Source of the DNA: Paenibacillus borealis
GTDB lineage: Bacteria > Bacillota > Bacilli > Paenibacillales > Paenibacillaceae
Length of the DNA: 64,000 bases
Reading direction: 5' to 3'
Assembly (NCBI RefSeq): GCF_000758665.1
Contig: NZ_CP009285.1
Coordinates: 5,146,001-5,210,000 of the forward strand
The notes below the pieces were generated by a model that did not search any database, was not told where the DNA came from, and worked only from the letters and a program-made list of their open reading frames with translations. The translations under genes and the position numbers were made by a program. Within the stretch, counting starts at the first letter, position 1. Each line of letters begins with the position of its first letter. Positions 1-64,000 of the stretch are shown one piece after another.

Positions 1-1633
1 AGAACAGAAATCTGTGGGCCAGCCGCTCAATCCGTGTCAGCAGCTCCGGCAGATAGAACGGTTTAATTACATAATCATCCGCACCCATTTGCAGGGCATG
101 AATTATATCACGCTGATCAGTGCGGCCCGTCAGCATAATCACGAGTATATTCACCTCGGGGTAGTTGCTGCGTATCTTCTCCAGAACCTCAAGCCCATCG
201 AGGCCGGGCATCACCCCGTCCAGCAGGATAATGTACTTCTCCTCGGGAACATACCACTCCGAATTCAGGAAAAGCGCACCGTCGGCGAAACTGTTCACCT
301 TAACCTCAGCCATATTACCCGGCTTCCAGGCGGCGAAATTACCGCTAATAATTCTGCGGATGAGCGGATCATCGTCAACAATAATCACATTGAGTATCGT
401 TTCCCGCCGGCCCGTTAACAGTCCTTCGCTATACAGAGTTGTCTGGTTTCGTCCGCTGTATTTGCTGGAATACAAAGCCTGGTCTGCCTCGTCTATTAGT
501 TTATCGGTCTCCTGCTGCTGTTCGCTTATCTCTGTAATGCCGCAGGAGAAGGATACATGGAAGCTCTCCCGTTTGGCCAGGAATTCCCTGGAGGCAAATT
601 TCTCCTGAATCCGTTCAATAACCAGCAGTGCTGATTCCGCAGAGGTATTAGGCATAAACAGGGCAAATTCTTCTCCGCCATACCGGCAGAACGTATCCTC
701 AACACGAATCGATTGTCTCACCAGCTCCGAAAAGGTCTGCAGCACCTCATCGCCCACCAGATGACCATAAGTATCGTTGACATGCTTGAAGTGATCGAGA
801 TCCAGCAGCGCAAGAGAGAACGTCCGGCTCGTCCGTCTGAAGTCTGATGTCAGCTGTTTCATCGTCTGATTGAAATATTTACGGTTAAAAGCACCCGTCA
901 GCTCATCTACAATAATGGACTTCTGCCATTCTTTTTTCAGTTCAAACCGGTTCTTGATCAGTACCAGGAACAGGCCGATATCCACCGGCTTCTGGATGTA
1001 ATCCATCACACCGAGCGAATAGGCATATTTCTGGATGTCCTTGGAATGCTCCCCGCTGATGATCATGATCGGAATCCGCTCTTTCTTGGCTTTGCCGATA
1101 ATCTGGTTGAGCACATCGATTCCGCTGCGGTCCGGCAGCAGGATATCCAGCAGAATTAAATCCGGCTTAGACTCATAAAAAATCTTAAATCCGCGTTCGG
1201 CGGACAAGGCGATGCTTACATAATAGGACTGCTTCTCCAGCGACTCCCGCAGAAAGGCCACCAGCTCCACATCATCGTCAATAATCAGAATCTCGTATTG
1301 CTGATGGATGCTGCCATGGGACAACGCAATTCCCGGAACCTGGGGAGGCACTGCCCCTGTAATTTCAGGCTCATCAAACAGCTCCAGCAGCGGATATAAA
1401 TAATCTCCCCACTCGGCTTCCGTCCAGCTTCTAAGGTTATCATCCGAGAAATAGAGCAGAGAGTTGCCGGAGAATGCCTCCACCGCGTCAAGGCCCACTG
1501 TACCGGAGGTGCCTTTTAAATTATGCAAAAAGCGGTAGATATCCCTTTCCTCAACTGTTGGCTGTTCCGACCACTTCTGCAAAGTTTGTCTGGTGCGCTG
1601 TTCAACCAGCTCTTTATATTTTCTCGTCGTCAT
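1..1633 (-). CDS. Hpt-REC-GGDEF-REC phosphorelay diguanylate cyclase (3' end outside window)
   Basis: The frame reads from an ATG at 1633, after the RBS GAAGGAGC, to the window edge without a stop, so about 544 codons are present and the C-terminus is missing. In order: an Hpt-like helix with FLHNLKGTSG (candidate phospho-His near residue 37), a receiver domain from about 113 with IIDDD and LLDILLPDRSG (phospho-Asp near 163), a GGDEF domain with ELTGAFNRKYF and the catalytic signature RYGGEEF near 325, then a second receiver with IIVDDD and LLDGVMPGLDG. GGEEF is an active diguanylate cyclase signature, so it probably makes cyclic di-GMP under phosphorelay control. No membrane segment is visible, so it is cytoplasmic. 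The cognate kinase is not in the window. Family assignment is firm; the output is inferred. Confidence 0.9.
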   Translation of the reverse strand, partial: MTTRKYKELVEQRTRQTLQKWSEQPTVEERDIYRFLHNLKGTSGTVGLDAVEAFSGNSLLYFSDDNLRSWTEAEWGDYLYPLLELFDEPEITGAVPPQVPGIALSHGSIHQQYEILIIDDDVELVAFLRESLEKQSYYVSIALSAERGFKIFYESKPDLILLDILLPDRSGIDVLNQIIGKAKKERIPIMIISGEHSKDIQKYAYSLGVMDYIQKPVDIGLFLVLIKNRFELKKEWQKSIIVDELTGAFNRKYFNQTMKQLTSDFRRTSRTFSLALLDLDHFKHVNDTYGHLVGDEVLQTFSELVRQSIRVEDTFCRYGGEEFALFMPNTSAESALLVIERIQEKFASREFLAKRESFHVSFSCGITEISEQQQETDKLIDEADQALYSSKYSGRNQTTLYSEGLLTGRRETILNVIIVDDDPLIRRIISGNFAAWKPGNMAEVKVNSFADGALFLNSEWYVPEEKYIILLDGVMPGLDGLEVLEKIRSNYPEVNILVIMLTGRTDQRDIIHALQMGADDYVIKPFYLPELLTRIERLAHRFLF

Positions 1634-1861
1634 AATAGCTCCTTCAATTCGTTCCTTCAAATAAACATTTCCTTCAAAACTTCAATTAATCATATTTTTA
1701 AGGCGGTGTCAATTTTAATACCATTTTGTCCTGATCAGCCCTACAAAAAAGCTTTGGTTGATAACCTTCTATTCATTTGACATAATAATTGAAACAGTTC
1801 ATTCCGTTAAAGCGGCGATGGGCGGAGAATACAGAGGAATCTATAATAGGAGGCTTTTCAA

Positions 1862-2131
1862 TTGAAGGGGATTATTACGGTACTGGGAAAAGACAAAGTA
1901 GGGATTATTGCCAAAGTATGTACATACCTCGCAGAACACAATCTGAATATTCTGGATATTTCCCAGACGATTGTGCAGGACTATTTCAATATGATGATGA
2001 TTGTGGACATTTCCACACCCGCTAAGTCCTTTGAGGAAATCGTAGAGGATCTGCAGCATGTCGGTGAAGACATCGGTGTGGAAATCAAGCTTCAGCATGA
2101 AGATATCTTCAATATTATGCACCGGATCTAG
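1862..2131 (+). CDS. ACT domain-containing protein (UPF0237)
   Basis: An 89-residue protein made almost entirely of one ACT domain (KGIITVLGKDKVGIIAKVCTYL, then LNILDISQTI). It starts with TTG after AGGAGG at about 1849-1854. Stand-alone ACT proteins of this family (GcvR-like/UPF0237) are thought to bind amino acids as small regulatory modules. It lies 29 bp upstream of a UPF0210/PFL protein, a pairing common in Firmicutes, which suggests one operon and a shared but unknown role. No catalytic residues are expected. Confidence 0.9.
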   Translation: MKGIITVLGKDKVGIIAKVCTYLAEHNLNILDISQTIVQDYFNMMMIVDISTPAKSFEEIVEDLQHVGEDIGVEIKLQHEDIFNIMHRI

Positions 2132-2160
2132 CCGGGCGGCAAAGAGAGGAATAACCATAC

Positions 2161-3519
2161 ATGATCTCAATCGGGGAAGTACAGGAAACCAATAAAATGA
2201 TCCGGGAAATGAACCTGGACGTACGCACCATTACGATGGGTATCAGTCTGATGGACTGCGCTCATACGGATATGAAGATTTTCAACCGCAATGTGTATGA
2301 CAAAATTACCCGCTCCGCCGAGAAGCTCGTGAAGACGGGTGAGGACCTGGAGCGTCAATTCGGCGTGCCGATCGTGAACAAACGGATTTCCGTAACTCCG
2401 ATTTCCATCGCTGCCGGCGCCGTACATACCGATACTTATGTTCCTGTGGCACAAATTCTGGACAAGGCGGCCAAGGAGGTTGGCGTCAACTTCATCGGCG
2501 GATACTCCGCGCTGGTTCAGAAAGGCTGCACCAAAGGTGACCGTATCCTGATCGACAGCATCCCGGAAGCGCTGGCGGTGACAGAGCGCGTCTGCTCCTC
2601 CGTGAATGTCGGCTCCTCGCGCAGCGGCATCAACATGGACGCCGTGAAGCTGATGGGCGATATTATCATCCAGACTGCAGAGCGCACCAAAGACCGCGAT
2701 TCCATCGGCTGCGCCAAGCTGGTGGTCTTCTGCAACGCCGTTGAGGACAACCCGTTCATGGCCGGAGCCTTCCACGGTGTAGGCGAACGGGAATGTGTCA
2801 TTAACGTAGGCGTCAGCGGTCCCGGAGTAATTAAGCGTGCGCTGGAAGAAGTTAAGGGACAGGACTTCGAAACATTGTGCGAGACCATTAAGCGGACCGC
2901 CTTCAAGGTTACCCGCGTCGGGCAGCTCGTTGCCCAGGAAGCCTCCAAGCGGCTGAATGTGCCTTTCGGCATCATCGATCTGTCGCTGGCCCCTACGCCT
3001 GAAATCGGCGACTCCATTGCCGAGATCTTCCAGGTCATGGGTCTTGAAGAAGCGGGAGCTCCCGGCACCACGGCTGCACTGGCCATCCTCAACGACAATG
3101 TCAAAAAAGGCGGGGTCATGGCCTCCTCCTATGTCGGCGGCTTAAGCGGCGCCTTCATCCCGGTCAGCGAAGACCACGGCATGATCCAGGCTGTTCAGCG
3201 CGGTGCGCTGACACTGGAGAAGCTGGAAGCGATGACCTGCGTATGCTCCGTAGGCCTCGATATGATTGCCATTCCGGGCAGCACCAGCAAAGAGACCATC
3301 TCGGGCATTATCGCTGATGAAGCGGCGATCGGCATGGTCAACAACAAGACAACCGCTGTCCGCGTCATTCCGGTTATCGGCAAAGAGGTTGGCGAAATGG
3401 TTGAGTTCGGCGGCCTGCTGGGTTATGCACCGGTCATGGCGGTCAACCCGTTCAATTGTGCAGGCTTCGTTAACCGCGGCGGACGTATTCCTGCGCCGAT
3501 TCACAGCTTCAAGAACTAG
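2161..3519 (+). CDS. PFL family protein (UPF0210/DUF711)
   Basis: A 452-residue soluble protein matching the UPF0210 family in length and across its whole sequence ([11 protein letters not shown] at the N-terminus, [15 protein letters not shown] mid-protein, [10 protein letters not shown], and a glycine-rich C-terminal end with [21 protein letters not shown]). The fold is related to pyruvate formate-lyase-like barrels, but the function is unknown; the Gly radical motif of true PFLs is not evident. It starts at ATG 2161 behind AAGAGAGG. It is probably cotranscribed with the ACT protein just upstream and followed by a strong hairpin terminator. Confidence 0.9.
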
Positions 3520-3567
3520 GACACCTGATAGACCGGACGGCTGAATGAGCACCTCCCATACGAACAT

Positions 3568-3611
3568 AAAGACACGTTACCTCTCCCGGCAGGGATGGGT
3601 AACGTGTCTTT
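3568..3611 (+). terminator. Rho-independent terminator after the PFL gene
   Basis: A 14-bp perfect stem, AAAGACACGTTACC with GGTAACGTGTCTTT, separated by a 16-nt loop and followed by GGGTTTT. It lies 49 bp after the PFL stop and just beyond the sigma-factor stop on the other strand, so it may serve both. Confidence 0.8.
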
Positions 3612-3628
3612 GGGTTTTCGCCTCCGGA

Positions 3629-4591
3629 TTAACTCCCCGGTATCTCCTGGGCCACCGTAATATGGCTCATCTTGGCCGGGTCCATCATCAGATAGATGTT
3701 CTGGATCTGCTCGCCGCTCCGGTCCGGGATCAGACAGATCACCCCTTTGACCTCACCCTGCTGGGTGAAGATCAGGCCTGGCTCGCCATTGACTATTCCA
3801 TAGTGCTGCTCCCATTCCCGCAGATAGTGCATCACCCTGCGCGAGGTCAGCAGCGCCAGCACGCCTTTGCGTCCGGTCATCGGCCGGAGAATCGTATGCA
3901 CTTCCTGTCCGCCGCCGTCCGCAACCAGCACAGGATGTTCCCCCAGCAGCTTCAGCATGCCGCCGACATCATAGGAGGTGAACGCAGCCGCGAAGCGCCG
4001 CAGCAGCTTCTCTTTGACGGCTCCGTAACCGGGAGAGGGGTCAGGCGATGCAGCAGTCCGCTCCGCCTGCAGCGTGCGCTTCGCCCGGCTGAAGATTTGC
4101 CGGCAGTTACTCTCCGTCTTGCCCACCATCCCGGCAATATCCTCGTAGTCATACTGGAAAGCCTCACGCAGTACGAATACGGCCCGCTCCGTTGGTGCCA
4201 GACGTTCCAGCAGCACCAGAAAAGCATAAGAAATGCTATCCTTCCGCACCGTCTCTGCTTCCGGTCCGTCATCCCCTTCGCTGACCGGCTCAGGCAGCCA
4301 TTCCCCGATGTAGGTCTCTCTCCGGCTGCGCGCAGAATTCAGCCTATTCAGGCAGCGGTTGGTTACGCCCTTGGCCACATAGGCTTTGAAATTATGGATA
4401 TCGCTCCGGTCCCGGCGCTGGAGCTCGGCAAATGTATCCTGAACAGCATCTTCCGCATCCGCAACCACACCTAACATCCGGTAGGCAATGGAGAATGCAT
4501 ACCCTTTATAGTTCTGATACAACTCCTCCATGCTGATACTCTCAGCAGACGGACTCTCAACATCAACGCTTTCTTTATCCCGGACCTCCAC
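3629..4591 (-). CDS. ECF41-family RNA polymerase sigma factor (SigJ-like)
   Basis: About 320 residues. Sigma region 2 is MEELYQNYKGYAFSIAYRML with DAEDAVQDTF; region 4 is the helix-turn-helix around YEDIAGMVGKTESNCRQ; a long SnoaL/NTF2-like C-terminal domain follows. The linker carries YIGEWLPEP and the C-terminal domain DGGG, both conserved in ECF41 sigma factors, which use the fused domain rather than a separate anti-sigma factor. I chose GTG 4591 because AAGGAGGGG lies 6 nt upstream; a GTG at 4615 adds 8 residues but has a poor RBS. It lies directly behind a carboxymuconolactone-decarboxylase gene, the canonical ECF41 partner. Confidence 0.92.
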   Translation of the reverse strand: MEVRDKESVDVESPSAESISMEELYQNYKGYAFSIAYRMLGVVADAEDAVQDTFAELQRRDRSDIHNFKAYVAKGVTNRCLNRLNSARSRRETYIGEWLPEPVSEGDDGPEAETVRKDSISYAFLVLLERLAPTERAVFVLREAFQYDYEDIAGMVGKTESNCRQIFSRAKRTLQAERTAASPDPSPGYGAVKEKLLRRFAAAFTSYDVGGMLKLLGEHPVLVADGGGQEVHTILRPMTGRKGVLALLTSRRVMHYLREWEQHYGIVNGEPGLIFTQQGEVKGVICLIPDRSGEQIQNIYLMMDPAKMSHITVAQEIPGS

Positions 4592-4632
4592 ACGCTGCCC
4601 CTCCTTCACCTTCACGCTATGCTAATTCAAGT

Positions 4633-5079
4633 TCAGCTGAAGCATCCGGGGAACATCCCGGTGGTAATTGCAATCCGGTTCCAGCTGTTGATTGTATTGA
4701 CCGCCATAATCCAGTCTACCATTTCCTCTTCGCTGAAATGTTCCAATACTTTATGATACAGCTCCGGCGGAACACCTGCCTGGCTGATCAGGGTCACATG
4801 CTCGGCGAATTCCAGCAGCACCCGTTCCTTCTCTGTGAATAGCGGCGCTTCACGCCATACACTCAGCAGCAGAATATGATCCGCATAGTTGCCCAGCTTC
4901 ATCAGATCCTTGGCATGCATATCCAGACAGAACGCACAGCCGTTGATTTGGGAGACCCTTATTTTGACCAGTTCATACAGTACTTTATCCTTGCTGCGGC
5001 TTCCTGCATGCTGCTCCAGGGCCATCATTGCCCGGAAAGCCGGCGCGTTAACCTCACGATAATTCATTCTCAGACTCAT
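4633..5079 (-). CDS. Carboxymuconolactone decarboxylase (AhpD-like) family protein
   Basis: A 148-residue protein with the AhpD-type redox motif CAFCLDMHAKDL (Cys-x-x-Cys followed by His) after INGCAFC, and the helical CMD fold. Members act as alkylhydroperoxidase-like proteins, using the CxxC pair to reduce peroxides or thiols. ATG 5079 is chosen because GGAGG sits 9 nt upstream; TTG 5085 is possible. It is the first gene of a two-gene unit with the ECF41 sigma factor, behind a sequence matching the ECF41 promoter. The physiological substrate is unknown. Confidence 0.9.
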   Translation of the reverse strand: MSLRMNYREVNAPAFRAMMALEQHAGSRSKDKVLYELVKIRVSQINGCAFCLDMHAKDLMKLGNYADHILLLSVWREAPLFTEKERVLLEFAEHVTLISQAGVPPELYHKVLEHFSEEEMVDWIMAVNTINSWNRIAITTGMFPGCFS

Positions 5080-5114
5080 GTCCAATCGCCTCCATTTATG
5101 TTCTACAACCTGTA

Positions 5115-5141
5115 GACAAGACGGGGCTGTGGTTTGTGACA
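5115..5141 (-). promoter_or_regulatory. Candidate ECF41-dependent promoter
   Basis: On the minus strand TGTCACA is followed after 16 nt by TGTC. The reported ECF41 target consensus is TGTCACA-N16-CGTC, so only the first -10 base differs. It lies 36 bp upstream of the carboxymuconolactone-decarboxylase start, as expected for ECF41 autoregulation of its own operon. Confidence 0.65.
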
Positions 5142-5150
5142 GGTTTATCT

Positions 5151-5186
5151 AAAAAAAAAGCAGAAATGCAAAATTCACATTCCTGC
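5151..5186 (-). terminator. Terminator of the DHA2 MFS gene
   Basis: Read on the minus strand, an interrupted stem (GCAG-AATG with GCATT-CTGC) is followed by nine T residues, 14 bp after the MFS stop codon. Confidence 0.8.
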
Positions 5187-5200
5187 CTCTAATGAAAACT

Positions 5201-6619
5201 TTAAACGCTCAATCTCTTAGCCTTACGGGACGAGAACAGCCGCCAGCCGGTCAGCAGCGCCGATAACAGGCAGATGCAAGACGAGGTCAGGAAGACTACA
5301 TGCATCCCCGAGAGGAAAATATCCGGGCGTCCTTCGATCAGTCCGGTCACCCGGTAGCCAGCCTTACTGCTCATGACGTTGAACAGTATGGACGTTGCAA
5401 CTGTGATCCCCACGACCATTCCTACATTGCGGACCAGTGAATTCACACTGCCTGCGGAACCAAGCTGGGTTCGCGGCACGGTCGACATCACCAGCGAGTT
5501 ATTCGGTGAACCGAATAAGCCACTGCCGATTCCAAGCATCGCAATCCATGTGCCGACCAGCAGAACCGGACTGCCTTCATGCAGCCGGGCCAGGCCGAAC
5601 TGGGCAATGACCATGACGATCAGCCCGGAAAAGGTCAGCAGCTCTGAACCAATCTTGTCGGACAACGCTCCGCTAAGCGGTGCGACTATGACCATGGAGA
5701 TCGGGAAGAGCATCAGCAGGAAGCCTGCACTGAAGGGCGACATATTCAGCATATTCTGCGCATAGAACGGCGCGATAATGTTGAAGCAGAAGTTCGAGAC
5801 AAACACCAGAAAAGCACAGAAAATACTCAGTGAGAACAGCGGATTCTTGAATAGCGACAGCTGGAGCAGCGGCTGCTTGCGGCGCAGTTCCACAATGAGG
5901 AAGGCAATGAAGGTTATAGCTGCCGCGATCAGGGAGGCCAGTATCCGGTTATCCCCGTATCCCAGCTGCTGGCCGAGCAGCAGTCCGGCGAATAACGTTA
6001 CGATAAAGACTGCAAACAGCATGCTGCCGGGAAGATCGATTCTGGACTTCACCCGGACCAGATCCTTCGGCAGCACCTTCCAGCCGAGCACAATCGCAAT
6101 CAGTCCAATCGGTAAATTTACCCAGAAAATATATTCCCAGCCCATAGTAGAAACAATGATTCCCCCGAGACTCGGCCCGGCTATACTGCCCAGCGACACG
6201 AAGGTCCCGATCAGTCCCAGTGCCTTGCCGCGTTCCGTTGACGGGAAAATATCCGTAACAATTCCCTGGCTGTTCGCCATAGTCATCGAAGCGCCAACCG
6301 CCTGGATTACGCGCGCCGCAATCAGCAGCGGCAGGCTGTGGCTTAGCCCGCAGAGCAGGGAGCCGATGGTAAATATAATCATGCCCAATTTAAAAATCCT
6401 GATCTTGCCGGCGATATCCCCCAGCTTCCCGAAGAACAGGATGACTGAGCAGATAGCCATCAAATACCCTGTAGTCACCCATTCAACCTGAGCAACCGGC
6501 AGCTGCAGCTCCTTCACTAGCACCGGCAGCGCAATATTAACAATGCTTCCATCCAGAGTAGACATAAAAGTAAATAAATTCAGGACAATCAGGATAATCC
6601 AGCGTTTCTTCTGGATCAC
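5201..6619 (-). CDS. MFS drug-efflux transporter, DHA2 (14-TMS, EmrB/QacA-like)
   Basis: A hydrophobic protein of 472 residues from GTG 6619 (AGGAGG 5 nt upstream). An in-frame ATG at 6655 adds 12 residues but has only a weak AGAGGG. The N-terminus contains STLDGSIVNIALPVL, the DHA2 motif D1 region, with GYLMAICSVILFFGKLGD and later GSIAGPSLGG (motif C) in helix 5. About 14 membrane segments are predicted by eye. It is a proton-coupled multidrug exporter in the cytoplasmic membrane. It is divergent from a MarR gene across two identical operator palindromes, so expression is probably repressed by that regulator and induced by an efflux substrate. Confidence 0.93.
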   Translation of the reverse strand: MIQKKRWIILIVLNLFTFMSTLDGSIVNIALPVLVKELQLPVAQVEWVTTGYLMAICSVILFFGKLGDIAGKIRIFKLGMIIFTIGSLLCGLSHSLPLLIAARVIQAVGASMTMANSQGIVTDIFPSTERGKALGLIGTFVSLGSIAGPSLGGIIVSTMGWEYIFWVNLPIGLIAIVLGWKVLPKDLVRVKSRIDLPGSMLFAVFIVTLFAGLLLGQQLGYGDNRILASLIAAAITFIAFLIVELRRKQPLLQLSLFKNPLFSLSIFCAFLVFVSNFCFNIIAPFYAQNMLNMSPFSAGFLLMLFPISMVIVAPLSGALSDKIGSELLTFSGLIVMVIAQFGLARLHEGSPVLLVGTWIAMLGIGSGLFGSPNNSLVMSTVPRTQLGSAGSVNSLVRNVGMVVGITVATSILFNVMSSKAGYRVTGLIEGRPDIFLSGMHVVFLTSSCICLLSALLTGWRLFSSRKAKRLSV

Positions 6620-6690
6620 TGCATCCTCCTGGTATGTAGCACCTATACTGCTCATCTGCAAACACCCTCTTGCCTCAAATTTCAAAACTA

Positions 6691-6749
6691 GTTGCACACG
6701 CAACAAATTAACAATTCCCAGTGTACTGCAAACTAGTTGCGTGCGCAAC
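6691..6749. promoter_or_regulatory. Twin palindromic MarR operators between efflux pump and regulator
   Basis: Two near-identical inverted repeats, GTTGCACACGCAAC (6691-6704) and GTTGCGTGCGCAAC (6736-6749), each preceded by AACTA. Their centres are 45 bp apart in the divergent promoter region of the DHA2 pump and the MarR gene. They are most simply read as sites for the adjacent MarR protein repressing both genes. Confidence 0.75.
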
Positions 6750-6827
6750 CATATTGTTGTAGTATGTGAGGCAGACGGTATTGTTTGTACACGGAAACCG
6801 TCATTATTTCCTGAGAGGTGTCCATTC

Positions 6828-7271
6828 TTGACTTTAAACAAAGAACCGATCGGCAAGCTGATCTCCCATCTGCACCGCCAGAATCAAAAAATCCTGGCCA
6901 AGGAGCTATTGCCCTATGGGATCGGCAGCGGAGGACAGCATAGCTTCCTTAAGCTGATTCTGAGCCACCCGGGCATCACACAGGATCAGATGACTAATGA
7001 AATTAGATGCGATAAAGCAACCACCGCCCGCTCCGTGAAACATCTGGAGGCCTCGGGATATATCGAACGCCGGACCGATCCCAGGGACCGCCGTTCTTCC
7101 CTGCTGTATCCGACGGCCAAAGCGCTTGAATTCGCCCCGGTGTTCCAGTCGCTGTTAAATGATTTCAACCGCAAGCTGTCTGCGGACCTGACCGGTGAAG
7201 AAATTGACACTCTCATTACTTTGCTCCATAAGGTCACGCGGAATTCAGATCAGCTGAACGGGCAGAATTAA
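6828..7271 (+). CDS. MarR family transcriptional regulator of the divergent efflux pump
   Basis: 147 residues from TTG 6828 (MTLNKEPIGKLISHLHRQNQ), the point where MarR homology begins; AGAGGTG lies upstream. A winged helix is centred on GITQDQMTNEIRCDKATTARSVKHLEASGYIERRTDPRDRRSSLLYPT, with the wing signature DPRDRR. The family binds palindromic operators as dimers and is released by small ligands. The two GTTGC palindromes immediately upstream are the probable targets. The longer upstream open frame lacks MarR homology and was not used. Confidence 0.92.
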   Translation: MTLNKEPIGKLISHLHRQNQKILAKELLPYGIGSGGQHSFLKLILSHPGITQDQMTNEIRCDKATTARSVKHLEASGYIERRTDPRDRRSSLLYPTAKALEFAPVFQSLLNDFNRKLSADLTGEEIDTLITLLHKVTRNSDQLNGQN

Positions 7272-7300
7272 AGTATGCTTATCCTCCGGAAACACACAGC

Positions 7301-7346
7301 AGAGCAGCGATTCTCCCGCTTCCTTGAGAACCGCTGCTCTGTTATT
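7301..7346 (+). terminator. Terminator after the MarR gene
   Basis: AGAGCAGCG pairs with CGCTGCTCT, with further TTCTC/GAGAA pairing inside, followed by GTTATTTAGTTT. It lies between two convergent genes. Confidence 0.75.
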
Positions 7347-7376
7347 TAGTTTATATTGACAACTCACTAATAATCC

Positions 7377-8021
7377 CTACACCAGATATACACCATCCAG
7401 AATATAATCCCAGCTCTCCGCATCCCCTGCAAGGTTTGGAATTCCGAGAGACGCAATGCCGGGGAGCGGCCATTCACGGTCGACCACGGACTCCAGACCA
7501 TCGACACCGTTTACAATCAGAATCCGGAAATCTCCGCCGGTTAATGTTCGCAGCACCATCTGAAGCTCACAGGCTTCCTCATACGTACTGCCCCAGCGGA
7601 TGAACAGCGCCTTCCGGCTCATATACAGGGTGTCCAGCAGTCGCTGGGAGCGCATGTTGATTTTTTGCTTGAAATCCGGGTAGACATGGCTCCACTCCAG
7701 CCCCTCCAGCACCGGAAAGTCATGCACCGAGATAACATTATAATGATAATCCTTCACGAAATAGGATTTGACCGGCTGAACGACTTCATTGTCCACAAAC
7801 ACATCATTGCCGTCGATCACCCCCATATTCGGAAGCTCCATATACCCCGAGAACCGTTTACCCAGCAGCCGGTTCACATCCGTAAGCGATAAAGACACCA
7901 CCCAATCCAGTGGTGAAGAGAATACCCGGAGGCCCCTCCGGCGCAAATGGGCCGCCGGCTCACATGAGCTTCCCAGACTGACGATGCAATCATATCCTCC
8001 CCTGATTTCTTCAAATTTCAT
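7377..8021 (-). CDS. DUF1796 family putative cysteine peptidase
   Basis: A 214-residue soluble protein with the DUF1796 N-terminus: YDCIVSLGSSCEPAAHLRRRGLRVFSSPLDWV, containing the conserved SLGSSC cysteine and SPLDW segment. The family has been proposed from fold comparison to be papain-like, with this cysteine as nucleophile, but no activity is established. A basic middle region (YMSRKALFIRWGSTYEEA) and a C-terminal Rossmann-like stretch follow. It is monocistronic and convergent with the MarR gene; its context gives no functional clue. Confidence 0.85.
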   Translation of the reverse strand: MKFEEIRGGYDCIVSLGSSCEPAAHLRRRGLRVFSSPLDWVVSLSLTDVNRLLGKRFSGYMELPNMGVIDGNDVFVDNEVVQPVKSYFVKDYHYNVISVHDFPVLEGLEWSHVYPDFKQKINMRSQRLLDTLYMSRKALFIRWGSTYEEACELQMVLRTLTGGDFRILIVNGVDGLESVVDREWPLPGIASLGIPNLAGDAESWDYILDGVYLV

Positions 8022-8177
8022 CTGCGCTCACCTCTCGCCAATTATTTGTATATTAAATGCCGCAGGTAAGAGAAAAGTTTGGATGATAGATGAAGAATGT
8101 TTTGCAGAGTCTGGTAAAACAGGTTAGAATGTAACCCAATATGAAAACCATGAAATTTCAGAAAAGGAGCAAAAACC

Positions 8178-8687
8178 ATGTCGATAGCCAAGGTAAAAGA
8201 ACATTTCCGTAAGTTCTCCCGCGAGCAGGATGTACAGGAGTTTGCTGCCTCCAGTGCTACTGTAGAGATGGCAGCCGCTGTGATTGGCGTCATTCCGGCC
8301 AGAATTGCCAAAACCCTCTCCTTCCGCGGCGTTCAGGAAGACGCTATTCTCATCGTTGCGGCTGGAGATGCCAAGATTGACAACAAGAAATTCAGAGAGA
8401 CCTTCGGGTTCAAAGCGAGAATGCTGAATCCCGATGAGGTCCTTGAACAGACGGGACATGAGATCGGCGGGGTTTGTCCCTTCGGGCTGGCCCGTCCGCT
8501 GGAGGTATATCTGGATGAGTCCATGAAGCGGTTCAGCACGCTTTTCCCAGCCTGCGGCAGCACTAATTCCGCCATTGAATTGACTTGCGGTGAACTTGCG
8601 GAGTACTCTGGAAGCCGGGCATGGGTGGACGTCTGCAAAGGCTGGAATGAAGAACCTATAAGATCTCAGATCGGAGAAACCACCTGA
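8178..8687 (+). CDS. YbaK/EbsC (aminoacyl-tRNA deacylase-like) protein
   Basis: 169 residues covering one YbaK/ProRS-INS editing domain: ARIAKTLSFRG with the conserved lysine, GDAKIDNKKFRETFG, and the GGVCPFGL loop. Family members hydrolyse mischarged Cys- or Ala-tRNA(Pro) in trans. A free-standing domain of this length is normal. ATG 8178 follows AAAAGGAGC. The next gene, an MFS exporter, begins 2 bp after its stop, so the two are cotranscribed; whether they are functionally linked is unknown. Confidence 0.92.
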   Translation: MSIAKVKEHFRKFSREQDVQEFAASSATVEMAAAVIGVIPARIAKTLSFRGVQEDAILIVAAGDAKIDNKKFRETFGFKARMLNPDEVLEQTGHEIGGVCPFGLARPLEVYLDESMKRFSTLFPACGSTNSAIELTCGELAEYSGSRAWVDVCKGWNEEPIRSQIGETT

Positions 8688-8689
8688 TT

Positions 8690-9922
8690 ATGAAGCACGA
8701 TATCACTAAGCCTGTACCCTCCCCCGGCAAGGAGCGTTTCCCTTTATCCCTGCTTGTGCTTACACTTGGCGCCTTTGCCATCGGCATGACCGAATTCATC
8801 ATCATGGGACTGCTGCCCAATGTAGCCAGTGATCTCGGAGTCACCATCTCCCAGGCCGGCCAGCTGATTACAAGCTACGCACTGGGTGTGGCGATCGGAG
8901 CGCCTGTGCTGACGGTCTTCACCCACCGGCTGCCGCAGAAAAAACTGCTCGTCATCCTCATGGGTATTTTCATCTTCGGCAATGCTGTATCCGTAATTGC
9001 GCCGACCTATCCGCTGCTGATTATTGCCCGGGTATTAACCGCCTTCGCCCACGGAACCTTCCTCGGGGTCGGGACGATTATCGCAGCCCGGCTGGTCCGG
9101 CCGGAGAAACGGGCAGGCGCCGTGTCCATTGTACTGGCCGGGCTTACTGTCGCTAATATTATCGGCGTGCCTTTCGGAACCTTTATCGGCCAGCAGCTGG
9201 GCTGGAGAGCTTCCTTCGGCGCCATTACCGTACTGGGCATCATCTCCCTCTTCGGCATTATCCGCTTCATTCCGGTCATCGTTCAGGAGCAGACGGCTAA
9301 CCTTGCCGAACAGGTGCGCGGGCTGGTGAATCCCAGGGTACTGCTGATTCTGCTTACGGGAGCACTGGGCTGCGGAAGCCTGTTTGCCTTGTTCACTTAT
9401 ATCACACCAATCCTGGAGGACATTACCGGCTTCGCCGAGCATAGTGTCACCTGGATTCTGGTGCTGTTCGGCCTCGGCGTTACGCTCGGAAATATCGCCG
9501 GCGGCAAGCTGGCCGATTGGAAGCTCATGCCTTCCCTGATCGTCAACTTCGCCGTACTGGCCGGCATTATCGCGCTGTTCCCGCTGACGCTGCATCATCC
9601 GGTCCTTGCCATTGTCAACGTCTTTCTCTGGGGAATCGCCGCCTTCGGCATCATGCCCGGCATTCAGCTGCGCATCATGAACCTGGCGCATAAAGCACCG
9701 CTGCTGGCCACCACCTCCAGCCACTCGGCGCTGAATCTGGGCAATGCAGCCGGAGCTTATCTCGGCGGAGTAACCATCAACACACTGGGCATCGCCTCCA
9801 TTCCACGGCTGGCCTCGGGACTTGCCGTTCTGGCCCTGTGCGGCGCCTGGCTTAGCTATCTGTCCACCCGCAACGATAAGTCGGAGCATAGACTTGCGGC
9901 CGAAATTGGCAAATCGGCCTGA
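8690..9922 (+). CDS. MFS transporter, DHA1 (AraJ/YdhP-like)
   Basis: A 410-residue 12-helix transporter beginning LTLGAFAIGMTEFIIMGLLPNVASDLGV, the diagnostic start of AraJ/sugar-efflux-type DHA1 proteins; the motif C region is GLTVANIIGVPFGTFIGQQLGW. The substrate cannot be read from sequence (arabinose-like sugars, purines and drugs are known in the family). It starts at ATG 8690, 2 bp after the YbaK stop, so translation is probably coupled. A terminator follows 42 bp after the stop. Confidence 0.9.
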   Translation: MKHDITKPVPSPGKERFPLSLLVLTLGAFAIGMTEFIIMGLLPNVASDLGVTISQAGQLITSYALGVAIGAPVLTVFTHRLPQKKLLVILMGIFIFGNAVSVIAPTYPLLIIARVLTAFAHGTFLGVGTIIAARLVRPEKRAGAVSIVLAGLTVANIIGVPFGTFIGQQLGWRASFGAITVLGIISLFGIIRFIPVIVQEQTANLAEQVRGLVNPRVLLILLTGALGCGSLFALFTYITPILEDITGFAEHSVTWILVLFGLGVTLGNIAGGKLADWKLMPSLIVNFAVLAGIIALFPLTLHHPVLAIVNVFLWGIAAFGIMPGIQLRIMNLAHKAPLLATTSSHSALNLGNAAGAYLGGVTINTLGIASIPRLASGLAVLALCGAWLSYLSTRNDKSEHRLAAEIGKSA

Positions 9923-9964
9923 TGAATCCGCAGACTTATCCTTGAAATACTGCCGCTTATAACG

Positions 9965-10006
9965 ATAAGGCCGAAATCCTGTGAAGGACTCCGGCCTTAT
10001 TTATGT
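9965..10006 (+). terminator. Terminator of the ybaK-MFS unit
   Basis: ATAAGGCCG pairs with CGGCCTTAT, with extra pairing in a short loop, followed by TTATG. It sits between convergent transcription units and may act in both directions. Confidence 0.7.
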
Positions 10007-10067
10007 TATCTGTATCTTTTGCGGATATGCTGATGCCTGTTCACCGTTTCCTGCTTACGATTCCTGT

Positions 10068-11777
10068 TTACTGGCTGCTGCTGTTAGCCGGGTTGCTCTC
10101 TGCATCCCGGATATTCACAATTTGCGCAACCTCCCGCGTGATTTGTTCGCCGCCCAAACTTTTCCACTTCGTAGTGAACTCGTCAAACGAGCTCAGCGGC
10201 GCATCGCCGACGATAATGTTAAGGAAGGTCTCACTCTCCAGCTTCTGCAGAGCCGGCCACTTAGTCCCCATATGCAGCGTACTTCCGTAATACACACTGC
10301 GCACTCCCTCAACGGCTGTTGTGGACAATACGGCTACCCCGTATTTGTAGGCGTTGGCCGCCTTCCAGCCCTCCAGATTCTTCTTCGGCTGCTCTTCCTC
10401 GGCGAGCCAGCGATCATAGATCAGCCGGGTATCCGGATCAAGCGCATCCGGGTCAATCTTGCCGTGCAGCGCCTGCTGAATATCCGCATAATGCTTCTCG
10501 ATGGCATCGCTATAGTCAATCAGCAGATCGAACGGATAATACGCCCGCGGCTGAATACCGGTCTGTGCTGCGAAATCATCCAGCTTCCCGACCTTCTCCA
10601 CATTCGGATCGCGCCTTCTTTCCAGCCGGGTAAATACATTCAGCAGCTTCACTACAGCTTCGGGATGCGCGTAGCCTTTGCGGACAACCAGATACCGGTC
10701 CGTGACCGGAGCCATATGGGCCACGAATTTGCCGGATTCATCCAGCGGCGCGGCATAAGCCCGCCATTCCGCTTTGGTATCCTGTGCAACCGCCTCTGAC
10801 AAAGGGTAGAAGGGCATCCACCAAGGGCCGAAGAAGATTCCGGCCTTGCCGGCAATAATCGGCTCCTGGGTTTCTTTGTACAGCGCAAACTCAGGATCAA
10901 TTAACCCCTGTTTGTACCATGCGGCAAGCTTGCCCAGTGCTTGGCGTGTCTCCGGGGTGACTGATCCGTAGACTACGGCTCCGCTGCTGTCCTTGATCCA
11001 GTTGGTGGGGAAGGAATGAAAAGAGCTGAATACCGCATCCAGACCGTTCACATACGGCTTGGTCCCATACACAATATTCTTGTAGGCGCTGATGCCCACC
11101 GTATCGCGCTTGCCGTTGCCGTCCGGATCCTTGTCGATAAAGGCTCTGGCGATCGCCTCTATATCCCCAAGCGTCCGCGGAGCCGGCAGCTCCAGCCGGT
11201 CCAGCCAGTCCTGGCGGACCCACAGCAGGGAGGTCGAATCTGCATGAATGGCTACATTCGGCAGTCCATACAATCTTCCGCCCCGCTGCGCGTCGGCGAG
11301 GGCTTCACCGTGAGTTGAATCATACATGTCCTTAATCAGCTCAGAGCCGTACTGCTCATAAGTATCCGTCAGATCCTCAATCATATCGCTTGCGATCAGC
11401 TTGCTGAGCTGATCCCGGTCCACCACCATCGCATCCGGCAGGTCATTGCTGTCAATGGCCAGCTGAGCCTTTTGCGTGAAGGGCTCTTCCCCTTTCGCTT
11501 CCCAGGAATGAATGACCTTGATGTTCGTCAGGCTCTCCAGATAACGGGAGATCGGATTATTATCATTGCTGTCGCCTGTAGTCAGCCGGGAATCCGGCAC
11601 CTTGAAGCCGATCCGCATGACGACCGGCTCCTCATACCGGCCGTAAGCAACATCATCTGCCGCTTGGACATCTTGTGGCGGGCCTTCATTCGCGGATTCT
11701 CCGGCACCGCTGCTGCGGCAGGCGGCAAGACAGAACAGCAGCAGTACTGGAAGCGCAACTCTAAAGATCCTTTTCAC
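10068..11777 (-). CDS. Extracellular solute-binding lipoprotein (second SBP of the operon)
   Basis: 569 residues. The signal peptide ends in a lipobox (LLLFCLAACRSSG), so it is probably anchored to the outer face of the membrane. The body is a family 1-like solute-binding protein of the long Paenibacillus/LplA type (RIGFKVPDSRLTTGDSNDNNP; PDAMVVDRDQLSKLI; YGLPNVAIHADSTSLLWVRQDWLD; PDGNGKRDTVG). It overlaps the end of the YesN-like regulator gene by 4 bp (ATGA), so it is translationally coupled to the sensing genes rather than to the permeases. It could be an alternative receptor for the same permease or a sensory accessory protein. Confidence 0.9.
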   Translation of the reverse strand: MKRIFRVALPVLLLFCLAACRSSGAGESANEGPPQDVQAADDVAYGRYEEPVVMRIGFKVPDSRLTTGDSNDNNPISRYLESLTNIKVIHSWEAKGEEPFTQKAQLAIDSNDLPDAMVVDRDQLSKLIASDMIEDLTDTYEQYGSELIKDMYDSTHGEALADAQRGGRLYGLPNVAIHADSTSLLWVRQDWLDRLELPAPRTLGDIEAIARAFIDKDPDGNGKRDTVGISAYKNIVYGTKPYVNGLDAVFSSFHSFPTNWIKDSSGAVVYGSVTPETRQALGKLAAWYKQGLIDPEFALYKETQEPIIAGKAGIFFGPWWMPFYPLSEAVAQDTKAEWRAYAAPLDESGKFVAHMAPVTDRYLVVRKGYAHPEAVVKLLNVFTRLERRRDPNVEKVGKLDDFAAQTGIQPRAYYPFDLLIDYSDAIEKHYADIQQALHGKIDPDALDPDTRLIYDRWLAEEEQPKKNLEGWKAANAYKYGVAVLSTTAVEGVRSVYYGSTLHMGTKWPALQKLESETFLNIIVGDAPLSSFDEFTTKWKSLGGEQITREVAQIVNIRDAESNPANSSSQ

Positions 11778-13186
11778 CGCTCCGCCATCCCTTCTGCACG
11801 GTATTCGCTGGGCAGCTTGCCTACATGTTCCCGGAACAGCCTGCTGAAATAGCGGTCATCCTCAAACCCGGATCTGCAGGCGATTTCGCACACTGGAGCA
11901 TGAGTTTCGCGCAGCAGTGATTTGGCCAGCTCCAGCCGCATGCTCCGCAGGCTATCCCCGAAGGTCTCTCCGGCAAACCTGGCAAAGCATTGGCTGAAAT
12001 AGCCGCGGCTCATATTAATGGCGGCGGCTACGTCGCCCTGATTGATTTTATCCCCTGCATGGCTTTTCATATAGTCGACAGCGCTAATCAGGCAGAACAT
12101 CACTTCCTTGCTGAGCCCCAGCTCAATCATCCGCTGCTGGACATGACCGGAGAACTGGCGCAGCCAGCTTTTCCATTGGCACCAGGTCCGGTTACGGAGC
12201 GCCGCAAGCTCCAGCTCCGCCGCTTCGTCCGGCTTAATCAGCAGTCTGCTCCAGTTGCGCAGCAGCTCCCTTCCAAACCCTTCAACCTCCTCCTGGCGCG
12301 GCTGCTCAGACCGCACGGCTGCAGTGAAACTATCCCAGGCTCCCCGATCAAGCGTCCACCGGAGATTCCTTGCATTCACCAGTGGCTCCCCATGCTCTGC
12401 AGCATCAGCGGGACGATGCCTTCCGGCCAGCGCCTTCAGTTCAACATAGTTCAGGCTCGGGAGCACATCGCCTCCGGAATCATAGAACAGCGCCTGCGGA
12501 ACCGTCCGTTCCAGAACCTCCTCCAGCTCCTTCAGCGGCTGATCACGCACGCCTTCCACAAGTGCAGTGGCCCAGCTTGCCCCCAGCACAGCCCCCAGCT
12601 CACGCCGGATTTCATCCACCGGCACACGGCCGGGAAGCGGGGTCAGCCATAGGTTCTGGAAGGAGATCAGCGGATGGTTCTTCACGAGTGACAGCTCAAA
12701 CAGATCCGCTTCGTTTCCTTCAGGCTCCAGCGGCAGATAGAGCAGAGCCTTGCCCGCAGACATAACCTTCAGCTCGCCGGGTGCCAAAGCGCCCCTGTTC
12801 CCGTCCTCCCACCTGATCCGCTCCACGAGCCTGCGGATGGTTTCGTCGGCATTCTCCACCTCCAGCAGCGTTTTCACAATGTAATCGACCGCTCCCAGCC
12901 GCAATGCCTCCTGCACATAATCGAATTCATGATGGCAGGTAAGCACCACACAGCGGACAGCCGGAAACCGCAGCCTGACCTGGCGGATCAGCTCGAACCC
13001 GGTCATGCCCGGCATAGTAAGATCCACGAACAGCAGATCCGTCTCCTGCTGGCGGAGCAGTTCCAGTGCAGCATTGCCGTCTCCGGCCTCACCGGTGATC
13101 ACCACCCCGAAGGACGGCCAGTCAATCAGCGAGATGAAGCCTTTGCGCACCAGCCGCTCGTCATCCACGACCACAGCTTTAATCAT
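11774..13186 (-). CDS. YesN-like response regulator, AraC-type output
   Basis: 470 residues. N-terminal receiver: VVVDDERLVRKGF (acidic pocket), LLFVDLTMPGMTG (phospho-Asp near 54), switch residues in CVVLTCHHEF and the conserved lysine in DYIVKTL. A long variable middle region follows, then a C-terminal AraC/XylS double helix-turn-helix: NQGDVAAAINMSRGYFSQCFARFAGETFGDSLR and CEIACRSGFEDDRYFSRLFREHVGKLPSEYR. It overlaps the kinase by 8 bp and the second SBP by 4 bp. It probably activates the operon from the tandem direct repeats at 18907-18940. Confidence 0.94.
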   Translation of the reverse strand: MIKAVVVDDERLVRKGFISLIDWPSFGVVITGEAGDGNAALELLRQQETDLLFVDLTMPGMTGFELIRQVRLRFPAVRCVVLTCHHEFDYVQEALRLGAVDYIVKTLLEVENADETIRRLVERIRWEDGNRGALAPGELKVMSAGKALLYLPLEPEGNEADLFELSLVKNHPLISFQNLWLTPLPGRVPVDEIRRELGAVLGASWATALVEGVRDQPLKELEEVLERTVPQALFYDSGGDVLPSLNYVELKALAGRHRPADAAEHGEPLVNARNLRWTLDRGAWDSFTAAVRSEQPRQEEVEGFGRELLRNWSRLLIKPDEAAELELAALRNRTWCQWKSWLRQFSGHVQQRMIELGLSKEVMFCLISAVDYMKSHAGDKINQGDVAAAINMSRGYFSQCFARFAGETFGDSLRSMRLELAKSLLRETHAPVCEIACRSGFEDDRYFSRLFREHVGKLPSEYRAEGMAER

Positions 13187-14924
13187 TGAAGTCCTCCTTG
13201 CCCATAATGGGTATGATGATCGATACCGTTGTCCCGCCGCTCTCCCCGCTGAGAATCTCCAGGATCATGTGCTCCCCGTAATACATGCGCAGCATCCGCA
13301 TAACATAAGCGAAGCCGATGCCAAGGCCCCGCCTCCGCACGGTCTCCTCCGCGAGCAGCTCCTCAATCTTCGCCTGATCCATGCCCGCACCGTTGTCCTG
13401 TACAATGAGCTGCACTTCACCTGCCCCATGCGCGGTAATGATGACATCCACCTTGCCGTTGTCACTCAGTCCGTGATAGATGGAATTCTCGACCAGCGGC
13501 TGCAGCAGGAACCGGGGAACCGCAGCGGACAGCACCTCCGGATCGGCCTCTACATTGAACTCGAATTCGTAATCATAACGGATGCGCTGCAGCTCCATAT
13601 AGTTGCGGATCGCTTCAATCTCCTCGCCGATGGTGACGATGATGCTCTGCTTGCCGAGGTTATAATGCAGCACCTTTACCAGCAGGGTGACCAGCTTGTC
13701 AATCTCCTTCTGTCCGTTCAGCCGGGCAAGCCACTGCACCGTATTGAGCGTATTGTGCAGGAAATGCGGATTGATCTGGCTGAGCAGCTTCTCAATTTCA
13801 AATTGGCTTTTCTGCTTCTCATTGCGGGCTACAGCCTGAATCAGCTCGTTGACCTGATCCTTCATCTGCTGAAAGTTGCTCAGTACGAAATCAAACTCCT
13901 CTACGTTCGTGAACGCTACCGGGGTGGTAACATTCTCCGCCATGCGGATAATTTCCAGATTGACCTTGCGCAGCGGACCATAAATCCGCCTCCAGATCAG
14001 CCAGGCCAGAAATCCCGCGAACAGGAGGGTGAACAGCGCCAGCAGAATCATTTTGTAGATCCAGGTGTAAATCTCGCTGTTGAACACCGACCGTTTGACC
14101 ACGGCTACAAGCTTCCAGCCCTGCGGGCTCTCATAGCGGAACAGATGGTAGCCATCCAGCACCTCATGCGCAGATCCCCCGCTCCGGCCGGCCTGTTTCA
14201 CGATCCTCTCCGGTAATTCACCGTCAATGACATGAGTAAGGGTACCGCTCTGATTCACCAGAAGATGATTGACCTTCATCCCGTAGGCTTCCTGATTGAA
14301 AATTTTGCGCAGCAGACTGTAATTGGTCTCCAGATAGATATACAGCTCATGCTGGCCGTTCACCCGCACAATCCGCCGCTCCGAGAAGACGACATTATCG
14401 CCGACAGCATACATCGTGCCATGCGGACCATAATAATCAGCCCCGTTATAGCGCATGAAGGAAGGCAGTCTGCTGATATCGAAGCCCCGCCGTGTGCTCA
14501 TATTGGTGAACAGCACCGGATCTTCACTTCCAGGCATGATGTAGGCGGTCAACCCGATATAGGGATTGGTGAAATTGACCAGATTGATCTTCTGATTAAT
14601 CGAATTCATCATTTGCGACTTGCGGTAGATCTGCTTCTCCTGCAGAAAAGAAGACATCTCCTCCACAATCTGTCCGTCCAGCGCAAACTGCTTGGAGGCG
14701 AAATCCAGATTGTCGATGGCATTCTCCAGGCTCAGCGCTTCCTGGCGCAGACTGGCACTGATGCCGCTGCCGATTTTGCCGGACAGGATGGAATAGATGG
14801 AAGTGTAGGATATGAAGCCGACGATCAGCAGCGGCAGCAGCGTACCGATCAGCAAATAAATCACCAAAGTAGTCCGCAGGGACTTCCCCTTCGGCGGATG
14901 GCCTGCTTGCTTCTTTCCAGGCAT
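13179..14924 (-). CDS. YesM-like sensor histidine kinase
   Basis: 581 residues: a transmembrane helix near 20-40 (LVIYLLIGTLLPLLIVGFIS), a large extracellular dCache-like domain, a second helix near 285-310 (MILLALFTLLFAGFLAWLIW), HAMP, the His_kinase box LSQINPHFLHNTLNTVQWLAR with the phosphoaccepting His, and an ATPase domain (LVENSIYHGL; VQDNGAGM; GLGIGFAYV). It pairs with the adjacent YesN-like regulator. These kinases usually sense extracellular carbohydrate, directly or through a binding protein; here two binding proteins are in the operon. Confidence 0.94.
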   Translation of the reverse strand: MPGKKQAGHPPKGKSLRTTLVIYLLIGTLLPLLIVGFISYTSIYSILSGKIGSGISASLRQEALSLENAIDNLDFASKQFALDGQIVEEMSSFLQEKQIYRKSQMMNSINQKINLVNFTNPYIGLTAYIMPGSEDPVLFTNMSTRRGFDISRLPSFMRYNGADYYGPHGTMYAVGDNVVFSERRIVRVNGQHELYIYLETNYSLLRKIFNQEAYGMKVNHLLVNQSGTLTHVIDGELPERIVKQAGRSGGSAHEVLDGYHLFRYESPQGWKLVAVVKRSVFNSEIYTWIYKMILLALFTLLFAGFLAWLIWRRIYGPLRKVNLEIIRMAENVTTPVAFTNVEEFDFVLSNFQQMKDQVNELIQAVARNEKQKSQFEIEKLLSQINPHFLHNTLNTVQWLARLNGQKEIDKLVTLLVKVLHYNLGKQSIIVTIGEEIEAIRNYMELQRIRYDYEFEFNVEADPEVLSAAVPRFLLQPLVENSIYHGLSDNGKVDVIITAHGAGEVQLIVQDNGAGMDQAKIEELLAEETVRRRGLGIGFAYVMRMLRMYYGEHMILEILSGESGGTTVSIIIPIMGKEDFND

Positions 14925-15004
14925 GGGCCGGACCTCATCTCTTAATGTAAGCGTTTCAATCTATAGCATCAGAATACCAGATTTTTCTTGTTCTGAAAAT
15001 AAGA

Positions 15005-15034
15005 AGGCAGAACAGCCCGGTCGCTGCCCTGCCT
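15005..15034 (-). terminator. Intercistronic hairpin between solute-binding protein and kinase
   Basis: AGGCAG and CTGCCT flank a GC-rich loop with inner GCAG/CTG pairing; on the minus strand it is followed by TTCTTATTTTC. It lies 20 bp after the SBP stop. It probably terminates partly or stabilises the upstream message, giving more binding protein than kinase. Confidence 0.5.
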
Positions 15035-15053
15035 ATTCCCTATCCGCTTACGC

Positions 15054-16895
15054 TTACTTCACACTTTTGCGGGCTTCGAACAGCTCTTCCGCTTTCTTCA
15101 CCGAGAAGTCCATCACGTCCTGATAGCCGAGTCCGTTAACTTTGTCATGCATTTCTTTGTTCAGCTTGTCGTATTCCGCCTGATTCTTGGCGAAGACCAT
15201 CTTCCAGGAAATCTGCTGGATCACGGTACCGATCTGCTTGTTCTTCTGCTCCAGCGTTTTGTCCATCGTCAGCGGCTCTTTGCCGGTGAAGCCCTGTGGA
15301 GCTACGGCGAGCAGATTATTTTTCTCGAAATATTCCTTGGCGGTAAGCACGCCCATCTTCGCTCTCCAGTCACTGTCAAGCTTCGACGGATTGCGTTCCA
15401 GTGTGGTCTGCCACAGATTGTGGTCATACGGCTCATTCGTAGCCGGATTCACCATCGCCGGAACCACGAAGGAGAAGTTCATCTGATTCGAGCCGTAATA
15501 GTAGTCACCGCCGCCGTATTCTTCGGGAACCTGCGTGTTCTGCTGATCGGCATAAGCCTTCCAGCCGAAGTCGGTCACGACCGGCTTGCCGCTGCTGTCA
15601 ATATCCCAGGCCAGTCCCTGCGGTCCATTGGAGACTGCCGTTCCGCTGCCTGCCGAGATCATTGCGCCTTCCGGTGTGTACATCCAGTTGATAAACTCCA
15701 TGATGCGGGCCGGCTCTTTGGCCTTGGCGCCGATGGCGATAATTCCGTTGCCGCCGTATACGTTGAAGCCTGTGGAGTACATCAGCTCATCCTTGAACGG
15801 TACAAGCGCGAACCCTTTGCCTTCTGCGGTTCTCTCCGGTGTATTGTAGTTGGCTGCGCCCAGCCACGGGAACCAGGAGAAGAGCAGGCGGCCGTCCTTG
15901 TATTTCGCTACCACATCATCGAATTTCTGGGTAAGCGAGTCCGGGTCAAGCAGGCCCATCTGATTCGCTTCGAAGTAGAGCTTGAGCGATTTCATATACC
16001 AGCTGTCCTCGGAGAGGAAGTCATAGTACTTCTCTTCATCCGCCTTGACATACAGCGCGGTATCGGCGATTTCGTCATAGCCCATCATGTTGGCGAATTG
16101 CTTCGCCAGCGTCATTTTATAATTGCCGTCCCAGTCGGACCACAGCGAGAACGCATAGGTTTTCTTCCCCTGCTCATTCTTCGGCTCCAGCTCCTGCATC
16201 TGCTTCAGCACCGGGAGATAATCCTCGATCTTGCTGATTTCAGGTGCACCAAGCTGCTGATACAGATCCCAGCGCAGGTCGGGTCCCCAGGTCATATCCT
16301 TGCCCTCAGAAGGTCCCGACGGGTTGGTCGCCACGTTGTTGCCGATACCGAAGACAGAGCTTCCGCCGCCAAAGGCCACTTTAGCCTTCTCTACCGCTTT
16401 GGGGAACTGCTTCACGATATCCGCTCCGTATTTGTCCAGCAGGCCGTCCTGCGTCCAGTCCAGCAGCAGCTTGCCTTTGATCGCGTTCGGATAATGGTTC
16501 TTATCATCCCCGAAGATGATGACATCGCCGAGGTCGCCGGAGGCCATCATGGCCGAGATTTTGGTATCCCCGCCGGTCAGGTTGGAGGCGACAATATCCA
16601 GCTCAATGTTGAATTTGTCCTTGATGACTTTGGCGAACCAGCCGATTTGCGGACCGGCGTAATTGGCCGTTGTTGAGAATACCGTCAGCTTGAGCGGCTT
16701 GGAATGGTCCAGCGCCCCGTCTGCCGGAGCCGTTGTGGTCTCTGTGCCTGCGGCTGGCGTGGCTTCGGCCGCTGGCTTATCCGTGCTGGCCGCCGTACCT
16801 GAATTGTTCGAATTTCCGCCGCCGCAGGCTGCCAGAACCAGCACCATTATCATGCTTAGCAGAAGTAGCGATACTTGTCTAAATCTGAATCTCAT
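15054..16895 (-). CDS. Extracellular solute-binding lipoprotein of the carbohydrate ABC importer
   Basis: 613 residues. Signal peptide with lipobox (MIMVLVLAACGGGNSNN), a low-complexity Ala/Thr linker to about residue 60, then a long family 1-like binding protein (LKLTVFSTTANYAGPQIGWFAKVIKDKFNIELDIVASN; GDLGDVIIFGDDKNHYPNAI; WFPWLGAANYNTP; AREPARI-like EPARIMEFINWMYTPEGA). Long SBPs of this class in Paenibacillus bind oligosaccharides. The gene follows the two permeases with about 30 bp spacing and shares their cre-controlled promoter. The sugar is not identifiable from sequence alone. Confidence 0.93.
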   Translation of the reverse strand: MRFRFRQVSLLLLSMIMVLVLAACGGGNSNNSGTAASTDKPAAEATPAAGTETTTAPADGALDHSKPLKLTVFSTTANYAGPQIGWFAKVIKDKFNIELDIVASNLTGGDTKISAMMASGDLGDVIIFGDDKNHYPNAIKGKLLLDWTQDGLLDKYGADIVKQFPKAVEKAKVAFGGGSSVFGIGNNVATNPSGPSEGKDMTWGPDLRWDLYQQLGAPEISKIEDYLPVLKQMQELEPKNEQGKKTYAFSLWSDWDGNYKMTLAKQFANMMGYDEIADTALYVKADEEKYYDFLSEDSWYMKSLKLYFEANQMGLLDPDSLTQKFDDVVAKYKDGRLLFSWFPWLGAANYNTPERTAEGKGFALVPFKDELMYSTGFNVYGGNGIIAIGAKAKEPARIMEFINWMYTPEGAMISAGSGTAVSNGPQGLAWDIDSSGKPVVTDFGWKAYADQQNTQVPEEYGGGDYYYGSNQMNFSFVVPAMVNPATNEPYDHNLWQTTLERNPSKLDSDWRAKMGVLTAKEYFEKNNLLAVAPQGFTGKEPLTMDKTLEQKNKQIGTVIQQISWKMVFAKNQAEYDKLNKEMHDKVNGLGYQDVMDFSVKKAEELFEARKSVK

Positions 16896-16925
16896 TGCTT
16901 CATACCCCCTGATATATTAGTTCGG

Positions 16926-17819
16926 TCAGCCTTTGACGGCCCCGATCATGATGCCTTTGACGAAGAAACGCTGGAAGAACGGATACACAATCAGAATCGG
17001 CATCACTACGATCATGGTGACCGTCATCCGTACCGACGTCGGAGTCTGCATATTCTGGATGCTGGCCGCCATATCCGGTGAATTGCGGATCAGCGCGGCG
17101 AGCGAGCTGGATTCGTTCAAATACCGCCAGAGCAGGAACTGCAGCGTGTAATATTTCGTGTCGGTCATCAGGAACGCTGTATCAATGAAGGAGTTCCACT
17201 GGTTGACCGCCGAGAAAATCGTAATCGTCGCCAGAATCGGCGTGGTTAGCGGCACAATGATGCTCCAGAATACACGCAGGTATCCTGCGCCATCCATCGA
17301 TGCGGATTCCTCCAGGGAAGGCGGGATCGCCTCCACGAAGGTTTTGACCAGTATAATGTTGAATGGGGTAATAATCGTCGGCAGAATATAGGCCAGATAA
17401 TTGTTGGTCAGATGCAGATTGTGCATCGTGATGTACCAGGGGATGAGCCCCGCGCTGAAATACATCGTAACTACAATGCTGCGGTACCAGAACTGCCGGC
17501 CCCACATTTCTTTCTTTGTGAACAGATACCCTAGAAAAGCAGACGCCCCGACTGTCAGGAACGTGCCCACAACTGTTCTGTAGACCGAGACCAGTGCCGC
17601 ATGGCTTAGCCCGCTGATCCGCAGGACCTTGAAGTAGTTGTCGAAATGAATCTGCCGCGGATAGAACTTGATATACCCTCCGGCACTTAGATCATTGGAG
17701 CTGATCGTGTTGATGAACAGATAATAGAACGGATAAATACAGCTCAGGGTGAATAATCCGAAGAGCAGATAGATGATTCCCTGAAAGAGGGCATTGCCCG
17801 GTTTAAGCTTGTTCCGCAT
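16926..17819 (-). CDS. Carbohydrate ABC transporter permease, LplC-like
   Basis: 297 residues, six membrane segments, with the inner-membrane EAA loop EESASMDGAGYLRVFWSIIVPLTTP that contacts the ATPase. The N-terminus LFGLFTLSCIYPFYYLFINTIS is typical of the MalG/LplC branch. It follows the LplB-like permease by 15 bp. No ATPase gene is in the operon; in relatives a shared MsmX-type ATPase energises such importers. Confidence 0.94.
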   Translation of the reverse strand: MRNKLKPGNALFQGIIYLLFGLFTLSCIYPFYYLFINTISSNDLSAGGYIKFYPRQIHFDNYFKVLRISGLSHAALVSVYRTVVGTFLTVGASAFLGYLFTKKEMWGRQFWYRSIVVTMYFSAGLIPWYITMHNLHLTNNYLAYILPTIITPFNIILVKTFVEAIPPSLEESASMDGAGYLRVFWSIIVPLTTPILATITIFSAVNQWNSFIDTAFLMTDTKYYTLQFLLWRYLNESSSLAALIRNSPDMAASIQNMQTPTSVRMTVTMIVVMPILIVYPFFQRFFVKGIMIGAVKG

Positions 17820-17834
17820 GCGGAATCACCGCCC

Positions 17835-18794
17835 TTAAATAATGGATTCGTCACGCACAATCTTCGAGAGTGTATTGGCCGCGAACAGCAGGATAACGCT
17901 GACCACCGACTTCAGCATGCTGACCGCCGTTGCGAACGGAAAGTTGTTGGCAAAAGCGATATTGTACACGTAGAGGTCCAGTACCTCGATCGTGTCCTTG
18001 TTCATCGCATTCTGGAAGGCGAAATACTGCTCCATGCCGTTATTCACAAAGTTTCCAATCGAGAGCAGCAGCAGGACGAAGAACGTAGGAATGATGCCGG
18101 GCACCGTGATATGCCAGATTTTGCGGAACCGGCTGGCTCCATCCACCTCCGCTGCCTCATACAGCTCCTGGTCAATGCCGGCAATCGCCGCAAGGTACAG
18201 GATCGCTCCCCAGCCCAGCGACTTCCACCAGTACCAGGCGATCATCGTGATCCAGACATGGGAGCTGGAGGCCAGGAAGTTGAAGCCTTCATCCGCGAAG
18301 CCGAACTGGACCAGCAGGTGATTCACTACGCCGCTGTCCACGGAGAACAGCGAGAAGGCCAGCGCATAGACAAGAATCCAGCTGATGAAGTTCGGAATCG
18401 TGGTCAGCGTCTGCACCAGCTTGCGGTACCAGCCTGACCGGACTTCGGTCAGCAGAATCGCAAAGATCACGGGAAACACCGAGGTTACCAGCCCGAGCGA
18501 GCTCATCGCTACCGTATTCTTCAGCACCCGCAGCACCTCAGCCGTCTGCGTCGGATTAGCTACAATGGTCCTGAACCACTTCAGGCCGACAAAGGGCGTG
18601 TCCGACAGGGGAATGCCGGGAATGAAATCATAGAAGGCGTAAATCCATCCGCTTATCGGCAAATAATAGAAAATAAAAGTTACCGCCAGAAACGGAAGCG
18701 CCATGAAAAACAGCTTGTATTTGTTCTGCAGCTTCCTGCGGGGCGGCGGGACCGGCTCCACACCGGGCAGCAATTCGCCAGAGGGTACTCCCAT
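17835..18794 (-). CDS. Carbohydrate ABC transporter permease, LplB-like
   Basis: 319 residues, first gene of the operon. A short basic cytoplasmic N-terminus leads into YKLFFMALPFLAVTFIFYYLPISGWIYAFYDF, the LplB hallmark; the EAA loop reads EAAEVDGASRFRKIWHITVPGIIP. Six helices are visible. Together with the LplC-like subunit it forms the membrane channel for an oligosaccharide importer. A cre box lies 26 bp upstream of the ATG and tandem direct repeats lie about 110-145 bp upstream, so it is probably under carbon catabolite repression and YesN-type activation. Confidence 0.94.
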   Translation of the reverse strand: MGVPSGELLPGVEPVPPPRRKLQNKYKLFFMALPFLAVTFIFYYLPISGWIYAFYDFIPGIPLSDTPFVGLKWFRTIVANPTQTAEVLRVLKNTVAMSSLGLVTSVFPVIFAILLTEVRSGWYRKLVQTLTTIPNFISWILVYALAFSLFSVDSGVVNHLLVQFGFADEGFNFLASSSHVWITMIAWYWWKSLGWGAILYLAAIAGIDQELYEAAEVDGASRFRKIWHITVPGIIPTFFVLLLLSIGNFVNNGMEQYFAFQNAMNKDTIEVLDLYVYNIAFANNFPFATAVSMLKSVVSVILLFAANTLSKIVRDESII

Positions 18795-18819
18795 ATCGAA
18801 ATCTCCTATATCCAGATTT

Positions 18820-18833
18820 TGTTTACGCTTTCA
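18820..18833 (-). promoter_or_regulatory. cre box (CcpA site) upstream of the lplB-like operon
   Basis: Minus strand TGAAAGCGTAAACA matches all defined positions of TGNAARCGNWWWCA. It lies between the operon's likely promoter region and the first start codon, a position compatible with roadblock repression by CcpA. Confidence 0.75.
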
Positions 18834-18906
18834 GTCTAGCAGAAAGCCCCGCGCTATCAGGAGGGAGGAACGGTTCACGGTGCGTGACAGCGGTAGGACG
18901 CTATCG

Positions 18907-18940
18907 GACCATTTTCACAGCGCAGATGACCATTTTCACA
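18907..18940 (-). promoter_or_regulatory. Tandem direct repeats, candidate YesN-type activator site
   Basis: TGTGAAAATGGTC occurs twice on the minus strand (18928-18940 and 18907-18919), repeat starts 21 bp apart, i.e. two helical turns on the same face. AraC-type regulators with two helix-turn-helices per monomer typically bind such head-to-tail repeats upstream of the promoter they activate; the operon encodes one. Confidence 0.6.
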
Positions 18941-18949
18941 CAGCAGAAG

Positions 18950-18997
18950 CAAAAAAGGTGTTGTTTATCAGCAGCTTCCTGCCGATAAACAACACCT
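18950..18997 (-). terminator. Orphan minus-strand terminator
   Basis: A 14-bp perfect stem, AGGTGTTGTTTATC with GATAAACAACACCT, with inner GCAG/CTGC pairing, followed on the minus strand by TTTTTTG. There is no minus-strand gene in the 600 bp to its right, only the palindrome array at 19073-19251, so it may end an unannotated RNA. Confidence 0.65.
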
Positions 18998-19072
18998 GAT
19001 CTTACCTGAATAGCCCAACATCAGAACTAGAAAAGTGAGTTGATGTTGATCCAATATCGCAGCATGTAATAG

Positions 19073-19251
19073 TTGTAAAATGTGCAATTAAAAACACCGA
19101 AAAAGCTTGCTGGTATCTTATAACTGTATTCTGTACAACTAAATCTCCCGAATGGGTGAGAACGACTCTTCATATGGCAGTTTAATTGCACGAAATACAA
19201 CTAAACGGATAACCGGATGTAAATCAGATGTTTTAGTTGTACAAAGTGCAG
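19073..19251. repeat. Periodic palindrome array 1 (four YTGYA-N5-TRCAR sites)
   Basis: Four copies: 19073-19087 (TTGTAAAATGTGCAA), 19124-19138 (CTGTATTCTGTACAA), 19186-19200 (TTGCACGAAATACAA), 19237-19251 (TTGTACAAAGTGCAG). Centre spacings are 51, 62 and 51 bp. In this array the sites extend outward to AGTTGTA...TACAACTAAA. No coding potential is evident. Confidence 0.7.
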
Positions 19252-19563
19252 TTAAGCCTACCGAATATACCGTAACCAGGGTCACTGCAAAACCTCAGCA
19301 AGCGATTTACCAAAGTGTTCTCACAAGTTAAAATCTGATGTTATACTATCCGCATTGACTGCACAGCGGTTCCCCGCCACGCCCTTCACACCCGGCTTAA
19401 TCTTGAACAACCCGCCGGCCAGCGGCCAGCGCTCCAGCTCCTCCGGGCTCTTGCCTTCGCAGCGCTATTTGTACTACCCGCTGCCTGCCAATATGACATA
19501 CACCTGTCCAGTTCAGCATGGTATCCTTCATTTAGCAGAATAATATTGAATGAGGTGACCCGG
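19252..19563. other. Intergenic stretch upstream of the GyrI-like gene, possible gene remnant
   Basis: 311 bp between array 1 and the GyrI-like start. From about 19355 to 19543 the plus strand is open and GC-rich, ending in a protein-like tail (RYLYYPLPANMTYTCPVQHG), unlike the AT-rich sequence around it. It has no RBS and no recognisable family; a decayed 3' gene end is the best guess. No clear terminator or operator seen. Confidence 0.25.
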
Positions 19564-20190
19564 TTGAAAATTGAATGGAGAAAACAAGACAAGGCGCTCT
19601 ACCTGCCCGCTGCCGAACCCGCGCTGATTCAAGTGCCCGCCTATAATTATTTCATCCTGCAGGGAGAAGGCAATCCGAATGCTGCGCCTTTCGCTGAAGC
19701 CGTCGGCGTACTGTACTCCCTCTCTTATGCCATTAAGATGCTGCCCAAAAAAGGGCCTGAACCGGATGGGTATTCCGACTATACGGTTTACCCGCTGGAA
19801 GGCGTGTGGGATCTCAGCGAAGCCGGCCGTAAGAAAGCTGTCCTCGATAAAGACGAACTGGTCTACACCCTGATGATCCGGCAGCCGGACTTTGTAACCC
19901 CGGAGCTTGCCGCTGAAGTTCTGGAGAAGGTCAAGCGCAGCAAACCGCATCCGCTGCTGCACAAAGCCGCCTTCGATAGCTTCGAAGACGGCCTCAGTGT
20001 ACAAATGCTGCATATCGGCTCCTATGATGATGAGCCGCACAGCTTCGCAAGGATGGAGCAATATTGTGCGGATCAGGGGCTGCAGCGGATATCTCTTCTT
20101 CACCGCGAAATTTATATTTCAGATGCCCGCAAGGTCTCACCCGAGAAGCTCAAAACCGTGCTGCGCTTCAAGGTATTCATGAAGGATTAG
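19564..20190 (+). CDS. GyrI-like domain-containing protein
   Basis: 208 residues from TTG 19564, chosen because GAGGTG lies 6 nt upstream (a TTG at 19546 would add six residues without an RBS). The sequence KIEWRKQDKALYLPAAEPALIQVPAYNYFILQGEGNPN and the later YTVYPLEGVWDLS are typical of small-molecule-binding GyrI-like proteins in Bacillota. The SOUL/GyrI fold binds hydrophobic ligands in effector domains of multidrug regulators; a stand-alone form may bind drugs or hydrolyse cyclopropane-type compounds. It is monocistronic and convergent with the bactofilin operon; only 10 bp separate the stops. Confidence 0.85.
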   Translation: MKIEWRKQDKALYLPAAEPALIQVPAYNYFILQGEGNPNAAPFAEAVGVLYSLSYAIKMLPKKGPEPDGYSDYTVYPLEGVWDLSEAGRKKAVLDKDELVYTLMIRQPDFVTPELAAEVLEKVKRSKPHPLLHKAAFDSFEDGLSVQMLHIGSYDDEPHSFARMEQYCADQGLQRISLLHREIYISDARKVSPEKLKTVLRFKVFMKD

Positions 20191-20200
20191 TGTGGCAATT

Positions 20201-20875
20201 TCATAATTTCACCTGATTTTTCACAACAGCACTCTTATGGATTTCCAGTGTTTCGCGGTACTCTACCGTATCGATCTCGCAGCCTGCGCCGATAATAACC
20301 CTTCCGCCCCGCACAGTCTGCGCCTGCGTACTTTGCAGCTCAATCTGGTCTCCTTCAATCAGCCGGGCCTGAAAGCTCATTTTCTTGACTTGTCCGGGCT
20401 TCAGCAAGGCTCCGGTCCGGCTGCGTTTGATGGAAATGCTGCTGCCGCCGACCGCATCCGCCCGGCAGGGGCCAAACAATCCCAGTTCGAGCTTCCCCGC
20501 ATTAAGCAGACCGCTCACCTCAATAATTCCGGTCATCTGTAGCTCTTCTGCCTCGCAATCTCCGTTAACAATAATCCCGCCGGTTAGTCTGATATCTTCA
20601 ATCCGCAGCCCGCCGCCTGCTGTAAGCTGGCCTTGTCCGCGCAGGCTGTCTCCGTCGATCCGCCCCTTAACCTCACACTCTCCGGTAATCTTCATATTTT
20701 GCAGCCGCAGATTTCCGTCCACACGGATCTCTCCGGTCTGGCTGAATTTCAGGCAATCCACATCCCCGGTAAATTTACATTCTCCGGTCACTTTAACATC
20801 CTTAAAATACCCGCCAACAGAACTGGACGTCCCCAATATCTTCAGATCATTGCGCGTTATGGCATTATGCACCAT
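20201..20875 (-). CDS. bacF: Bactofilin-type polymer-forming protein (BacF/YhbF-like)
   Basis: 224 residues composed of repeating beta-helix rungs (FTGDVDCLKFSQTGEIRVDGNLRLQNMKITGECEVKGRIDGD and similar), the DUF583 bactofilin fold. Start ATG 20875 is preceded by AAGGAGGAGAAGC, which is also the 3' end of the upstream gene; the two overlap by 11 bp. In Bacillus subtilis yhbD-yhbE-yhbF form one locus and the bactofilins BacE/BacF are needed for flagellar assembly and motility. The same order and strand here support the assignment; the symbol is by synteny. No membrane segment is visible. Confidence 0.85.
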   Translation of the reverse strand: MVHNAITRNDLKILGTSSSVGGYFKDVKVTGECKFTGDVDCLKFSQTGEIRVDGNLRLQNMKITGECEVKGRIDGDSLRGQGQLTAGGGLRIEDIRLTGGIIVNGDCEAEELQMTGIIEVSGLLNAGKLELGLFGPCRADAVGGSSISIKRSRTGALLKPGQVKKMSFQARLIEGDQIELQSTQAQTVRGGRVIIGAGCEIDTVEYRETLEIHKSAVVKNQVKL

Positions 20876-21551
20876 GCTTCTCCTCCTTCTCAACACGGGC
20901 TCCGGGATGCACTGTCAGTCCTGTTCTATATTCGACCCGGCCGATGGTGCAGCCCTCCCCGATAATAACGGTGCCGCCCCGGACCACATCCGCTGCCGTG
21001 TATTCCAGATCTATATAATCGCCTTCAATGAGCTTGGCCCGCAGCTCCAGCTTGAATTTGGGAATGATCCCTCCTAGCAGCCTGCCCCAGGCTGCAGAGC
21101 CCGTTTTGCGGATAATCAGGCTTTCCACCCCGATTTCACCGGCCTCTGCCAAACCATTTAGCCCGAATTCTATCCGTCCCGCACTGAGCAGTCCACCAAT
21201 CGTAAATACCCCTTGACCGATCATCTCCTCAACCTCGCAGTTGCCTTTGAGCTTCAGCATGCCGTCCAGTTCACAGCTCTCTCCGCGCAGACTGCCATCT
21301 CCGGTCAGCACACCATTCAGCTTCATTACACCTGCCTGGAGGTCACCCTTCAGTCTGAAATTACCGTTAATCTCGATCTCTTCCGCTGCAAGATCACCGT
21401 TCATCTTCATTACGCCGTCACATTTATAGGTATGCGCGCTCAGCGCCCCGTTGATCTTGCTGACGCCGTTAATATTCACCTTGTTATACTTGCCTCCGGC
21501 GGCAGTATTGACCCCATCCATCTGCAAATCCGGCAGCTCCTTCTTCTCCAT
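20865..21551 (-). CDS. bacE: Bactofilin-type polymer-forming protein (BacE/YhbE-like)
   Basis: 228 residues with about ten short beta-helix rungs (KYNKVNINGVSKINGALSAH, YKCDGVMKMNGDLAAEEIEI, GNFRLKGDLQAGVMKLNGVL). It is clearly homologous to the downstream gene, including the tail pattern GGTVIIGEGCTIGRVEYRTGLTVHPGA, so the pair arose by duplication. It begins 15 bp after the YhbD-like gene and overlaps bacF, indicating one tightly coupled operon. Expected to polymerise with BacF into cytoplasmic filaments or foci. Confidence 0.85.
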   Translation of the reverse strand: MEKKELPDLQMDGVNTAAGGKYNKVNINGVSKINGALSAHTYKCDGVMKMNGDLAAEEIEINGNFRLKGDLQAGVMKLNGVLTGDGSLRGESCELDGMLKLKGNCEVEEMIGQGVFTIGGLLSAGRIEFGLNGLAEAGEIGVESLIIRKTGSAAWGRLLGGIIPKFKLELRAKLIEGDYIDLEYTAADVVRGGTVIIGEGCTIGRVEYRTGLTVHPGARVEKEEKHGA

Positions 21552-21565
21552 TGCCAGTCCTCCCG

Positions 21566-22198
21566 TTAGCTTATTAATCTTACTTTCAATTGTTCCGTCA
21601 GATCGGCAAGACTGAGCCTGCTGACTACCCGGACTCCTTCATCGAAGGCCAGCTCTGCCCCGGACAGCGCCATCAGATAGAAACTAACCCCCATCTTCCT
21701 TACAAAGAACAGCTCCCAGTTCCTTCCCGCAAACCCCGGCGTATGCGTTCCAAGTGTCAGATAGAGCCGGTCTGCCTCCTCCAGATTCAGTTCGCCCTTA
21801 CTCAGAAGCAAATCTACAGCGAATAAGTTCAGGATCTGTTCAAAGGTTAGCAGCATCCCTTCACTGTCCGGTCTCCCGAACCGCTCCAGGCTACTATCCG
21901 AAACAATGTTACGTTCCCTTAGCTGCGCTACTGTTAATATGACCTGATGCTGAGACAAAGGCTCTGACAGCTTTCCAGCGAGTTCATCGAGAGAAAGATC
22001 ATCTTTCTTCTGCAAAATATGCTGCACCCGCCCCAGTATCCGTTCCCTCGGAAAAAAGGTCTCTTGTCCGGTAAAGGTAGATTTGCGGATGAACCATTCC
22101 TCAGGAATCAACTGCTTCCTCTTCCAGCGGTATAACTGGCCGTATGAGATGCCGGTTTCATCCAGCAGGTCCTTCTTGGATATTAGCTCCTCTTCCAT
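21566..22198 (-). CDS. yhbD: YhbD-like regulator (DUF4004, MerR-like HTH)
   Basis: 210 residues from ATG 22198, preceded by AAGGAGTGATCGT. The N-terminus LISKKDLLDETGISYGQLYRWKRKQLIPEEWFIRKSTFTGQETFFP is a MerR-like helix-turn-helix with wing; the remainder is helical with a C-terminal domain of unknown role (GAELAFDEGVRVVSRLSLADL). It heads the bactofilin operon as in B. subtilis. A 20-bp palindrome (22220-22239) lies 21 bp upstream of the start and is a good candidate for autoregulation. Confidence 0.85.
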   Translation of the reverse strand: MEEELISKKDLLDETGISYGQLYRWKRKQLIPEEWFIRKSTFTGQETFFPRERILGRVQHILQKKDDLSLDELAGKLSEPLSQHQVILTVAQLRERNIVSDSSLERFGRPDSEGMLLTFEQILNLFAVDLLLSKGELNLEEADRLYLTLGTHTPGFAGRNWELFFVRKMGVSFYLMALSGAELAFDEGVRVVSRLSLADLTEQLKVRLIS

Positions 22199-22219
22199 AC
22201 GATCACTCCTTGCGATCAT

Positions 22220-22239
22220 CGTAACATAACACTGTTACG
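22220..22239. promoter_or_regulatory. Palindromic operator upstream of yhbD-bacEF
   Basis: CGTAAC and GTTACG arms separated by 8 bp, 21 bp before the yhbD start. MerR-type activators bind such inverted repeats overlapping the promoter spacer; binding by YhbD itself is inferred. Confidence 0.5.
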
Positions 22240-22503
22240 TTGTAAATAAACAAGCATCACTCTCGCTTTATATACTTTCTTGAATTCATACTGCGGTTCA
22301 CAATGAAATCCAGCAGACAAAGACTGACACCCCGCTCCTCCAGTTCCGAAATTCACCACCATTTTCCCTGTCAGTACAAGTTGCCGGATAATCACAGTTG
22401 AGCTGGAAGAATACGTAAATTTCAACCTTAACACTTAATTACTTATCGGCTGACTTGAGACTTCTTGGAGTCAGGAAGCACTGTAGACGTGTAGACGTAA
22501 ATG

Positions 22504-22672
22504 TTGTACGTATTGCAACTTTGATTCCTGAATAGCCGGGTGTTCGGGAGGATTGTTGTATGAAATACAACAATCCTCCCGCTAAGCCGCTTGAATCAGG
22601 AGAAATCCTGCATTTTAACAACAATGTTGGATTTGGGCCGGTATATGGAGGGGAATGTTGTATTATGTACAG
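22504..22672. repeat. Periodic palindrome array 2, with a perfect 17-bp hairpin
   Basis: Clear sites at 22504-22518 (TTGTACGTATTGCAA), 22556-22570 (TTGTATGAAATACAA) and 22658-22672 (TTGTATTATGTACAG); centres 52 and 102 bp apart. At the intermediate 51-bp phase (about 22608-22621) a copy with one base deleted is present (CTGCATTTTAACAA). The second site is the core of a perfect inverted repeat from 22545 to 22581 (17-bp arms, GAA loop). No gene is supported in this region. Confidence 0.7.
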
Positions 22673-22793
22673 GATTTTAGAAATATCCAGCTAGGAAAGG
22701 CCGCTAGGAGAAGCTATCAGCCCCCTGCCGCGGAAAACGGATAAACCGGGAAAATCCCGCAACTATAGCCGCCGCCCGGAAGTGCAATTTAGA

Positions 22794-22930
22794 CGTCATT
22801 GCGGTGAACATTTGGACTTCCGGCCGCAGCTCGCCCCCAGATTTCTTGATTATTGCCGCTGTTCGCTGTGGAAATCCGGTGACAAAGGTGAGGGCTATCG
22901 CTTCTACAGTTCCAAGTTCCCCCTCCGCTT
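22794..22930 (+). repeat. Dispersed inverted-repeat element, degenerate copy A
   Basis: Contains the left arm (TTGCGGTGAACATTTGGACT, then TCCGGCCGC), the internal CAGATTTCTTGATT, a weak apical hairpin (CCGC/GTGG), AAATCCGGTGACAAAGG and the right arm ending CCCCCTCCG. The outermost GTAAC/GTTAC ends are not conserved. It fills much of the 870-bp gap between yhbD and the secreted glycan-active gene. Confidence 0.65.
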
Positions 22931-22982
22931 CTTTCGCTTTTTGTTATTTTTTTCGTGCGTCTTATATAGTTTCTACATCATC

Positions 22983-23013
22983 AAAAAAACCAGGCAACCC
23001 ACTGGCTGCCCGG
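22983..23013 (-). terminator. Terminator of the secreted FN3-CBM56 gene
   Basis: On the minus strand CCGGGCA pairs with TGCCTGG around a 10-nt loop and is followed by seven T residues, 56 bp after the stop. Confidence 0.8.
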
Positions 23014-23068
23014 CTTCTTCTGCTTACTTCATAACACTAGCTCTATTTCTGCAGCGCGGTAACGCAGC

Positions 23069-24907
23069 TTACTGCACATAAGTGTAATGCGGCGAATCAT
23101 ACTGCGGGCCGGATTTCTCGTAGGTGAACCAATATTCAATGCTGCTGCCCGTGCTGAGTCCGCTTACGGTCTGGCGCCAGGTTCCCGAAGTAAGCGTCAT
23201 GCGGTAATTCAGCTGTGCGCCGCCGTTCACCTTATAGTGAACATCGACGTACAAGGCTGACGTGACCGGTGTGATGAAGATGCTGGCCTCAGAGGCTGAC
23301 ACCTTTGTAACGCCTGCCGTATAATCCGCTGTCACGTGATTCCCGCTGCCGCCGGAGCTGTTCGTCGTTACCGTAACGGCATTACTTGCAGCGGAGAGGT
23401 TGCCTGCGGCATCGGCCGCTTTTACCGTGAAGGTGTATGCCGTTGAAGCAGTCAGTCCGCTGACGGTTGCTGTAGTTCCGGTAACGGAAGCTGCCTGGGT
23501 GCCGCCTCGGTACACGTAATAACCGGTAACCCCGGTGTTATCCGTCGATGGCGACCAGCTTAGGCTGACCGTTGTGTCCGTTTTGCCTGTAGATGACAGA
23601 CCCGCAGGTGCCGTTGGTGCTGTAGTATCACCTGGATTGCTGCCCCCCGTCAGATACTGGCCGGTGAACGGGTTGAAACGGTGCAGCGAGAGGATCAGCC
23701 ACCCGGTGCTCGATACACAGTTCTGCTGGGCCATTACCCAGTAGCTGTTGCTTGTACCCTTGAGGGAATACGGGATTCCGCCGAGAGACGGGCCGCTGGT
23801 TCCCTGTTTTTTGATAATCTCCGTGTTGATGGCATTCGCTTTCGTTGTATTTCCCTGCATGTAGTAGGCCAGCGACATAAAAGCCGTTCCCTCCAGCCAC
23901 ACATCCGCCCCCGTATTGCCAATCTGATTGCCGTTGTCGTCATAAGCCGGGAGCACTTCATCCGTCCAGTCAAAATCATACCCGGAAAGTGTATTTCCGG
24001 CATCGTTATAGGTCAGAGTCTGCTTATAACGCGGATTGGCCAGTGTTCCCGGTGTACCGGCTGCATTCTCCACATAGGTCAGGCTTGCCCCGTAGTTGCG
24101 CGTTCCGTTCAGTCCGAGGGCGAGCACACCCCAGGGATTCACATCCAGCGGGATTTTGGGATCGATCAGGTTCGTATCATTCTTCCAGCCGCCCTTGAAG
24201 CGCTTAGCCGCATCATCCCAGACCACATTATCCAGGAAGCTCTTAACACCCGTAGCCGCAGCCGTATAGGATGCCGTTTTGCTGGAATCAACAGAAGCAT
24301 AGTACTGCAGCACGCGGTACAGATCGATATTATGCTCAGTCGAGCTCCACGGCTCATCTGAGTTGCTCCACGCGCTCCAGCCTCCGGCAATGCCGCCGTT
24401 TGCTTTGGCATAGGTCAGGCACCAGTCCAGCGCCTTCAGCGCCATCGGACGATAGCGGGTATCATTATACTGCTTCTCATAAGCCATAGCGGCCATGGCC
24501 ATCCAGGATACAGGTCCGACATGCTTGCGGATTTCTTCCCCGTAACCGTTGTTATACCAGTAGGAGTTCAGCCAATAGCCGGACGGGTCCTGAATGTCAC
24601 GCATCTTGTTCAGCACCTTCTCCGCCCGGGTCCGTTCCCCTTTGACGATGAAAGCGATGGCTGCGACGGCCTGATCATACGTGTAGACGATTTGCTTGGG
24701 ATTGTTCGGACCCCAGAAATCCTCGAAGCTGTCAACCAATCCGTCAAAAGCATATCCGGCCGTTGCATCCTGCTGCACCTGCAGCCAGGTCAGCGCCCGG
24801 TTCGACGCATCACTCACAGCATCCGCGCGGGCAATACCGGCAGCGGGCAGCGAAGCGCCCAGAATCAGCACTGCGGTCATCAGGACGAGAATCAGCTTTC
24901 TTTTCAT
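23069..24907 (-). CDS. Secreted carbohydrate-active protein with FN3 and CBM56 modules
   Basis: 612 residues. A Sec signal peptide (MKRKLILVLMTAVLILGASLPAAGIARA) has no lipobox, so the protein is released. Residues about 30-420 are helix-rich and resemble an (alpha/alpha)6-type glycan-active fold (YDQAVAAIAFIVKG; EIRKHVGPVSWMAMAAMAYEKQ; STEHNIDLYRVLQYYAS; DVWLEGTAFMSLAYYMQG). I cannot place it in a numbered hydrolase family. One fibronectin III domain (TAPTAPAGLSSTGKTDTTVSLSW) follows, then a C-terminal module (DYTAGVTKVSA...YWFTYEKSGPQYDSPHYTY) like CBM56, a beta-1,3-glucan binder. Candidate cre sites upstream suggest catabolite repression. Action on a beta-1,3-glucan is inferred from the binding module only. 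Confidence 0.8.
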   Translation of the reverse strand: MKRKLILVLMTAVLILGASLPAAGIARADAVSDASNRALTWLQVQQDATAGYAFDGLVDSFEDFWGPNNPKQIVYTYDQAVAAIAFIVKGERTRAEKVLNKMRDIQDPSGYWLNSYWYNNGYGEEIRKHVGPVSWMAMAAMAYEKQYNDTRYRPMALKALDWCLTYAKANGGIAGGWSAWSNSDEPWSSTEHNIDLYRVLQYYASVDSSKTASYTAAATGVKSFLDNVVWDDAAKRFKGGWKNDTNLIDPKIPLDVNPWGVLALGLNGTRNYGASLTYVENAAGTPGTLANPRYKQTLTYNDAGNTLSGYDFDWTDEVLPAYDDNGNQIGNTGADVWLEGTAFMSLAYYMQGNTTKANAINTEIIKKQGTSGPSLGGIPYSLKGTSNSYWVMAQQNCVSSTGWLILSLHRFNPFTGQYLTGGSNPGDTTAPTAPAGLSSTGKTDTTVSLSWSPSTDNTGVTGYYVYRGGTQAASVTGTTATVSGLTASTAYTFTVKAADAAGNLSAASNAVTVTTNSSGGSGNHVTADYTAGVTKVSASEASIFITPVTSALYVDVHYKVNGGAQLNYRMTLTSGTWRQTVSGLSTGSSIEYWFTYEKSGPQYDSPHYTYVQ

Positions 24908-24934
24908 CCATATTCCTCCTTGGTCGGTCTATTA

Positions 24935-25022
24935 CTAAAGCGTTTTCAAAGGGCTGAAAAGCGGATAAAGCGATGCCATACCATGGTATTTAACCTCATT
25001 TTCAGCTCTGATAGCGCTTTCG
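24935..25022 (-). promoter_or_regulatory. Candidate cre sites and promoter of the secreted FN3-CBM56 gene
   Basis: CGAAAGCGCTATCA (minus strand, 25009-25022) matches 13 of 14 positions of TGNAARCGNWWWCA and overlaps a TTGACG -35-like box. A weaker one at 24935-24948 (12 of 14) lies nearer the start codon. The pair suggests CcpA control; the -10 box is not clear. Confidence 0.5.
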
Positions 25023-25156
25023 TCAATCTAAAACTAGGACATTTTTACTAAATGAGGCGAAACACCTGTTCGCCCCTTTTTTCGACAAAACGAAAGTCCT
25101 GATAAGATTTCTGCGAAATTCGTTAATATGCATTTTTTGGCAGCAAGGCATGCTTA

Positions 25157-25192
25157 AAAGCCCCGGAATGTTGATTAACGCTCCGGAGCTTT
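25157..25192 (-). terminator. Terminator of the TerD-VWA gene
   Basis: AAAGCTCCGGA pairs with TCCGGGGCTTT (minus strand) with a 14-nt loop and ends in TTTTAA, 28 bp after the stop codon. Confidence 0.75.
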
Positions 25193-25219
25193 ACTCTTTA
25201 CTCTCATTCCAGCTACGCT

Positions 25220-26551
25220 CTATGAGCGCACGACACCCTTCTCCCGCGCTTCACGCAGCCATCTAGGATACTCATTGAACAGGCGGTCATATAAATCCTC
25301 ATCACTGACCTCGTCGAGATCATCCAGCGCGAAGAAGTCGGCGTTGTCCACATAGCGGCCCTGCAGATCATCCAGTTCACGCAGCACACCATAATCGGCG
25401 TTGCCTAGCCCGACAAATTGCCAGAAGATGTTATGCTTTGAGCTTTGGATCAGCAGCTTCGAGATCTTCGGTGTCTCGTAAATCCCGCCGTCACTGAAGA
25501 ACACAATGTAAGCGGGCAGCGCGCCCGGCTCTTCCTTCGTGTACTTCTTGATAATATCAGCCATGACAACCGGCTCATTATTGCCGATACCCAGTCCTCC
25601 GAACATCTTCGGCCCCGGGTATGTTCTCTTCACATAATCCTCGTACCCGTGCTCATCTACACTTGGCATACGCTTGCTCTTGGTCGCGAAGAACCAGACA
25701 TCCAGCCTCCCGTCGTCATCCATGCTGGCCGCTACGGCCAGGATCCGCTCGAATGCCCGCTGGACAACACCCTTCGCATACAGCCCGGACATGGAACCCG
25801 ATGCATCGAACACAACAGCTACCCGGGCTTTCTCCTGTTCCAGATTCTTCTTGCGCAGCGAGATCCCGACCTTCTGCTTCAGCAGGTCTATCTTCGTTAA
25901 GTTCAGCGGGGGCCGGGAAGCCGTTTCCTGCGCCATGCTCCCCTGGGCTCCGCTATATGTAGCAGCAGCTTCCGTGTGACCCTGCATAACTGCAGTCTCT
26001 GTCTTACTGCTGTTCTCCGCCTCTTCATCCTCCACTTCGACTCCGTGAGCTTCAGCCAGCGGCTTCAGGCCGCCGTGAAATCCCCGGCCGACGGCTCTCA
26101 GCTTGAAGACTTCACCGTGACGGTATAACTCTGCCAGCACCAGCGAGGTCTCGGCATTACTCTCATTAATCTCATACACCAGCTCCGTGTTGGCCGCAGC
26201 CGCACTGATTCTGCAGCCCCTGACATCGGCAAAAGTCCCCGGCCCGTCCAGTGTGGCCGCGAAGACACATTTATCAACGGCGGATTGCCGCAGCGCATGC
26301 AGGTTAATCGCGAACTCACCGCTGTACTTGTCGATCGCATTGAACTCTACGATCCGCTTGGGATCAGCAGGCTGGTTGTAAAAGATAAAATAATCATCAG
26401 ACATAACCTTGCCGTTCTCCCCGACCATGAAGCAGCTGATATCCAGCTCCGCCGGCGAACTGCTGCAGGAGATCTTCACCGTTGCCAACGGCGAGGCTTC
26501 ATCCAGCTTGGCATTAGAGCCGGTGACCAGCTTAATGATATTCAGATTCAT
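25220..26551 (-). CDS. TerD-VWA domain protein
   Basis: 443 residues from ATG 26551 (AAGGGAGAG upstream; an upstream in-frame start at 26599 lacks an RBS). Residues 1-170 are a TerD-like beta-sandwich (LVTGSNAKLDEASPLATVKISC; YFIFYNQPADPKRIVEFNAIDKYSGEFAINL; NAETSLVLAELYRHGEVFKLRAVGRGFHGGL). An acidic, low-complexity linker follows, then a von Willebrand A domain with the MIDAS motif DASGSMSGLY and FFSDGG. TerD proteins bind calcium and occur in tellurite/stress clusters; VWA domains mediate metal-dependent protein contacts. No other ter gene is nearby, so it stands alone. Cytoplasmic; role unknown. Confidence 0.88.
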   Translation of the reverse strand: MNLNIIKLVTGSNAKLDEASPLATVKISCSSSPAELDISCFMVGENGKVMSDDYFIFYNQPADPKRIVEFNAIDKYSGEFAINLHALRQSAVDKCVFAATLDGPGTFADVRGCRISAAAANTELVYEINESNAETSLVLAELYRHGEVFKLRAVGRGFHGGLKPLAEAHGVEVEDEEAENSSKTETAVMQGHTEAAATYSGAQGSMAQETASRPPLNLTKIDLLKQKVGISLRKKNLEQEKARVAVVFDASGSMSGLYAKGVVQRAFERILAVAASMDDDGRLDVWFFATKSKRMPSVDEHGYEDYVKRTYPGPKMFGGLGIGNNEPVVMADIIKKYTKEEPGALPAYIVFFSDGGIYETPKISKLLIQSSKHNIFWQFVGLGNADYGVLRELDDLQGRYVDNADFFALDDLDEVSDEDLYDRLFNEYPRWLREAREKGVVRS

Positions 26552-26613
26552 GAATGCACTCTCCCTTACTTTCACAATGTATAATAGATGATTGCACAAT
26601 TCCGCTACTTAGC

Positions 26614-26655
26614 AAAAAGGAGCAGACAACTCCCTGATGAGGATATGTCTGCTCC
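26614..26655 (-). terminator. Terminator of the L25 gene
   Basis: GGAGCAGACA and TGTCTGCTCC form a 10-bp perfect stem; the minus strand continues TTTTTGC. Confidence 0.85.
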
Positions 26656-26753
26656 CGGTTAATCAAGCTTATGATCCGCATATCTCCCGGACTTAACGGG
26701 CTACTATGTGCTATGCGGCTTGTCCAATAAACTGGACTATATATACGGATATG

Positions 26754-27368
26754 TTACTCTTCTGCCTTGCCTTCATCGGCCGCTTCTGCCGCTGCTGGTT
26801 CAGCAGCATCTGTATCCGCCGGCTCTTCAAGGACAAGCGGTGGTGAGATCCGCACGATCAGCGTATCTTCAGGGGTAAGGATCTCCCAGCCTTCATGCTT
26901 CGGCAGATCAGAGACCAGTAATTGATCACCGATATCCAGGCCGCTGATATCCACTTCGAAGGATGCGGTCAGCTTGTCGGGCAAGGTACGGATATCCAGC
27001 TCGTACAGTTCAACCTGCTGAACACCGCCGTTCTTGACACCGGCAGGATCACCGATGAAGTGGAAGGCTACCTTGGTATCCAGTTCTGCCTTCATGTCAA
27101 TCTGCTGCAAGTCTACATGGAGCAAGGCACGTGACAACGGCTGGCGCTGCACTTCCTGAATAACCGCATTTTTGGAGCCTGAACCGGGGAATTCCACTTT
27201 CAGGATGGCCCGCGGGTTTTTGCCGAGAATCTCATTGAGTGATTTGGCTTCTGCTGTGAAGGACTGGGTATCTGAACCTGCACCGTAGACGACGACCGGT
27301 ACAAGGCCTTTGCTGCGCTGGGAAGCGGTAGAGCCGGATCTTTCTGTCAAGCGTACTGTGGTATTCAT
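26754..27368 (-). CDS. rplY: 50S ribosomal protein L25, long CTC type
   Basis: 204 residues: N-terminal 5S-rRNA-binding L25 beta-barrel (NTTVRLTERSGSTASQRSKGLVPVVVYGAGS) and the C-terminal TL5/CTC domain (VQQVELYELDIRTLPDKLTASFEVDISGLDIGDQLLVSDL), ending in an acidic Ala/Glu tail. In Bacillus the orthologue Ctc is a general-stress protein that joins ribosomes under stress. ATG 27368 follows AGGAGGAATATC. The message begins from a strong sigma-A promoter about 215 nt upstream, giving an unusually long leader. Confidence 0.95.
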   Translation of the reverse strand: MNTTVRLTERSGSTASQRSKGLVPVVVYGAGSDTQSFTAEAKSLNEILGKNPRAILKVEFPGSGSKNAVIQEVQRQPLSRALLHVDLQQIDMKAELDTKVAFHFIGDPAGVKNGGVQQVELYELDIRTLPDKLTASFEVDISGLDIGDQLLVSDLPKHEGWEILTPEDTLIVRISPPLVLEEPADTDAAEPAAAEAADEGKAEE

Positions 27369-27591
27369 GATATTCCTCCTAAAGGTTTTTTAGCGGTGCA
27401 TACTTCCAAGGGCTGCTTCTGATTCTGAACAAAGCAGGCTTGCAAGCATCCGCCAAGTGGTGTCAGCATAGCTGTGAGTGATGGTGCTTCGTACAATACT
27501 GCCTCGTTGCTTAGGTAATAAAAAACAAGACCAATTAGATGTCTTAAGTCTAATCAGTCTCTTATTAACCATATTTACCTGCTGTGGAATC

Positions 27592-27620
27592 AGTATAGCA
27601 CTGGGAAGTAGGCAAGTCAA
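27592..27620 (-). promoter_or_regulatory. Sigma-A promoter of rplY with a long leader
   Basis: Minus strand TTGACT (27615-27620), 17-bp spacer, TATACT (27592-27597). Transcription from about 27585 leaves a leader of about 215 nt before rplY. It holds an open frame of about 60 codons (MVNKRLIRLKTSNWS..., stop at 27390) and a small AAGAC/GTCTT hairpin followed by GTTTTTT near 27530, which could be an attenuator. Confidence 0.65.
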
Positions 27621-27660
27621 AATAGGTGGATATTCAATTTAAATCCATATTTAATATAAA

Positions 27661-28626
27661 TTATACTAAATGACAGGCTACAAAATGGCCTGCGCCAGCG
27701 TCCCGGAATAGTGGAATTTCCGACTTGCAGACCTCTACGGCAAAAGGGCAGCGCGTATGAAATTTGCAGCCGGACGGCGGATTCGCCGGGCTTGGAATAT
27801 CGCCCTTCAGCACGATCCGCTCCCGCTTAAGCCGGGGGATTGGCACGGGTACAGCTGACAGCAGCGCCTTCGTATACGGATGCAGCGGATGCAGGAACAG
27901 CTCGTCCCTGGAGGCTGTCTCCACCATCGATCCCAGATACATCACGCCTATTCTGGAGCATAAATGCTCCACTACGCTCAGATCATGGGAAATGAACAGA
28001 TAGGTAAGGCCTTTGCTCTGCTGCAGCTTGCTGAACAGATTGATAATCTGCGCCTGAATAGATACATCGAGCGCCGACACCGGCTCATCCGCAATAATCA
28101 GCTCCGGATTCAGGATTAGCGCCCGGGCAATGCCGATCCGCTGGCGCTGTCCGCCGGAGAATTCATGCGGGAAGCGGTCGATATGATAGGAAGATAAGCC
28201 GCAGGCCGCCATTGCCTCCAGCACCAGATCCCGCACATCTGCCTTACTGCACAATCCATGGTCCAGCAGAGCTTCGCCTATAGCGTCGCCGACTCTTACC
28301 CGCGGGTTGAGCGCGCTGTACGGGTCCTGGAAGATCAGCTGCATCTGCGGCCGGATCAGGCGCATGTCCGCAGCGGACAGACTGTGGATATCCACTCCCT
28401 TGAACTTTACCTCACCGTCCGTTTTATCCGTCAGCCGCAGCACCGTACGTCCCACGGTGCTCTTACCGCTGCCGGATTCACCCACCAGGCCGAAGGTCTC
28501 ACCCGGCTGGAGCGTGATGCTGATGTCGTCCACCGCCTTCACATATCCCACCGTGCGGCCCAGCAGACCTTGTTTAACCGGGAAGTACTTCTTCAGAGAT
28601 TTAACTTCCAGCAGCGGTTCAGACAT
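27661..28626 (-). CDS. oppF: Oligopeptide ABC transporter ATP-binding protein OppF
   Basis: 321 residues from ATG 28626 (AGGAGG 9 nt upstream). Walker A GESGSGKST, signature SGGQRQRIGIARAL, Walker B LIIADEPVSALDVS, and the C-terminal oligopeptide-transporter extension RCPFAVEVCKSEIPLF, whose cysteines fit a [4Fe-4S]-like site seen in Opp/Dpp ATPases. It pairs with OppD to energise peptide uptake. Last gene of oppABCDF, overlapping oppD by 8 bp. No clear terminator follows. Confidence 0.93.
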   Translation of the reverse strand: MSEPLLEVKSLKKYFPVKQGLLGRTVGYVKAVDDISITLQPGETFGLVGESGSGKSTVGRTVLRLTDKTDGEVKFKGVDIHSLSAADMRLIRPQMQLIFQDPYSALNPRVRVGDAIGEALLDHGLCSKADVRDLVLEAMAACGLSSYHIDRFPHEFSGGQRQRIGIARALILNPELIIADEPVSALDVSIQAQIINLFSKLQQSKGLTYLFISHDLSVVEHLCSRIGVMYLGSMVETASRDELFLHPLHPYTKALLSAVPVPIPRLKRERIVLKGDIPSPANPPSGCKFHTRCPFAVEVCKSEIPLFRDAGAGHFVACHLV

Positions 28627-29602
28627 ACACTTCCGCCTCCTCATACAACCAGCAGGCTACCTTCTGCCCGCTTCCGGTTTCCTGCAGCTGCGGCTGGCGG
28701 GTGCGGCAGACGTCCATGCAATGTCCGCACCGGTCATGGAAGTAGCACGAAGGCTCAAGAGCAAGCGGACTGGGCACCTGGCCGGGAATGGAATAGAGTT
28801 CCTCCAGGCGCTGGCCCATCACCGGCTTCGATTTCAGCAGCCCCCTCGTATACGGGTGCTTGGGATTCTGGAACAGCTCCACCACACCACCCTCTTCAAC
28901 GATCTGGCCGGAGTACATGACGATGACATAATCGGCCATCTCGGCCACTACGCCAAGATCATGGGTAATCAGCAGAATAGACATACCCGAGTCCTCTTTG
29001 AATCCGCGCAGCAGATCAAGGATTTGCGCCTGAATCGTCACATCCAGTGCGGTCGTTGGCTCGTCGGCGATCAACAACTTGGGGCCGCAGGAGATTGCGA
29101 TAGCAATCATGATCCGCTGCAGCATGCCTCCGCTCAGCTCGTGGGGATAGCTGTCCATAATCTGTTCCGGACGGGAAATCCCCACCTGGGTGATCAGTTC
29201 AATAGCCTGTGCCCGGGCTTGCTTCTTGTTCATTCTGAGATGTACGGTAAGCGGCTCCATGATCTGCTCGCCGATCTTCATGACCGGATTGAGCGACGAC
29301 ATCGGTTCCTGAAAGATCATGGCGATCTCGTTGCCGCGGATGCTGCGCAGCGTATTTTTGTCGAGCCGGAGTAAATCTTCTCCACGGAAATTTATACTGC
29401 CGCCGGCAACCTTACCTCCGGGCTCCTCCACCAGTCCCATAACCGACATCGCGGTAACGCTTTTGCCGCAGCCGGATTCACCGACAATGCAGACGGTCTC
29501 GCCTTCACGGATACTGAAGCTTACCTCATCAACCGCGGTCACCTTCCCGTCCTCTGTGAAGAACACGGTGCTTAGACGGTCTATATTCATTAAAGGCTCC
29601 AT
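28619..29602 (-). CDS. oppD: Oligopeptide ABC transporter ATP-binding protein OppD
   Basis: 327 residues from ATG 29602 (AGGTGG upstream; GTG 29614 is an alternative). Walker [11 protein letters not shown]-loop [14 protein letters not shown], signature [15 protein letters not shown], Walker [15 protein letters not shown], and the C-terminal [20 protein letters not shown] cysteine cluster of the peptide-transporter ATPases. It lies directly after oppC with only about a dozen bases between and overlaps oppF. Forms the heterodimeric ATPase with OppF. Confidence 0.93.
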
Positions 29603-29614
29603 CGTTATGGCCAC

Positions 29615-30538
29615 CTACCTCTTCTGTTTAGGATCAAGCACGTCTCTGAGGCCGTCACCAAAGATATTAATTGCAATAACCGTGGCAAAAATCGATAACC
29701 CCGGCGGAATCCACAGCCATGGCCGGTCCTGGAAATCGAGGATATTATTCGCCGCATCAATCATGTTCCCCCAGGTCGGCGTAGGCGGCATAACGCCCAG
29801 CCCGAAGAAGCTGAGCACCGATTCACTGAGAATCGCACCGCCGATATTCAGCGTTGCCATGACGATCAGCAGCGGTACAATATTCGGCAGCAGATGGCCA
29901 AACAGCTTCCTGCGGTCGCGCAGACCCAGCACTACAGCGGCCTGCATGAATTCCCGTTCCCGCAGGCTGAGCATCTGTCCCCGTACCATCCGCGCCAGCC
30001 CCGGCCAGTTCACCATGCTCAGCATGAGCATGACGATGTACATCCGGTAATCCGTCGGAATCTTCCATTCCGAGAGCAGTGCACCGAAGATGAACAGCAG
30101 CGGAAGGCCGGGAATGGTCATCAGCAGATCGGCGATCCGCATAATGATCTGGTCCAGCAGACCGCCGTAATATCCGGCAACCGCACCGAGCAGCGCTCCA
30201 AGGAATACAGACAGCACCATTGAAGCCAGACCCACCGTAAGAGAGATACGCCCGGCCTGCATGACCCGGGTTAAGATATCCCGTCCCAGCGCATCTGTCC
30301 CCAGCCAATGCTTCAGATTCGGAGCCTTGTTCATCATCGCCATATTGATTTTGTTATCCGTATACGGCGAGAAGAACGGGCCGATGAAACATAACACAAA
30401 CATAAATAAGACCACCGCGAAGCCCGCCACTGCCAGCTTGTTGTGCAGAAGCCTCCGCAGGGATTGCCGGAACAGGGAAGATTTCCTCAGGTTAGCCCGT
30501 GGTCCCGTTATTTCGCTTAATCTGCTGTCAGCTGCCAC
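29615..30538 (-). CDS. oppC: Oligopeptide ABC transporter permease OppC
   Basis: 307 residues starting at GTG 30538 behind GGGGGAGGATCTT. The OppC_N segment (RQSLRRLLHNKLAVAGFAVVLFMFVLCFIGPFFSPY) precedes a binding-protein-dependent permease domain with the EAA loop REREFMQAAVVLGLRDRRKLFGHLLPNIVPLL. WLGTDALGRDILTRVMQAGRISLTVG is the hallmark OppC/DppC segment. It follows oppB by 15 bp. Confidence 0.94.
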   Translation of the reverse strand: MAADSRLSEITGPRANLRKSSLFRQSLRRLLHNKLAVAGFAVVLFMFVLCFIGPFFSPYTDNKINMAMMNKAPNLKHWLGTDALGRDILTRVMQAGRISLTVGLASMVLSVFLGALLGAVAGYYGGLLDQIIMRIADLLMTIPGLPLLFIFGALLSEWKIPTDYRMYIVMLMLSMVNWPGLARMVRGQMLSLREREFMQAAVVLGLRDRRKLFGHLLPNIVPLLIVMATLNIGGAILSESVLSFFGLGVMPPTPTWGNMIDAANNILDFQDRPWLWIPPGLSIFATVIAINIFGDGLRDVLDPKQKR

Positions 30539-30553
30539 AAGATCCTCCCCCTT

Positions 30554-31507
30554 CTATAACCGGACACGCGGATCAGCCACCCGGTACAGGATATCCGAGA
30601 GCAGTGTTCCGATTACGGTCAGAATAGCCAGAAACATCGTGAAGCCCATCAGCAGAGGGTAATCTCTTAGCCCGAAGGACTTCATATACAATTGGCCGAT
30701 GCCCGGCCAGTTAAAAATCTGCTCGATAATAATCGAACCCCCGAACAGTGCGGGCAGCTCGAAGCCGACCAGAGTGATCGCAGGCAGCAGCGCATTGCGC
30801 AGTGCATGGGTGAACAGCACCTTCCGCTCCTTCAGCCCTTTGGCTCTGGCCGTACGGATATAGTCCTGCTTGAGCACGTCGATCATATTGCTGCGGAAGT
30901 AACGGGTTAATGAACCCAGCCCAAGCAGTGTCATGACGATGACCGGGAGGGTCATATGATGCACCACTTCTTTGAAATAGGCGAACCCGGTAGCATTGCT
31001 GCCTGTAGTCATCATCCCGCCCGGCGGCAGCCATTTCAGGTCTACGGCCAGAATCTTGATCAGAAACAGGCCGATGAAGAACGACGGCAGCGACATCGCC
31101 GCGAAGATCGCAACCATCACCAGCGTGTCGAACCAGGAGTATTGCTTATAGGCGGAAATGACGCCGATGATCACTGCGATCAGCCAGGTGAGGAATGTAG
31201 AGACCGCCGCCAGCAAAAAAGAATTCCAGATATAATCACCAAACAGCTGAAGCACTGGCTTCTGCTGGGCAAGTGAATATCCGAAATCCCCGTGAAAAGC
31301 ATTCTTCATCCATGTCCCGTAGCGTTCCAGCACCGGCTTGTTCAGGCCGTAAATCTCCCGCAGCTCCGCTTTACGTTCTGCAGTCAGCTTAATATTTCCG
31401 GTAATGAAATCACCCGGGGTAAGGGCATACAGGCAGAAAATCAGCAGTGATGCGGCAAACAGGATGATCAGCATATACAGCATTCTTTTGGTCAGATAAG
31501 TGCTCAT
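30554..31507 (-). CDS. oppB: Oligopeptide ABC transporter permease OppB
   Basis: 317 residues from ATG 31507 (AAGGAGCC 6 nt upstream; the upstream ATG at 31528 sits inside a hairpin). Six membrane segments; EAA loop DYIRTARAKGLKERKVLFTHALRNALLPAITL; C-terminal LLMGFTMFLAILTVIGTLLSDILYRVADPRVRL, typical of OppB/DppB. It is separated from oppA by a strong intercistronic hairpin. Confidence 0.94.
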   Translation of the reverse strand: MSTYLTKRMLYMLIILFAASLLIFCLYALTPGDFITGNIKLTAERKAELREIYGLNKPVLERYGTWMKNAFHGDFGYSLAQQKPVLQLFGDYIWNSFLLAAVSTFLTWLIAVIIGVISAYKQYSWFDTLVMVAIFAAMSLPSFFIGLFLIKILAVDLKWLPPGGMMTTGSNATGFAYFKEVVHHMTLPVIVMTLLGLGSLTRYFRSNMIDVLKQDYIRTARAKGLKERKVLFTHALRNALLPAITLVGFELPALFGGSIIIEQIFNWPGIGQLYMKSFGLRDYPLLMGFTMFLAILTVIGTLLSDILYRVADPRVRL

Positions 31508-31527
31508 GATCGGCTCCTTAGGATTCA

Positions 31528-31565
31528 TCCCCTGCCTGCCTCTTAAATAACAGGCAGGCAGGGGA
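31528..31565 (-). other. Strong intercistronic hairpin between oppA and oppB
   Basis: A 14-bp perfect stem, TCCCCTGCCTGCCT with AGGCAGGCAGGGGA, around a 10-nt loop, 11 bp after the oppA stop. No U-run follows in either direction, so it looks like an mRNA-stabilising or processing structure that raises oppA over oppBCDF rather than a full terminator. Confidence 0.7.
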
Positions 31566-31576
31566 CAAACTATTCA

Positions 31577-33346
31577 TTATTTCAGAGTCCAGTTCGGCAG
31601 GCTGCCGGCAAGACCGATGAACGGGCTGACCGAAAGATTCTCGATGCGGCCGTTATAGGCGTACACCGTTTTTTTGTAATTGGTGAAAATAATCGGCAGT
31701 TCATCGTTGAACAGCTGATACAGCTCTTTATAGACTGCTTTGCGCTGTTCAATATCGGTGGTCGCCAGCGCTTTGTTATACAGCTCCACGAATTTCGGAT
31801 TCTCATAATCGGTGATTTCGCCGTCGAAGAACTGCATGAAGCCGTCCGCCGGATCCGTCAGCATGCTGGTGGAGTAGGATACGAGATCGTAATCGCCGCT
31901 CTCCGTCTTGGAGACCAGCGAGTTGAAGTCGGCGAAGATCTCCGGCTGGAAGTCGATGCCTAGCGCAGCGAAGTTCTCTTTGGCCACCGCGATGAAAATA
32001 TCCGAGTTCTTGCTCTTACTCGCCAGATAATGAATGCTCAGCGGCTTCCCGTCCTTCTCGCGGATACCGCCCGCCCCAACGGTCCAGCCTGCTTCATCCA
32101 GCAGCTTGTTTGCTTGTGCCGGATCATATTTGTAAGGATTAATCCCTTCATCCGTATACGACCAGGAGATCGGCGAAGCCGGAATGTTGGCCACAGCACC
32201 CGCGCCTTCAGCTGCGTCTACATAGATGCTCTGCCGGTCCAGTCCATAGGCAATTGCCTGTCTGACCCGCTTATCCTTCAGCTGTTCATGCTTCAGGTTA
32301 ACCTGCATGTAGCCGTAAGTGCTCGGAGTATAAGGAAGAATGTTCACATATCCCAGCTCTTTCAGTTTCGAGATATTCTCTTCTGTAGCCGGGAAGGAAG
32401 CGTAATCCACCTCACCCGTTTCAAGGAACTGCCAGGCATCGCCGGTCGTTGTTTTGTAGATGAAATGTTCGGTCTTCGGCTTGCCTTTAAAGTAGTTCTC
32501 ATTGGCTACGAGACGGACCTCTTGTCCGGGAATGAATTTCTCCAGTGTATAAGGGCCGTCGCCAAGCGGCTTCTCATGCAGCTTCTTGATGTACTCCAGC
32601 TGGCCGAACTTATAGTCCTTGCCATAATAAGCCTTCGACAGGACATTGGAGCCGAGAGTCACCAGTGCTGTAGCATTGGGCTGTTCCAGGGTAACCGAGA
32701 TCGTCTGCGGATCAATGACTTTAATGCCTTCTATAGTTTCTGCAGTTCCGGCTTTGTAAGCTTCGCCGCCTTTCACCTTCAGCGATGGAAGTGATGAGCC
32801 TCCGTCATAGGCTTTGTCGTACTGGATCGTCCAGGTGAACGCCACATCATCCGCAGTGAGCGGTGAGCCGTCGCTGAACTTCAGGTCTTTGCGCAGGTGG
32901 AACGTATATGTAAGCTGATCCTCCGACACATCCCAGCTCTCGGCAAGCTCCGGAGTTGGCACACCCTTGTCATCCACCGTCACCAGAGACGCATAGAGCA
33001 ATGAGGATACATTGCCGTCATAGCCGCTCTCCTGGAAGTAAGGGGTGAACGCACCGCTCGGATCGGTAAGACCGACGATGATCGTATCGGTGCGCTTCTG
33101 GGCAACTGCAGGCAGCTTGGTCAGATCGGTTGCTGTAAAAGGCTCACTAAGCGCACCGGCAGGCACAACCGCCGGGGATGCCGGTGCTTCCGTACCGCCA
33201 GCCGCTGCACCCGGATCTGCTGTTGCTGCCGTGTTTGCCGGGGTATCCGTGGATGCCGCATCCGTGTTGCCGTTCTCCGAGCAGGCCGACAGCAGCAGTG
33301 AACCTGCAATCAGCAATGAGGATAATAAAAGCGTACTTTTTCTCAT
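31577..33346 (-). CDS. oppA: Oligopeptide-binding lipoprotein OppA
   Basis: 589 residues: signal peptide and lipobox (LIAGSLLLSACSENG), a Thr/Ala/Pro-rich linker, then a family 5 peptide-binding protein (YASLVTVDDKGVPTPELAESWDVSEDQLTYTFHLRKDLKFSDGSPLTADDVAFTW is the SBP_bac_5 signature region; later KRVRQAIAYGLDRQ and YNKALATTD). It captures peptides or nickel-like ligands for OppBCDF; oligopeptides are the default reading. A good sigma-A promoter lies 80-108 bp upstream of the ATG. Confidence 0.94.
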   Translation of the reverse strand: MRKSTLLLSSLLIAGSLLLSACSENGNTDAASTDTPANTAATADPGAAAGGTEAPASPAVVPAGALSEPFTATDLTKLPAVAQKRTDTIIVGLTDPSGAFTPYFQESGYDGNVSSLLYASLVTVDDKGVPTPELAESWDVSEDQLTYTFHLRKDLKFSDGSPLTADDVAFTWTIQYDKAYDGGSSLPSLKVKGGEAYKAGTAETIEGIKVIDPQTISVTLEQPNATALVTLGSNVLSKAYYGKDYKFGQLEYIKKLHEKPLGDGPYTLEKFIPGQEVRLVANENYFKGKPKTEHFIYKTTTGDAWQFLETGEVDYASFPATEENISKLKELGYVNILPYTPSTYGYMQVNLKHEQLKDKRVRQAIAYGLDRQSIYVDAAEGAGAVANIPASPISWSYTDEGINPYKYDPAQANKLLDEAGWTVGAGGIREKDGKPLSIHYLASKSKNSDIFIAVAKENFAALGIDFQPEIFADFNSLVSKTESGDYDLVSYSTSMLTDPADGFMQFFDGEITDYENPKFVELYNKALATTDIEQRKAVYKELYQLFNDELPIIFTNYKKTVYAYNGRIENLSVSPFIGLAGSLPNWTLK

Positions 33347-33425
33347 AAAATCATCTCTTTTCTCTCCATTTTATAAATGCTAACAATTCCTACCCACTAA
33401 GTATGAATAAAGACCGATAGTTCAC

Positions 33426-33454
33426 ATTATAGAAAGTAAAAGTTGTTCTGTAAA
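33426..33454 (-). promoter_or_regulatory. Sigma-A promoter of the opp operon
   Basis: Minus strand TTTACA, 17-bp spacer, TATAAT (33426-33431). The predicted transcript starts near 33419, about 70 nt before oppA. Confidence 0.75.
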
Positions 33455-33508
33455 GAGAGAACTTGAAATTAATTCTTCACAAACAGAAAATTATTGGGTG
33501 ATCGCAGC

Positions 33509-33549
33509 AAAAAAGCCAAAATCTTCTCCTTAACAGGAAGACTTTGGCT
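33509..33549 (-). terminator. Terminator of the ArsR-like gene
   Basis: AGCCAAA-TCTTC pairs with GAAGA-TTTGGCT (one internal mismatch), followed on the minus strand by TTTTTTG. It separates the regulator gene from opp, so opp uses its own promoter. Confidence 0.85.
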
Positions 33550-33565
33550 CTGGCCAGGTAAGAAT

Positions 33566-34468
33566 TTATTTCAAATAAGCAAACAGCTGCTCATTCATCT
33601 GCTGAATACCCTCCAGCCGCAGACTGTAAGAGGTGACGTTCTCCCCTTCGATATAAGCATTCAGCAGACCGGCACTCCGGAGACTGGAGATATGATCATG
33701 GACAATTCCCTTGGACAGGCCCGCCTGCCTGGCAATTTCCGTGAAGGATTTACGCTCCCCGCCCAGCGACTTCAGAATCTTTAGCCGGCTCTTCTCGCCC
33801 AAACTGCGGAGCGTACGGTGCATGGACGGCGGAATTTCTTCTTCCGGGACCGGGATTCTTGCAGCATAGTGACATATCGTAAGCGGGCCAAAATTATATA
33901 TAATATTGATCGGCTGGAAGTGAAACTGCGGGATCAGCACGAGCTTGCGCAGACCCTCATCCGGCATGAAATAGAATCCGTTTGTAGTCTTGTTTACAAA
34001 TTCGGCAACCGGGCTGCCAGCCAGCACCTGTCTCCGTTCCTCCGCATGCTGCTGCAGTCTCACCATGATATCTGGATTACAGCGGCTGAAGTACTGGCTG
34101 TTCCACTCCGACAGCAGGAAGACCATGCGGCTGCGGTACTGCTCCATCTGTACAGGAAATATACTGACATGACCTGCGAGCGTCTCGTACATCTCTCCTA
34201 CGGATAAGCCTGCCAGCCAATCCAGCATACTGTCCACACTTTCTTTGTCCGGACACAGATAGATCAGCAGATTAAGCAGCTTCCAGTCATTGTCGAGATC
34301 TGTCTGCTCCAGTGCATCCAGCAGCCCGGGGCTTAAGCCGCGTGATACTTCTGCAGCCCAGGGAGTACCCAGATCTATTTTTTTACTGCCCTTCTTGCAT
34401 ATAAACGTATGTATGCTGCTGATTAATTCATATACCGGCTGAAAATGAACCTCAACCTCGTAATTCAT
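33566..34468 (-). CDS. ArsR-like winged-helix regulator (DUF5937 N-terminal)
   Basis: 300 residues. The first 200 form a helical domain of the DUF5937 kind (MNYEVEVHFQPVYELISSIHTFI; FSRCNPDIMVRLQQHAEERR); the C-terminus is an ArsR-type winged helix (LRSLGEKSRLKILKSLGGERKSFTEIARQAGLSKGIVHDHISSLRSAGLL). No metal-binding cysteine motif is visible, so it is probably not a metal sensor. ATG 34468 follows AGGAGGAATAGCC. It lies on the same strand upstream of opp but is terminated separately; regulating opp is possible, not shown. Confidence 0.85.
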   Translation of the reverse strand: MNYEVEVHFQPVYELISSIHTFICKKGSKKIDLGTPWAAEVSRGLSPGLLDALEQTDLDNDWKLLNLLIYLCPDKESVDSMLDWLAGLSVGEMYETLAGHVSIFPVQMEQYRSRMVFLLSEWNSQYFSRCNPDIMVRLQQHAEERRQVLAGSPVAEFVNKTTNGFYFMPDEGLRKLVLIPQFHFQPINIIYNFGPLTICHYAARIPVPEEEIPPSMHRTLRSLGEKSRLKILKSLGGERKSFTEIARQAGLSKGIVHDHISSLRSAGLLNAYIEGENVTSYSLRLEGIQQMNEQLFAYLK

Positions 34469-34679
34469 GGCTATTCCTCCTGATGCAACTTCTATTCGTT
34501 ACAGCGTTAGTGCCTTAATCTTAGGGCATCGGGAAGCCAATGCGCAAGTCATTCCGATTTTACTGACCACTTATGTAACATACATGTTATATTCTTGGTA
34601 TCCGGGCCCGGCCATTTCTCGCTTTTTGCCGGGGAGAGTAGTAAAATAAAGGGAATATACCGGAATGGAGTGAAGAAAC

Positions 34680-34955
34680 ATGGAACAGATTGCTAAGGGA
34701 GAAGGACGTTTTTATATAGCTGGTGACGGTAAGGACCTTGCCGAGATTACATACAGAACAGAAGAGTCTACAGGTAACCTTGTAATTGATCATACCTATG
34801 TCTCTGAAGATCTGCGCGGTCAGGGTGCCGGGGAGAAGCTTGTGCGGGCGGTCGTTGACCTGGCCCGGGAAGAGAAAGTCAAAATTGTGCCTGAGTGCCC
34901 GTACGCGGCCCATCAGTTCGAGAAGCACGCGGAGTACCGGGATTTGCTGAAATAG
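34680..34955 (+). CDS. Small GNAT-fold protein (COG2388, YidJ-like)
   Basis: 91 residues of the short GNAT type: VIDHTYVSEDLRGQGAGEKLVRAVVDLAREEKVKIVPECPYAAHQFEKHAEYRDLL, including the acetyl-CoA loop RGQGAG and the PECPYA motif. Such minimal GNATs bind acetyl-CoA, but their acceptors are mostly unknown. ATG 34680 follows GGAGTGAAGAAAC. The next GNAT gene starts 12 bp later, so they are probably cotranscribed. Confidence 0.9.
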   Translation: MEQIAKGEGRFYIAGDGKDLAEITYRTEESTGNLVIDHTYVSEDLRGQGAGEKLVRAVVDLAREEKVKIVPECPYAAHQFEKHAEYRDLLK

Positions 34956-34967
34956 GGGGAAACAAGA

Positions 34968-35819
34968 TTGACAACGGCTGATACACTGAAAGAAATAGAA
35001 GAACTGCAGCAGCGCTGCGAGCAGTATGAAGGAATCTCACTCAAGCTGAATTGGGATATGCTGCGGCTGCCGGCGGGTACAGGCGGAGTAGATTGGCTGG
35101 TGACCTACGAGGATGAGCTGCTGGTCGGGTTCATCGGATTATACTCGATCGGCGGGGATATGGAAGTCTGCGGGATGGTACGGCCGGGATACCGCCGCCG
35201 GGGCATCTTCAGCTCGCTCTGGCAGCGGGCTCAGACCCTCATCTCCCGCAGCAGGATTAAGACACTGCTGCTGAACACACCCGCCGCTTCAGCCTCAGGT
35301 ACTGCTTATCTGAAGACCCTGCCGCTGGAATTCAGCCATGCGGAGTATCAGATGAAATGGGATGGCGCTGCCAGGAATCGCAGAGCCGCGGAAGCCAGTT
35401 CAGCCTCAGACAATGTTATGCTCCGGCCTGCACGTGCTGACGAGACTCCTGTGCTTATAGCCTTCGACTGCGACGGATTCAGCATGACTGAGGAAGATGC
35501 CGCTGAAACGTACGCGCAGCTAGAGCTTGAAGGCTCACAGGAGCATATTATCATCGAGATGAACGGCCAGCCAGCCGGCAAAATGCGGCTGTGGTCCGAG
35601 GACAACGAAACCTGGATCTATGGCCTCACCGTAGACAAGAATCTGAGGGGCCTCGGCATCGGCCGGAGTGCCCTGATGCAGACCATTGAGCGGGAACAGC
35701 GGAATTACAACAGTGTGAACCTTGAGGTAGCCCTGGATAATCCTAATGCACTGAAGCTCTACGAGAGCTGCGGGTTCGTTATTCTGAACCAGCAGGATTA
35801 CTACCGTGCTGTGCTCTGA
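34968..35819 (+). CDS. Tandem-domain GNAT family N-acetyltransferase
   Basis: 283 residues from TTG 34968 (AGGGGG upstream). There are two GNAT-like halves: an N-terminal one with EVCGMVRPGYRRRGIFSSLW and a C-terminal one with WIYGLTVDKNLRGLGIGRSALMQTIEREQRN and LEVALDNPNALKLYESCGF. The acetyl-CoA loop is canonical in the second (RGLGIG) and altered in the first (RRRGIF), so the second is the likely active half. Acceptor unknown. A terminator follows at 35883. Confidence 0.88.
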   Translation: MTTADTLKEIEELQQRCEQYEGISLKLNWDMLRLPAGTGGVDWLVTYEDELLVGFIGLYSIGGDMEVCGMVRPGYRRRGIFSSLWQRAQTLISRSRIKTLLLNTPAASASGTAYLKTLPLEFSHAEYQMKWDGAARNRRAAEASSASDNVMLRPARADETPVLIAFDCDGFSMTEEDAAETYAQLELEGSQEHIIIEMNGQPAGKMRLWSEDNETWIYGLTVDKNLRGLGIGRSALMQTIEREQRNYNSVNLEVALDNPNALKLYESCGFVILNQQDYYRAVL

Positions 35820-35882
35820 ACCTTGAAGCATCATTGTAAGCCGCTTGAAGAACTGTTCCGAATTACAGTTATCTGACTGCCA

Positions 35883-35932
35883 AGCATTCTTTCCTCCGGG
35901 CCGGATCAGCCTTCAGGAAAGGATGCTTTTTG
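35883..35932 (+). terminator. Terminator of the GNAT pair
   Basis: AGCAT-CTTTCCT pairs with AGGAAAG-ATGCT (one mismatch each side) with a 19-nt loop, followed by TTTTTG. Confidence 0.8.
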
Positions 35933-36040
35933 TTGTCCTTATGTTACCTCAAGGTACCTATATGACCTCAAAGTGCGTACTGTTCAGTACTCCTGCGGCA
36001 ATACATAATGATGGCATACTATGGCGAAGGAGAACTGCAC

Positions 36041-37111
36041 ATGAACCCTTTAGATTCGGACTTACGTAAAACAGCACTTGTAATCGGCGCGAACGGCGTC
36101 ATCGGGCGCAACCTGATTGATCATCTGGCTACGCTTCCCGATTGGGATATTATCGGCGTGTCGCGCCGCGGAGGTTCAGATACTGACCGTGTGCGTTATA
36201 TAGCCGCGGATTTACTGGACCCTTCGGAGAGCCGGCGGAAGCTTGGCGGCTTGGCGGAAGTGACGCATATTTTCTATGCCGCCTATCAGGAACGGCCAAC
36301 CTGGGCGGAGCTGGTCGCTCCTAATCTGGCTATGCTTGTTCATGCGGTTGAAGCGGTCGACCCTGTGGCGCACCGGCTGCAGCACATCAGCCTCATGCAG
36401 GGATATAAGGTATATGGCGCGCATCTCGGCCCGTTCAAAACACCGGCTCGCGAAACCGACGCCAATCATATGCCGCCTGAATTTAATATTGCGCAGCAGG
36501 ATTATCTGGAGGGGAAGCAGCCGGGCAAAAGCTGGACCTGGTCGGCGCTGCGGCCTTCCGTCGTCTGCGGATATGCGCTCGGCAATCCCATGAACCTGGC
36601 GATGGTAATCGCCGTTTATGCCTCCATGTCGAAGGAGCTGGGAATTCCGCTGCGCTTCCCCGGCAAGCCGGGCGCGTATCACAGCCTGCTCGAGATGACA
36701 GATGCCGGCCTGCTGGCCCGAGCAACGGTGTGGGCAGCAACAGATCCGCGCTGTGCCAATCAGGCCTTCAATATCACCAACGGCGATCTGTTCCGCTGGA
36801 ACGAGCTGTGGCCTAAGATTGCCTACAGCTTCGGGCTGGACACGGCCCCCCCGCTCCAGATGTCCCTGTCTGAGGCCATGCAGGACAAAGAGCCGCTCTG
36901 GAACCGGATGGTCGGGAAATACGGGCTGGAGCAGAACAGCTATGCGAGTGTCTCTTCCTGGGCCTTCGGGGATTTCGTATTCTCCTGGGACTATGATTTC
37001 TTTGCCGATAGCACCAAATCACGCCGGGCAGGGTTCCTTGAGTTTATGGATACGGAAGCTATGTTTATGGACATCTTTGCGGATCTCCGCCACCGCAGGA
37101 TCATTCCTTGA
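36041..37111 (+). CDS. NAD(P)-dependent SDR (PRISE-like reductase/epimerase)
   Basis: 356 residues from ATG 36041 (AAGGAG 8 nt upstream; an ATG at 36008 adds 11 residues without an RBS). N-terminal Rossmann motif ALVIGANGVIGRNLIDHL, then GVSRRGG, and the enone-reductase-like middle region HISLMQGYKVYGAHLGPFKTPARE and QDYLEGK; the lysine in GYKVYG and the tyrosine of QQDYLE are candidates for the non-classical PRISE catalytic pair. The family includes progesterone 5-beta-reductase-like and iridoid-type reductases; the bacterial substrate is unknown. A perfect hairpin follows, shared with the convergent HxlR gene. Confidence 0.85.
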   Translation: MNPLDSDLRKTALVIGANGVIGRNLIDHLATLPDWDIIGVSRRGGSDTDRVRYIAADLLDPSESRRKLGGLAEVTHIFYAAYQERPTWAELVAPNLAMLVHAVEAVDPVAHRLQHISLMQGYKVYGAHLGPFKTPARETDANHMPPEFNIAQQDYLEGKQPGKSWTWSALRPSVVCGYALGNPMNLAMVIAVYASMSKELGIPLRFPGKPGAYHSLLEMTDAGLLARATVWAATDPRCANQAFNITNGDLFRWNELWPKIAYSFGLDTAPPLQMSLSEAMQDKEPLWNRMVGKYGLEQNSYASVSSWAFGDFVFSWDYDFFADSTKSRRAGFLEFMDTEAMFMDIFADLRHRRIIP

Positions 37112-37120
37112 TCCGCCGCA

Positions 37121-37155
37121 AACAGCCGGTCTCTGAAATTCAGAGACCGGCTGTT
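37121..37155. terminator. Bidirectional terminator between the SDR and HxlR genes
   Basis: AACAGCCGGTCTCTG and its exact complement form a 15-bp perfect stem around AAATT. It starts 9 bp after the SDR stop and touches the HxlR stop, so it can serve both. Confidence 0.85.
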
Positions 37156-37524
37156 CTATTCTTCCTTCTGCGGTTGAGAGAGCACGACTGCCGTATCCCC
37201 GTATACTCTATCGACATGGGTATCGCCCCATCTGCACATCAGATGCAGAATCTCCTTAAGGCTCCAGCCGTAATCGGTCAGCTCATACTCCACTCTGGGA
37301 GGCACCACATTATACGCGGTTCTTTTGATTACCCCGTCCGCTTCCAGCTCCCGCAATTGCTGTGTCAGCACCTTCTGTGTAATGAACGGCATTTGACTTA
37401 TGAACTCCCCGTTGCGCTTCTTCCCAAAGGTGAGCAAGAACAGTATGACCGGCTTCCACTTGCCCCCAATCACTTCAAGTGTCGCTTCCACTCCGGTGTT
37501 GTAGGTTCGGATTCCTTCAGACAT
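37156..37524 (-). CDS. HxlR family winged-helix regulator
   Basis: 122 residues with the HxlR signature GVEATLEVIGGKWKPVILFLLTFGKKRNGEF, helix-turn-helix ITQKVLTQQLRELEADGVIKRTAYNVVPPRVEYELTDYGWSL. No conserved N-terminal redox Cys is apparent, in contrast to YodB-like members, so oxidant sensing is unlikely. AAGGAGGTG lies about 10 nt before ATG 37524. It is convergent with the SDR gene, which HxlR proteins often control when divergent; control here is uncertain. Confidence 0.9.
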   Translation of the reverse strand: MSEGIRTYNTGVEATLEVIGGKWKPVILFLLTFGKKRNGEFISQMPFITQKVLTQQLRELEADGVIKRTAYNVVPPRVEYELTDYGWSLKEILHLMCRWGDTHVDRVYGDTAVVLSQPQKEE

Positions 37525-37602
37525 GAGCCAAGGACACCTCCTTTGGCTTAACCATATCTTCTTTGAACTCCCCCTGCAAGTATTACGCCGGAGTTCTCCT
37601 GC

Positions 37603-38382
37603 CTACATCAGCCCGTAACCCCGCAGAATGGATTCGTCCCGGTCATTCCGGCGGCTGCCGTATTTCACGCAGCCTTCCGCAAGCTCTTCCCGTTCCAGGA
37701 ACACAGACAGCAGACGCACATAGTCAAGCGACTCCTGAAGAGGGATACCTGATCCGTCAAAGATATGCCGGCGTCCATCCAGAAGCGAATAGATTCCGAT
37801 CGTTTCCGCCGGTTCCCCATAGGCCTTATGACAGAAAACATTGGCCATGTGCAGGAAGCCGGTGATTACAGCTTCATTCCCGCTCACCATGAATTTCTGG
37901 ATATTCAGGCATCGTCCTTTCTGCACTGAATTCCAGGCAAGCTGGAATATCATCGCCAGTTCAATTGCAAGCTCCGGCACAGGAACATGCCACTGCTCAT
38001 ACAGCATCACCGGAATCTCACCGGTGTGATTGCCGGCAACAATCCGCGTCAGCTCATCGGCAACCGCTTGTTTGACATCCCAATAATGCATCAGGGAAGG
38101 AAAAGCACTGCCTTTCGGCGGCCAGCGGCGCTCCAGCAGAAATTGCACAGGCGTCTCCCGGCGTACCTCGGGCTGCAGACTATAGAAGTCATTGAGCGTA
38201 TGTCCGACCGCGTATTGGACCTGCTGTCTCCAGCGGGGAAGTCCCGTCGCCGGAGCTCCGCTGCCGTTCATCTCCGCTCCGCCCAGCATGATATGCTCCA
38301 TACGGAAATCATTCAGACGGCTGTAGCGGACAATCTCAGCATCCAGCGGCTTTCCTGTGAAGCATCCTGCCGCGGCGCCCAT
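37603..38382 (-). CDS. Unrecognised protein in a Fur-controlled flavodoxin operon
   Basis: 259 residues, soluble, no signal peptide, no family recognised. It is rich in Trp/Tyr and aromatic helices (GLPRWRQQVQYAVGHTLNDFYSLQPEV; LMHYWDVKQAVADELTRI; ELAMIFQLAWNSVQKGRCLNIQKFM). It begins 2 bp after the flavodoxin stop and must be on the same message, downstream of an almost perfect Fur box, so it is probably made under iron limitation. A role with flavodoxin in iron-sparing metabolism or iron release from a chelate is an inference from context only. Confidence 0.7.
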   Translation of the reverse strand: MGAAAGCFTGKPLDAEIVRYSRLNDFRMEHIMLGGAEMNGSGAPATGLPRWRQQVQYAVGHTLNDFYSLQPEVRRETPVQFLLERRWPPKGSAFPSLMHYWDVKQAVADELTRIVAGNHTGEIPVMLYEQWHVPVPELAIELAMIFQLAWNSVQKGRCLNIQKFMVSGNEAVITGFLHMANVFCHKAYGEPAETIGIYSLLDGRRHIFDGSGIPLQESLDYVRLLSVFLEREELAEGCVKYGSRRNDRDESILRGYGLM

Positions 38383-38384
38383 CC

Positions 38385-38837
38385 TTAAGAAACCGCCGCG
38401 CAGGTCTCGATGAACTGGCGTCCGAAGCTGCGGCAGGCATCTTTCTCTGCTGCATTCGGCCCGTACTCAATCTTCAGGCTGGCCTGTACGATCTCGGCAC
38501 CGCGTTCCTTCAGCTTCTCTTCAATCTGGTCAACCGCTCCGCAGTAGATTTCATAACCGGTATCCCCGCTTCCGAAGGCGGCAGCCTTGCAGGAACTGAG
38601 ATCCAGCTCATCCATCTCTTCATAGAAATCGAGGAATTCATCCGGCAGCTCGCCGTCCCCCCATGTATACGCACCCAGCAGCACAGCTTCGTAAGCCTTT
38701 ATCTCATCCGCGTTGCAGTCAGTGACCGATTTCAGTACGGCCTCTCCGCCTGCCTGGCGTATTCCTTCCACAATCAGTTCAGCGATTTCCTCCGTATTGC
38801 CTGTCAAGCTGGCATATGCCACTAGCACCTTAGCCAT
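38385..38837 (-). CDS. Flavodoxin
   Basis: 150 residues with the FMN phosphate loop SLTGNTEEIAEL, the 50s-type loop TWGDGELPDEFLDFYEEM and the 90s-type loop GSGDTGYEIYCGAVDQIEEKL. A short-chain flavodoxin. It carries electrons in place of ferredoxin when iron is scarce, consistent with the Fur box 87-105 bp upstream. Start taken at ATG 38837 (second of two adjacent ATGs; GGAGGACAGAG upstream). First gene of a two-gene operon. Confidence 0.93.
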   Translation of the reverse strand: MAKVLVAYASLTGNTEEIAELIVEGIRQAGGEAVLKSVTDCNADEIKAYEAVLLGAYTWGDGELPDEFLDFYEEMDELDLSSCKAAAFGSGDTGYEIYCGAVDQIEEKLKERGAEIVQASLKIEYGPNAAEKDACRSFGRQFIETCAAVS

Positions 38838-38923
38838 CACTCTGTCCTCCCAAGGTAAATATGAATTTATTCTGTATAGCCGGTCTCAAAAGGCATCCAT
38901 GTTTTGCTAATCCCATTCTATTT

Positions 38924-38942
38924 GATAATGATTATCATTGTC
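38924..38942. promoter_or_regulatory. Fur box upstream of flavodoxin
   Basis: GATAATGATTATCATTGTC matches 18 of 19 bases of the classical Fur box GATAATGATTATCATTATC. Strong indication of iron-dependent repression of the flavodoxin operon. Confidence 0.88.
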
Positions 38943-38999
38943 AATATTTTAAAAGCTCCCTGTGCCGGGAACTTAGGCACACTTGCCCCGGATAGCACA

Positions 39000-39047
39000 A
39001 TCAGCGGCAATTCCGGACTTAAACTGCTGTCCGGGACTGCCGCTGAT
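39000..39047 (-). terminator. Large hairpin downstream of the VOC gene pair
   Basis: ATCAGCGGCA...CCGGAC pairs with GTCCGG...TGCCGCTGAT (16 bp with a small internal loop). It lies 45 bp after the second VOC gene's stop. No T-run follows, so termination may be partial. Confidence 0.5.
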
Positions 39048-39091
39048 AGCTATCCATATTTTCAGATGAAATGCGTAGAAGAAGGCCTATC

Positions 39092-39487
39092 CTATTCTCC
39101 ACTGCCGTCCGAACAAATTTCGATCAGATTCCCTTCCGGATCAGCAATATAACAGATTCGCAGTCCGTACGGTTCAGTTGTAGGCGGATACACCGGTTGG
39201 ACGCCGGCCTCTATCAGCCTGTTATATTCCAGATCGACATCGGCAAAGTGAGGTACACCAAAAGTGATTTCCATCGTACCGTTCAGCCCGCGGGGATAGT
39301 CAAACTTTCTCGATAACTGGCTCTCGAACAGCTCACGCTCACACAAATTGAAATAGACGCCCTCTGCTGTCCTGACTCCCGTAAACCCGCCGCCGTCATA
39401 GTCCAGATCCATCCTCATTAAATCTCTGTAGAACCGGACCATCTTCTCCATATCATCCACGCACAGGGCGATTGCTCCCAGCTTCAT
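39092..39487 (-). CDS. VOC (glyoxalase/bleomycin-resistance fold) protein
   Basis: 131 residues, two beta-alpha-beta-beta-beta modules: MKLGAIALCVDDMEKMVRFYRDLMRMD and VPHFADVDLEYNRLIEAGVQPVYPP, ending RICYIADPEGNLIEICSDG with the metal-ligand Glu of the family. Substrate unknown. It begins 3 bp after the upstream VOC gene's stop, so the two are an operon; they may be parts of the same response. Confidence 0.88.
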   Translation of the reverse strand: MKLGAIALCVDDMEKMVRFYRDLMRMDLDYDGGGFTGVRTAEGVYFNLCERELFESQLSRKFDYPRGLNGTMEITFGVPHFADVDLEYNRLIEAGVQPVYPPTTEPYGLRICYIADPEGNLIEICSDGSGE

Positions 39488-39490
39488 GCC

Positions 39491-39865
39491 CTAAACCTCC
39501 AAATATCCGCCTTCCAGCAGGGTAATGCCGTTGCCGTCCGGATCACGGAAATTCATTTCTTTCCCGCCGTATTCCATCGTCACCGGAGGCTGACAATCCA
39601 GCCCTTTCCCCTTAAGCTGCTCATAGGTTTCATCCAGGCTGCTGCAGGAGAATACCAGATTAACGACTCCTGTCGTGTGCTTGCCCCATTTGCTCTCGTC
39701 CCAGATAATCAGCCCCGGCTGGTTGCGGTCGAAACCAATCTTCGCGCCGTCATACTGTCCGAAGCCCTCAAACGGCACGGGAATCCCCAGCACCTCAGAA
39801 TAGAATGCCGCGAGCGCCGCCGGGTCCTTGCTGTACAGATTGATGCCGTCAAAACTTGAAATCAT
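39491..39865 (-). CDS. VOC (glyoxalase/bleomycin-resistance fold) protein
   Basis: 124 residues: SSFDGINLYSKDPAALAAFYSEVLGIPVPFEGFGQYDGAKIGFD and a C-terminal FRDPDGNGITLLEGGYLEV. FxxPDGN is the usual VOC end motif. Distinct in sequence from the following VOC gene, so not a recent duplicate. AAGGAGATTTAAATT precedes ATG 39865. Confidence 0.88.
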   Translation of the reverse strand: MISSFDGINLYSKDPAALAAFYSEVLGIPVPFEGFGQYDGAKIGFDRNQPGLIIWDESKWGKHTTGVVNLVFSCSSLDETYEQLKGKGLDCQPPVTMEYGGKEMNFRDPDGNGITLLEGGYLEV

Positions 39866-39975
39866 AATTTAAATCTCCTTCCGCTCAGTAGCTGTGATAT
39901 GATCCGGCTGTGATTAGCCTGTATGACCTCATTGTACTTCTGCCCTGCCGGGCCTGTATTGCAAAAAAACGACAT

Positions 39976-40863
39976 TCAGCTCCGCGCATAGCCCAGCGCG
40001 TCCAGCGGCGTTCTGCCGGCAAATTTCCGGAAATTGTTGATGAAATGCGACTGGTGGCTGTAACCGTAAGCAAATACAATATCCTGCAATCCGCCTCTGT
40101 GCAGCGGAGTCCGGTACAGCTCCAGCCAGACATTCTGGAAGCGGACAAGATCTGCCACCTTTTTGGGCGGAAGTCCGATATGCCGGCGGAACAGGCGTTC
40201 AAGCTGGCGGCTGCTAAGGCCAGAGCTAAGCTCAAGCTCCCCTGCACTCACCACTCCGCGGGACTTAAGCATCCTGTGGACAGCGTTCATCATCCCGTCA
40301 CTGCTGCGGCCGGCAATCTCCAGCCTCCGCAGCAGGAATAATTCGGCGAGGGCGATGCGTTCAGACATCGTGCGCGTTCCCCGCAGCTTATCCCCCAGCT
40401 CCATACGGAACGAACGGAAGTATTGCTCCACCGGAGCGTGGACATTCAGCACATCCTGCAGCTGTTCATCTGCGAACAGGTGAACCGCCCAGAAGTGAAA
40501 CCGGATGGCGAAACGCTGTTTCCCCGCAGGCTGGCGGGCTTGTCCCACTTCAAACGGGGCATCGTTAATGCCGCAAAAAATCCCGCCGGACTCCCCTGTA
40601 TGCTCATCCCATTCCCATATGATGTCCATACAACTATCCGGTATGATCGTTTCCGTCCGGTTAAGGAAAATATTAACACTTATATCCGCCCCGTTATCCC
40701 CTTCTGTAATTTCAGCGGACTGAGCTTCCAGCGGTTCAACCGTTGGAGATACAGAACCCCAGAAACAGCGGATGTACGGCTCCAGCAGCCTGCCGGGCCG
40801 ATACTCGCCGCCCCCGGCCGGGTTCGCTGTGATCGGATAGTACAGCTCCGAGAGGTTGAACAT
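39976..40863 (-). CDS. AraC family regulator with DUF6597-like N-terminal domain
   Basis: 295 residues from ATG 40863 (AAGGTGAGG upstream; GTG 40878 is an alternative). The N-terminus (YRPGRLLEPYIRCFWGSV; IIPDSCMDIIWEWDEHTG; FGVRFH-like RFAIRFHFWAVHLF) resembles the beta-rich ligand domain of the DUF6597 type; the C-terminus is a double helix-turn-helix (VVSAGELELSSGLSSRQLERLFRRHIGLPPKKVADLVRFQN; LQDIVFAYGYSHQSHFINNFRKFAGRTPLDAL). It precedes the two VOC genes on the same strand, 110 bp away, and may control them. Confidence 0.88.
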   Translation of the reverse strand: MFNLSELYYPITANPAGGGEYRPGRLLEPYIRCFWGSVSPTVEPLEAQSAEITEGDNGADISVNIFLNRTETIIPDSCMDIIWEWDEHTGESGGIFCGINDAPFEVGQARQPAGKQRFAIRFHFWAVHLFADEQLQDVLNVHAPVEQYFRSFRMELGDKLRGTRTMSERIALAELFLLRRLEIAGRSSDGMMNAVHRMLKSRGVVSAGELELSSGLSSRQLERLFRRHIGLPPKKVADLVRFQNVWLELYRTPLHRGGLQDIVFAYGYSHQSHFINNFRKFAGRTPLDALGYARS

Positions 40864-40977
40864 AACATCCGGCCTCACCTTCGTTATTCTCAGGCTGCAG
40901 AGGACGGAATAAGCCGTTCATCTGCGCCTAAGCTCATATATTTTATAACCTGTAGTAACTTCCCTATTTAGTTTGAT

Positions 40978-41121
40978 CTAGTCACTATGCCTGATATTTA
41001 CCAAGAACTGTTTAACTAATTCCGCCGGCCGAAGTGTAATTTGATCATACACAATCAGTGCAAGAAGTGCCAGCAGTACTACCGGCCCGGTCACCCGGGA
41101 CTTTGCCTTCGTAATTTTCAT
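40978..41121 (-). CDS. Possible small single-pass membrane protein
   Basis: A 47-codon frame: a basic start (MKITKAKSRVTG), one hydrophobic helix (PVVLLALLALIVYDQI) and a short tail. The topology is protein-like, but the RBS (AGCAGG) is weak, and a longer frame upstream to 41211 is less convincing. No family recognised. Confidence 0.3.
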   Translation of the reverse strand: MKITKAKSRVTGPVVLLALLALIVYDQITLRPAELVKQFLVNIRHSD

Positions 41122-41281
41122 GGCTTTGCCTGCTCTTCTATACTTTTTTGGTATTATTATACAGAGACGAACTCTTGGCCAAAATGAGAATAGTCGCAGC
41201 TTTGCAACCATTTTGTTTGTAGCAGCAGGCTTATATGTTGTACAATAAAGGCTAAATGACTTTTTGAAGGATGGATTAATA

Positions 41282-42145
41282 ATGTATATAGCAAGTGACT
41301 GGAAGGACTATGAAGTGATTGATACCGGCGGCGGAGAAAAGCTGGAACGCTGGGGCGATATTATGCTGCGCCGCCCGGATCCGCAGATCATCTGGCCGCT
41401 GGCCAGCGAGAGTGCCAAATGGCGTGATGTGCACGGACACTATCACCGCAGTTCCGCCGGGGGCGGGCAATGGGAAATGAAGAAAAGCATTCCGGATGAC
41501 TGGAAAATCAGCTACGGCAAGCTGAAGTTCCATCTCCGTCCGACGAACTTTAAGCACACGGGTCTCTTCCCTGAGCAGGCCGCCAACTGGCGCTGGATGA
41601 TGGACAAGATCGCTGCGGCTAACCGCCCGATTTCTGTGCTCAACCTGTTCGCATATACCGGCGGAGCAACCGTTGCAGCGGCTAGTGCCGGAGCTTCCGT
41701 AGTTCATGTCGATGCCGCCAAGGGCATGGTTCAGTGGGCCAAGGAGAATGTAGCCTTGTCCGGACTTGCCGATAAGCCGGTCCGCTACATTACAGACGAT
41801 GTATTCAAGTTCGTGCAGCGCGAACAGCGCCGCGGCAGCAAATATGATGCAATTATCATGGACCCGCCATCCTACGGAAGAGGCCCGGGCGGTGAAATGT
41901 GGAAGCTCGAAGCCAGTCTCTATCCGTTCCTGGAGAGCTGTATGGAGATTATGAGCGACCGGCCTTTGTTCATGCTGATTAACTCCTACACTACCGGCAT
42001 TTCGCCTACCGTACTGCGCAATATGCTGTCAATGACAATGGGCAAGCGCTACGGCGGCAAGCTTACCTCCGGTGAGATCGGACTGCCGATTACAGCCTCC
42101 GGCATGAATCTGCCTTGCGGAATTCTGGGCCGCTGGGAGGCGTAA
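41282..42145 (+). CDS. Class I SAM-dependent methyltransferase, RlmI-like (rRNA)
   Basis: 287 residues from ATG 41282 (GAAGGATGG upstream). SAM-binding motif I is VLNLFAYTGGATVAAASAGASVVHVDAAKGMVQWAKEN; motif IV is DAIIMDPPSYGRGPGGEMW, with DPPSY for a base amine/carbon target. FRPTNFKHTGLFPEQAANWRWM is typical of the RlmI/YccW-like family lacking an N-terminal PUA domain. It probably methylates an RNA base. The stop lies 3 bp before the RluA-type pseudouridine synthase gene, pairing two RNA-modifying enzymes in one operon. Confidence 0.9.
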   Translation: MYIASDWKDYEVIDTGGGEKLERWGDIMLRRPDPQIIWPLASESAKWRDVHGHYHRSSAGGGQWEMKKSIPDDWKISYGKLKFHLRPTNFKHTGLFPEQAANWRWMMDKIAAANRPISVLNLFAYTGGATVAAASAGASVVHVDAAKGMVQWAKENVALSGLADKPVRYITDDVFKFVQREQRRGSKYDAIIMDPPSYGRGPGGEMWKLEASLYPFLESCMEIMSDRPLFMLINSYTTGISPTVLRNMLSMTMGKRYGGKLTSGEIGLPITASGMNLPCGILGRWEA

Positions 42146-42148
42146 GCC

Positions 42149-42895
42149 ATGGGAATGCAGAACAAGGGAACTTCCGGGGAGTCCGGCAGCGGACAATCCC
42201 GGTTTGAAATCCTGTATGAGGACAACCATCTGCTCGGCATTGTGAAGCCCGTTAATATTCCGGTGCAGGAGGATGCTACAGGCGATGATGATCTGCTGAC
42301 CCTGCTCAAGGAAGATGTGAAGGAACGTTACGCCAAGCCGGGGAATGTCTTCATGGGTCTCGTCCACCGGCTCGACCGGCCGGTAGGCGGTGCGATGATC
42401 TTCGCCAAGACCTCGAAGGCAGCCTCGCGGCTGTCTGAGAGCGTCCGCACCCACGCCTTCCGTAAAGTATACCTGACTGTGGTTCACGGCAAGCCCCCTG
42501 CATCCCAGGGCCGGCTGGTTAATACGCTGCTGAAGGACGAGCGGAGCAACACGGTCAGTATTGTCCGCAAAGGAACACCGGGCGGCAAGGAAGCGATTCT
42601 CGATTATACGGTGCTCGGCAGCGCTGAGGGCTACACCTTACTCAAGATCGACCTGCTTACCGGACGCTCCCACCAGATCCGCGTACAGCTGAGCGGCATT
42701 GGCTGCCCGCTGTATGGAGATCAGAAGTACGGGGCATCCGTGAACAGACCCGGACAGCAGATTGCACTGTGGTCGGCAGTGGTCGGGTTCCCGCATCCGG
42801 TGACCAAAGAGGAAGTTGAATTGATTTCACTGCCTCCGCAGACCCATCCCTGGAATCTGTGGACCCCGCAGAACCAAAAGCAGGCTATCCGTTAA
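42149..42895 (+). CDS. RluA family pseudouridine synthase
   Basis: 248 residues with the catalytic segment VHRLDRPVGGAMIFAKTSKAASRLS (Asp in HRLDR), substrate-loop region LLTGRSHQIRVQLSGIGCPLYGDQKYG, and the start ILYEDNHLLGIVKPVNIPVQ. It converts specific uridines in rRNA or tRNA to pseudouridine; no S4 domain is present. The intrinsic terminator overlaps the last codons. Confidence 0.93.
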   Translation: MGMQNKGTSGESGSGQSRFEILYEDNHLLGIVKPVNIPVQEDATGDDDLLTLLKEDVKERYAKPGNVFMGLVHRLDRPVGGAMIFAKTSKAASRLSESVRTHAFRKVYLTVVHGKPPASQGRLVNTLLKDERSNTVSIVRKGTPGGKEAILDYTVLGSAEGYTLLKIDLLTGRSHQIRVQLSGIGCPLYGDQKYGASVNRPGQQIALWSAVVGFPHPVTKEEVELISLPPQTHPWNLWTPQNQKQAIR

Positions 42896-42915
42896 CGGAC
42901 AGCCTGCTTTTGTCT
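42876..42915 (+). terminator. Terminator overlapping the end of the RluA gene
   Basis: AAAAGCAGGCT-TCCG pairs with CGGA-AGCCTGCTTTT around TTAA, followed by TGTCT. The left arm lies within the last codons of the gene. Confidence 0.8.
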
Positions 42916-42952
42916 GTGTATGCATATATATGAGGTCAACACTGAACATGTA

Positions 42953-43390
42953 TTAAGGAGTCGAACCTTCAGGAGCCGGAGCGGGAGCTACCGCCATCTT
43001 CCCCATCAGATAGAGCAGCAGCTGCTGGTTATGAGATGAAATGGGATCGAGCGCTTCGGCAAAAAAATCACTGCGGATCTTCAGACCGCGTGAGGTCTCA
43101 TTCTTGCCTGTCTCGGTGATGCTTACCCAGACGATCCGCCTGTCGGAGGCATCGCGTTCACGGATAATCAGATTATGCTTTTCCATCCGGTCAAGCAGCA
43201 TGGTTACAGCCGCCGGGCTGGTTGCCAGATGCGGAGCCAAATCAGAAGGTTTCATCGCGTCACGTTCCTGCAGTAATTCCAGTACGGTAAGCTGGGCATC
43301 GGTCAGTGTAGGGGCAAGCTTGCTATCCATATGTAGCTTATAGTCCTTTAATATCTTATGCCAGATTTTACTGAATTCAGTGGAGTGCAC
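42953..43390 (-). CDS. MarR family transcriptional regulator
   Basis: 145 residues from GTG 43390, chosen for AAGGAAGG 7 nt upstream; an ATG at 43468 would add an unconserved 26 residues. Winged helix: MKPSDLAPHLATSPAAVTMLLDRMEKHNLIIRERDASDRRIVWVSITETG with the wing DASDRR. Pro/Ala-rich C-terminal tail. Effector and target unknown; no adjacent partner gene on the same strand. Confidence 0.9.
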   Translation of the reverse strand: MHSTEFSKIWHKILKDYKLHMDSKLAPTLTDAQLTVLELLQERDAMKPSDLAPHLATSPAAVTMLLDRMEKHNLIIRERDASDRRIVWVSITETGKNETSRGLKIRSDFFAEALDPISSHNQQLLLYLMGKMAVAPAPAPEGSTP

Positions 43391-43515
43391 ACTTATTCCT
43401 TCCTTTCCCTGCGGATCTCTATCCGGTATATCTAAACATTTTCGCGAAAAAAATTCCATTTCCTGCAAAAGAAAAAAATAAAATCACGACCGCTGGTCAT
43501 TTCATTATATAATTC

Positions 43516-43581
43516 CTGCACGAAATAGAGCATTCCCCTTATGATATCGGCCTTAATCCAGAATTGTTGTATTAAATACAG
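43516..43581. repeat. Periodic palindrome pair 3
   Basis: TTGTATTAAATACAG (43567-43581) and, 51 bp before it centre to centre, a copy with one mismatch, CTGCACGAAATAGAG (43516-43530). The sequence between them aligns with the corresponding interval in array 4 (both contain CTTAATCCA or CTAATCCA near its end), so pairs of sites move or evolve as a unit. The 334-bp gap between the MarR gene and parC holds only this and a terminator. Confidence 0.65.
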
Positions 43582-43648
43582 CACGTACAACATTAGGCAT
43601 TCAATTCTTATCAGCAACATCAATAATCCGGCTAAGGCACATACAAAT

Positions 43649-43694
43649 AAACGGCGTTCGGAGCTCTGTAGACCAGAGCAGCCGAACGCCGTTT
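43649..43694 (-). terminator. Terminator of parC
   Basis: AAACGGCGTTCGG and CCGAACGCCGTTT form a 13-bp perfect stem with an inner CTCTG/CAGAG stem; the minus strand continues TTATTTG. Confidence 0.85.
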
Positions 43695-43724
43695 GTTATT
43701 CACTACTATAAGCCTCTGCCCCGG

Positions 43725-46166
43725 CTATTTAACAGCAGGGTACAGGCTTATGATTTCATCCTTCTTCTCGACAGCAACCAGCTGCTTGCCGATGGAACGG
43801 CGCTCACCAAGCGGTGCCGCTTCGGAGGAGAAGGTGTGAACCGCGCCGCTCTGGGTAATGGCGGTCAGCTCCAGTGGTTCCTTGCAGTAGAATGCCCCTG
43901 CAAGCCTGCTGCCGTTCGGGCGAACCCGCTTGCCTTCTTTGAACTCGAATGTCGGCATGCCTTTGCCTCCGCGGCTCTGTGAAGGATAATCTACAAGCAG
44001 CGAACGTTTGGCATAGCCAATCTCGGTAACCGCGAGAATCTCCCCTTCATCCTCACCCACCCAGAAGCTGGCGACCACCTCATCACCTTCACGCAGTTGA
44101 ATCCCTCTTACCCCTGTAGCCACACGGCCCATAGGATTGACTTCACTCTCACGGAAACGGATGCTCATCCCTTCGCGGGTCACAAGCACGATGTCCTTGT
44201 CTCCGCTGCTCAGAGCCACTGTAATGATCTCATCGCCTTCCGCTACCTTACAGGCGGCAACAGCTCCGGAACGGCTTGTAGAGTACTCCTTGAGCTCTGT
44301 ACGCTTCACCTGCCCCTTACGGGTGACGAAGACCAGACTTGCCAGCGGGTCCTCCAGGTTGCCGACCGGCAGCACACTGACAATTCCATCGCCCTTGGCA
44401 AGGCCGATCACGTTCACGATCGCCGTACCGGGCTCCTTCCATTTGAACTCCGGTATCTGATGAACCGGAAGCAGGAAGTATTGACCCTTGCGGGTGAACA
44501 CCAGCAGGCTGTCCCGGGTATTCAGATCCAGCAGCTTAACGATATGGTCGCCTTCCTTAACGCCCGAGGAGTGACGCTCCCCGCCTGAGCGGGTGAAGGA
44601 CGGCATGCCGGTCCGTTTGATATAGCCGTCAGCTGAAAGGGCAACCAGAACATCCTCGGCATTGACGAGAACTTCCATGCTGACCTTCAGTTCCTCAACC
44701 TCACCCTGAATGAGTGAGCGGCGGTCGATCCCGTATTTATCACGGATCTCCAGCAGCTCTTTGCGGATGACCGCAACCAGCTTCTTGTCGCTGTCCAGAA
44801 TGCCCTGCAGGACAGCAATCTTGGCATGCATCTCATCAAGCTCCTTCTGGAGCGAATGAATCTCCAGATTGGTTAAACGGTACAGCTGCAGGGTAAGGAT
44901 GGAATCGGCCTGGCGCTCGCTGAAGCCGAACATCCATACCAGATTATTCTGGGCATCCTGGCGGTTCTTCGACGCTTTGATCGCGGCGATCACTTCATCC
45001 AGAATGTTCAGTGCCTTAACCAGTCCTTCCAGGACATGGGCCCGGTCCTCTGCCCGCTCCAGATCAAACTGGGTGCGGTGGGTGACCACTTCACGCTGAT
45101 GGGCGATATACGCTTCAAGGATTGCCTTCAGGCCGAGCTGCTGCGGAGCCTTGTTGACGATCGCCACCATGTTGAAGTTGTAGGTAATCTGCAGATCGGT
45201 TTTTTTGAGCAAATAGGCCAGAATGCCGTTAGCATCTGCTTCCTTCTTCAGCTCGACCACAATCCGCAGTCCTTCACGACCGCTCTCGTCGCGGACTTCG
45301 GCAATGCCTTCGATCTTCTTCTCAAGGCGGATATTCTCCATGGAGGTTACGAGCCGCGACTTCACTATCTGAAAAGGCACCTCGGTAATGACGATCTGCT
45401 GCTTGCCGCCGCGCAGGTTCTCAATCTCGGTCTTTGAGCGCAGGTAGATACGGCCTTTGCCATTACGGTACGCGTCCATAATGCCGTCGCCGCCCATAAT
45501 TGTTCCGCCTGTAGGGAAGTCAGGACCTTTGATGAAGGTCATGATGTCCTCCAGCGCGATGTCCGGCTTCTGCATGACAGCAATACAGGCATCGATGACT
45601 TCACGCAGGTTATGCGGCGGAATTTCCGTAGCGAACCCGGCTGAGATCCCGCTTGTCCCGTTAACAAGCAGATTCGGATAGCGGGAGGGAACCACGACCG
45701 GCTCCTTCGCCGTATTATCGAAATTGTCCTTGAAAAGTACGGTGCGTTTCTCAATATCACGCATCATCTCCAAAGCGATCGGAGACAAGCGCGCTTCTGT
45801 ATAACGCATAGCTGCTGCAGGGTCATCATCCATCGAACCCCAGTTGCCGTGTCCGTCGACAAGCACATGCCCCATCTTCCAGGGCTGGGCCATCCGCACC
45901 ATCCCGTCGTAGATCGAGGAATCTCCGTGGGGATGGTAGTTACCCATTACGTCGCCGACCGTTTTGGCCGACTTGCGGTATGGCTTGTCCGGCGTATTGC
46001 CCGAGTCGTACATCGCGTACAGAATCCGGCGCTGCACGGGCTTCAGCCCGTCACGGACGTCCGGAATCGCCCGGTCCTGAATGATATATTTGGAATACCG
46101 GCCAAATCGGTCACCCACGACCTCTTCCAGAAATGCCGGCAAAAACTGCTCTGATAAACTGCTCAT
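43725..46166 (-). CDS. parC: DNA topoisomerase IV subunit A
   Basis: 813 residues. Type IIA topoisomerase A subunit: [17 protein letters not shown], quinolone-region helix [17 protein letters not shown] (78-94), and the catalytic tyrosine in RYTEARL near 122. The C-terminal beta-pinwheel ([27 protein letters not shown]) lacks a canonical GyrA box (QRRGGKG), and the size and the parE gene upstream point to ParC rather than GyrA. It decatenates chromosomes with ParE. It is separated from parE by 608 bp of repeated non-coding sequence, which is unusual. Confidence 0.93.
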
Positions 46167-46300
46167 TCACTTTTCACCTTCTGTTCCTCAATCTGTCCAC
46201 GTTTGTAATGATTGATGATCTGATCGCTGCGCGCTTGAGATTTGCAATCCATATTGCCTCAAGGATCTTAAGAATAAAACTAAACGAATCAGTGTTAAGC

Positions 46301-46646
46301 CGTAACTGCGGTGAACGCTTGGACTCCCGGCCGCTGTTATAGTTAGATTTCTAATTCATACGCTTAAAATAGATTGAACTAAACATGATTCCAATGGGAT
46401 GTTGTTCATAACTGCGGTGGATATTTGGACTTTCGGCCGCTGTTGTCTCCAGATTTCTTGATTATGACAGCTTATAGCTGTGGCAATCCGGAGACAAAGG
46501 CGGACGCTGGCGCTCCTACAGCTCCAAAATCCCCCTCCGTTATTCTCATCTGTTATTCTCTTATTCAGTTCAAGTTATAGCGGATGAAATCTAAATATCA
46601 AAGTGGACGCTGGCGCTCCTGCAGTTCCAAACTCCCACTCCGTTAC
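46301..46646 (+). repeat. Dispersed inverted-repeat element, outer copy split by a nested element
   Basis: Left arm at 46301 (GTAACTGCGGTGAACGC, then CCGGCCGCTGTTATAG), right arm ending GTTAC at 46646 (GTGGACGCTGGCGCTCCTGC, then CTCCGTTAC). The arms pair through sequence different from other copies: ATAG-TTAGATTT (46339-46350) with AAATCTAA-TAT (46587-46598), and TTGAACT with AGTTCAA further in. A full second element (46408-46543) lies in its apex, as if inserted there. Together they fill most of the parE-parC gap. Confidence 0.7.
46408..46543 (+). repeat. Dispersed inverted-repeat element, inner copy B
   Basis: A complete 136-bp copy. Ends ATAAC and GTTAT (other copies: GTAAC and GTTAC, so the terminal pair changed together). 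Stem TTGTCTCC with GGAGACAA; apical hairpin ACAGCT-TAT-AGCTGT, where copy D has ACCGC/GCGGT. Left arm GGATATTTGGACTTTCGGCC, right arm CTCCAAAATCCCCCTCCG. Confidence 0.75.
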
Positions 46647-46774
46647 TAACCACTTATTTAGCTTCCCTTTATTCTAAAGTTCTGGCGGCAACCTGTGAAA
46701 ATCCCAATCGCTGCGCTTAAAGCGATCATCAAAAAATTAAAAACCGCGGAAGTTATCGTCACTTTCCACTACCA

Positions 46775-48757
46775 TTACTCCACTATTTCTGTAAAGTCGA
46801 CGTTCTCGACAATCCAGCGCTTGCGCGGATCAACCTTGTCGCCCATCAGTGTGGAGACGCGGCGTTCCGCCTTGGCGGCATCCTCGATCTGCACCTGCAG
46901 CAGCGTGCGGGAATCCGGATTCATCGTTGTTTCCCACAGCTGATCCGGGTTCATCTCACCGAGTCCCTTATAACGCTGCAGCTCGAAATTCTTGCCGAAT
47001 TCCTTCAGGTAATTCTGCAGCTCCTCATCGCTCCAGGCATAGCGGACGGTTTCCAGCTTGCCCGATTTGCGCGTCAGCTTATACAGCGGCGGCTGGGCAA
47101 TGAAGACCTTGCCGGCATCGATCAGAGGCTTCATATAGCGATAGAAGAAGGTCAGCAGCAGCACCTGAATATGCGCACCATCCGTATCGGCATCGGTCAT
47201 AATGATAATCTTGGAATAATTGCTGTCTTCCACGGCGAAATCAGGCCCGATTCCCGCGCCGATTGCCGAAATAATCGCCTTATATTCATCGTTCTTCAGG
47301 ATATCCAGCAGCTTGGCCTTCTCCGGATTCATCGGCTTACCCTTCAGCGGAAGAATGGCCTGAATCTTGGAATCACGTCCCTGCTTGGCCGAACCTCCGG
47401 CGGAATCACCTTCTACGATGAAGATTTCGGTACGCGTAACATCCTTGGACTGAGCAGGCGACAGCTTGCCGCCAAGATTAGAGCTCTCGCTGCGTTTCTT
47501 GCCGCTGCGGATTTCATCGCGGGCTTTGCGCGCCGCTTCACGGGCCTTGGAGGCCTGGATGGATTTCTTCAGCAGGCTCTGCGCGACCTGGGGATTCTCC
47601 TCAAGGAAGCGCGCCATTTTCTCAGAGACAATAAAGTCCACGGCACTGCGGGCCGAAGCACTTCCCAGCTGATCCTTCGTCTGTCCGACAAATTCTACAT
47701 CCGACATCTTCACGCTGATGACCGCCATCATTCCCTCACGGAGATCATTGCCCTCCAGATTCTTATCCTTCTCCTTAAGCAGCTGCGTCCGGCGGGCATA
47801 GTCGTTCAGCACACGGGTATACGCTGTCTTGAAGCCGGTCTCGTGCGTTCCCCCGCTGCGCGTTGGAATGGAGTTAACGAAAGAAGCGATAGTCTCTGTA
47901 TAACCCGCGTTGTACTGCAGCGCGATTTCCACTTCAATCTCGTCCTTCTCGGAGCTGAAATGAATTACATCATGCAGCACATCCTTGCCCTCGTTGAGGA
48001 ACTGTACAAACTGGCTGGCGCCGCCCTCATAAAAGAACTCATCCTGCCGTCCGTTCCGCTCGTCGCTGAGGTTGATCCGCAGGCCCGAGTTCAGGAAGGC
48101 AATCTCCTGCACCCGTTCCGCGAGTGTATCATAACTCAGTGAAATGCCTGCCGGGAAGACGCGAATATCCGGCTTGAAGGTGATCTTCGAACCGGTCTTA
48201 TTCGTATTCCCCAGTACCTCAAGGCCAGTCACAGGCTCGCCGACATGTTCTTTCCCGCTTTTGTCGACCCAATATTCGAAGCGTTGCCGGTGGATCTTGC
48301 CTTCACGGTAAATCTCCACTTCCAGCCATTCGGACAAAGCGTTTGTTACTGATGCGCCTACGCCGTGCAGACCGCCCGATTTCTTGTAGCCGGAGCCTCC
48401 GAATTTACCACCTGCATGCAGAATGGTGAAAACAACCTGCGGAGTCGGCACTCCCGTCTTGTGCATCCCGGTCGGAATTCCCCGGCCGTTGTCAATTACG
48501 GTGACCGATCCGTCCTTGCGGAGTGTAATATCAATCTTCGAGCAAAACTTGGCCAAATGCTCATCTACGGCATTGTCCACTATTTCCCATACCAAATGGT
48601 GCAGTCCCGAGGAACTCGTACTGCCAATATACATGCCGGGCCGTTTGCGGACCGCAACCAGACCTTCGAGCACCTGAATGTCGTCAGCATCGTATCCAGT
48701 CCGGCCGACTTCGGCGTTCTTAGAGACTTTTGCAAACATATCGATCTGTTCGAGCAT
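46775..48757 (-). CDS. parE: DNA topoisomerase IV subunit B
   Basis: 660 residues. GHKL ATPase: EIVDNAVDEH (Asn-Mg site), VIDNGRGIPTGMH, GLHGVGASVTNALS; transducer domain; Toprim EGDSAGGSAKQGRDSKIQAILPLKGK with DADTDGAHI. Lys/Asn-rich basic helix KAREAARKARDEIRSGKKRSESSN and a C-terminal DPRKRWIVENVDFTEI. Absence of the GyrB insertion and the position before parC identify ParE. AAGGAGG precedes ATG 48757. No clear terminator separates it from parC, so the two are probably cotranscribed through the repeat region. Confidence 0.94.
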   Translation of the reverse strand: MLEQIDMFAKVSKNAEVGRTGYDADDIQVLEGLVAVRKRPGMYIGSTSSSGLHHLVWEIVDNAVDEHLAKFCSKIDITLRKDGSVTVIDNGRGIPTGMHKTGVPTPQVVFTILHAGGKFGGSGYKKSGGLHGVGASVTNALSEWLEVEIYREGKIHRQRFEYWVDKSGKEHVGEPVTGLEVLGNTNKTGSKITFKPDIRVFPAGISLSYDTLAERVQEIAFLNSGLRINLSDERNGRQDEFFYEGGASQFVQFLNEGKDVLHDVIHFSSEKDEIEVEIALQYNAGYTETIASFVNSIPTRSGGTHETGFKTAYTRVLNDYARRTQLLKEKDKNLEGNDLREGMMAVISVKMSDVEFVGQTKDQLGSASARSAVDFIVSEKMARFLEENPQVAQSLLKKSIQASKAREAARKARDEIRSGKKRSESSNLGGKLSPAQSKDVTRTEIFIVEGDSAGGSAKQGRDSKIQAILPLKGKPMNPEKAKLLDILKNDEYKAIISAIGAGIGPDFAVEDSNYSKIIIMTDADTDGAHIQVLLLTFFYRYMKPLIDAGKVFIAQPPLYKLTRKSGKLETVRYAWSDEELQNYLKEFGKNFELQRYKGLGEMNPDQLWETTMNPDSRTLLQVQIEDAAKAERRVSTLMGDKVDPRKRWIVENVDFTEIVE

Positions 48758-48829
48758 TCATGCTCCTCCTTCTTTTGTCTTACTATCTCTATAAAATGCA
48801 AACAAACGTTTTCGTTCACTTTGTACATT

Positions 48830-49828
48830 CTAATTCAAAATATCCCGTTTCGTAAAGACGGCGAATGAAATGATTACTGCAGCCAGTCCCCAAATCGCCA
48901 ATACCGCCATCGAAAATGCCAGTGTCATGCCCTCAATCGGTGCAGGAGTACCTGCTAAATACCCGGTAAGCTCCATATTAACCATAAATAAATATTTGGC
49001 CGCAGTCCAGGCTGAAGCCATATTCGTCAGGATCGTGCCTGCAATCAGCGCTGCCATCATCACCACTATACTGGCTGCCGTGCTGCGCACCAGAACGGAC
49101 ACCATGAAGGCCAGCAGGGCAACAACTACGCTGACGAACCAGATCAATCCGCCCTGCATCAGCAGGTATTTCCATTGCGGAACGGCGTGAACTGTGGTCA
49201 TATCGACCGTATCCCCGCTTAGCTGGAAACCTGTGAACACCGGAACATTGAATCCTTTATATCCGAATGCCAGACCCGACACCAGATAGCTGATGATAAA
49301 AGCAGACAGAACGATTAAGGAGACGAACATCAAGAGGGCCGTCATCTTACTGAACAGTACCTTCCAGCGTTTGACCGGACGCGTCAGCAGCATTTTGATC
49401 GTTCCAGTTGTCCTCTCTCCGGAGACCAGATCCGAGGCAACCGCCATAATCAGCAGCGGAATGAACAGGGATACGGAATTGTCCAGAAACTCACGGGTAA
49501 AGGTCACGCCGCTCGGCTCGTTCGGGTTCACATCGTGATCGAGATAATACTGCAGCTGCTGGACAAAAATCCGCCGGTACGACTTCCATTCTTCCGGAAT
49601 CCGGTCGCTGCCGAGGGAGTTCTGGTTGTCGGTAATCTGCTGCTGGACCTCCAGCCTCCAGTCAGAGTTAAACTTGTCCCGGCTGCGTTCCGCTATGCGC
49701 ATCTGTGCGTAGGTAAACATAGGCACAAGCACCAGCAGAATCAGCAGGATGACATAAAAACGTTTCTTTTTTATGATTTTGAGACACTCATTACGGATGA
49801 GCGGCAGCAGGTTAGTCAATAGTTTCAC
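48830..49828 (-). CDS. ABC-2 type transporter permease
   Basis: 332 residues, about six membrane segments, with an N-terminal helix preceded by basic residues (CLKIIKKKRFYVILLILLVLVPMFTYAQM), an extracytoplasmic loop to about 110, then ASDLVSGERTTGTIKMLLTRPVKRWKVLFSKMTALLMF, the ABC-2 hallmark. It overlaps the ATPase gene by 17 bp; GTG 49828 or TTG 49819 is the start. Forms an exporter with the adjacent ATPase; the cargo (lipid, antibiotic or peptide) is unknown. Confidence 0.88.
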   Translation of the reverse strand: MKLLTNLLPLIRNECLKIIKKKRFYVILLILLVLVPMFTYAQMRIAERSRDKFNSDWRLEVQQQITDNQNSLGSDRIPEEWKSYRRIFVQQLQYYLDHDVNPNEPSGVTFTREFLDNSVSLFIPLLIMAVASDLVSGERTTGTIKMLLTRPVKRWKVLFSKMTALLMFVSLIVLSAFIISYLVSGLAFGYKGFNVPVFTGFQLSGDTVDMTTVHAVPQWKYLLMQGGLIWFVSVVVALLAFMVSVLVRSTAASIVVMMAALIAGTILTNMASAWTAAKYLFMVNMELTGYLAGTPAPIEGMTLAFSMAVLAIWGLAAVIISFAVFTKRDILN

Positions 49829-50792
49829 CTTCCGTTAGCTTCAAGAATAGCTGTTCCAGTGTAGGGTTGATTTTATGCACAGCCCGTACTTCCACCTCGT
49901 CTGTAACCAGAACGGCGACAATTTCCGGGATTAGATCCTCTTCCATAACCGTAATCAGGGAATTCGTGCCCATGCCTGCGATAATCGAGTCGTCCAGGGT
50001 TACCTCATCCAGCTCTAACAGCCCGATATCGGAACGGCTGCCGAGTATTTGCTTCGCCCTGCTGAGCGGCTCCAGCTCCCACAGAACATAAGGAGAATTG
50101 CGGGCAACCAGCTCATCTACGCCGCCCACAGCGAGTACCCGACCTTTGCTGATGATCGCCACCCGGTCACACAGCAGCTGAATCTCGCTCAGCAGATGGC
50201 TGGAGACAAACACGGCAAGACCTTCATCCGCCAGCTTGCGGATGAATTCGCGCAGCTCCTTGATCCCCTTCGGATCCAGTCCGTTCGTCGGCTCATCCAG
50301 AATCAGCAGCCGGGGACGGCCCAGCAGTGCCTGGGCTATGCCCAGCCGCTGGCGCATTCCCAGTGAATACGTGCTGACTTTGTCATGAATACGCTGATCC
50401 AGCCGCACGATATCAACCACTTCGGCAATCCTCGCCTTATCTACCCCGGGCTGCATGCGGGCGAAATGCTGCAGGTTCTCCCAGCCTGTCAGATAGGTAT
50501 ACACCTCGGGATTCTCGACGATGGAGCCGACATATTGCAGCGCTTTTTCCGGGTCACGGTTCACATTATAGCCGCAGACGGTGATCGTGCCCTCACTTGG
50601 CCGGATCAGGTCTACCAGCATGCGGATTGTCGTTGTTTTGCCGGCACCATTGGGACCCAGGAAACCGAATATCTCGCCTTTCCGGACGTCAAACGTAACA
50701 TCGTTTATGATCCATTTGCGGCCGATTTTTTTGCGGACCCCTTCTACGGACAGGACGACTTCCCCGGAGGCTTCGTGCATTTGTTTAGCCAT
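49812..50792 (-). CDS. ABC exporter ATP-binding protein
   Basis: 326 residues from ATG 50792 (AAGGAG upstream). Walker A GPNGAGKTTTIRMLVDL, Q-loop GSIVENPEVYTYLTG, signature YSLGMRQRLGIAQALLG, Walker B LLILDEPTNGLDP, H-switch FVSSHLLSE. A C-terminal extension of about 90 residues is typical of bacitracin/lantibiotic-type and heterologous ABC-2 ATPases. No adjacent kinase or resistance gene hints at the cargo. Two-gene unit with the permease. Confidence 0.92.
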   Translation of the reverse strand: MAKQMHEASGEVVLSVEGVRKKIGRKWIINDVTFDVRKGEIFGFLGPNGAGKTTTIRMLVDLIRPSEGTITVCGYNVNRDPEKALQYVGSIVENPEVYTYLTGWENLQHFARMQPGVDKARIAEVVDIVRLDQRIHDKVSTYSLGMRQRLGIAQALLGRPRLLILDEPTNGLDPKGIKELREFIRKLADEGLAVFVSSHLLSEIQLLCDRVAIISKGRVLAVGGVDELVARNSPYVLWELEPLSRAKQILGSRSDIGLLELDEVTLDDSIIAGMGTNSLITVMEEDLIPEIVAVLVTDEVEVRAVHKINPTLEQLFLKLTEGETID

Positions 50793-50855
50793 CTCTATAC
50801 AACTCCTTGCTGCGGTCATTTCTGCTCAGAATGTTCCTGCTCTGCCTGTCCCAAA

Positions 50856-51785
50856 TTAATGTACAGCCTGTACAATCCGTTCACTCATCCGCTGATAACC
50901 GTCCCCGTTGGGGTGAAAATGATCGTTGGAGAGATACTTGTCCAGATGCCGGTTGAACAAATCAAAGGTTGGAACGAGTGTCATGTTGCTGTGGGTGTTG
51001 ATGATATCCATCGCTGCATTATTCCAGGCAGTTACTGCCTGATTCCCCGGAACCAGCAGATCTTCGATATCTCCGAAGGGATTATACAATCCCACGTAAT
51101 AAATCTGTGCCTGCGGATTAATCCCGGCAATGGTGTCGAGGATGCTGCCCAGACGCTTGGATGCATCAGGCAGAGCCGAGAGCAGGGACTCAGGGGTTAA
51201 TTCGTCGGTGGAGGCTGTAGGCACGGGTGCCGAACCTTCTACCGTGTTATTCGCAGCTGATCCAGTTCCCGGCGGCGCTACTCCGTCCGCAGGAATCGAT
51301 GTATCTGCAGGCGATGCCGCTTGTCCGCTGCTGCTGCCTGTCCCCAGAATATCCGAGCCCCGGAACAGGTCATTCCCGCCGATGGAGATCAGGATTACAT
51401 TCGCCTGGCGCAGCGCATACTGCACACCTTCCTCCTGAAGCTTGCTCTGCAGTCCGGCTGTAGTTAAGCCGTTAATCCCCATATTGCCAAGCAGCTCCGC
51501 CTTGCCTCCGTCTTCCGACAACGCCTCAAGCGTACGCTTCACAAACCCTTGCCCGGAATTGTCGCCCGTCCCTTTGGCCAAGGAATCCCCCAGCGCCAGA
51601 ATCTTTAATTCATCACTTGCCGCAGCTGTAGGTTCAGCTGTTTCCTGGGGGAGGGAAGTCAGAAGAGTTTCCCCCTTGGGGTTGATAATATCGCTTACCG
51701 CATACACAAAACCTGTAATTAAAAGTAAAGTTGCCAGGATGGATACCAGGCCCACTGCCCTCCAGGTCCATTTGGAATCGTTCAA
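50856..51785 (-). CDS. Membrane-anchored SGNH/GDSL hydrolase
   Basis: 309 residues from TTG 51785 (CGGAGGGATAG upstream). One N-terminal membrane helix (AVGLVSILATLLLITGFVYAV) then an extracytoplasmic SGNH domain: block I LALGDSLAKGTGD, block III ISIGGNDLF, and the catalytic His/Asp in NDHFHPNGDGY. A Ser/Pro/Ala-rich, low-complexity insert (about residues 165-200) interrupts the domain. Likely a lipase/esterase or glycan de-acetylase acting at the cell surface. Related to YpmR-like proteins of Bacillus. Confidence 0.88.
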   Translation of the reverse strand: MNDSKWTWRAVGLVSILATLLLITGFVYAVSDIINPKGETLLTSLPQETAEPTAAASDELKILALGDSLAKGTGDNSGQGFVKRTLEALSEDGGKAELLGNMGINGLTTAGLQSKLQEEGVQYALRQANVILISIGGNDLFRGSDILGTGSSSGQAASPADTSIPADGVAPPGTGSAANNTVEGSAPVPTASTDELTPESLLSALPDASKRLGSILDTIAGINPQAQIYYVGLYNPFGDIEDLLVPGNQAVTAWNNAAMDIINTHSNMTLVPTFDLFNRHLDKYLSNDHFHPNGDGYQRMSERIVQAVH

Positions 51786-51910
51786 TGCTATCCCTCCGTA
51801 TGCCGTTCTATTCTCCATTGTTCCACATTTTACAAACTTCTTAACTATGTAGATAAACATAATTCTTCTTTGCTTAATTTGCAAATAAAGCGGGGTTTTG
51901 GTGAAAGGCG

Positions 51911-51943
51911 CGGCTGCAGTGATTTTGGACTTCCGGCCGCTGC
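51911..51943 (+). repeat. Dispersed inverted-repeat element, left-arm fragment
   Basis: CTGCAGTGATTTTGGACTTC then CGGCCGC, matching only the first 35 bp of the full element. The rest is missing, so this is a decayed or truncated copy. Confidence 0.5.
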
Positions 51944-52192
51944 AAAAAAAGTGGAAAAATGTATCTTAGTTCGTCGATTTCTGAGGAATACGCATAAGCA
52001 AGCGGAAAAACAACAACTATTATTGGTGGTTACTCGCTACATTGGGTGAATTGGGATGATTTAACTGCTGTTTATCCAACTGTTGTTTTACCAGGGTCCA
52101 GTCGTTCAACTGTAAGTGGATGAAATCCAACTACTCCCGTTTCCTCTCCTCATAATATCCACAAGAGAAGACTATCTTAATTTACTAAACCT

Positions 52193-52221
52193 CAAAAAAA
52201 GCCCTCCGGCAATGCCGGAGG
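52193..52221 (-). terminator. Terminator of the CAP-domain gene
   Basis: CCTCCGGC and GCCGGAGG form an 8-bp perfect stem (AAT loop), with TTTTTTT following on the minus strand. Confidence 0.9.
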
Positions 52222-52249
52222 ACGAGTGAAGCTTAAGCTCTGCGTTATA

Positions 52250-53053
52250 TTATTTGCCGATGAATTCCTGAACCCAGTAATTATTGTCGAAGCCTACGCC
52301 GATGTAGTTGAAGTTCGTGCTCAGAATGTTAGCTTTATGGCCCGGGCTGTTCATCCAGGCTGTCATAACTTCCTGCGGCGTTTTCTGGCCCATCGCAATA
52401 TTCTCGCCGGCTGCCTGATAAGTAATGCCGAACGCGGACATCATATCAAAAGGCGATCCATAGGTCGGAGAAGTGTGGGAGAAATAGTTGTTCGTACGCA
52501 TATCAGTAGCCTTGGCCGCAGCCACCTTGTTCAGGCTGTCCAGTGCCGAGACAGGAGCCAGTCCTGCTGCTGAGCGCTCTTTGTTCACCAGGGCTACAAC
52601 CTGCTGAATGTAGCTTGAAGCGCTGTCTGCAACAGCTGGAGCTGCAGTAGCTGCTGGTGTAGCTGTGGCAACAGGGGCAGCTGTCGGTGCAGGTGTAACA
52701 ACAGGCTTAGCTGTTGCTACTGGTGCGGCTGTGGCTATCGGTCTAGCGGTTGCTACCGGTACAGCCGAAGCCACCGGCTTAGCCGTCGCTACTGGAACTG
52801 TTGCTACTGGAACTGTTGCTACCGGATTCTTATAAATAACGGTCTTGGATACGGTGAACGTATTCCCGTCAAATACAAATGTCTTCGAATTGTACTGTGT
52901 GAAATATTCCATAAATTTTGCGAAATTCGTATCTGAAGCGGTTGCCGTAGTGGCTCCAGCTGCTGCGCTTGCCTGTAATGGAAGTGAAATGCTAAGTGCC
53001 ATAACAGCGGCTACGCTTCCACCTATCATTGCTCTTAAAGTCTTGCTTTTCAT
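52250..53053 (-). CDS. Secreted CAP (SCP/PR-1) domain protein
   Basis: 267 residues: signal peptide (MIGGSVAAVMALSISLPLQASA), an N-terminal 60-residue region, a linker of about 70 residues made of PVAT-type repeats (VPVATVPVATAKPVASAVP...), then a CAP domain (VVALVNKERSAAGLAPVSALDSLNKVAAAKATDMRTNNYFSHTSPTYGSPFDMM; GENIAMGQKTPQEVMTAWMNSPGHKANIL; VGFDNNYWVQEF). Both histidines and the Glu of the CAP cavity are visible. The short VPVAT repeats suggest a recently amplified, variable linker. Secreted, as YkwD in Bacillus. Confidence 0.92.
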   Translation of the reverse strand: MKSKTLRAMIGGSVAAVMALSISLPLQASAAAGATTATASDTNFAKFMEYFTQYNSKTFVFDGNTFTVSKTVIYKNPVATVPVATVPVATAKPVASAVPVATARPIATAAPVATAKPVVTPAPTAAPVATATPAATAAPAVADSASSYIQQVVALVNKERSAAGLAPVSALDSLNKVAAAKATDMRTNNYFSHTSPTYGSPFDMMSAFGITYQAAGENIAMGQKTPQEVMTAWMNSPGHKANILSTNFNYIGVGFDNNYWVQEFIGK

Positions 53054-53230
53054 TCTGCCATCTCCTTATTCTTGTTGTTTTATTACCTGGCTGCCGAGTT
53101 GCGTACATCAAATGTTACAAAGTTGTAATTTGTTCCTCAGTCATTGTAACATAAATATTCCGGCTGTGCGCTTCTAAATTATGACATTTTTCATCACAGC
53201 TGAGGCTTGTCCATTTCTGTACAAACAAGT

Positions 53231-53328
53231 AGAAGCGGCTTTGCCGTCCTTTAATAAGGACGGTACCGTTTCAGCGAGAAATAGAAGGATAATTTATAGC
53301 GCGAAGCATATAAATTCTTATATTTTAA
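53231..53328 (-). repeat. Second dispersed element family, copy 1
   Basis: About 98 bp, clearly similar to 61191-61288. Contains the hairpin CCGTCCTTTAATAAGGACGG, the conserved CCGTTTCAGCGAGAAA and an AT-rich inverted repeat (ATTTAT...ATAAAT, with GCGCGAAGC in the loop). It lies 3' of the WG-repeat/DUF3298 gene on the minus strand. Confidence 0.7.
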
Positions 53329-53355
53329 GAAACCGTCCTCTTCAGAACGGTCTCT
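53328..53355 (-). terminator. Probable terminator of the WG-repeat gene
   Basis: AGA-ACCGT pairs with ACGGT-TCT on either side of CCTCTTCAGA; the minus strand continues TTTCTTAAAATA. It leads straight into the dispersed element. Confidence 0.55.
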
Positions 53356-53394
53356 TGTTCTTACAATAAATATCGGCATTTCACCGGTTCTCGC

Positions 53395-55359
53395 TTAATG
53401 AAAGGACTGCCAGAATTCTCCCTCGGTCGAGATCAGGCCCATAATTTCGGCATACGGAATCCGGAATGTAGGAAAGCCCGCAGCATACGGAGCAATTTCA
53501 TAAGGGGCAAAATAGAGATACAGCGCTTCGCCATCCACATAAAAAGGCTGGTCAGCCGTAATGCCCTTGTACGTATCCGGAAAAACATAGGAGTACTGCG
53601 GATCATTCGCAATCTGCTTCCCGACAATTTCACTGAGCTTCTGCACATATTTGCTGCCGGGCTTGAACAGATCACTCAGTGTGTAAAATTTGCCGGTGCG
53701 CAAATTGATGTGCTCATAGATCATAGTCGGCATCCCATGTGCCGCTCCAAACGGAAAGCGGTATCCGCTGAGCTCCAGCACCAGCAGGTTCTTGCGGAAG
53801 TAGGATACGGCAAAATCCCCCGTATAGCTGAAATCCTGCCCCGCTCCGCCAGTTCCTGCTCCTTCTGCGAGAGAGAGACTGCGCAGCTTATCATTTACTG
53901 ATTTGGATATCTCAGCGACAGCAATTCCTTCTACTACCGGATAGTAAACCAGGTAATCCCTGTTCGGTTTATATTTCTTCTCCAGCACGGAGTACGGCGG
54001 TCTGAGCGGTATTACACCATTCTGCCGCCATACCTGCTTGCCTCTGCGGTCATAGTAGGCAGTACGCTGGTCCACATCCGCACGGATCAGATCGCCGCTG
54101 AAGGATAGAGATCCGGAGCCTGCAATGACCGGCGGCTGAGCGGCTTTTTTGCCGCTTTTATCGATGAAGTACGTATCCTTGGCATCATACACCGACGCGA
54201 GCCCGTTCTGATAATTGTTCACCCCGAGCAGCGGATGGGTGCTGAGAATTCTTCCTGTAAGCGCATCGGCAATCACATAGCGCGAACCCCGGTACGGCTG
54301 ATCGGCATAGACCGGTGTTCCAAGCGCAACCCGGTTCTCACCCAGCTGCTGGACTTCATAGTAAGTCGCCGGAATAATGGCTTTGCCCTGCTTGTCAATC
54401 AGGCCGTAAGCATTGCCGTAATCCTCAGCTGTGTTGATCACCGCCCGTCCTTCCGAGAAAGGCAAGGCTGCCGTAAACTGCGGCTGGATGGCAATGCTGC
54501 CGTCTGTATGGAGGTAACCGTATTTCCCGTTCTCCGTAGCCTGAAAAGCCAGCAGACCTTCCCCCGGATATCCCACGAACGGATATTTGTAAGTATGCAG
54601 CACTGTTCCCTGGAGATCGATCAGCGCGTACTCTCCTTCTGCTATTTTGACCAGAGCCGTTCCGTCCTTGAAATCCCCGGCATCCAGATACACCGCCGGC
54701 AGCACCTCTTTGCCCTGAGCGTCCAGGTAACCGTAGAGGGAGTTCCCCCCCGTTGTATTCTGCTTGGAGAACAGCGCGCGGCCTTCATGCAGCGAATTCA
54801 GATAGTCATAGCGCGCAGACGTAACCTCTTTGCCTTTCTCATCGATAAAAGTGTAGCCTTTGGCATCCGAAACCACAGCCCGCCCTTCGGCAAACGGGGC
54901 AATAAAGGAATATAACGGTTTGACCTTCTCCCGCCCGGAGCTGTCAATCAGACCGCTGTAATTCTTGCGCTGCACTACCGCCAGGCCGTTCTCCTGAAAA
55001 TCCTCCGCATAGTCATATCTGGGCTCGATCACAGTCCGTCCGTCGTTATTGATATAGCCCCACAACGTTCCCTCTTTAAGCCTAAAAGGAGCCGGATGCA
55101 GCAGCTCCGCCCGCAGCCCGCTGGCATCTACCTCCGGAAGCACGATAAGCGCCTCCAGCGGCTTTTTGGAGTAGTCTACACGGTATAATCCCGCCTCTGC
55201 CGGGATCGTCACGAACAGATCATCATCCGCACGGATGAAATCCTCCTCCTGCTGCGGGATACATTCGTTCCAGCCGATCCCGTCCCACCGCCATACCTCT
55301 GTCTGAATCAGACCATTGTCATTCCCTTTTCCCAGCTCGTTCAGCTTAATCCTCAGCAT
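53395..55359 (-). CDS. WG-repeat protein with C-terminal DUF3298 domain
   Basis: 654 residues, no signal peptide or membrane helix seen. After a variable first 90 residues come about seven WG/KWG beta-propeller-like repeats (LWGYINNDGRTVIEPRYDYAEDFQENGLAVVQ; SGLIDSSGREKVKPLYSFIAPFAEGRAVV; YGYLDAQGKEVLPAVYLDAGDF; KYGYLHTDGSIAIQPQFTAALPFSEGRAVI), then a DUF3298/PdaC-type domain (LLVLELSGYRFPFGAAHGMPTMIYEHINLRTGKFYTLSDLF). WG repeats are interaction modules and DUF3298 is common in extracellular Firmicute proteins, so the lack of a visible export signal is odd. Function unknown. Confidence 0.88.
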   Translation of the reverse strand: MLRIKLNELGKGNDNGLIQTEVWRWDGIGWNECIPQQEEDFIRADDDLFVTIPAEAGLYRVDYSKKPLEALIVLPEVDASGLRAELLHPAPFRLKEGTLWGYINNDGRTVIEPRYDYAEDFQENGLAVVQRKNYSGLIDSSGREKVKPLYSFIAPFAEGRAVVSDAKGYTFIDEKGKEVTSARYDYLNSLHEGRALFSKQNTTGGNSLYGYLDAQGKEVLPAVYLDAGDFKDGTALVKIAEGEYALIDLQGTVLHTYKYPFVGYPGEGLLAFQATENGKYGYLHTDGSIAIQPQFTAALPFSEGRAVINTAEDYGNAYGLIDKQGKAIIPATYYEVQQLGENRVALGTPVYADQPYRGSRYVIADALTGRILSTHPLLGVNNYQNGLASVYDAKDTYFIDKSGKKAAQPPVIAGSGSLSFSGDLIRADVDQRTAYYDRRGKQVWRQNGVIPLRPPYSVLEKKYKPNRDYLVYYPVVEGIAVAEISKSVNDKLRSLSLAEGAGTGGAGQDFSYTGDFAVSYFRKNLLVLELSGYRFPFGAAHGMPTMIYEHINLRTGKFYTLSDLFKPGSKYVQKLSEIVGKQIANDPQYSYVFPDTYKGITADQPFYVDGEALYLYFAPYEIAPYAAGFPTFRIPYAEIMGLISTEGEFWQSFH

Positions 55360-55675
55360 TCAGTCGCTCTCCCTTACAAAGGCATTTGCCTATAGAATAT
55401 GAGAGTGAGGGGGAAAGGGTGTTTATGTGGCTGGGGCTGCCGAGGTGCTTGAGTATGAGTGTGAGCATGAGCGCGAATGTGTTAAGAACATGGAATGCGT
55501 TATGAGCGTGGAATGCGTTATGAGCGTGGAATGCGTTATGAGCGTGGAATGCGTTATGAGCGTGGAATGCGTTATGAGCGTGGAATGCGTTATGAGCGTG
55601 GAATGCGTTATGAGCGTGGAATGCGTTATGAGCGTGAGGGCATAAATGCGTTTAAAGATTTGGAAAGGTGATGCC
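55360..55675. repeat. Intergenic region with an 18-bp tandem repeat (8 units)
   Basis: GGAATGCGTTATGAGCGT is repeated eight times without change from 55492 to 55635. Both strands are open across it: plus MECVMSV repeats (frame 55427-55645), minus THSTLI repeats. No convincing RBS or family supports a protein on either strand. The array immediately precedes a full dispersed element (55676). Identity of all eight units suggests recent expansion or slippage. Confidence 0.8.
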
Positions 55676-55810
55676 GTAACTGCGGTGAATGTTTGGACTT
55701 CCGGCCGCTGTTGTCTCCAGATTTCTTGATTTAAACCGCTCATCGCGGTAGAAATCCGGAGACAAAGGCGGACGCTCCCGCTCCTCCAGTTCAAACTTCC
55801 CCTCCGTTAC
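55676..55810 (+). repeat. Dispersed inverted-repeat element, full copy D
   Basis: The clearest 135-bp copy. Ends GTAAC (55676) and GTTAC (55810). Left arm TGCGGTGAATGTTTGGACTT, then CCGGCCGCTG; stem TTGTCTCC (55711-55718) with GGAGACAA (55758-55765), extended by GATTTCT/AGAAATC with one A-C mismatch; apical hairpin ACCGC/GCGGT; right arm CAGTTCAAACTTCCCCTCCG. Left and right arms are themselves imperfect complements, so the whole element can fold on itself. Confidence 0.8.
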
Positions 55811-55902
55811 TCTCCACCTTTCTTCAGCAAAAACCCAGATCAAAAGCACACACTACATCACAGGCTACATCACAGAGCACAGATTACACCCTAAGAGCAG
55901 CA

Positions 55903-55927
55903 CAAAAACACCCTTTCAGAGGGTGTT
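55903..55927 (-). terminator. Terminator of the orphan 133-residue gene
   Basis: AACACCC and GGGTGTT pair around TTTCAGA; the minus strand continues TTTTTG. It lies about 86 bp after the stop. Confidence 0.7.
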
Positions 55928-56013
55928 AGCCGGGTATTCAAGGGTTGCTTCGCCTGCCCTTTCACTGGTGAATACGGTATAGCAGCTGCGCTTGCTGGCT
56001 ATTTCGTTGAAAA

Positions 56014-56415
56014 TTACCAACTAACTTTATAAACATCGACATTTAGCTTCTCACATAATAATTTGCAGAGTCCAATTGTTTTCTCATAGGTTTCAATAGG
56101 ATTGCTAACAGCAAATCTGATTGAAATCTCTTCGACCTGCTCCGCTAATTCACCGCAATTCATTTCAATTTCTATAATGCAATTATCATCATCAAGAGTG
56201 TAATAACACTGTGGACTCTGGTAGCTAAATAAATCTGCTGGTGAATAAGGTGAGACACCCGTAATGGAGGAGATTACTTCAGCGGTTTGAAGGAATGAAT
56301 TGCCTACAGCAAATCCGCCAACGATCTCTAATATATTGTCCCCGTATTCCTCTGGTGCCACAATCGCCTGATTTCTTTTATCGAAAATCAGAAAATTATA
56401 AGATTCTTGACCCAT
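56014..56415 (-). CDS. Orphan AT-rich gene, unrecognised
   Basis: 133 residues from ATG 56415 (AGGGTG 6 nt upstream; a longer start at 56433 exists). Sequence MGQESYNFLIFDKRNQAIVAPEEYGDNILEIVGGFAVGNSF, later CYYTLDDDNCIIEIEMNCGELAEQVEEISIRF, ends KLNVDVYKVSW. Acidic, soluble, mostly beta strands by eye; no family recognised. It is visibly more AT-rich than its neighbours and sits alone between repeat clusters, as small immunity-like or horizontally acquired genes often do. That reading is a guess. Confidence 0.6.
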   Translation of the reverse strand: MGQESYNFLIFDKRNQAIVAPEEYGDNILEIVGGFAVGNSFLQTAEVISSITGVSPYSPADLFSYQSPQCYYTLDDDNCIIEIEMNCGELAEQVEEISIRFAVSNPIETYEKTIGLCKLLCEKLNVDVYKVSW

Positions 56416-56503
56416 GCGCTTCACCCTGTTCAACGATTTATCCTAAGTTAATGCCTAAATTTAAGATTTCTAAATGAGTAACCCGCTCGTTATTATTAAA
56501 ATC

Positions 56504-56673
56504 CTGCACTAAATACAACATTCTCATCATTATACCGTCCCTAATCCACGATTGTTGTATAGAATGCAGCATTTCACCTTCTCCAAGGCGATTTTCAAGA
56601 AAATTCTTGTATTTCGTACAACAATCCGCCCGAACAGCTATATATTTATGCTTCCGAGTTGTACTGTGTACAA
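56504..56673. repeat. Periodic palindrome array 4 (four sites at 51-52 bp)
   Basis: Sites: 56504-56518 (CTGCACTAAATACAA), 56555-56569 (TTGTATAGAATGCAG), 56607-56621 (TTGTATTTCGTACAA), 56659-56673 (TTGTACTGTGTACAA). Centres are 51, 52 and 52 bp apart. Intervals are unrelated to each other except that the first resembles that of array 3. Confidence 0.8.
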
Positions 56674-56778
56674 CAATTTATACAACTGGTTACTTTTGGG
56701 GTTTGCTACACACTTAAGGGTGGAGATATTGGGCATGGTTTTGGAGCAACGTTGCGACAAAATCAACACGCCCAAAGC

Positions 56779-56809
56779 AAAAAGCGTTTGCGAAATACCG
56801 CAAACGCTT
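56779..56809 (-). terminator. Terminator-like hairpin in the gap before mglC's end
   Basis: AAGCGTTTGCG and CGCAAACGCTT form an 11-bp perfect stem around AAATAC; the minus strand continues TTTGC. It is about 440 bp beyond the mglC stop and 205 bp right of the start of the orphan gene, so it may end mglC read-through or an unannotated minus-strand RNA. Confidence 0.6.
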
Positions 56810-56845
56810 AATTTGTACCACCCCAACCTGTGGGAGGTGATGGGA

Positions 56846-56882
56846 GTAACGAAGGTAAAGTTTGGAACTGAAGCAGCGACAG
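56846..56882 (-). repeat. Dispersed inverted-repeat element, right-arm fragment
   Basis: GTAACGAAGGTAAAGTTTGG, then AACTGAAGCAGCGACAG, matches the reversed right arm of the element. It is followed by an unrelated hairpin (CTTGCATT/AATGCAAG, 56896-56919) instead of the usual core. Confidence 0.5.
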
Positions 56883-56954
56883 CACCCGGAGAGTTCTTGC
56901 ATTCAATCGAAATGCAAGATGAACTATGAACTGTTAAGCTGATAAAAAGGGAGA

Positions 56955-57128
56955 GTAACGGAGGGGATTTTGGAACTGTAGGAGCGATAGCGTCCGCCTG
57001 AAAGCTTTCCGTAGGAAAGCTCGCTTCGGAAGCACAGGCTGTCTGCGGATTTCTACCGCGATGAGCGGTTTAAATCAAGAAATCTGCAGACGGGCAGCGG
57101 CCGAAAGTCCAAAACTCACCGCAGTTAC
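56955..57128 (-). repeat. Dispersed inverted-repeat element, full copy E with a 40-bp insert
   Basis: Inverted orientation. Ends GTAAC (56955) and GTTAC (57128). The main stem here is GTCTGC (57041-57046) with GCAGAC (57086-57091), where copies B and D have GTCTCC with GGAGAC: both strands of one base pair changed. Apical hairpin ACCGC/GCGGT as in D. About 38 bp near 57000-57040 is extra and forms two small hairpins (AGCTTTCC/GGAAAGCT and GCTTC/GAAGC). Confidence 0.75.
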
Positions 57129-57182
57129 GGTTTTACCTTTTACCCAAGCCTGGCAGTTCATCTTTCAAGAGCATTGAACGCA

Positions 57183-57208
57183 AAAACTCCGGGTGCACCA
57201 GCACCCGG
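57183..57208 (-). terminator. Terminator of mglC
   Basis: CCGGGTGC and GCACCCGG form an 8-bp perfect stem; the minus strand continues AGTTTTTG, 43 bp after the mglC stop. A fragment of the dispersed element (57205-57232) abuts it. Confidence 0.85.
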
Positions 57209-57232
57209 AAGTCCAAACATTCGCAGTTACGG
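57205..57232 (-). repeat. Dispersed inverted-repeat element, left-arm fragment abutting mglC
   Basis: Reversed left arm: GTAACTGCGAATGTTTGGAC then TTCCGG (minus strand). Only about 28 bp remain, 19 bp after the mglC stop and overlapping the terminator's left arm. Confidence 0.5.
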
Positions 57233-57250
57233 CTAATCACCGGACCACAA

Positions 57251-58258
57251 TTATTTCTTCGAAGAATATTTACGCATATCGAACGATACAGCGGCGATGA
57301 TGATGAGGCCTTTGATGATCAGCTGGTAGTAAGGGCTGATTCCGATGAAGGTCAGACCGTAGTTGATCAGGGTGAAGATGATAACACCGACCAGGACGCC
57401 CGGAACGGTACCGATACCGCCTGTAGTGGATACGCCGCCGACTACGCAAGCCGCGATGGCGTCAAGCTCGTACATGTTACCATAGTTGTTAGTAGCTCCG
57501 CCTGTTCTTGCAGCTTCAAGCACACCCGCCAGACCGTAGAGGGCACCAGCGATAGCATAGATGTAGATCAGGTTCTTGGACACGTTGATACCGGAAACCT
57601 TGGCAGCCTGCATGTTGCCGCCGATAGCGTACATGTTTTTGCCCAGCTTAGTTTTGTTAAAGAGTACCCACACGACGGCCGCGACCGCCAGGGCTATGAG
57701 AACGATGTAAGGTATTGAATATTGGCCGCTGCCGATAAAGCCGGAGCCGATTTTGGTGAAGTCAGGACGCAGACCGCCGATAGGCTGCGATTGGTTAGGG
57801 TCCATATCGAAGTACAGGGAGTTCAAACCGTACACGATGAGCATGGTACCCAGGGTTGCGATAAATGGCGGAACGTTAAGCTTGGAGACGATGACCCCGT
57901 TGATGAGCCCGCAGAGCAGACCGGCAACGATGGCGATCAGGATGGGAAGCCAAACCTGCACTTGCGGCAGATCAGGGAAGAAGCGGCGTGAGTAATCCGG
58001 TATCTGCAGCATCGAAGCTGAGATAACCGCTGTGAACCCTACCACACGGCCTGCGGACAAGTCGGTACCGGCAGTGATGAGGATAAAGGCAACCCCAAGT
58101 GCGATGATAACGCGTGTTGACGACTGAATCAGTACGTCACGCAGGGTGTTGATGGACATGAAGCTTGGTTCATATATGATGATTCCCATAATCAGCAGTA
58201 CCAGCACGATGTAAATTGCGTTTTGAGTCACAAAGGACTGAGCTTTTTTAACGTTCAT
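57251..58258 (-). CDS. mglC: Galactose/methylgalactoside ABC transporter permease
   Basis: 335 residues with about ten hydrophobic segments of the BPD_transp_2 (RbsC/MglC) family: LGVAFILITAGTDLSAGRVVGFTAV, LPILIAIVAGLLCGLINGVIVSKLNVPPFIATLGTMLIVYGL, and NMYELDAIAACVVGGVSTTGGIGTV. The MglC-specific middle loop (FDMDPNQSQPIGGLRPDFTKIG) separates it from RbsC. Last gene of mglBAC; 52 bp after mglA. Moves the sugar across the membrane. Confidence 0.92.
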   Translation of the reverse strand: MNVKKAQSFVTQNAIYIVLVLLIMGIIIYEPSFMSINTLRDVLIQSSTRVIIALGVAFILITAGTDLSAGRVVGFTAVISASMLQIPDYSRRFFPDLPQVQVWLPILIAIVAGLLCGLINGVIVSKLNVPPFIATLGTMLIVYGLNSLYFDMDPNQSQPIGGLRPDFTKIGSGFIGSGQYSIPYIVLIALAVAAVVWVLFNKTKLGKNMYAIGGNMQAAKVSGINVSKNLIYIYAIAGALYGLAGVLEAARTGGATNNYGNMYELDAIAACVVGGVSTTGGIGTVPGVLVGVIIFTLINYGLTFIGISPYYQLIIKGLIIIAAVSFDMRKYSSKK

Positions 58259-58310
58259 TAGTAGTGATCCCCCTTAAAATTACACGAACATATTCTCCTA
58301 CCCGTACTCC

Positions 58311-59822
58311 TTAATGCTGTGCAGCGAGACGCATAACTTCGGTTTCCGTAGCTTGCTCGCCTTCTAGTATTCCTGTAAGCCGTCCTTCCGACATGACCAT
58401 TACACGGTCAGACATCCCCAGCAGCTCAGGCATTTCCGAAGAAATCATGATAATGCTCTTCCCCTGCTTCGCCAGGTCGGCAATGATGGTATAGATTTCA
58501 AATTTGGCACCGACGTCAATCCCGCGTGTCGGCTCATCCAGCAGCAGGACTTCAGGCTCTGTTAGCAGCCATCTGGCCAGCAGCACTTTCTGCTGGTTAC
58601 CGCCGGAGAGATTCATAATCTGCGTTTTGGTGGTTGGTGTCTTGGTGCGCAGCTTCTCGATCATTTTATCGACTTCAGCCTTCTTCTTTCTGCCGTTCAG
58701 CAGGAAATAAGGCGTCTTATAATGGTCAAGGTTGGCAATAGCGCCGTTCTCATGAACGGACAGTACCGGGAAGATACCGGTTACACGGCGTTCCTCAGTC
58801 AATAGAGCCAGGCCATGTTTCTTGGCATCCTGCGGCGAGTTGATCTTCACCTTCTTGCCTTCAATCGAGATGGAACCGGATTTAATGGCGCGGAGTCCGA
58901 ACAATGCTTCAATAACCTCTGTTCTCTGCGCACCGACGAGACCGCCGACACCGAGAATTTCACCACGTCTGAGCTCAAACGATACATCCTTGAACGATCT
59001 CGGCTCCGGTGAAGTCAAGCCTTCCACCTTCATATAGACTTCGCCAGGAACATTCGAGCGTTCAGGGAAGCGGTTAGTAAGATCGCGGCCGACCATTTTG
59101 GAGATAATCAAATCGGTCGTAAGCTCAGCCGAAGGCCAGGTACCGATCTTTTTGCCGTCGCGCATGATGGTTACTTCATCAGAGATTTCAAGAATTTCTT
59201 CCATCTTGTGAGATATATAGATAATAGCTACGCCTCTTTTTTGCAGATCGCGGATAATCCGGAACAAATGCTCAACTTCTACACTGGTTAAGGAAGAGGT
59301 TGGTTCATCCATGACAATAACGCGTGAATGAAAAGAGACAGCCTTCGCGATTTCAATGGATTGGACCTTGGATACGGACAGCTTGCCCACCAAAGTTTCG
59401 GGATTCAGATCGATATCCAGATCTTTAAATAAATTTTCCGTGTCCGTGAACATTTTTTTGTGGTCAATGAACTGAATCGGCCCGATGCCCTTGGTCGGAA
59501 AACGTCCTAGCCAGATGTTCTCCATGACACTGCGGAAAGGTACTGGGTGCAGCTCCTGGTGAATCATCGAGATTCCATGCTTAAGTGCATCGTTAGAGTT
59601 GGTGATTGTTGCTTTTTGGCCTTCCAAGAAGATCTCACCGGCATCCGGTGAATAGATTCCAAAGAGACATTTCATCAGTGTCGACTTGCCTGCCCCGTTC
59701 TCGCCCATAAGTGCATGAACCGAACCCGGTCTAACCTTTATGCTGACTCCGTCCAGCGCCTTAACGCCGGGAAATTCTTTAGTAATTCCGTTCATTTCCA
59801 GCAAAAACTCAGCATTTGCCAT
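58311..59822 (-). CDS. mglA: Galactose/methylgalactoside ABC transporter ATP-binding protein
   Basis: 503 residues from ATG 59822 (TAGGGGGCG upstream). Two fused ATPase domains: first Walker A MGENGAGKSTLMKCLFG, signature LSVSKVQSIEIAKAVS, Walker B VIVMDEPTSSLT; second with degenerate Walker A GGLVGAQRTEVIEALFG and signature LSGGNQQKVLLARWLL, Walker B LLLDEPTRGIDVG. This fused, half-degenerate layout is normal for RbsA/MglA. Powers the MglC channel. Confidence 0.94.
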   Translation of the reverse strand: MANAEFLLEMNGITKEFPGVKALDGVSIKVRPGSVHALMGENGAGKSTLMKCLFGIYSPDAGEIFLEGQKATITNSNDALKHGISMIHQELHPVPFRSVMENIWLGRFPTKGIGPIQFIDHKKMFTDTENLFKDLDIDLNPETLVGKLSVSKVQSIEIAKAVSFHSRVIVMDEPTSSLTSVEVEHLFRIIRDLQKRGVAIIYISHKMEEILEISDEVTIMRDGKKIGTWPSAELTTDLIISKMVGRDLTNRFPERSNVPGEVYMKVEGLTSPEPRSFKDVSFELRRGEILGVGGLVGAQRTEVIEALFGLRAIKSGSISIEGKKVKINSPQDAKKHGLALLTEERRVTGIFPVLSVHENGAIANLDHYKTPYFLLNGRKKKAEVDKMIEKLRTKTPTTKTQIMNLSGGNQQKVLLARWLLTEPEVLLLDEPTRGIDVGAKFEIYTIIADLAKQGKSIIMISSEMPELLGMSDRVMVMSEGRLTGILEGEQATETEVMRLAAQH

Positions 59823-59902
59823 GTTGTTACGCCCCCTACGCTTTTTTTCTTTTTCCATGAGAGGCACAGCGGTTCCATCCTGTTCCCTACCCGAAAGGAA
59901 TT

Positions 59903-59928
59903 CCGGAGAGCGGGTAACCGCCCTCCGG
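59903..59928 (-). other. Intercistronic hairpin between mglB and mglA
   Basis: CCGGAG-GCGG and CCGC-CTCCGG pair around TTA, 45 bp after the mglB stop, with no T-run in the transcribed direction (minus). It probably stabilises the mglB portion, raising binding protein over ATPase and permease. Confidence 0.6.
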
Positions 59929-59973
59929 GATTTTTGTTTATGAAGCTTATCTGTATCTGGAGCAATCTAACTA

Positions 59974-61056
59974 TTATTGAGCGTCAGCTACGTTGTCTTT
60001 AGTGATCTTTTTGTAGGAGATCCATACGTATTGGTTGTCAGTGATGTCGAAGCCTACGTTTTCTTTGGTAGGGGTTTCGCCTTTAGCCAGCAGTGAAGCC
60101 AGGACGATTGCCGCTTTACCCTGGTTGTTGGCATCGTTCAATACAGTACCGAGCATCGTTCCGTCTTGCAGTGCCTGAACCGCTGGAGCAGTTGCATCAA
60201 CACCTACTACCGGCATGTATTTGTCGCCAGTGAAGTAGCCTTGAGCTTTCAGAGCTTCGATTGCACCAAGAGCCATGTCATCGTTGTTGGCAAGAACGGC
60301 TTCAATCTTGTCGCCGTGGGAGCCGAGGAAGGCTGCCATTTTTTCTTGTCCTTTTACGCGATCCCACATTGCAGTATCTTCAGCGAGTTTCTCAACCTTG
60401 ATGCCTGCATCTTCGATAGCCTGGATGGAGTAAGTGGTACGCAGCTCAGCATCCTGGTGTCCCGGTTCGCCTTTGAGCATTACGTATTGCAGCACGCCGT
60501 CGCCGTTCTTGTCAGCTTCAGGGTGAGCTTTCCAGTAGTCAACGATCAGCTGGCCGGACATCGTGCCGGACTCTTCTGCTTTGGCGCCTACATAGTAAAC
60601 TTTATCCCATTTCTTCATATCTTCAGGAAGCGGTTCGCGGTTCAGGAAGACAACCGGAATGTCAGCTGTTTTTGCTTTGTCGATGATAACGCCTGCAGCT
60701 GTGCGGTCAACCGGGTTGATCAGCATGCCGTCATATTTTTTGGTGACGAACAAATCCACCTTATCATTTTGTGTAGGCTGGGAGTTCTGGCTGTCTACGA
60801 TATCTACAGTAGCGATGCCTTTGGCAGCAGTATCGATTGCGTTACGGACACCCGTCATGAAAGTATCGTCGAATTTGTAGATCGCTACGCCAACCTTTGG
60901 AGTTTCAGCAGCGGAACCGGAGTTTGCAGTTGCAGCAGCGTTGCCTGTGTTAGCTTTGTTACCAGTGTCAGCAGCGTTGTTGTTATTGCCGCCGCAGCCT
61001 GCGAGAGCAGCACCCAGCAATGCACTAGCAAGTAAAACGGAAGTGATTTTTTTCAT
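59974..61056 (-). CDS. mglB: Galactose-binding lipoprotein
   Basis: 360 residues from ATG 61056 (AGGAGG 10 nt upstream; TTG 61062 is an alternative). Lipobox LLGAALAGCGGN, Asn/Ala/Thr linker, then a family 4 sugar-binding protein: VGVAIYKFDDTFMTGVRNAIDTAA, NPVDRTAAGVIIDKAKTADIPVVFLNREP, VLANNDDMALGAIEALKAQGY, VVGVDATAPAVQALQDG. The aromatic YKFDDTF and the NNDDM, VDAT loops are typical of MglB. First gene of the operon, behind a promoter with a cre-like sequence in its spacer. Confidence 0.93.
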   Translation of the reverse strand: MKKITSVLLASALLGAALAGCGGNNNNAADTGNKANTGNAAATANSGSAAETPKVGVAIYKFDDTFMTGVRNAIDTAAKGIATVDIVDSQNSQPTQNDKVDLFVTKKYDGMLINPVDRTAAGVIIDKAKTADIPVVFLNREPLPEDMKKWDKVYYVGAKAEESGTMSGQLIVDYWKAHPEADKNGDGVLQYVMLKGEPGHQDAELRTTYSIQAIEDAGIKVEKLAEDTAMWDRVKGQEKMAAFLGSHGDKIEAVLANNDDMALGAIEALKAQGYFTGDKYMPVVGVDATAPAVQALQDGTMLGTVLNDANNQGKAAIVLASLLAKGETPTKENVGFDITDNQYVWISYKKITKDNVADAQ

Positions 61057-61118
61057 AATCAATTGACCTCCTGAGGATATTTCTTTTTGTTATCCCGGTG
61101 TGTCCCGGGTACATCCCT

Positions 61119-61147
61119 ATTATGCCCTACATGAAAACGGTTGCGAA
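61119..61147 (-). promoter_or_regulatory. mglB promoter with embedded cre-like site
   Basis: Minus strand TTCGCA, 17-bp spacer, CATAAT (61119-61124). The spacer holds TGAAAACGGTTGCG (61132-61145, plus strand), 12 of 14 matches to the cre consensus. CcpA bound there would block RNA polymerase. The next 40 bp carry a CCCGG/CCGGG hairpin in the leader. Confidence 0.55.
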
Positions 61148-61190
61148 TATAAAATACTACTCAATTCCATGAAAATTCTAATGTCCAAGC

Positions 61191-61288
61191 AGAAACGACT
61201 ATCCGTCCTTCAAGGGACGGTAACCGTTTCAGCGGGAAAGATAAGGAACCTTTATGGCGTAAGACATATAAAGACTTATCTTTTAAAA
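61191..61288 (-). repeat. Second dispersed element family, copy 2
   Basis: About 98 bp aligned with 53231-53328. Same layout: hairpin CCGTCC-TTCAAG-GGACGG, the shared CCGTTTCAGCGGGAAA, then an AT-rich inverted repeat with different bases (CTTTAT...ATAAAG, plus GATAAG/CTTATC). It lies 13 bp after the stop of the sugar-binding lipoprotein on the minus strand, like copy 1 downstream of its gene. Confidence 0.7.
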
Positions 61289-61300
61289 TCTGATTTTCTC

Positions 61301-62323
61301 CTATCTGACAAAAGGGAAAAGCAGCTTCTGGTTCTCAGGCCACAGCATATTTTCCAGATCAATCAGCTTGGTGCCTGTGTCCACCCGTTCCGGGATAGCC
61401 ACACCTTCAAGCGCTTCTACGGCGTATTTCACGGCTAAATACCCGTTGCTGAAAGGGTTCTGGATGACGGTCGCCTGCACAGTGCCATCCTGCAGCGATT
61501 CCATCATAGAGGGTGAGCTGTCAAACGCAACCATCTTTATATTGTCCAAACTTAAGCTTTGTATGACTTTGGCTGCACCCTGGGAAGCAATTTCATTCAA
61601 CGTGGCAATCCCGCGCAGATTAGGATGCTTCTTCAGCATCTCCCGGGTCAGGGCTTCCGCCTCCACCGTACTTGAGGAAGTGTAGGCGATCTGCACTACC
61701 TTGACATTCGGATAACGGGCTGCGTAGTTCAGGAACCCTTTCTCGCGCTCATCCGCATCCCGTGCACCGTAATCAATGCTGCCGCTGGAGTCCGGCGCAA
61801 CATTCAAGGAGGAATTGGTGAAGTTAATAATCCCGATCTCGCCATATCCCTGCAAAAGCTGAATCAGCCGCTCCGCAGACTTCTGTCCGGCTTCATAACC
61901 GTTCGAGCCCACATAGGCCTGTACTCTGGCCGATCCGACTTCCGCATCGACTGAGATCACCGGAATTTTGTAATATGCAGCCTGGTCTACGACCTGGGCA
62001 AGCCCCATGTAACTGCTGGCAGCGAGAATAATAACATCCGCTTTCTCCTTAATGGAGTCCTCCACCATCCCCACCTGCTCATCGATATCACTCTCCGAAT
62101 CCGGCGCTTTGAACGTCAGCTTGACATTGAATTCCTTCGCTGCAGCATCCGCCCCCAGCTTCACCGTGTTCCAGTAGTCCCCTTTGTTCATCTTGACGAT
62201 AAGATGGATATTACGTGTCTTGTTCGTACTGATATAAGCAGGCGACGAATTGAAGCAGGAGGACACGGAGATCCAGAGCACCCCGCACAGCAGCAGGGTC
62301 AGCCAAAAACGTATGTTTCTCAC
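61301..62323 (-). CDS. Sugar-binding lipoprotein paired with a sensor kinase
   Basis: 340 residues; a short hydrophobic start with a lipobox-like ISVSSCFNSSP, then a family 4 (RbsB-like) binding protein: RNIHLIVKMNKGDYWNTVKLGADAAAKEF, VIILAASSYMGLAQVVDQAAYYKIPVISVDAE, VGSNGYEAGQKSAERLIQLL, GIATLNEIASQGAAKVIQSL. It overlaps the preceding kinase by 4 bp (ATGA), so it is translationally linked to it, not to the permease genes. This is the layout of three-component sugar sensors (binding protein plus YesM/LytS-like kinase), with mglBAC as the likely target. Confidence 0.88.
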   Translation of the reverse strand: MRNIRFWLTLLLCGVLWISVSSCFNSSPAYISTNKTRNIHLIVKMNKGDYWNTVKLGADAAAKEFNVKLTFKAPDSESDIDEQVGMVEDSIKEKADVIILAASSYMGLAQVVDQAAYYKIPVISVDAEVGSARVQAYVGSNGYEAGQKSAERLIQLLQGYGEIGIINFTNSSLNVAPDSSGSIDYGARDADEREKGFLNYAARYPNVKVVQIAYTSSSTVEAEALTREMLKKHPNLRGIATLNEIASQGAAKVIQSLSLDNIKMVAFDSSPSMMESLQDGTVQATVIQNPFSNGYLAVKYAVEALEGVAIPERVDTGTKLIDLENMLWPENQKLLFPFVR

Positions 62324-64000
62324 CGGTTGGTCTCCTCCTTCTGCTCTTCCATGCCTTCTCCGGCCAGCCGGGCCGGGAACACAATGGTGACGATTGTACC
62401 TTCTTCAATTTCACTTTGAAAGGTTAGTCCATATTCACGTCCATAATATAAGCCGATCCGCTCATGAACATTCCGTACGCCTACGCCTGAGCCGCTTCCG
62501 CTTTTGACGCCTCCGCTCAGAATGACGTTCATCGTTTCTTTGGACATCCCGAGGCCGTTGTCACTGACCGTGATAATGATGAGTCCATCCTTAAGCTCTG
62601 CGCTGATGGAGATCAGTCCTTCATCCGGCATCATTTCGATCCCATGGTAGAGCGCATTCTCTACAATAGGCTGCAGGATCAGCTTAACCGTCTGGTACTG
62701 CAATACTTCATCCTGGGCCGTGATCTCATAACGGAACTTATTTTTGAAACGGAAGCTCTGAATCACCAGGTAATGGCGGATATGATCCAGCTCCTCCTGG
62801 ATAGTAATGATATTCTTGCCTTTGCTCAGACTGATCCGGAAAAATTTTGAAAGCGACTGAATCATCGTGACGACCTCATCTGTTTTGCCGCGCTCTGCCA
62901 GCCGTATCACCGAATTCAGCGTATTATATAGAAAATGAGGGTTGATCTGCGACTGCAGCACTTCAAGCTCGCCTTTGCGCTTGGTCTCCTGCTCATAGAT
63001 GATCTGATCCATCAGCTGGCGGATGCGCTGGAGCATCATATTGAAGCGTTTGGACAGCTGCTCCACCTCATAAGCGCCGCTCACATTGATCGGGGTATTG
63101 AGATCTCCCTCTCCCACCTGCTTGACGGTGCGCTCCAGCTTGCGGATCGGACTGGCAATCAGCCAGGACAGGAACACCGACACCGCAATTACACACACCA
63201 GGACAACTGCGAGGAACCAGGAGAGAAATTGATTCAGATCGCGTTTGGTCGTGACAATCTCATCGTAATAGGCGACTCCGACTATCTTCCAGCCGGTCTG
63301 GGCCAATGTACGCACGGTAATAAACCGCTTCTCTCCGGTCGATTCATCCAGATAGCTGCGGAAGGCATATTCCAGCACCGGCTCCACATTCTCATATTTA
63401 AGTCCGGCATAGATCAGCTGCTGCTGCGGATGGTAGACGATATTCCCCAGCGGATCGAGAATGTAAGCGTATCCTCTTTTACCGAGCTTCACTTGCCGGC
63501 TTAGCTCATCGATTGTCCTGAAATTGAAATCCAGCAGCAGAACACCGGTTTTCAGCTCCCCGTTCTCCCTGTATTGAATCATTTTGCTGATCGATACGAC
63601 CCAGGTATACCGTCCTTTGAACAAATTCTGAATATGCGGGGCAGAGTAGGATATCTCCGAGGTCCGCTTGGCTGTGGTGAACCAGCTCTGGCTCTCCAGC
63701 TGTGTGTTCAGGCGCATGCTTTGTCCCGGTGTACCCACCACATATTTGCCCTGGGGTGTAAAAACAGCCACGGATACGAGATCCTCGCGGCTGCTCATAA
63801 GTGTGTCCATACGTTCGTAGAGCAGCGGAGAGTCAATCGATTGACTCGTTGTGATCTGCTTCTCCGCTGTCGCAAAAATGCTGCCCATCCCCTTAACATA
63901 GAGCTCCAGATTATAATTCACCTGCTCGATAATCTGCTGCATGTTGAGATTGGCATTCTCCTCCGCCGTATTGGCGAACTTGCCGTACAGCATAATGCTG
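62320..64000 (-). CDS. YesM-like sensor histidine kinase (5' end outside window)
   Basis: At least 557 codons; the frame continues past the window edge, and the first membrane helix expected for this family is missing, so the start is outside. Visible: a dCache-like extracellular domain (LVSVAVFTPQGKYVVGTPGQSM; KRGYAYILDPLGNIVYHPQQQLIY), a membrane helix FLSWFLAVVLVCVIAVSVFLSWLI, HAMP (SPIRKLERTVKQVGEGDLNTP), His_kinase box LQSQINPHFLYNTLNSVIRLAE, and ATPase motifs ILQPIVENALYHGIE and VSDNGLGMS. Coupled to the sugar-binding lipoprotein. The response regulator is not in the window and is probably just upstream. Confidence 0.92.
   Translation of the reverse strand, partial: SIMLYGKFANTAEENANLNMQQIIEQVNYNLELYVKGMGSIFATAEKQITTSQSIDSPLLYERMDTLMSSREDLVSVAVFTPQGKYVVGTPGQSMRLNTQLESQSWFTTAKRTSEISYSAPHIQNLFKGRYTWVVSISKMIQYRENGELKTGVLLLDFNFRTIDELSRQVKLGKRGYAYILDPLGNIVYHPQQQLIYAGLKYENVEPVLEYAFRSYLDESTGEKRFITVRTLAQTGWKIVGVAYYDEIVTTKRDLNQFLSWFLAVVLVCVIAVSVFLSWLIASPIRKLERTVKQVGEGDLNTPINVSGAYEVEQLSKRFNMMLQRIRQLMDQIIYEQETKRKGELEVLQSQINPHFLYNTLNSVIRLAERGKTDEVVTMIQSLSKFFRISLSKGKNIITIQEELDHIRHYLVIQSFRFKNKFRYEITAQDEVLQYQTVKLILQPIVENALYHGIEMMPDEGLISISAELKDGLIIITVSDNGLGMSKETMNVILSGGVKSGSGSGVGVRNVHERIGLYYGREYGLTFQSEIEEGTIVTIVFPARLAGEGMEEQKEETNR

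Follow-up and report, generated by a model that had tools for sequence, protein, structure and literature searches.

A mobile IS630-type MITE with a covarying structured core in Paenibacillus borealis and its relatives

The paired-arm repeats dispersed in the genome of Paenibacillus borealis are not chance matches but the core of a non-coding mobile element, an IS630-type MITE of the Correia/RUP kind. The reading that we favour, and consider quite probable, is that of a non-autonomous MITE moved by IS630, with a structured RNA core that is orientation-dependent in host mRNA; the core and the retention of copies within operons constitute its unusual part. The window analysed here is a stretch of 64,000 nt (5146001-5210000 of the single contig of 8,156,808 bases that represents this genome, G000), and five-digit positions refer to it.

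Concerning copy number, BLAST with 40 of 81 candidates scored yielded at least 45 matches in G000, of which some belong to one and the same copy. The covariance model built from 30 of these BLAST copies yielded at least 71 (150 of 3273 candidates scored), i.e., 70 copies and one overlapping match on the opposite strand. All 150 candidates scored in the relative G028 matched the model, such that at least 150 copies are present there; together with the 70 of G000, these form the set of 220 copies used below. At an E-value of 0.001, matches were found in all 36 same-genus relatives searched (at least 55 in ten of these) and in 5 of 23 genomes from other families of the order. The covariance-model search proposed in the original prediction, which had been made from the window alone, has thus brought to light many further copies in the own genome and in relatives. 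A plasmid search returned two partial matches, both from Paenibacillus, and a phage search no match to the element. Rfam 15 gave no match at gathering score over the window, and at relaxed thresholds the hits of two copies, for the most part to microRNA models from eukaryotes, stayed far short of the respective gathering scores and are to be regarded as noise. At 7509508, 7139919, 2715841, 2523249, 4258139, and 6973469, G000 also harbours a diverged family of cores in which the arms differ (ACAGCGGAGCGGACGG...) and the central region is similar.

The complete element of the window (46365..46579, minus strand; 215 nt including the TA at both ends) is inserted into an older copy at its apical loop. 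Its terminal repeats, read from the sequence, lie at 46365-46380 (TAAAATAGATTGAACT) and 46567-46579 (AGTTCAAGTTATA), and its structured core, with the minus strand as sense strand, at 46408..46543 (covariance-model match G000:C1:5192408-5192543, 148.4 bits). The older outer copy split by it (46301..46646, minus strand), of which both half-cores are recognised, is situated between two genes on the minus strand, one upstream of the nested pair (46775..48757; PF00204, PF00986, PF01751, PF02518) and one downstream (43725..46166; PF00521, PF03989). We infer that these are parE (topoisomerase IV subunit B) rather than gyrB, a name chosen because of the neighbouring gene, and parC (topoisomerase IV subunit A) rather than gyrA. 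In G028, a copy is likewise present between these two genes (at 5104611). A core without recognisable terminal repeats was found by BLAST and by the covariance model (157.3 bits) at 55676..55810 on the minus strand; it is adjoined by an 18-bp direct-repeat array (GAATGCGTTATGAGCGTG) with eight overlapping 72-nt copies at 55457-55654. The core at 56955..57128 (plus strand; match 5202955-5203128, 98.7 bits) contains, as judged from its sequence, an extra hairpin domain of about 40 nt (57000..57039, plus strand; GAAAGCTTTCCGTAGGAAAGCTCGCTTCGGAAGC...) and splits a second older outer copy (56846..57230, plus strand), the half-cores of which show 3 and 4 mismatches. A decayed copy lies at 22794..22930 (minus strand; match 5168795-5168931, 114.5 bits), with a terminal repeat of a second type (TATATAAGACGCACGA) at 22953..22968 on the minus strand, two mismatches away from TATATAAGACGCACTT.

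All of these copies and the fragments at 51911, 56846, and 57205, as listed in the original prediction, are present in the sequence, but some had been taken for more, or for less, than they are: the 135-bp copies are only the inner core of a 214-bp element, the terminal repeats of which had not been listed, the fragments at 56846 and 57205 belong together as left and right half of the second, split outer copy, and the fragment at 51911 is merely a 34-nt remnant of one core arm (51910..51943, minus strand; from the sequence), absent among the covariance-model matches of the own genome. Two other repeats were seen in the window. A second dispersed element has inverted copies at 22499-22691 and 56485-56678 (GGGAGGATTGTTGTAT... 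palindrome), and an interior that resembles it by eye is found, with the same IS630 terminal repeats as in the MITE, at genome positions 6540523-6540947 and 8103222-8103551. A 64-nt direct repeat (53265-53328 and 61223-61286, 78% identical; ACCGTTTCAGCG...) is, by eye, unlike the MITE.

Alignment of 30 oriented copies with their flanks placed the outer inverted repeats at TATATAGATTGAACTT on one end and its complement on the other. Within the 220 copies, 78 left and 102 right ends differ from TATATAGATTGAACTT at no more than two of 16 positions, as against one of 440 control flanks, and 65 copies have no end within four mismatches. Where both ends are found within three mismatches (100 copies), the length from repeat to repeat peaks at 216 bp and falls into 210-222 or 254-261 bp, except for one copy of 231 bp. 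Cores exceeding 150 nt through the extra hairpin domain make up 15 of the 70 own and 27 of the 150 G028 copies. The domain is present in the pheS-pheT copy of one relative (L175 in G074) and absent from the orthologous one of another (L176 in G065), the two being 96% identical otherwise; the extra 40-nt hairpin can therefore be acquired or dropped as a whole. Ends similar to TATATAAGACGCACTT are seen in a few own copies (5855854, 3700598, and the decayed copy at 22794 of the window), so that one core is carried by more than one type of end. Unrelated interiors between the same terminal repeats also occur in the own genome. A derivative of about 80 bp that arose by internal deletion (L094, G000:C1:2515709-2515790) retains both terminal repeats and one arm and no core, and elements of about 80-90 bp with the ends CTATATAGATTGAACTA and different interiors exist in relatives (L143, L147, L149, and L152).

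Mobility is documented by a young copy of G028 (749405, locus L310), the site of which is empty in G034 and, as far as match coordinates alone tell, in G015. The empty junction AAAC-TATA-AACC of G034 corresponds to AAAC-TATATAGAGTGAACTT...AAGTTCACTCTATATATA-AACC in G028, i.e., to an insertion of the 214-bp element plus a duplicated TA at one clean site, and this single empty-site comparison indicates insertion rather than decay. Nested copies were found in four cases in all, namely at 46.3 kb and (by eye) at 57.0 kb of the window, at 6105638 in G028, and at pheS-pheT in G063, the latter two likewise within the hairpin tip; judged by eye, they agree with TA duplication. A wider nesting scan revealed no additional case with both halves. 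The nested insertion and the mobility proposed in the original prediction are supported by these observations, as is its MITE-like reading by the terminal repeats, the TA duplication, and the many short non-coding copies; its retron- or REPIN-like alternative gives way to the IS630-type ends and the TA duplication.

No transposase was seen near the copies, as had been stated before. Other Paenibacillaceae possess full elements of about 1.14 kb, bounded by the same kind of ends and coding for an IS630-family transposase, and the search for a transposase with matching ends, also proposed earlier, has therein found its counterpart. Two of these transposases reached 253 and 252 bits with NF033545 (cut-off 100), with PF13358 also present. 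Out of 47 IS630 loci found in named genomes, 46 could be scored; both ends lie within two mismatches in seven (L359, L360, L363, L364, L365, L385, and L391) and within five in 31, control stretches inside genes never being better than five. The closest loci are those of Paenibacillus puerhi, an uncultured Paenibacillus (OKU20), Fontibacillus phaseoli, P. periandrae, Cohnella fermenti, and Paenibacillus sp. SY21-1, and a second IS630 group has the ends TATATAGAACGCAATTAAG. PF13358 had no match at 1e-5 in the own genome, in which a local mobiliser is therefore absent, lost, or unrecognised; at this threshold, 21 of 41 genus genomes searched were positive. The likeness of the ends suggests mobilisation in trans by an IS630-family transposase.

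The paired base changes that had drawn attention to the element are real. They were assessed with a branch-event test on 170 distinct cores of the 220 (identical cores, lengths outside 128-142, and five family-2 cores being dropped), with a null in which the inferred substitutions are re-dealt over the columns on each branch of the tree (150 replicates). Compensatory double changes numbered 69, in 21 pairs, compared to a null mean of 3.8 (sd 2.1, maximum 9), and single changes that break a pair numbered 101, compared to 188 expected. In an R-scape-like G-test with a parsimony null, support is weaker, with two column pairs at E < 0.05 and a third at 0.125; inflation of the null by deep subfamily splits is the probable cause, and we relied on the branch-event test. 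Near-invariant mismatches are situated within the stems: G6/A131 and A8/G129 (165-168 of 170 cores) flank the pair of the variable position 130, and C45/A103 and T46/C102 (166-169 of 170) adjoin covarying pairs. Their persistence argues against a correction of imperfect palindromes, which should erase mismatches. Thus, of the selection or template-driven copying invoked in the original prediction, selection on the fold stands, whereas template copying does not stand as the main cause.

Since G6/A131 and A8/G129 would become C/T on the other strand, the fold presumably better suits the reverse complement of the orientation adopted originally, and it is this strand, which runs with the genes, to which the RNA fold would belong. 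Folding end to end, as claimed before, applies on one and the same strand to 55676-55810 (z -6.4) and 46408-46543 (z -3.6), but not to the decayed copy 22794-22930 (z +1.50, no better than shuffles; one strand folded). For the inner element over its full length (46365-46579), z was -5.33 (minus strand) and -3.23 (plus strand), 55676-55810 reached -6.42 and -5.62 on the two strands, and the young G028 copy -7.64 on the one strand folded. A strict GNNA tetraloop was considered and rejected, the first loop base being G in 165 of 170 cores and the fourth mainly A (124) or T (43); a count of this loop by text pattern (81 of 213) seems to mis-register it.

Copies are retained at the same gene pairs in different species. 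For 14 of the 70 own copies, G028 has a copy of the same orientation at the corresponding gene pair, with both neighbours matching, and for one a copy of the opposite orientation. These shared pairs include pheS-pheT, purF-purM, and secA-prfB (NCBIfam names; secA identified by its C-terminal part only, below the full-length cut-off) as well as parE-parC of the window, where the comparison pairs the inner window copy with that of G028 and the outer copy is the likelier orthologue. At seven of the 14 sites, the copies of both genomes lack any terminal repeat within four mismatches; one of the G028 copies (5367643) possesses both and may have been inserted separately. Ten of the 14 sites were aligned, at least one copy carrying the extra domain at each of the other four; 22 pairs changed in a compensatory way, 16 on one side with the pair kept, and 19 with the pair lost or gained.

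Concerning pheS-pheT, among the best-scoring 30 of 61 genus loci, which hence represent close relatives, the element is held in 21 and missing in nine. One of the 21 copies is a remnant (G061), that of G063 has the second element nested within it, and that of G073, having terminal repeats, is perhaps a separate insertion. G078 is without a copy, its remaining letters matching the flanks of carriers, and together with the cut-down copy of G061 this makes the pheS-pheT copy dispensable. Leaving out the nested and the remnant copy, 96 of 171 pairs diverge by 0.4-0.5 at fourfold sites of pheT, and these diverge by 0.21 in the core and by 0.55 in aligned flank columns; in the eight pairs closest at fourfold sites, the values are 0.085 and 0.38, and with 0.38 even among these, the flanks do not provide a clean neutral standard. 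The nearest core is that of another orthologue for 17 of 19 pheS-pheT cores and a copy elsewhere in G000 or G028 for two, with margins over copies elsewhere small enough in many cases to make gene conversion or re-insertion possible.

Orientation relative to the flanking genes, as called by a simple longest-ORF caller, was determined for the 211 loci with a gene on both sides (nine of 220 being without a call on one side, and 12 cores sharing more than 100 nt with a long ORF). Both genes are sense in 120 and antisense in 17, and the pair is convergent in 45 and divergent in 29, such that, among the 137 same-strand gene pairs, sense predominates over antisense (p = 3e-20). The sense strand is also co-oriented with the replication fork in 182 of 220 copies, with the origin placed by dnaA (position 415) in G000 and assumed at the contig start in G028. 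Gene pairs running against the fork split 7:7 between the predictions from gene direction and from replication, so that the orientation data do not separate the two effects. The bias in same-strand pairs is about equal in young G028 copies with both terminal repeats (55 of 63 sense) and in old ones without (16 of 19) and therefore need not be due to gradual selection.

Position and tail differ between the orientations, too. The 17 antisense copies lie a median of 45 nt past the upstream stop and 184 nt ahead of the next start, compared to 99 and 119 nt in the 120 sense copies (p = 0.008 and 0.014). The T content over the 15 nt after the core is 51% on the antisense strand versus 21%, and at least five T within the first 8 nt are found in 99 of 220 copies on the antisense strand and in 12 of 220 on the sense strand. 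Their position close behind stops and this T-rich tail make the antisense copies look terminator-like, which fits a one-way terminator in that orientation. Speaking against this, a simple terminator scan returned no candidate at the 46.3-kb copy; between 55.4 and 57.3 kb, it returned five (1.9 expected), among them one of five pairs on the sense strand of the 55676 core and one of ten pairs on the antisense strand of the outer copy 56846-57230, in its right half.

The reading favoured here combines these observations as follows. An IS630-family transposase would move the MITE in trans, with insertion at TA and duplication of the TA, and the core would be transcribed within host mRNA and fold on the strand running with the neighbouring genes. 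The sense direction would be permissive, allowing copies to survive in leaders and inside operons; in the opposite direction, the T-rich tail would act as an intrinsic terminator, and copies would persist mainly close behind a stop codon. Old copies may keep their fold either as it protects or processes operon mRNA or as an unfolded remnant would harm expression. A further step, which we regard as possible but rather unlikely, is that the core is a domesticated mobile cis-acting RNA module, carried by more than one type of IS630 end and with its fold selected for the control of operon mRNA; it would then control read-through, processing, or stability, e.g., of the mRNAs in which it separates the two subunit genes of topoisomerase IV or those of phenylalanyl-tRNA synthetase.

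Three other explanations have to be weighed against the MITE with an orientation-dependent RNA core. The orientation bias may stem from replication instead of transcription, insertion or survival being set by which arm is on the lagging-strand template. The co-orientation of most copies with the fork speaks for this, as does its persistence at convergent (31 of 45) and divergent pairs (25 of 29); among convergent pairs, however, it is G028 that follows replication (25 of 31), whereas G000 shows no such bias (6 of 14), and the location of antisense copies close behind stops is not predicted by replication. We hold a purely replicative origin of the bias to be doubtful. Somewhat less credible still is a purely selfish MITE, with the hairpin as a by-product or an aid to transposition, the pairs arising from template-switch correction, and persistence being due to chance. 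The young G028 copy has the same fold, elements sit in the hairpin tips of older copies in all four nested cases, and pair-restoring changes occur on many branches, all of which a selfish element could accommodate; it would, however, have been expected to lose the near-invariant mismatches at G6/A131, A8/G129, C45/A103, and T46/C102, and the smaller divergence of pheS-pheT cores than of flank columns and the 14 to 1 agreement in orientation at shared sites also speak against it. An affiliation with REPIN/RAYT, retrons, or bcr1-like elements has hardly any probability left: these, too, are intergenic, palindromic, and present in many copies, and bcr1-bcr3 also occur in UTRs and operon gaps according to the pertinent passages of PMC3446304, but TA duplication and IS630-type ends differ from the TTTAT given as bcr motif in the passages on it in PMC6542083, and the unit of about 215 bp differs in size and anatomy from REPs, put at 20-40 bp in those of PMC3733652.

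The MITE with its structured core offers a tractable system: 220 insertions in both orientations were examined, with at least one empty sister site, and the orthologous compensated copies, recent insertions, and rare antisense copies form a ready comparison set for the question of whether MITE hairpins are passengers or regulatory RNAs. The family is abundant in a large genus and apparently undescribed, no description of the element in Paenibacillus having been found in the literature searched (subscription journals lying mostly outside that search); this and the lack of an Rfam match are why it is filed here as an IS630-type MITE with an unusual core.

TA-ended bacterial MITEs with IS630-like repeats and folding transcripts are already established, as the sections on Correia/NEMIS, RUP, and ERIC in the review PMC2229807 attest. 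According to these sections, Correia/NEMIS of Neisseria is a MITE of 107-155 bp flanked by TA, one size variant of which contains an extra internal block, its transcripts fold and are proposed targets of RNase III, and an IHF site and putative promoters are mentioned. Compared by description, the Paenibacillus element shares the TA-flanked organization and the size variant with an extra block, and Rfam gave no link between the two. ERIC/IRU of enterobacteria, described in the same sections as a palindromic MITE of 127 bp with TA ends that is co-transcribed with its neighbours and affects mRNA in an orientation-dependent way via an RNase E site, is likewise similar by description in its palindrome and TA ends and different in length. 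The bcr1-bcr3 elements of the Bacillus cereus group are MITE-like, with up to 130 copies of bcr1, often in UTRs or operon gaps (relevant passages of PMC3446304 and PMC6542083); their mobility is tied to the TTTAT motif, whereas the present element has IS630 ends and, at the one site compared, a TA duplication. RUP of Streptococcus pneumoniae (107 bp, about 100 copies, ends like those of the resident IS630-Spn1, TA target; PMC2229807) is similar as a small non-coding repeat with a TA target and IS630-like ends, and the review's section on it gives no signature of structure or function beyond the ends. Unlike RUP, the Paenibacillus element possesses a covarying core of 135 nt with near-invariant mismatches, a strong orientation bias, and copies common to different species.
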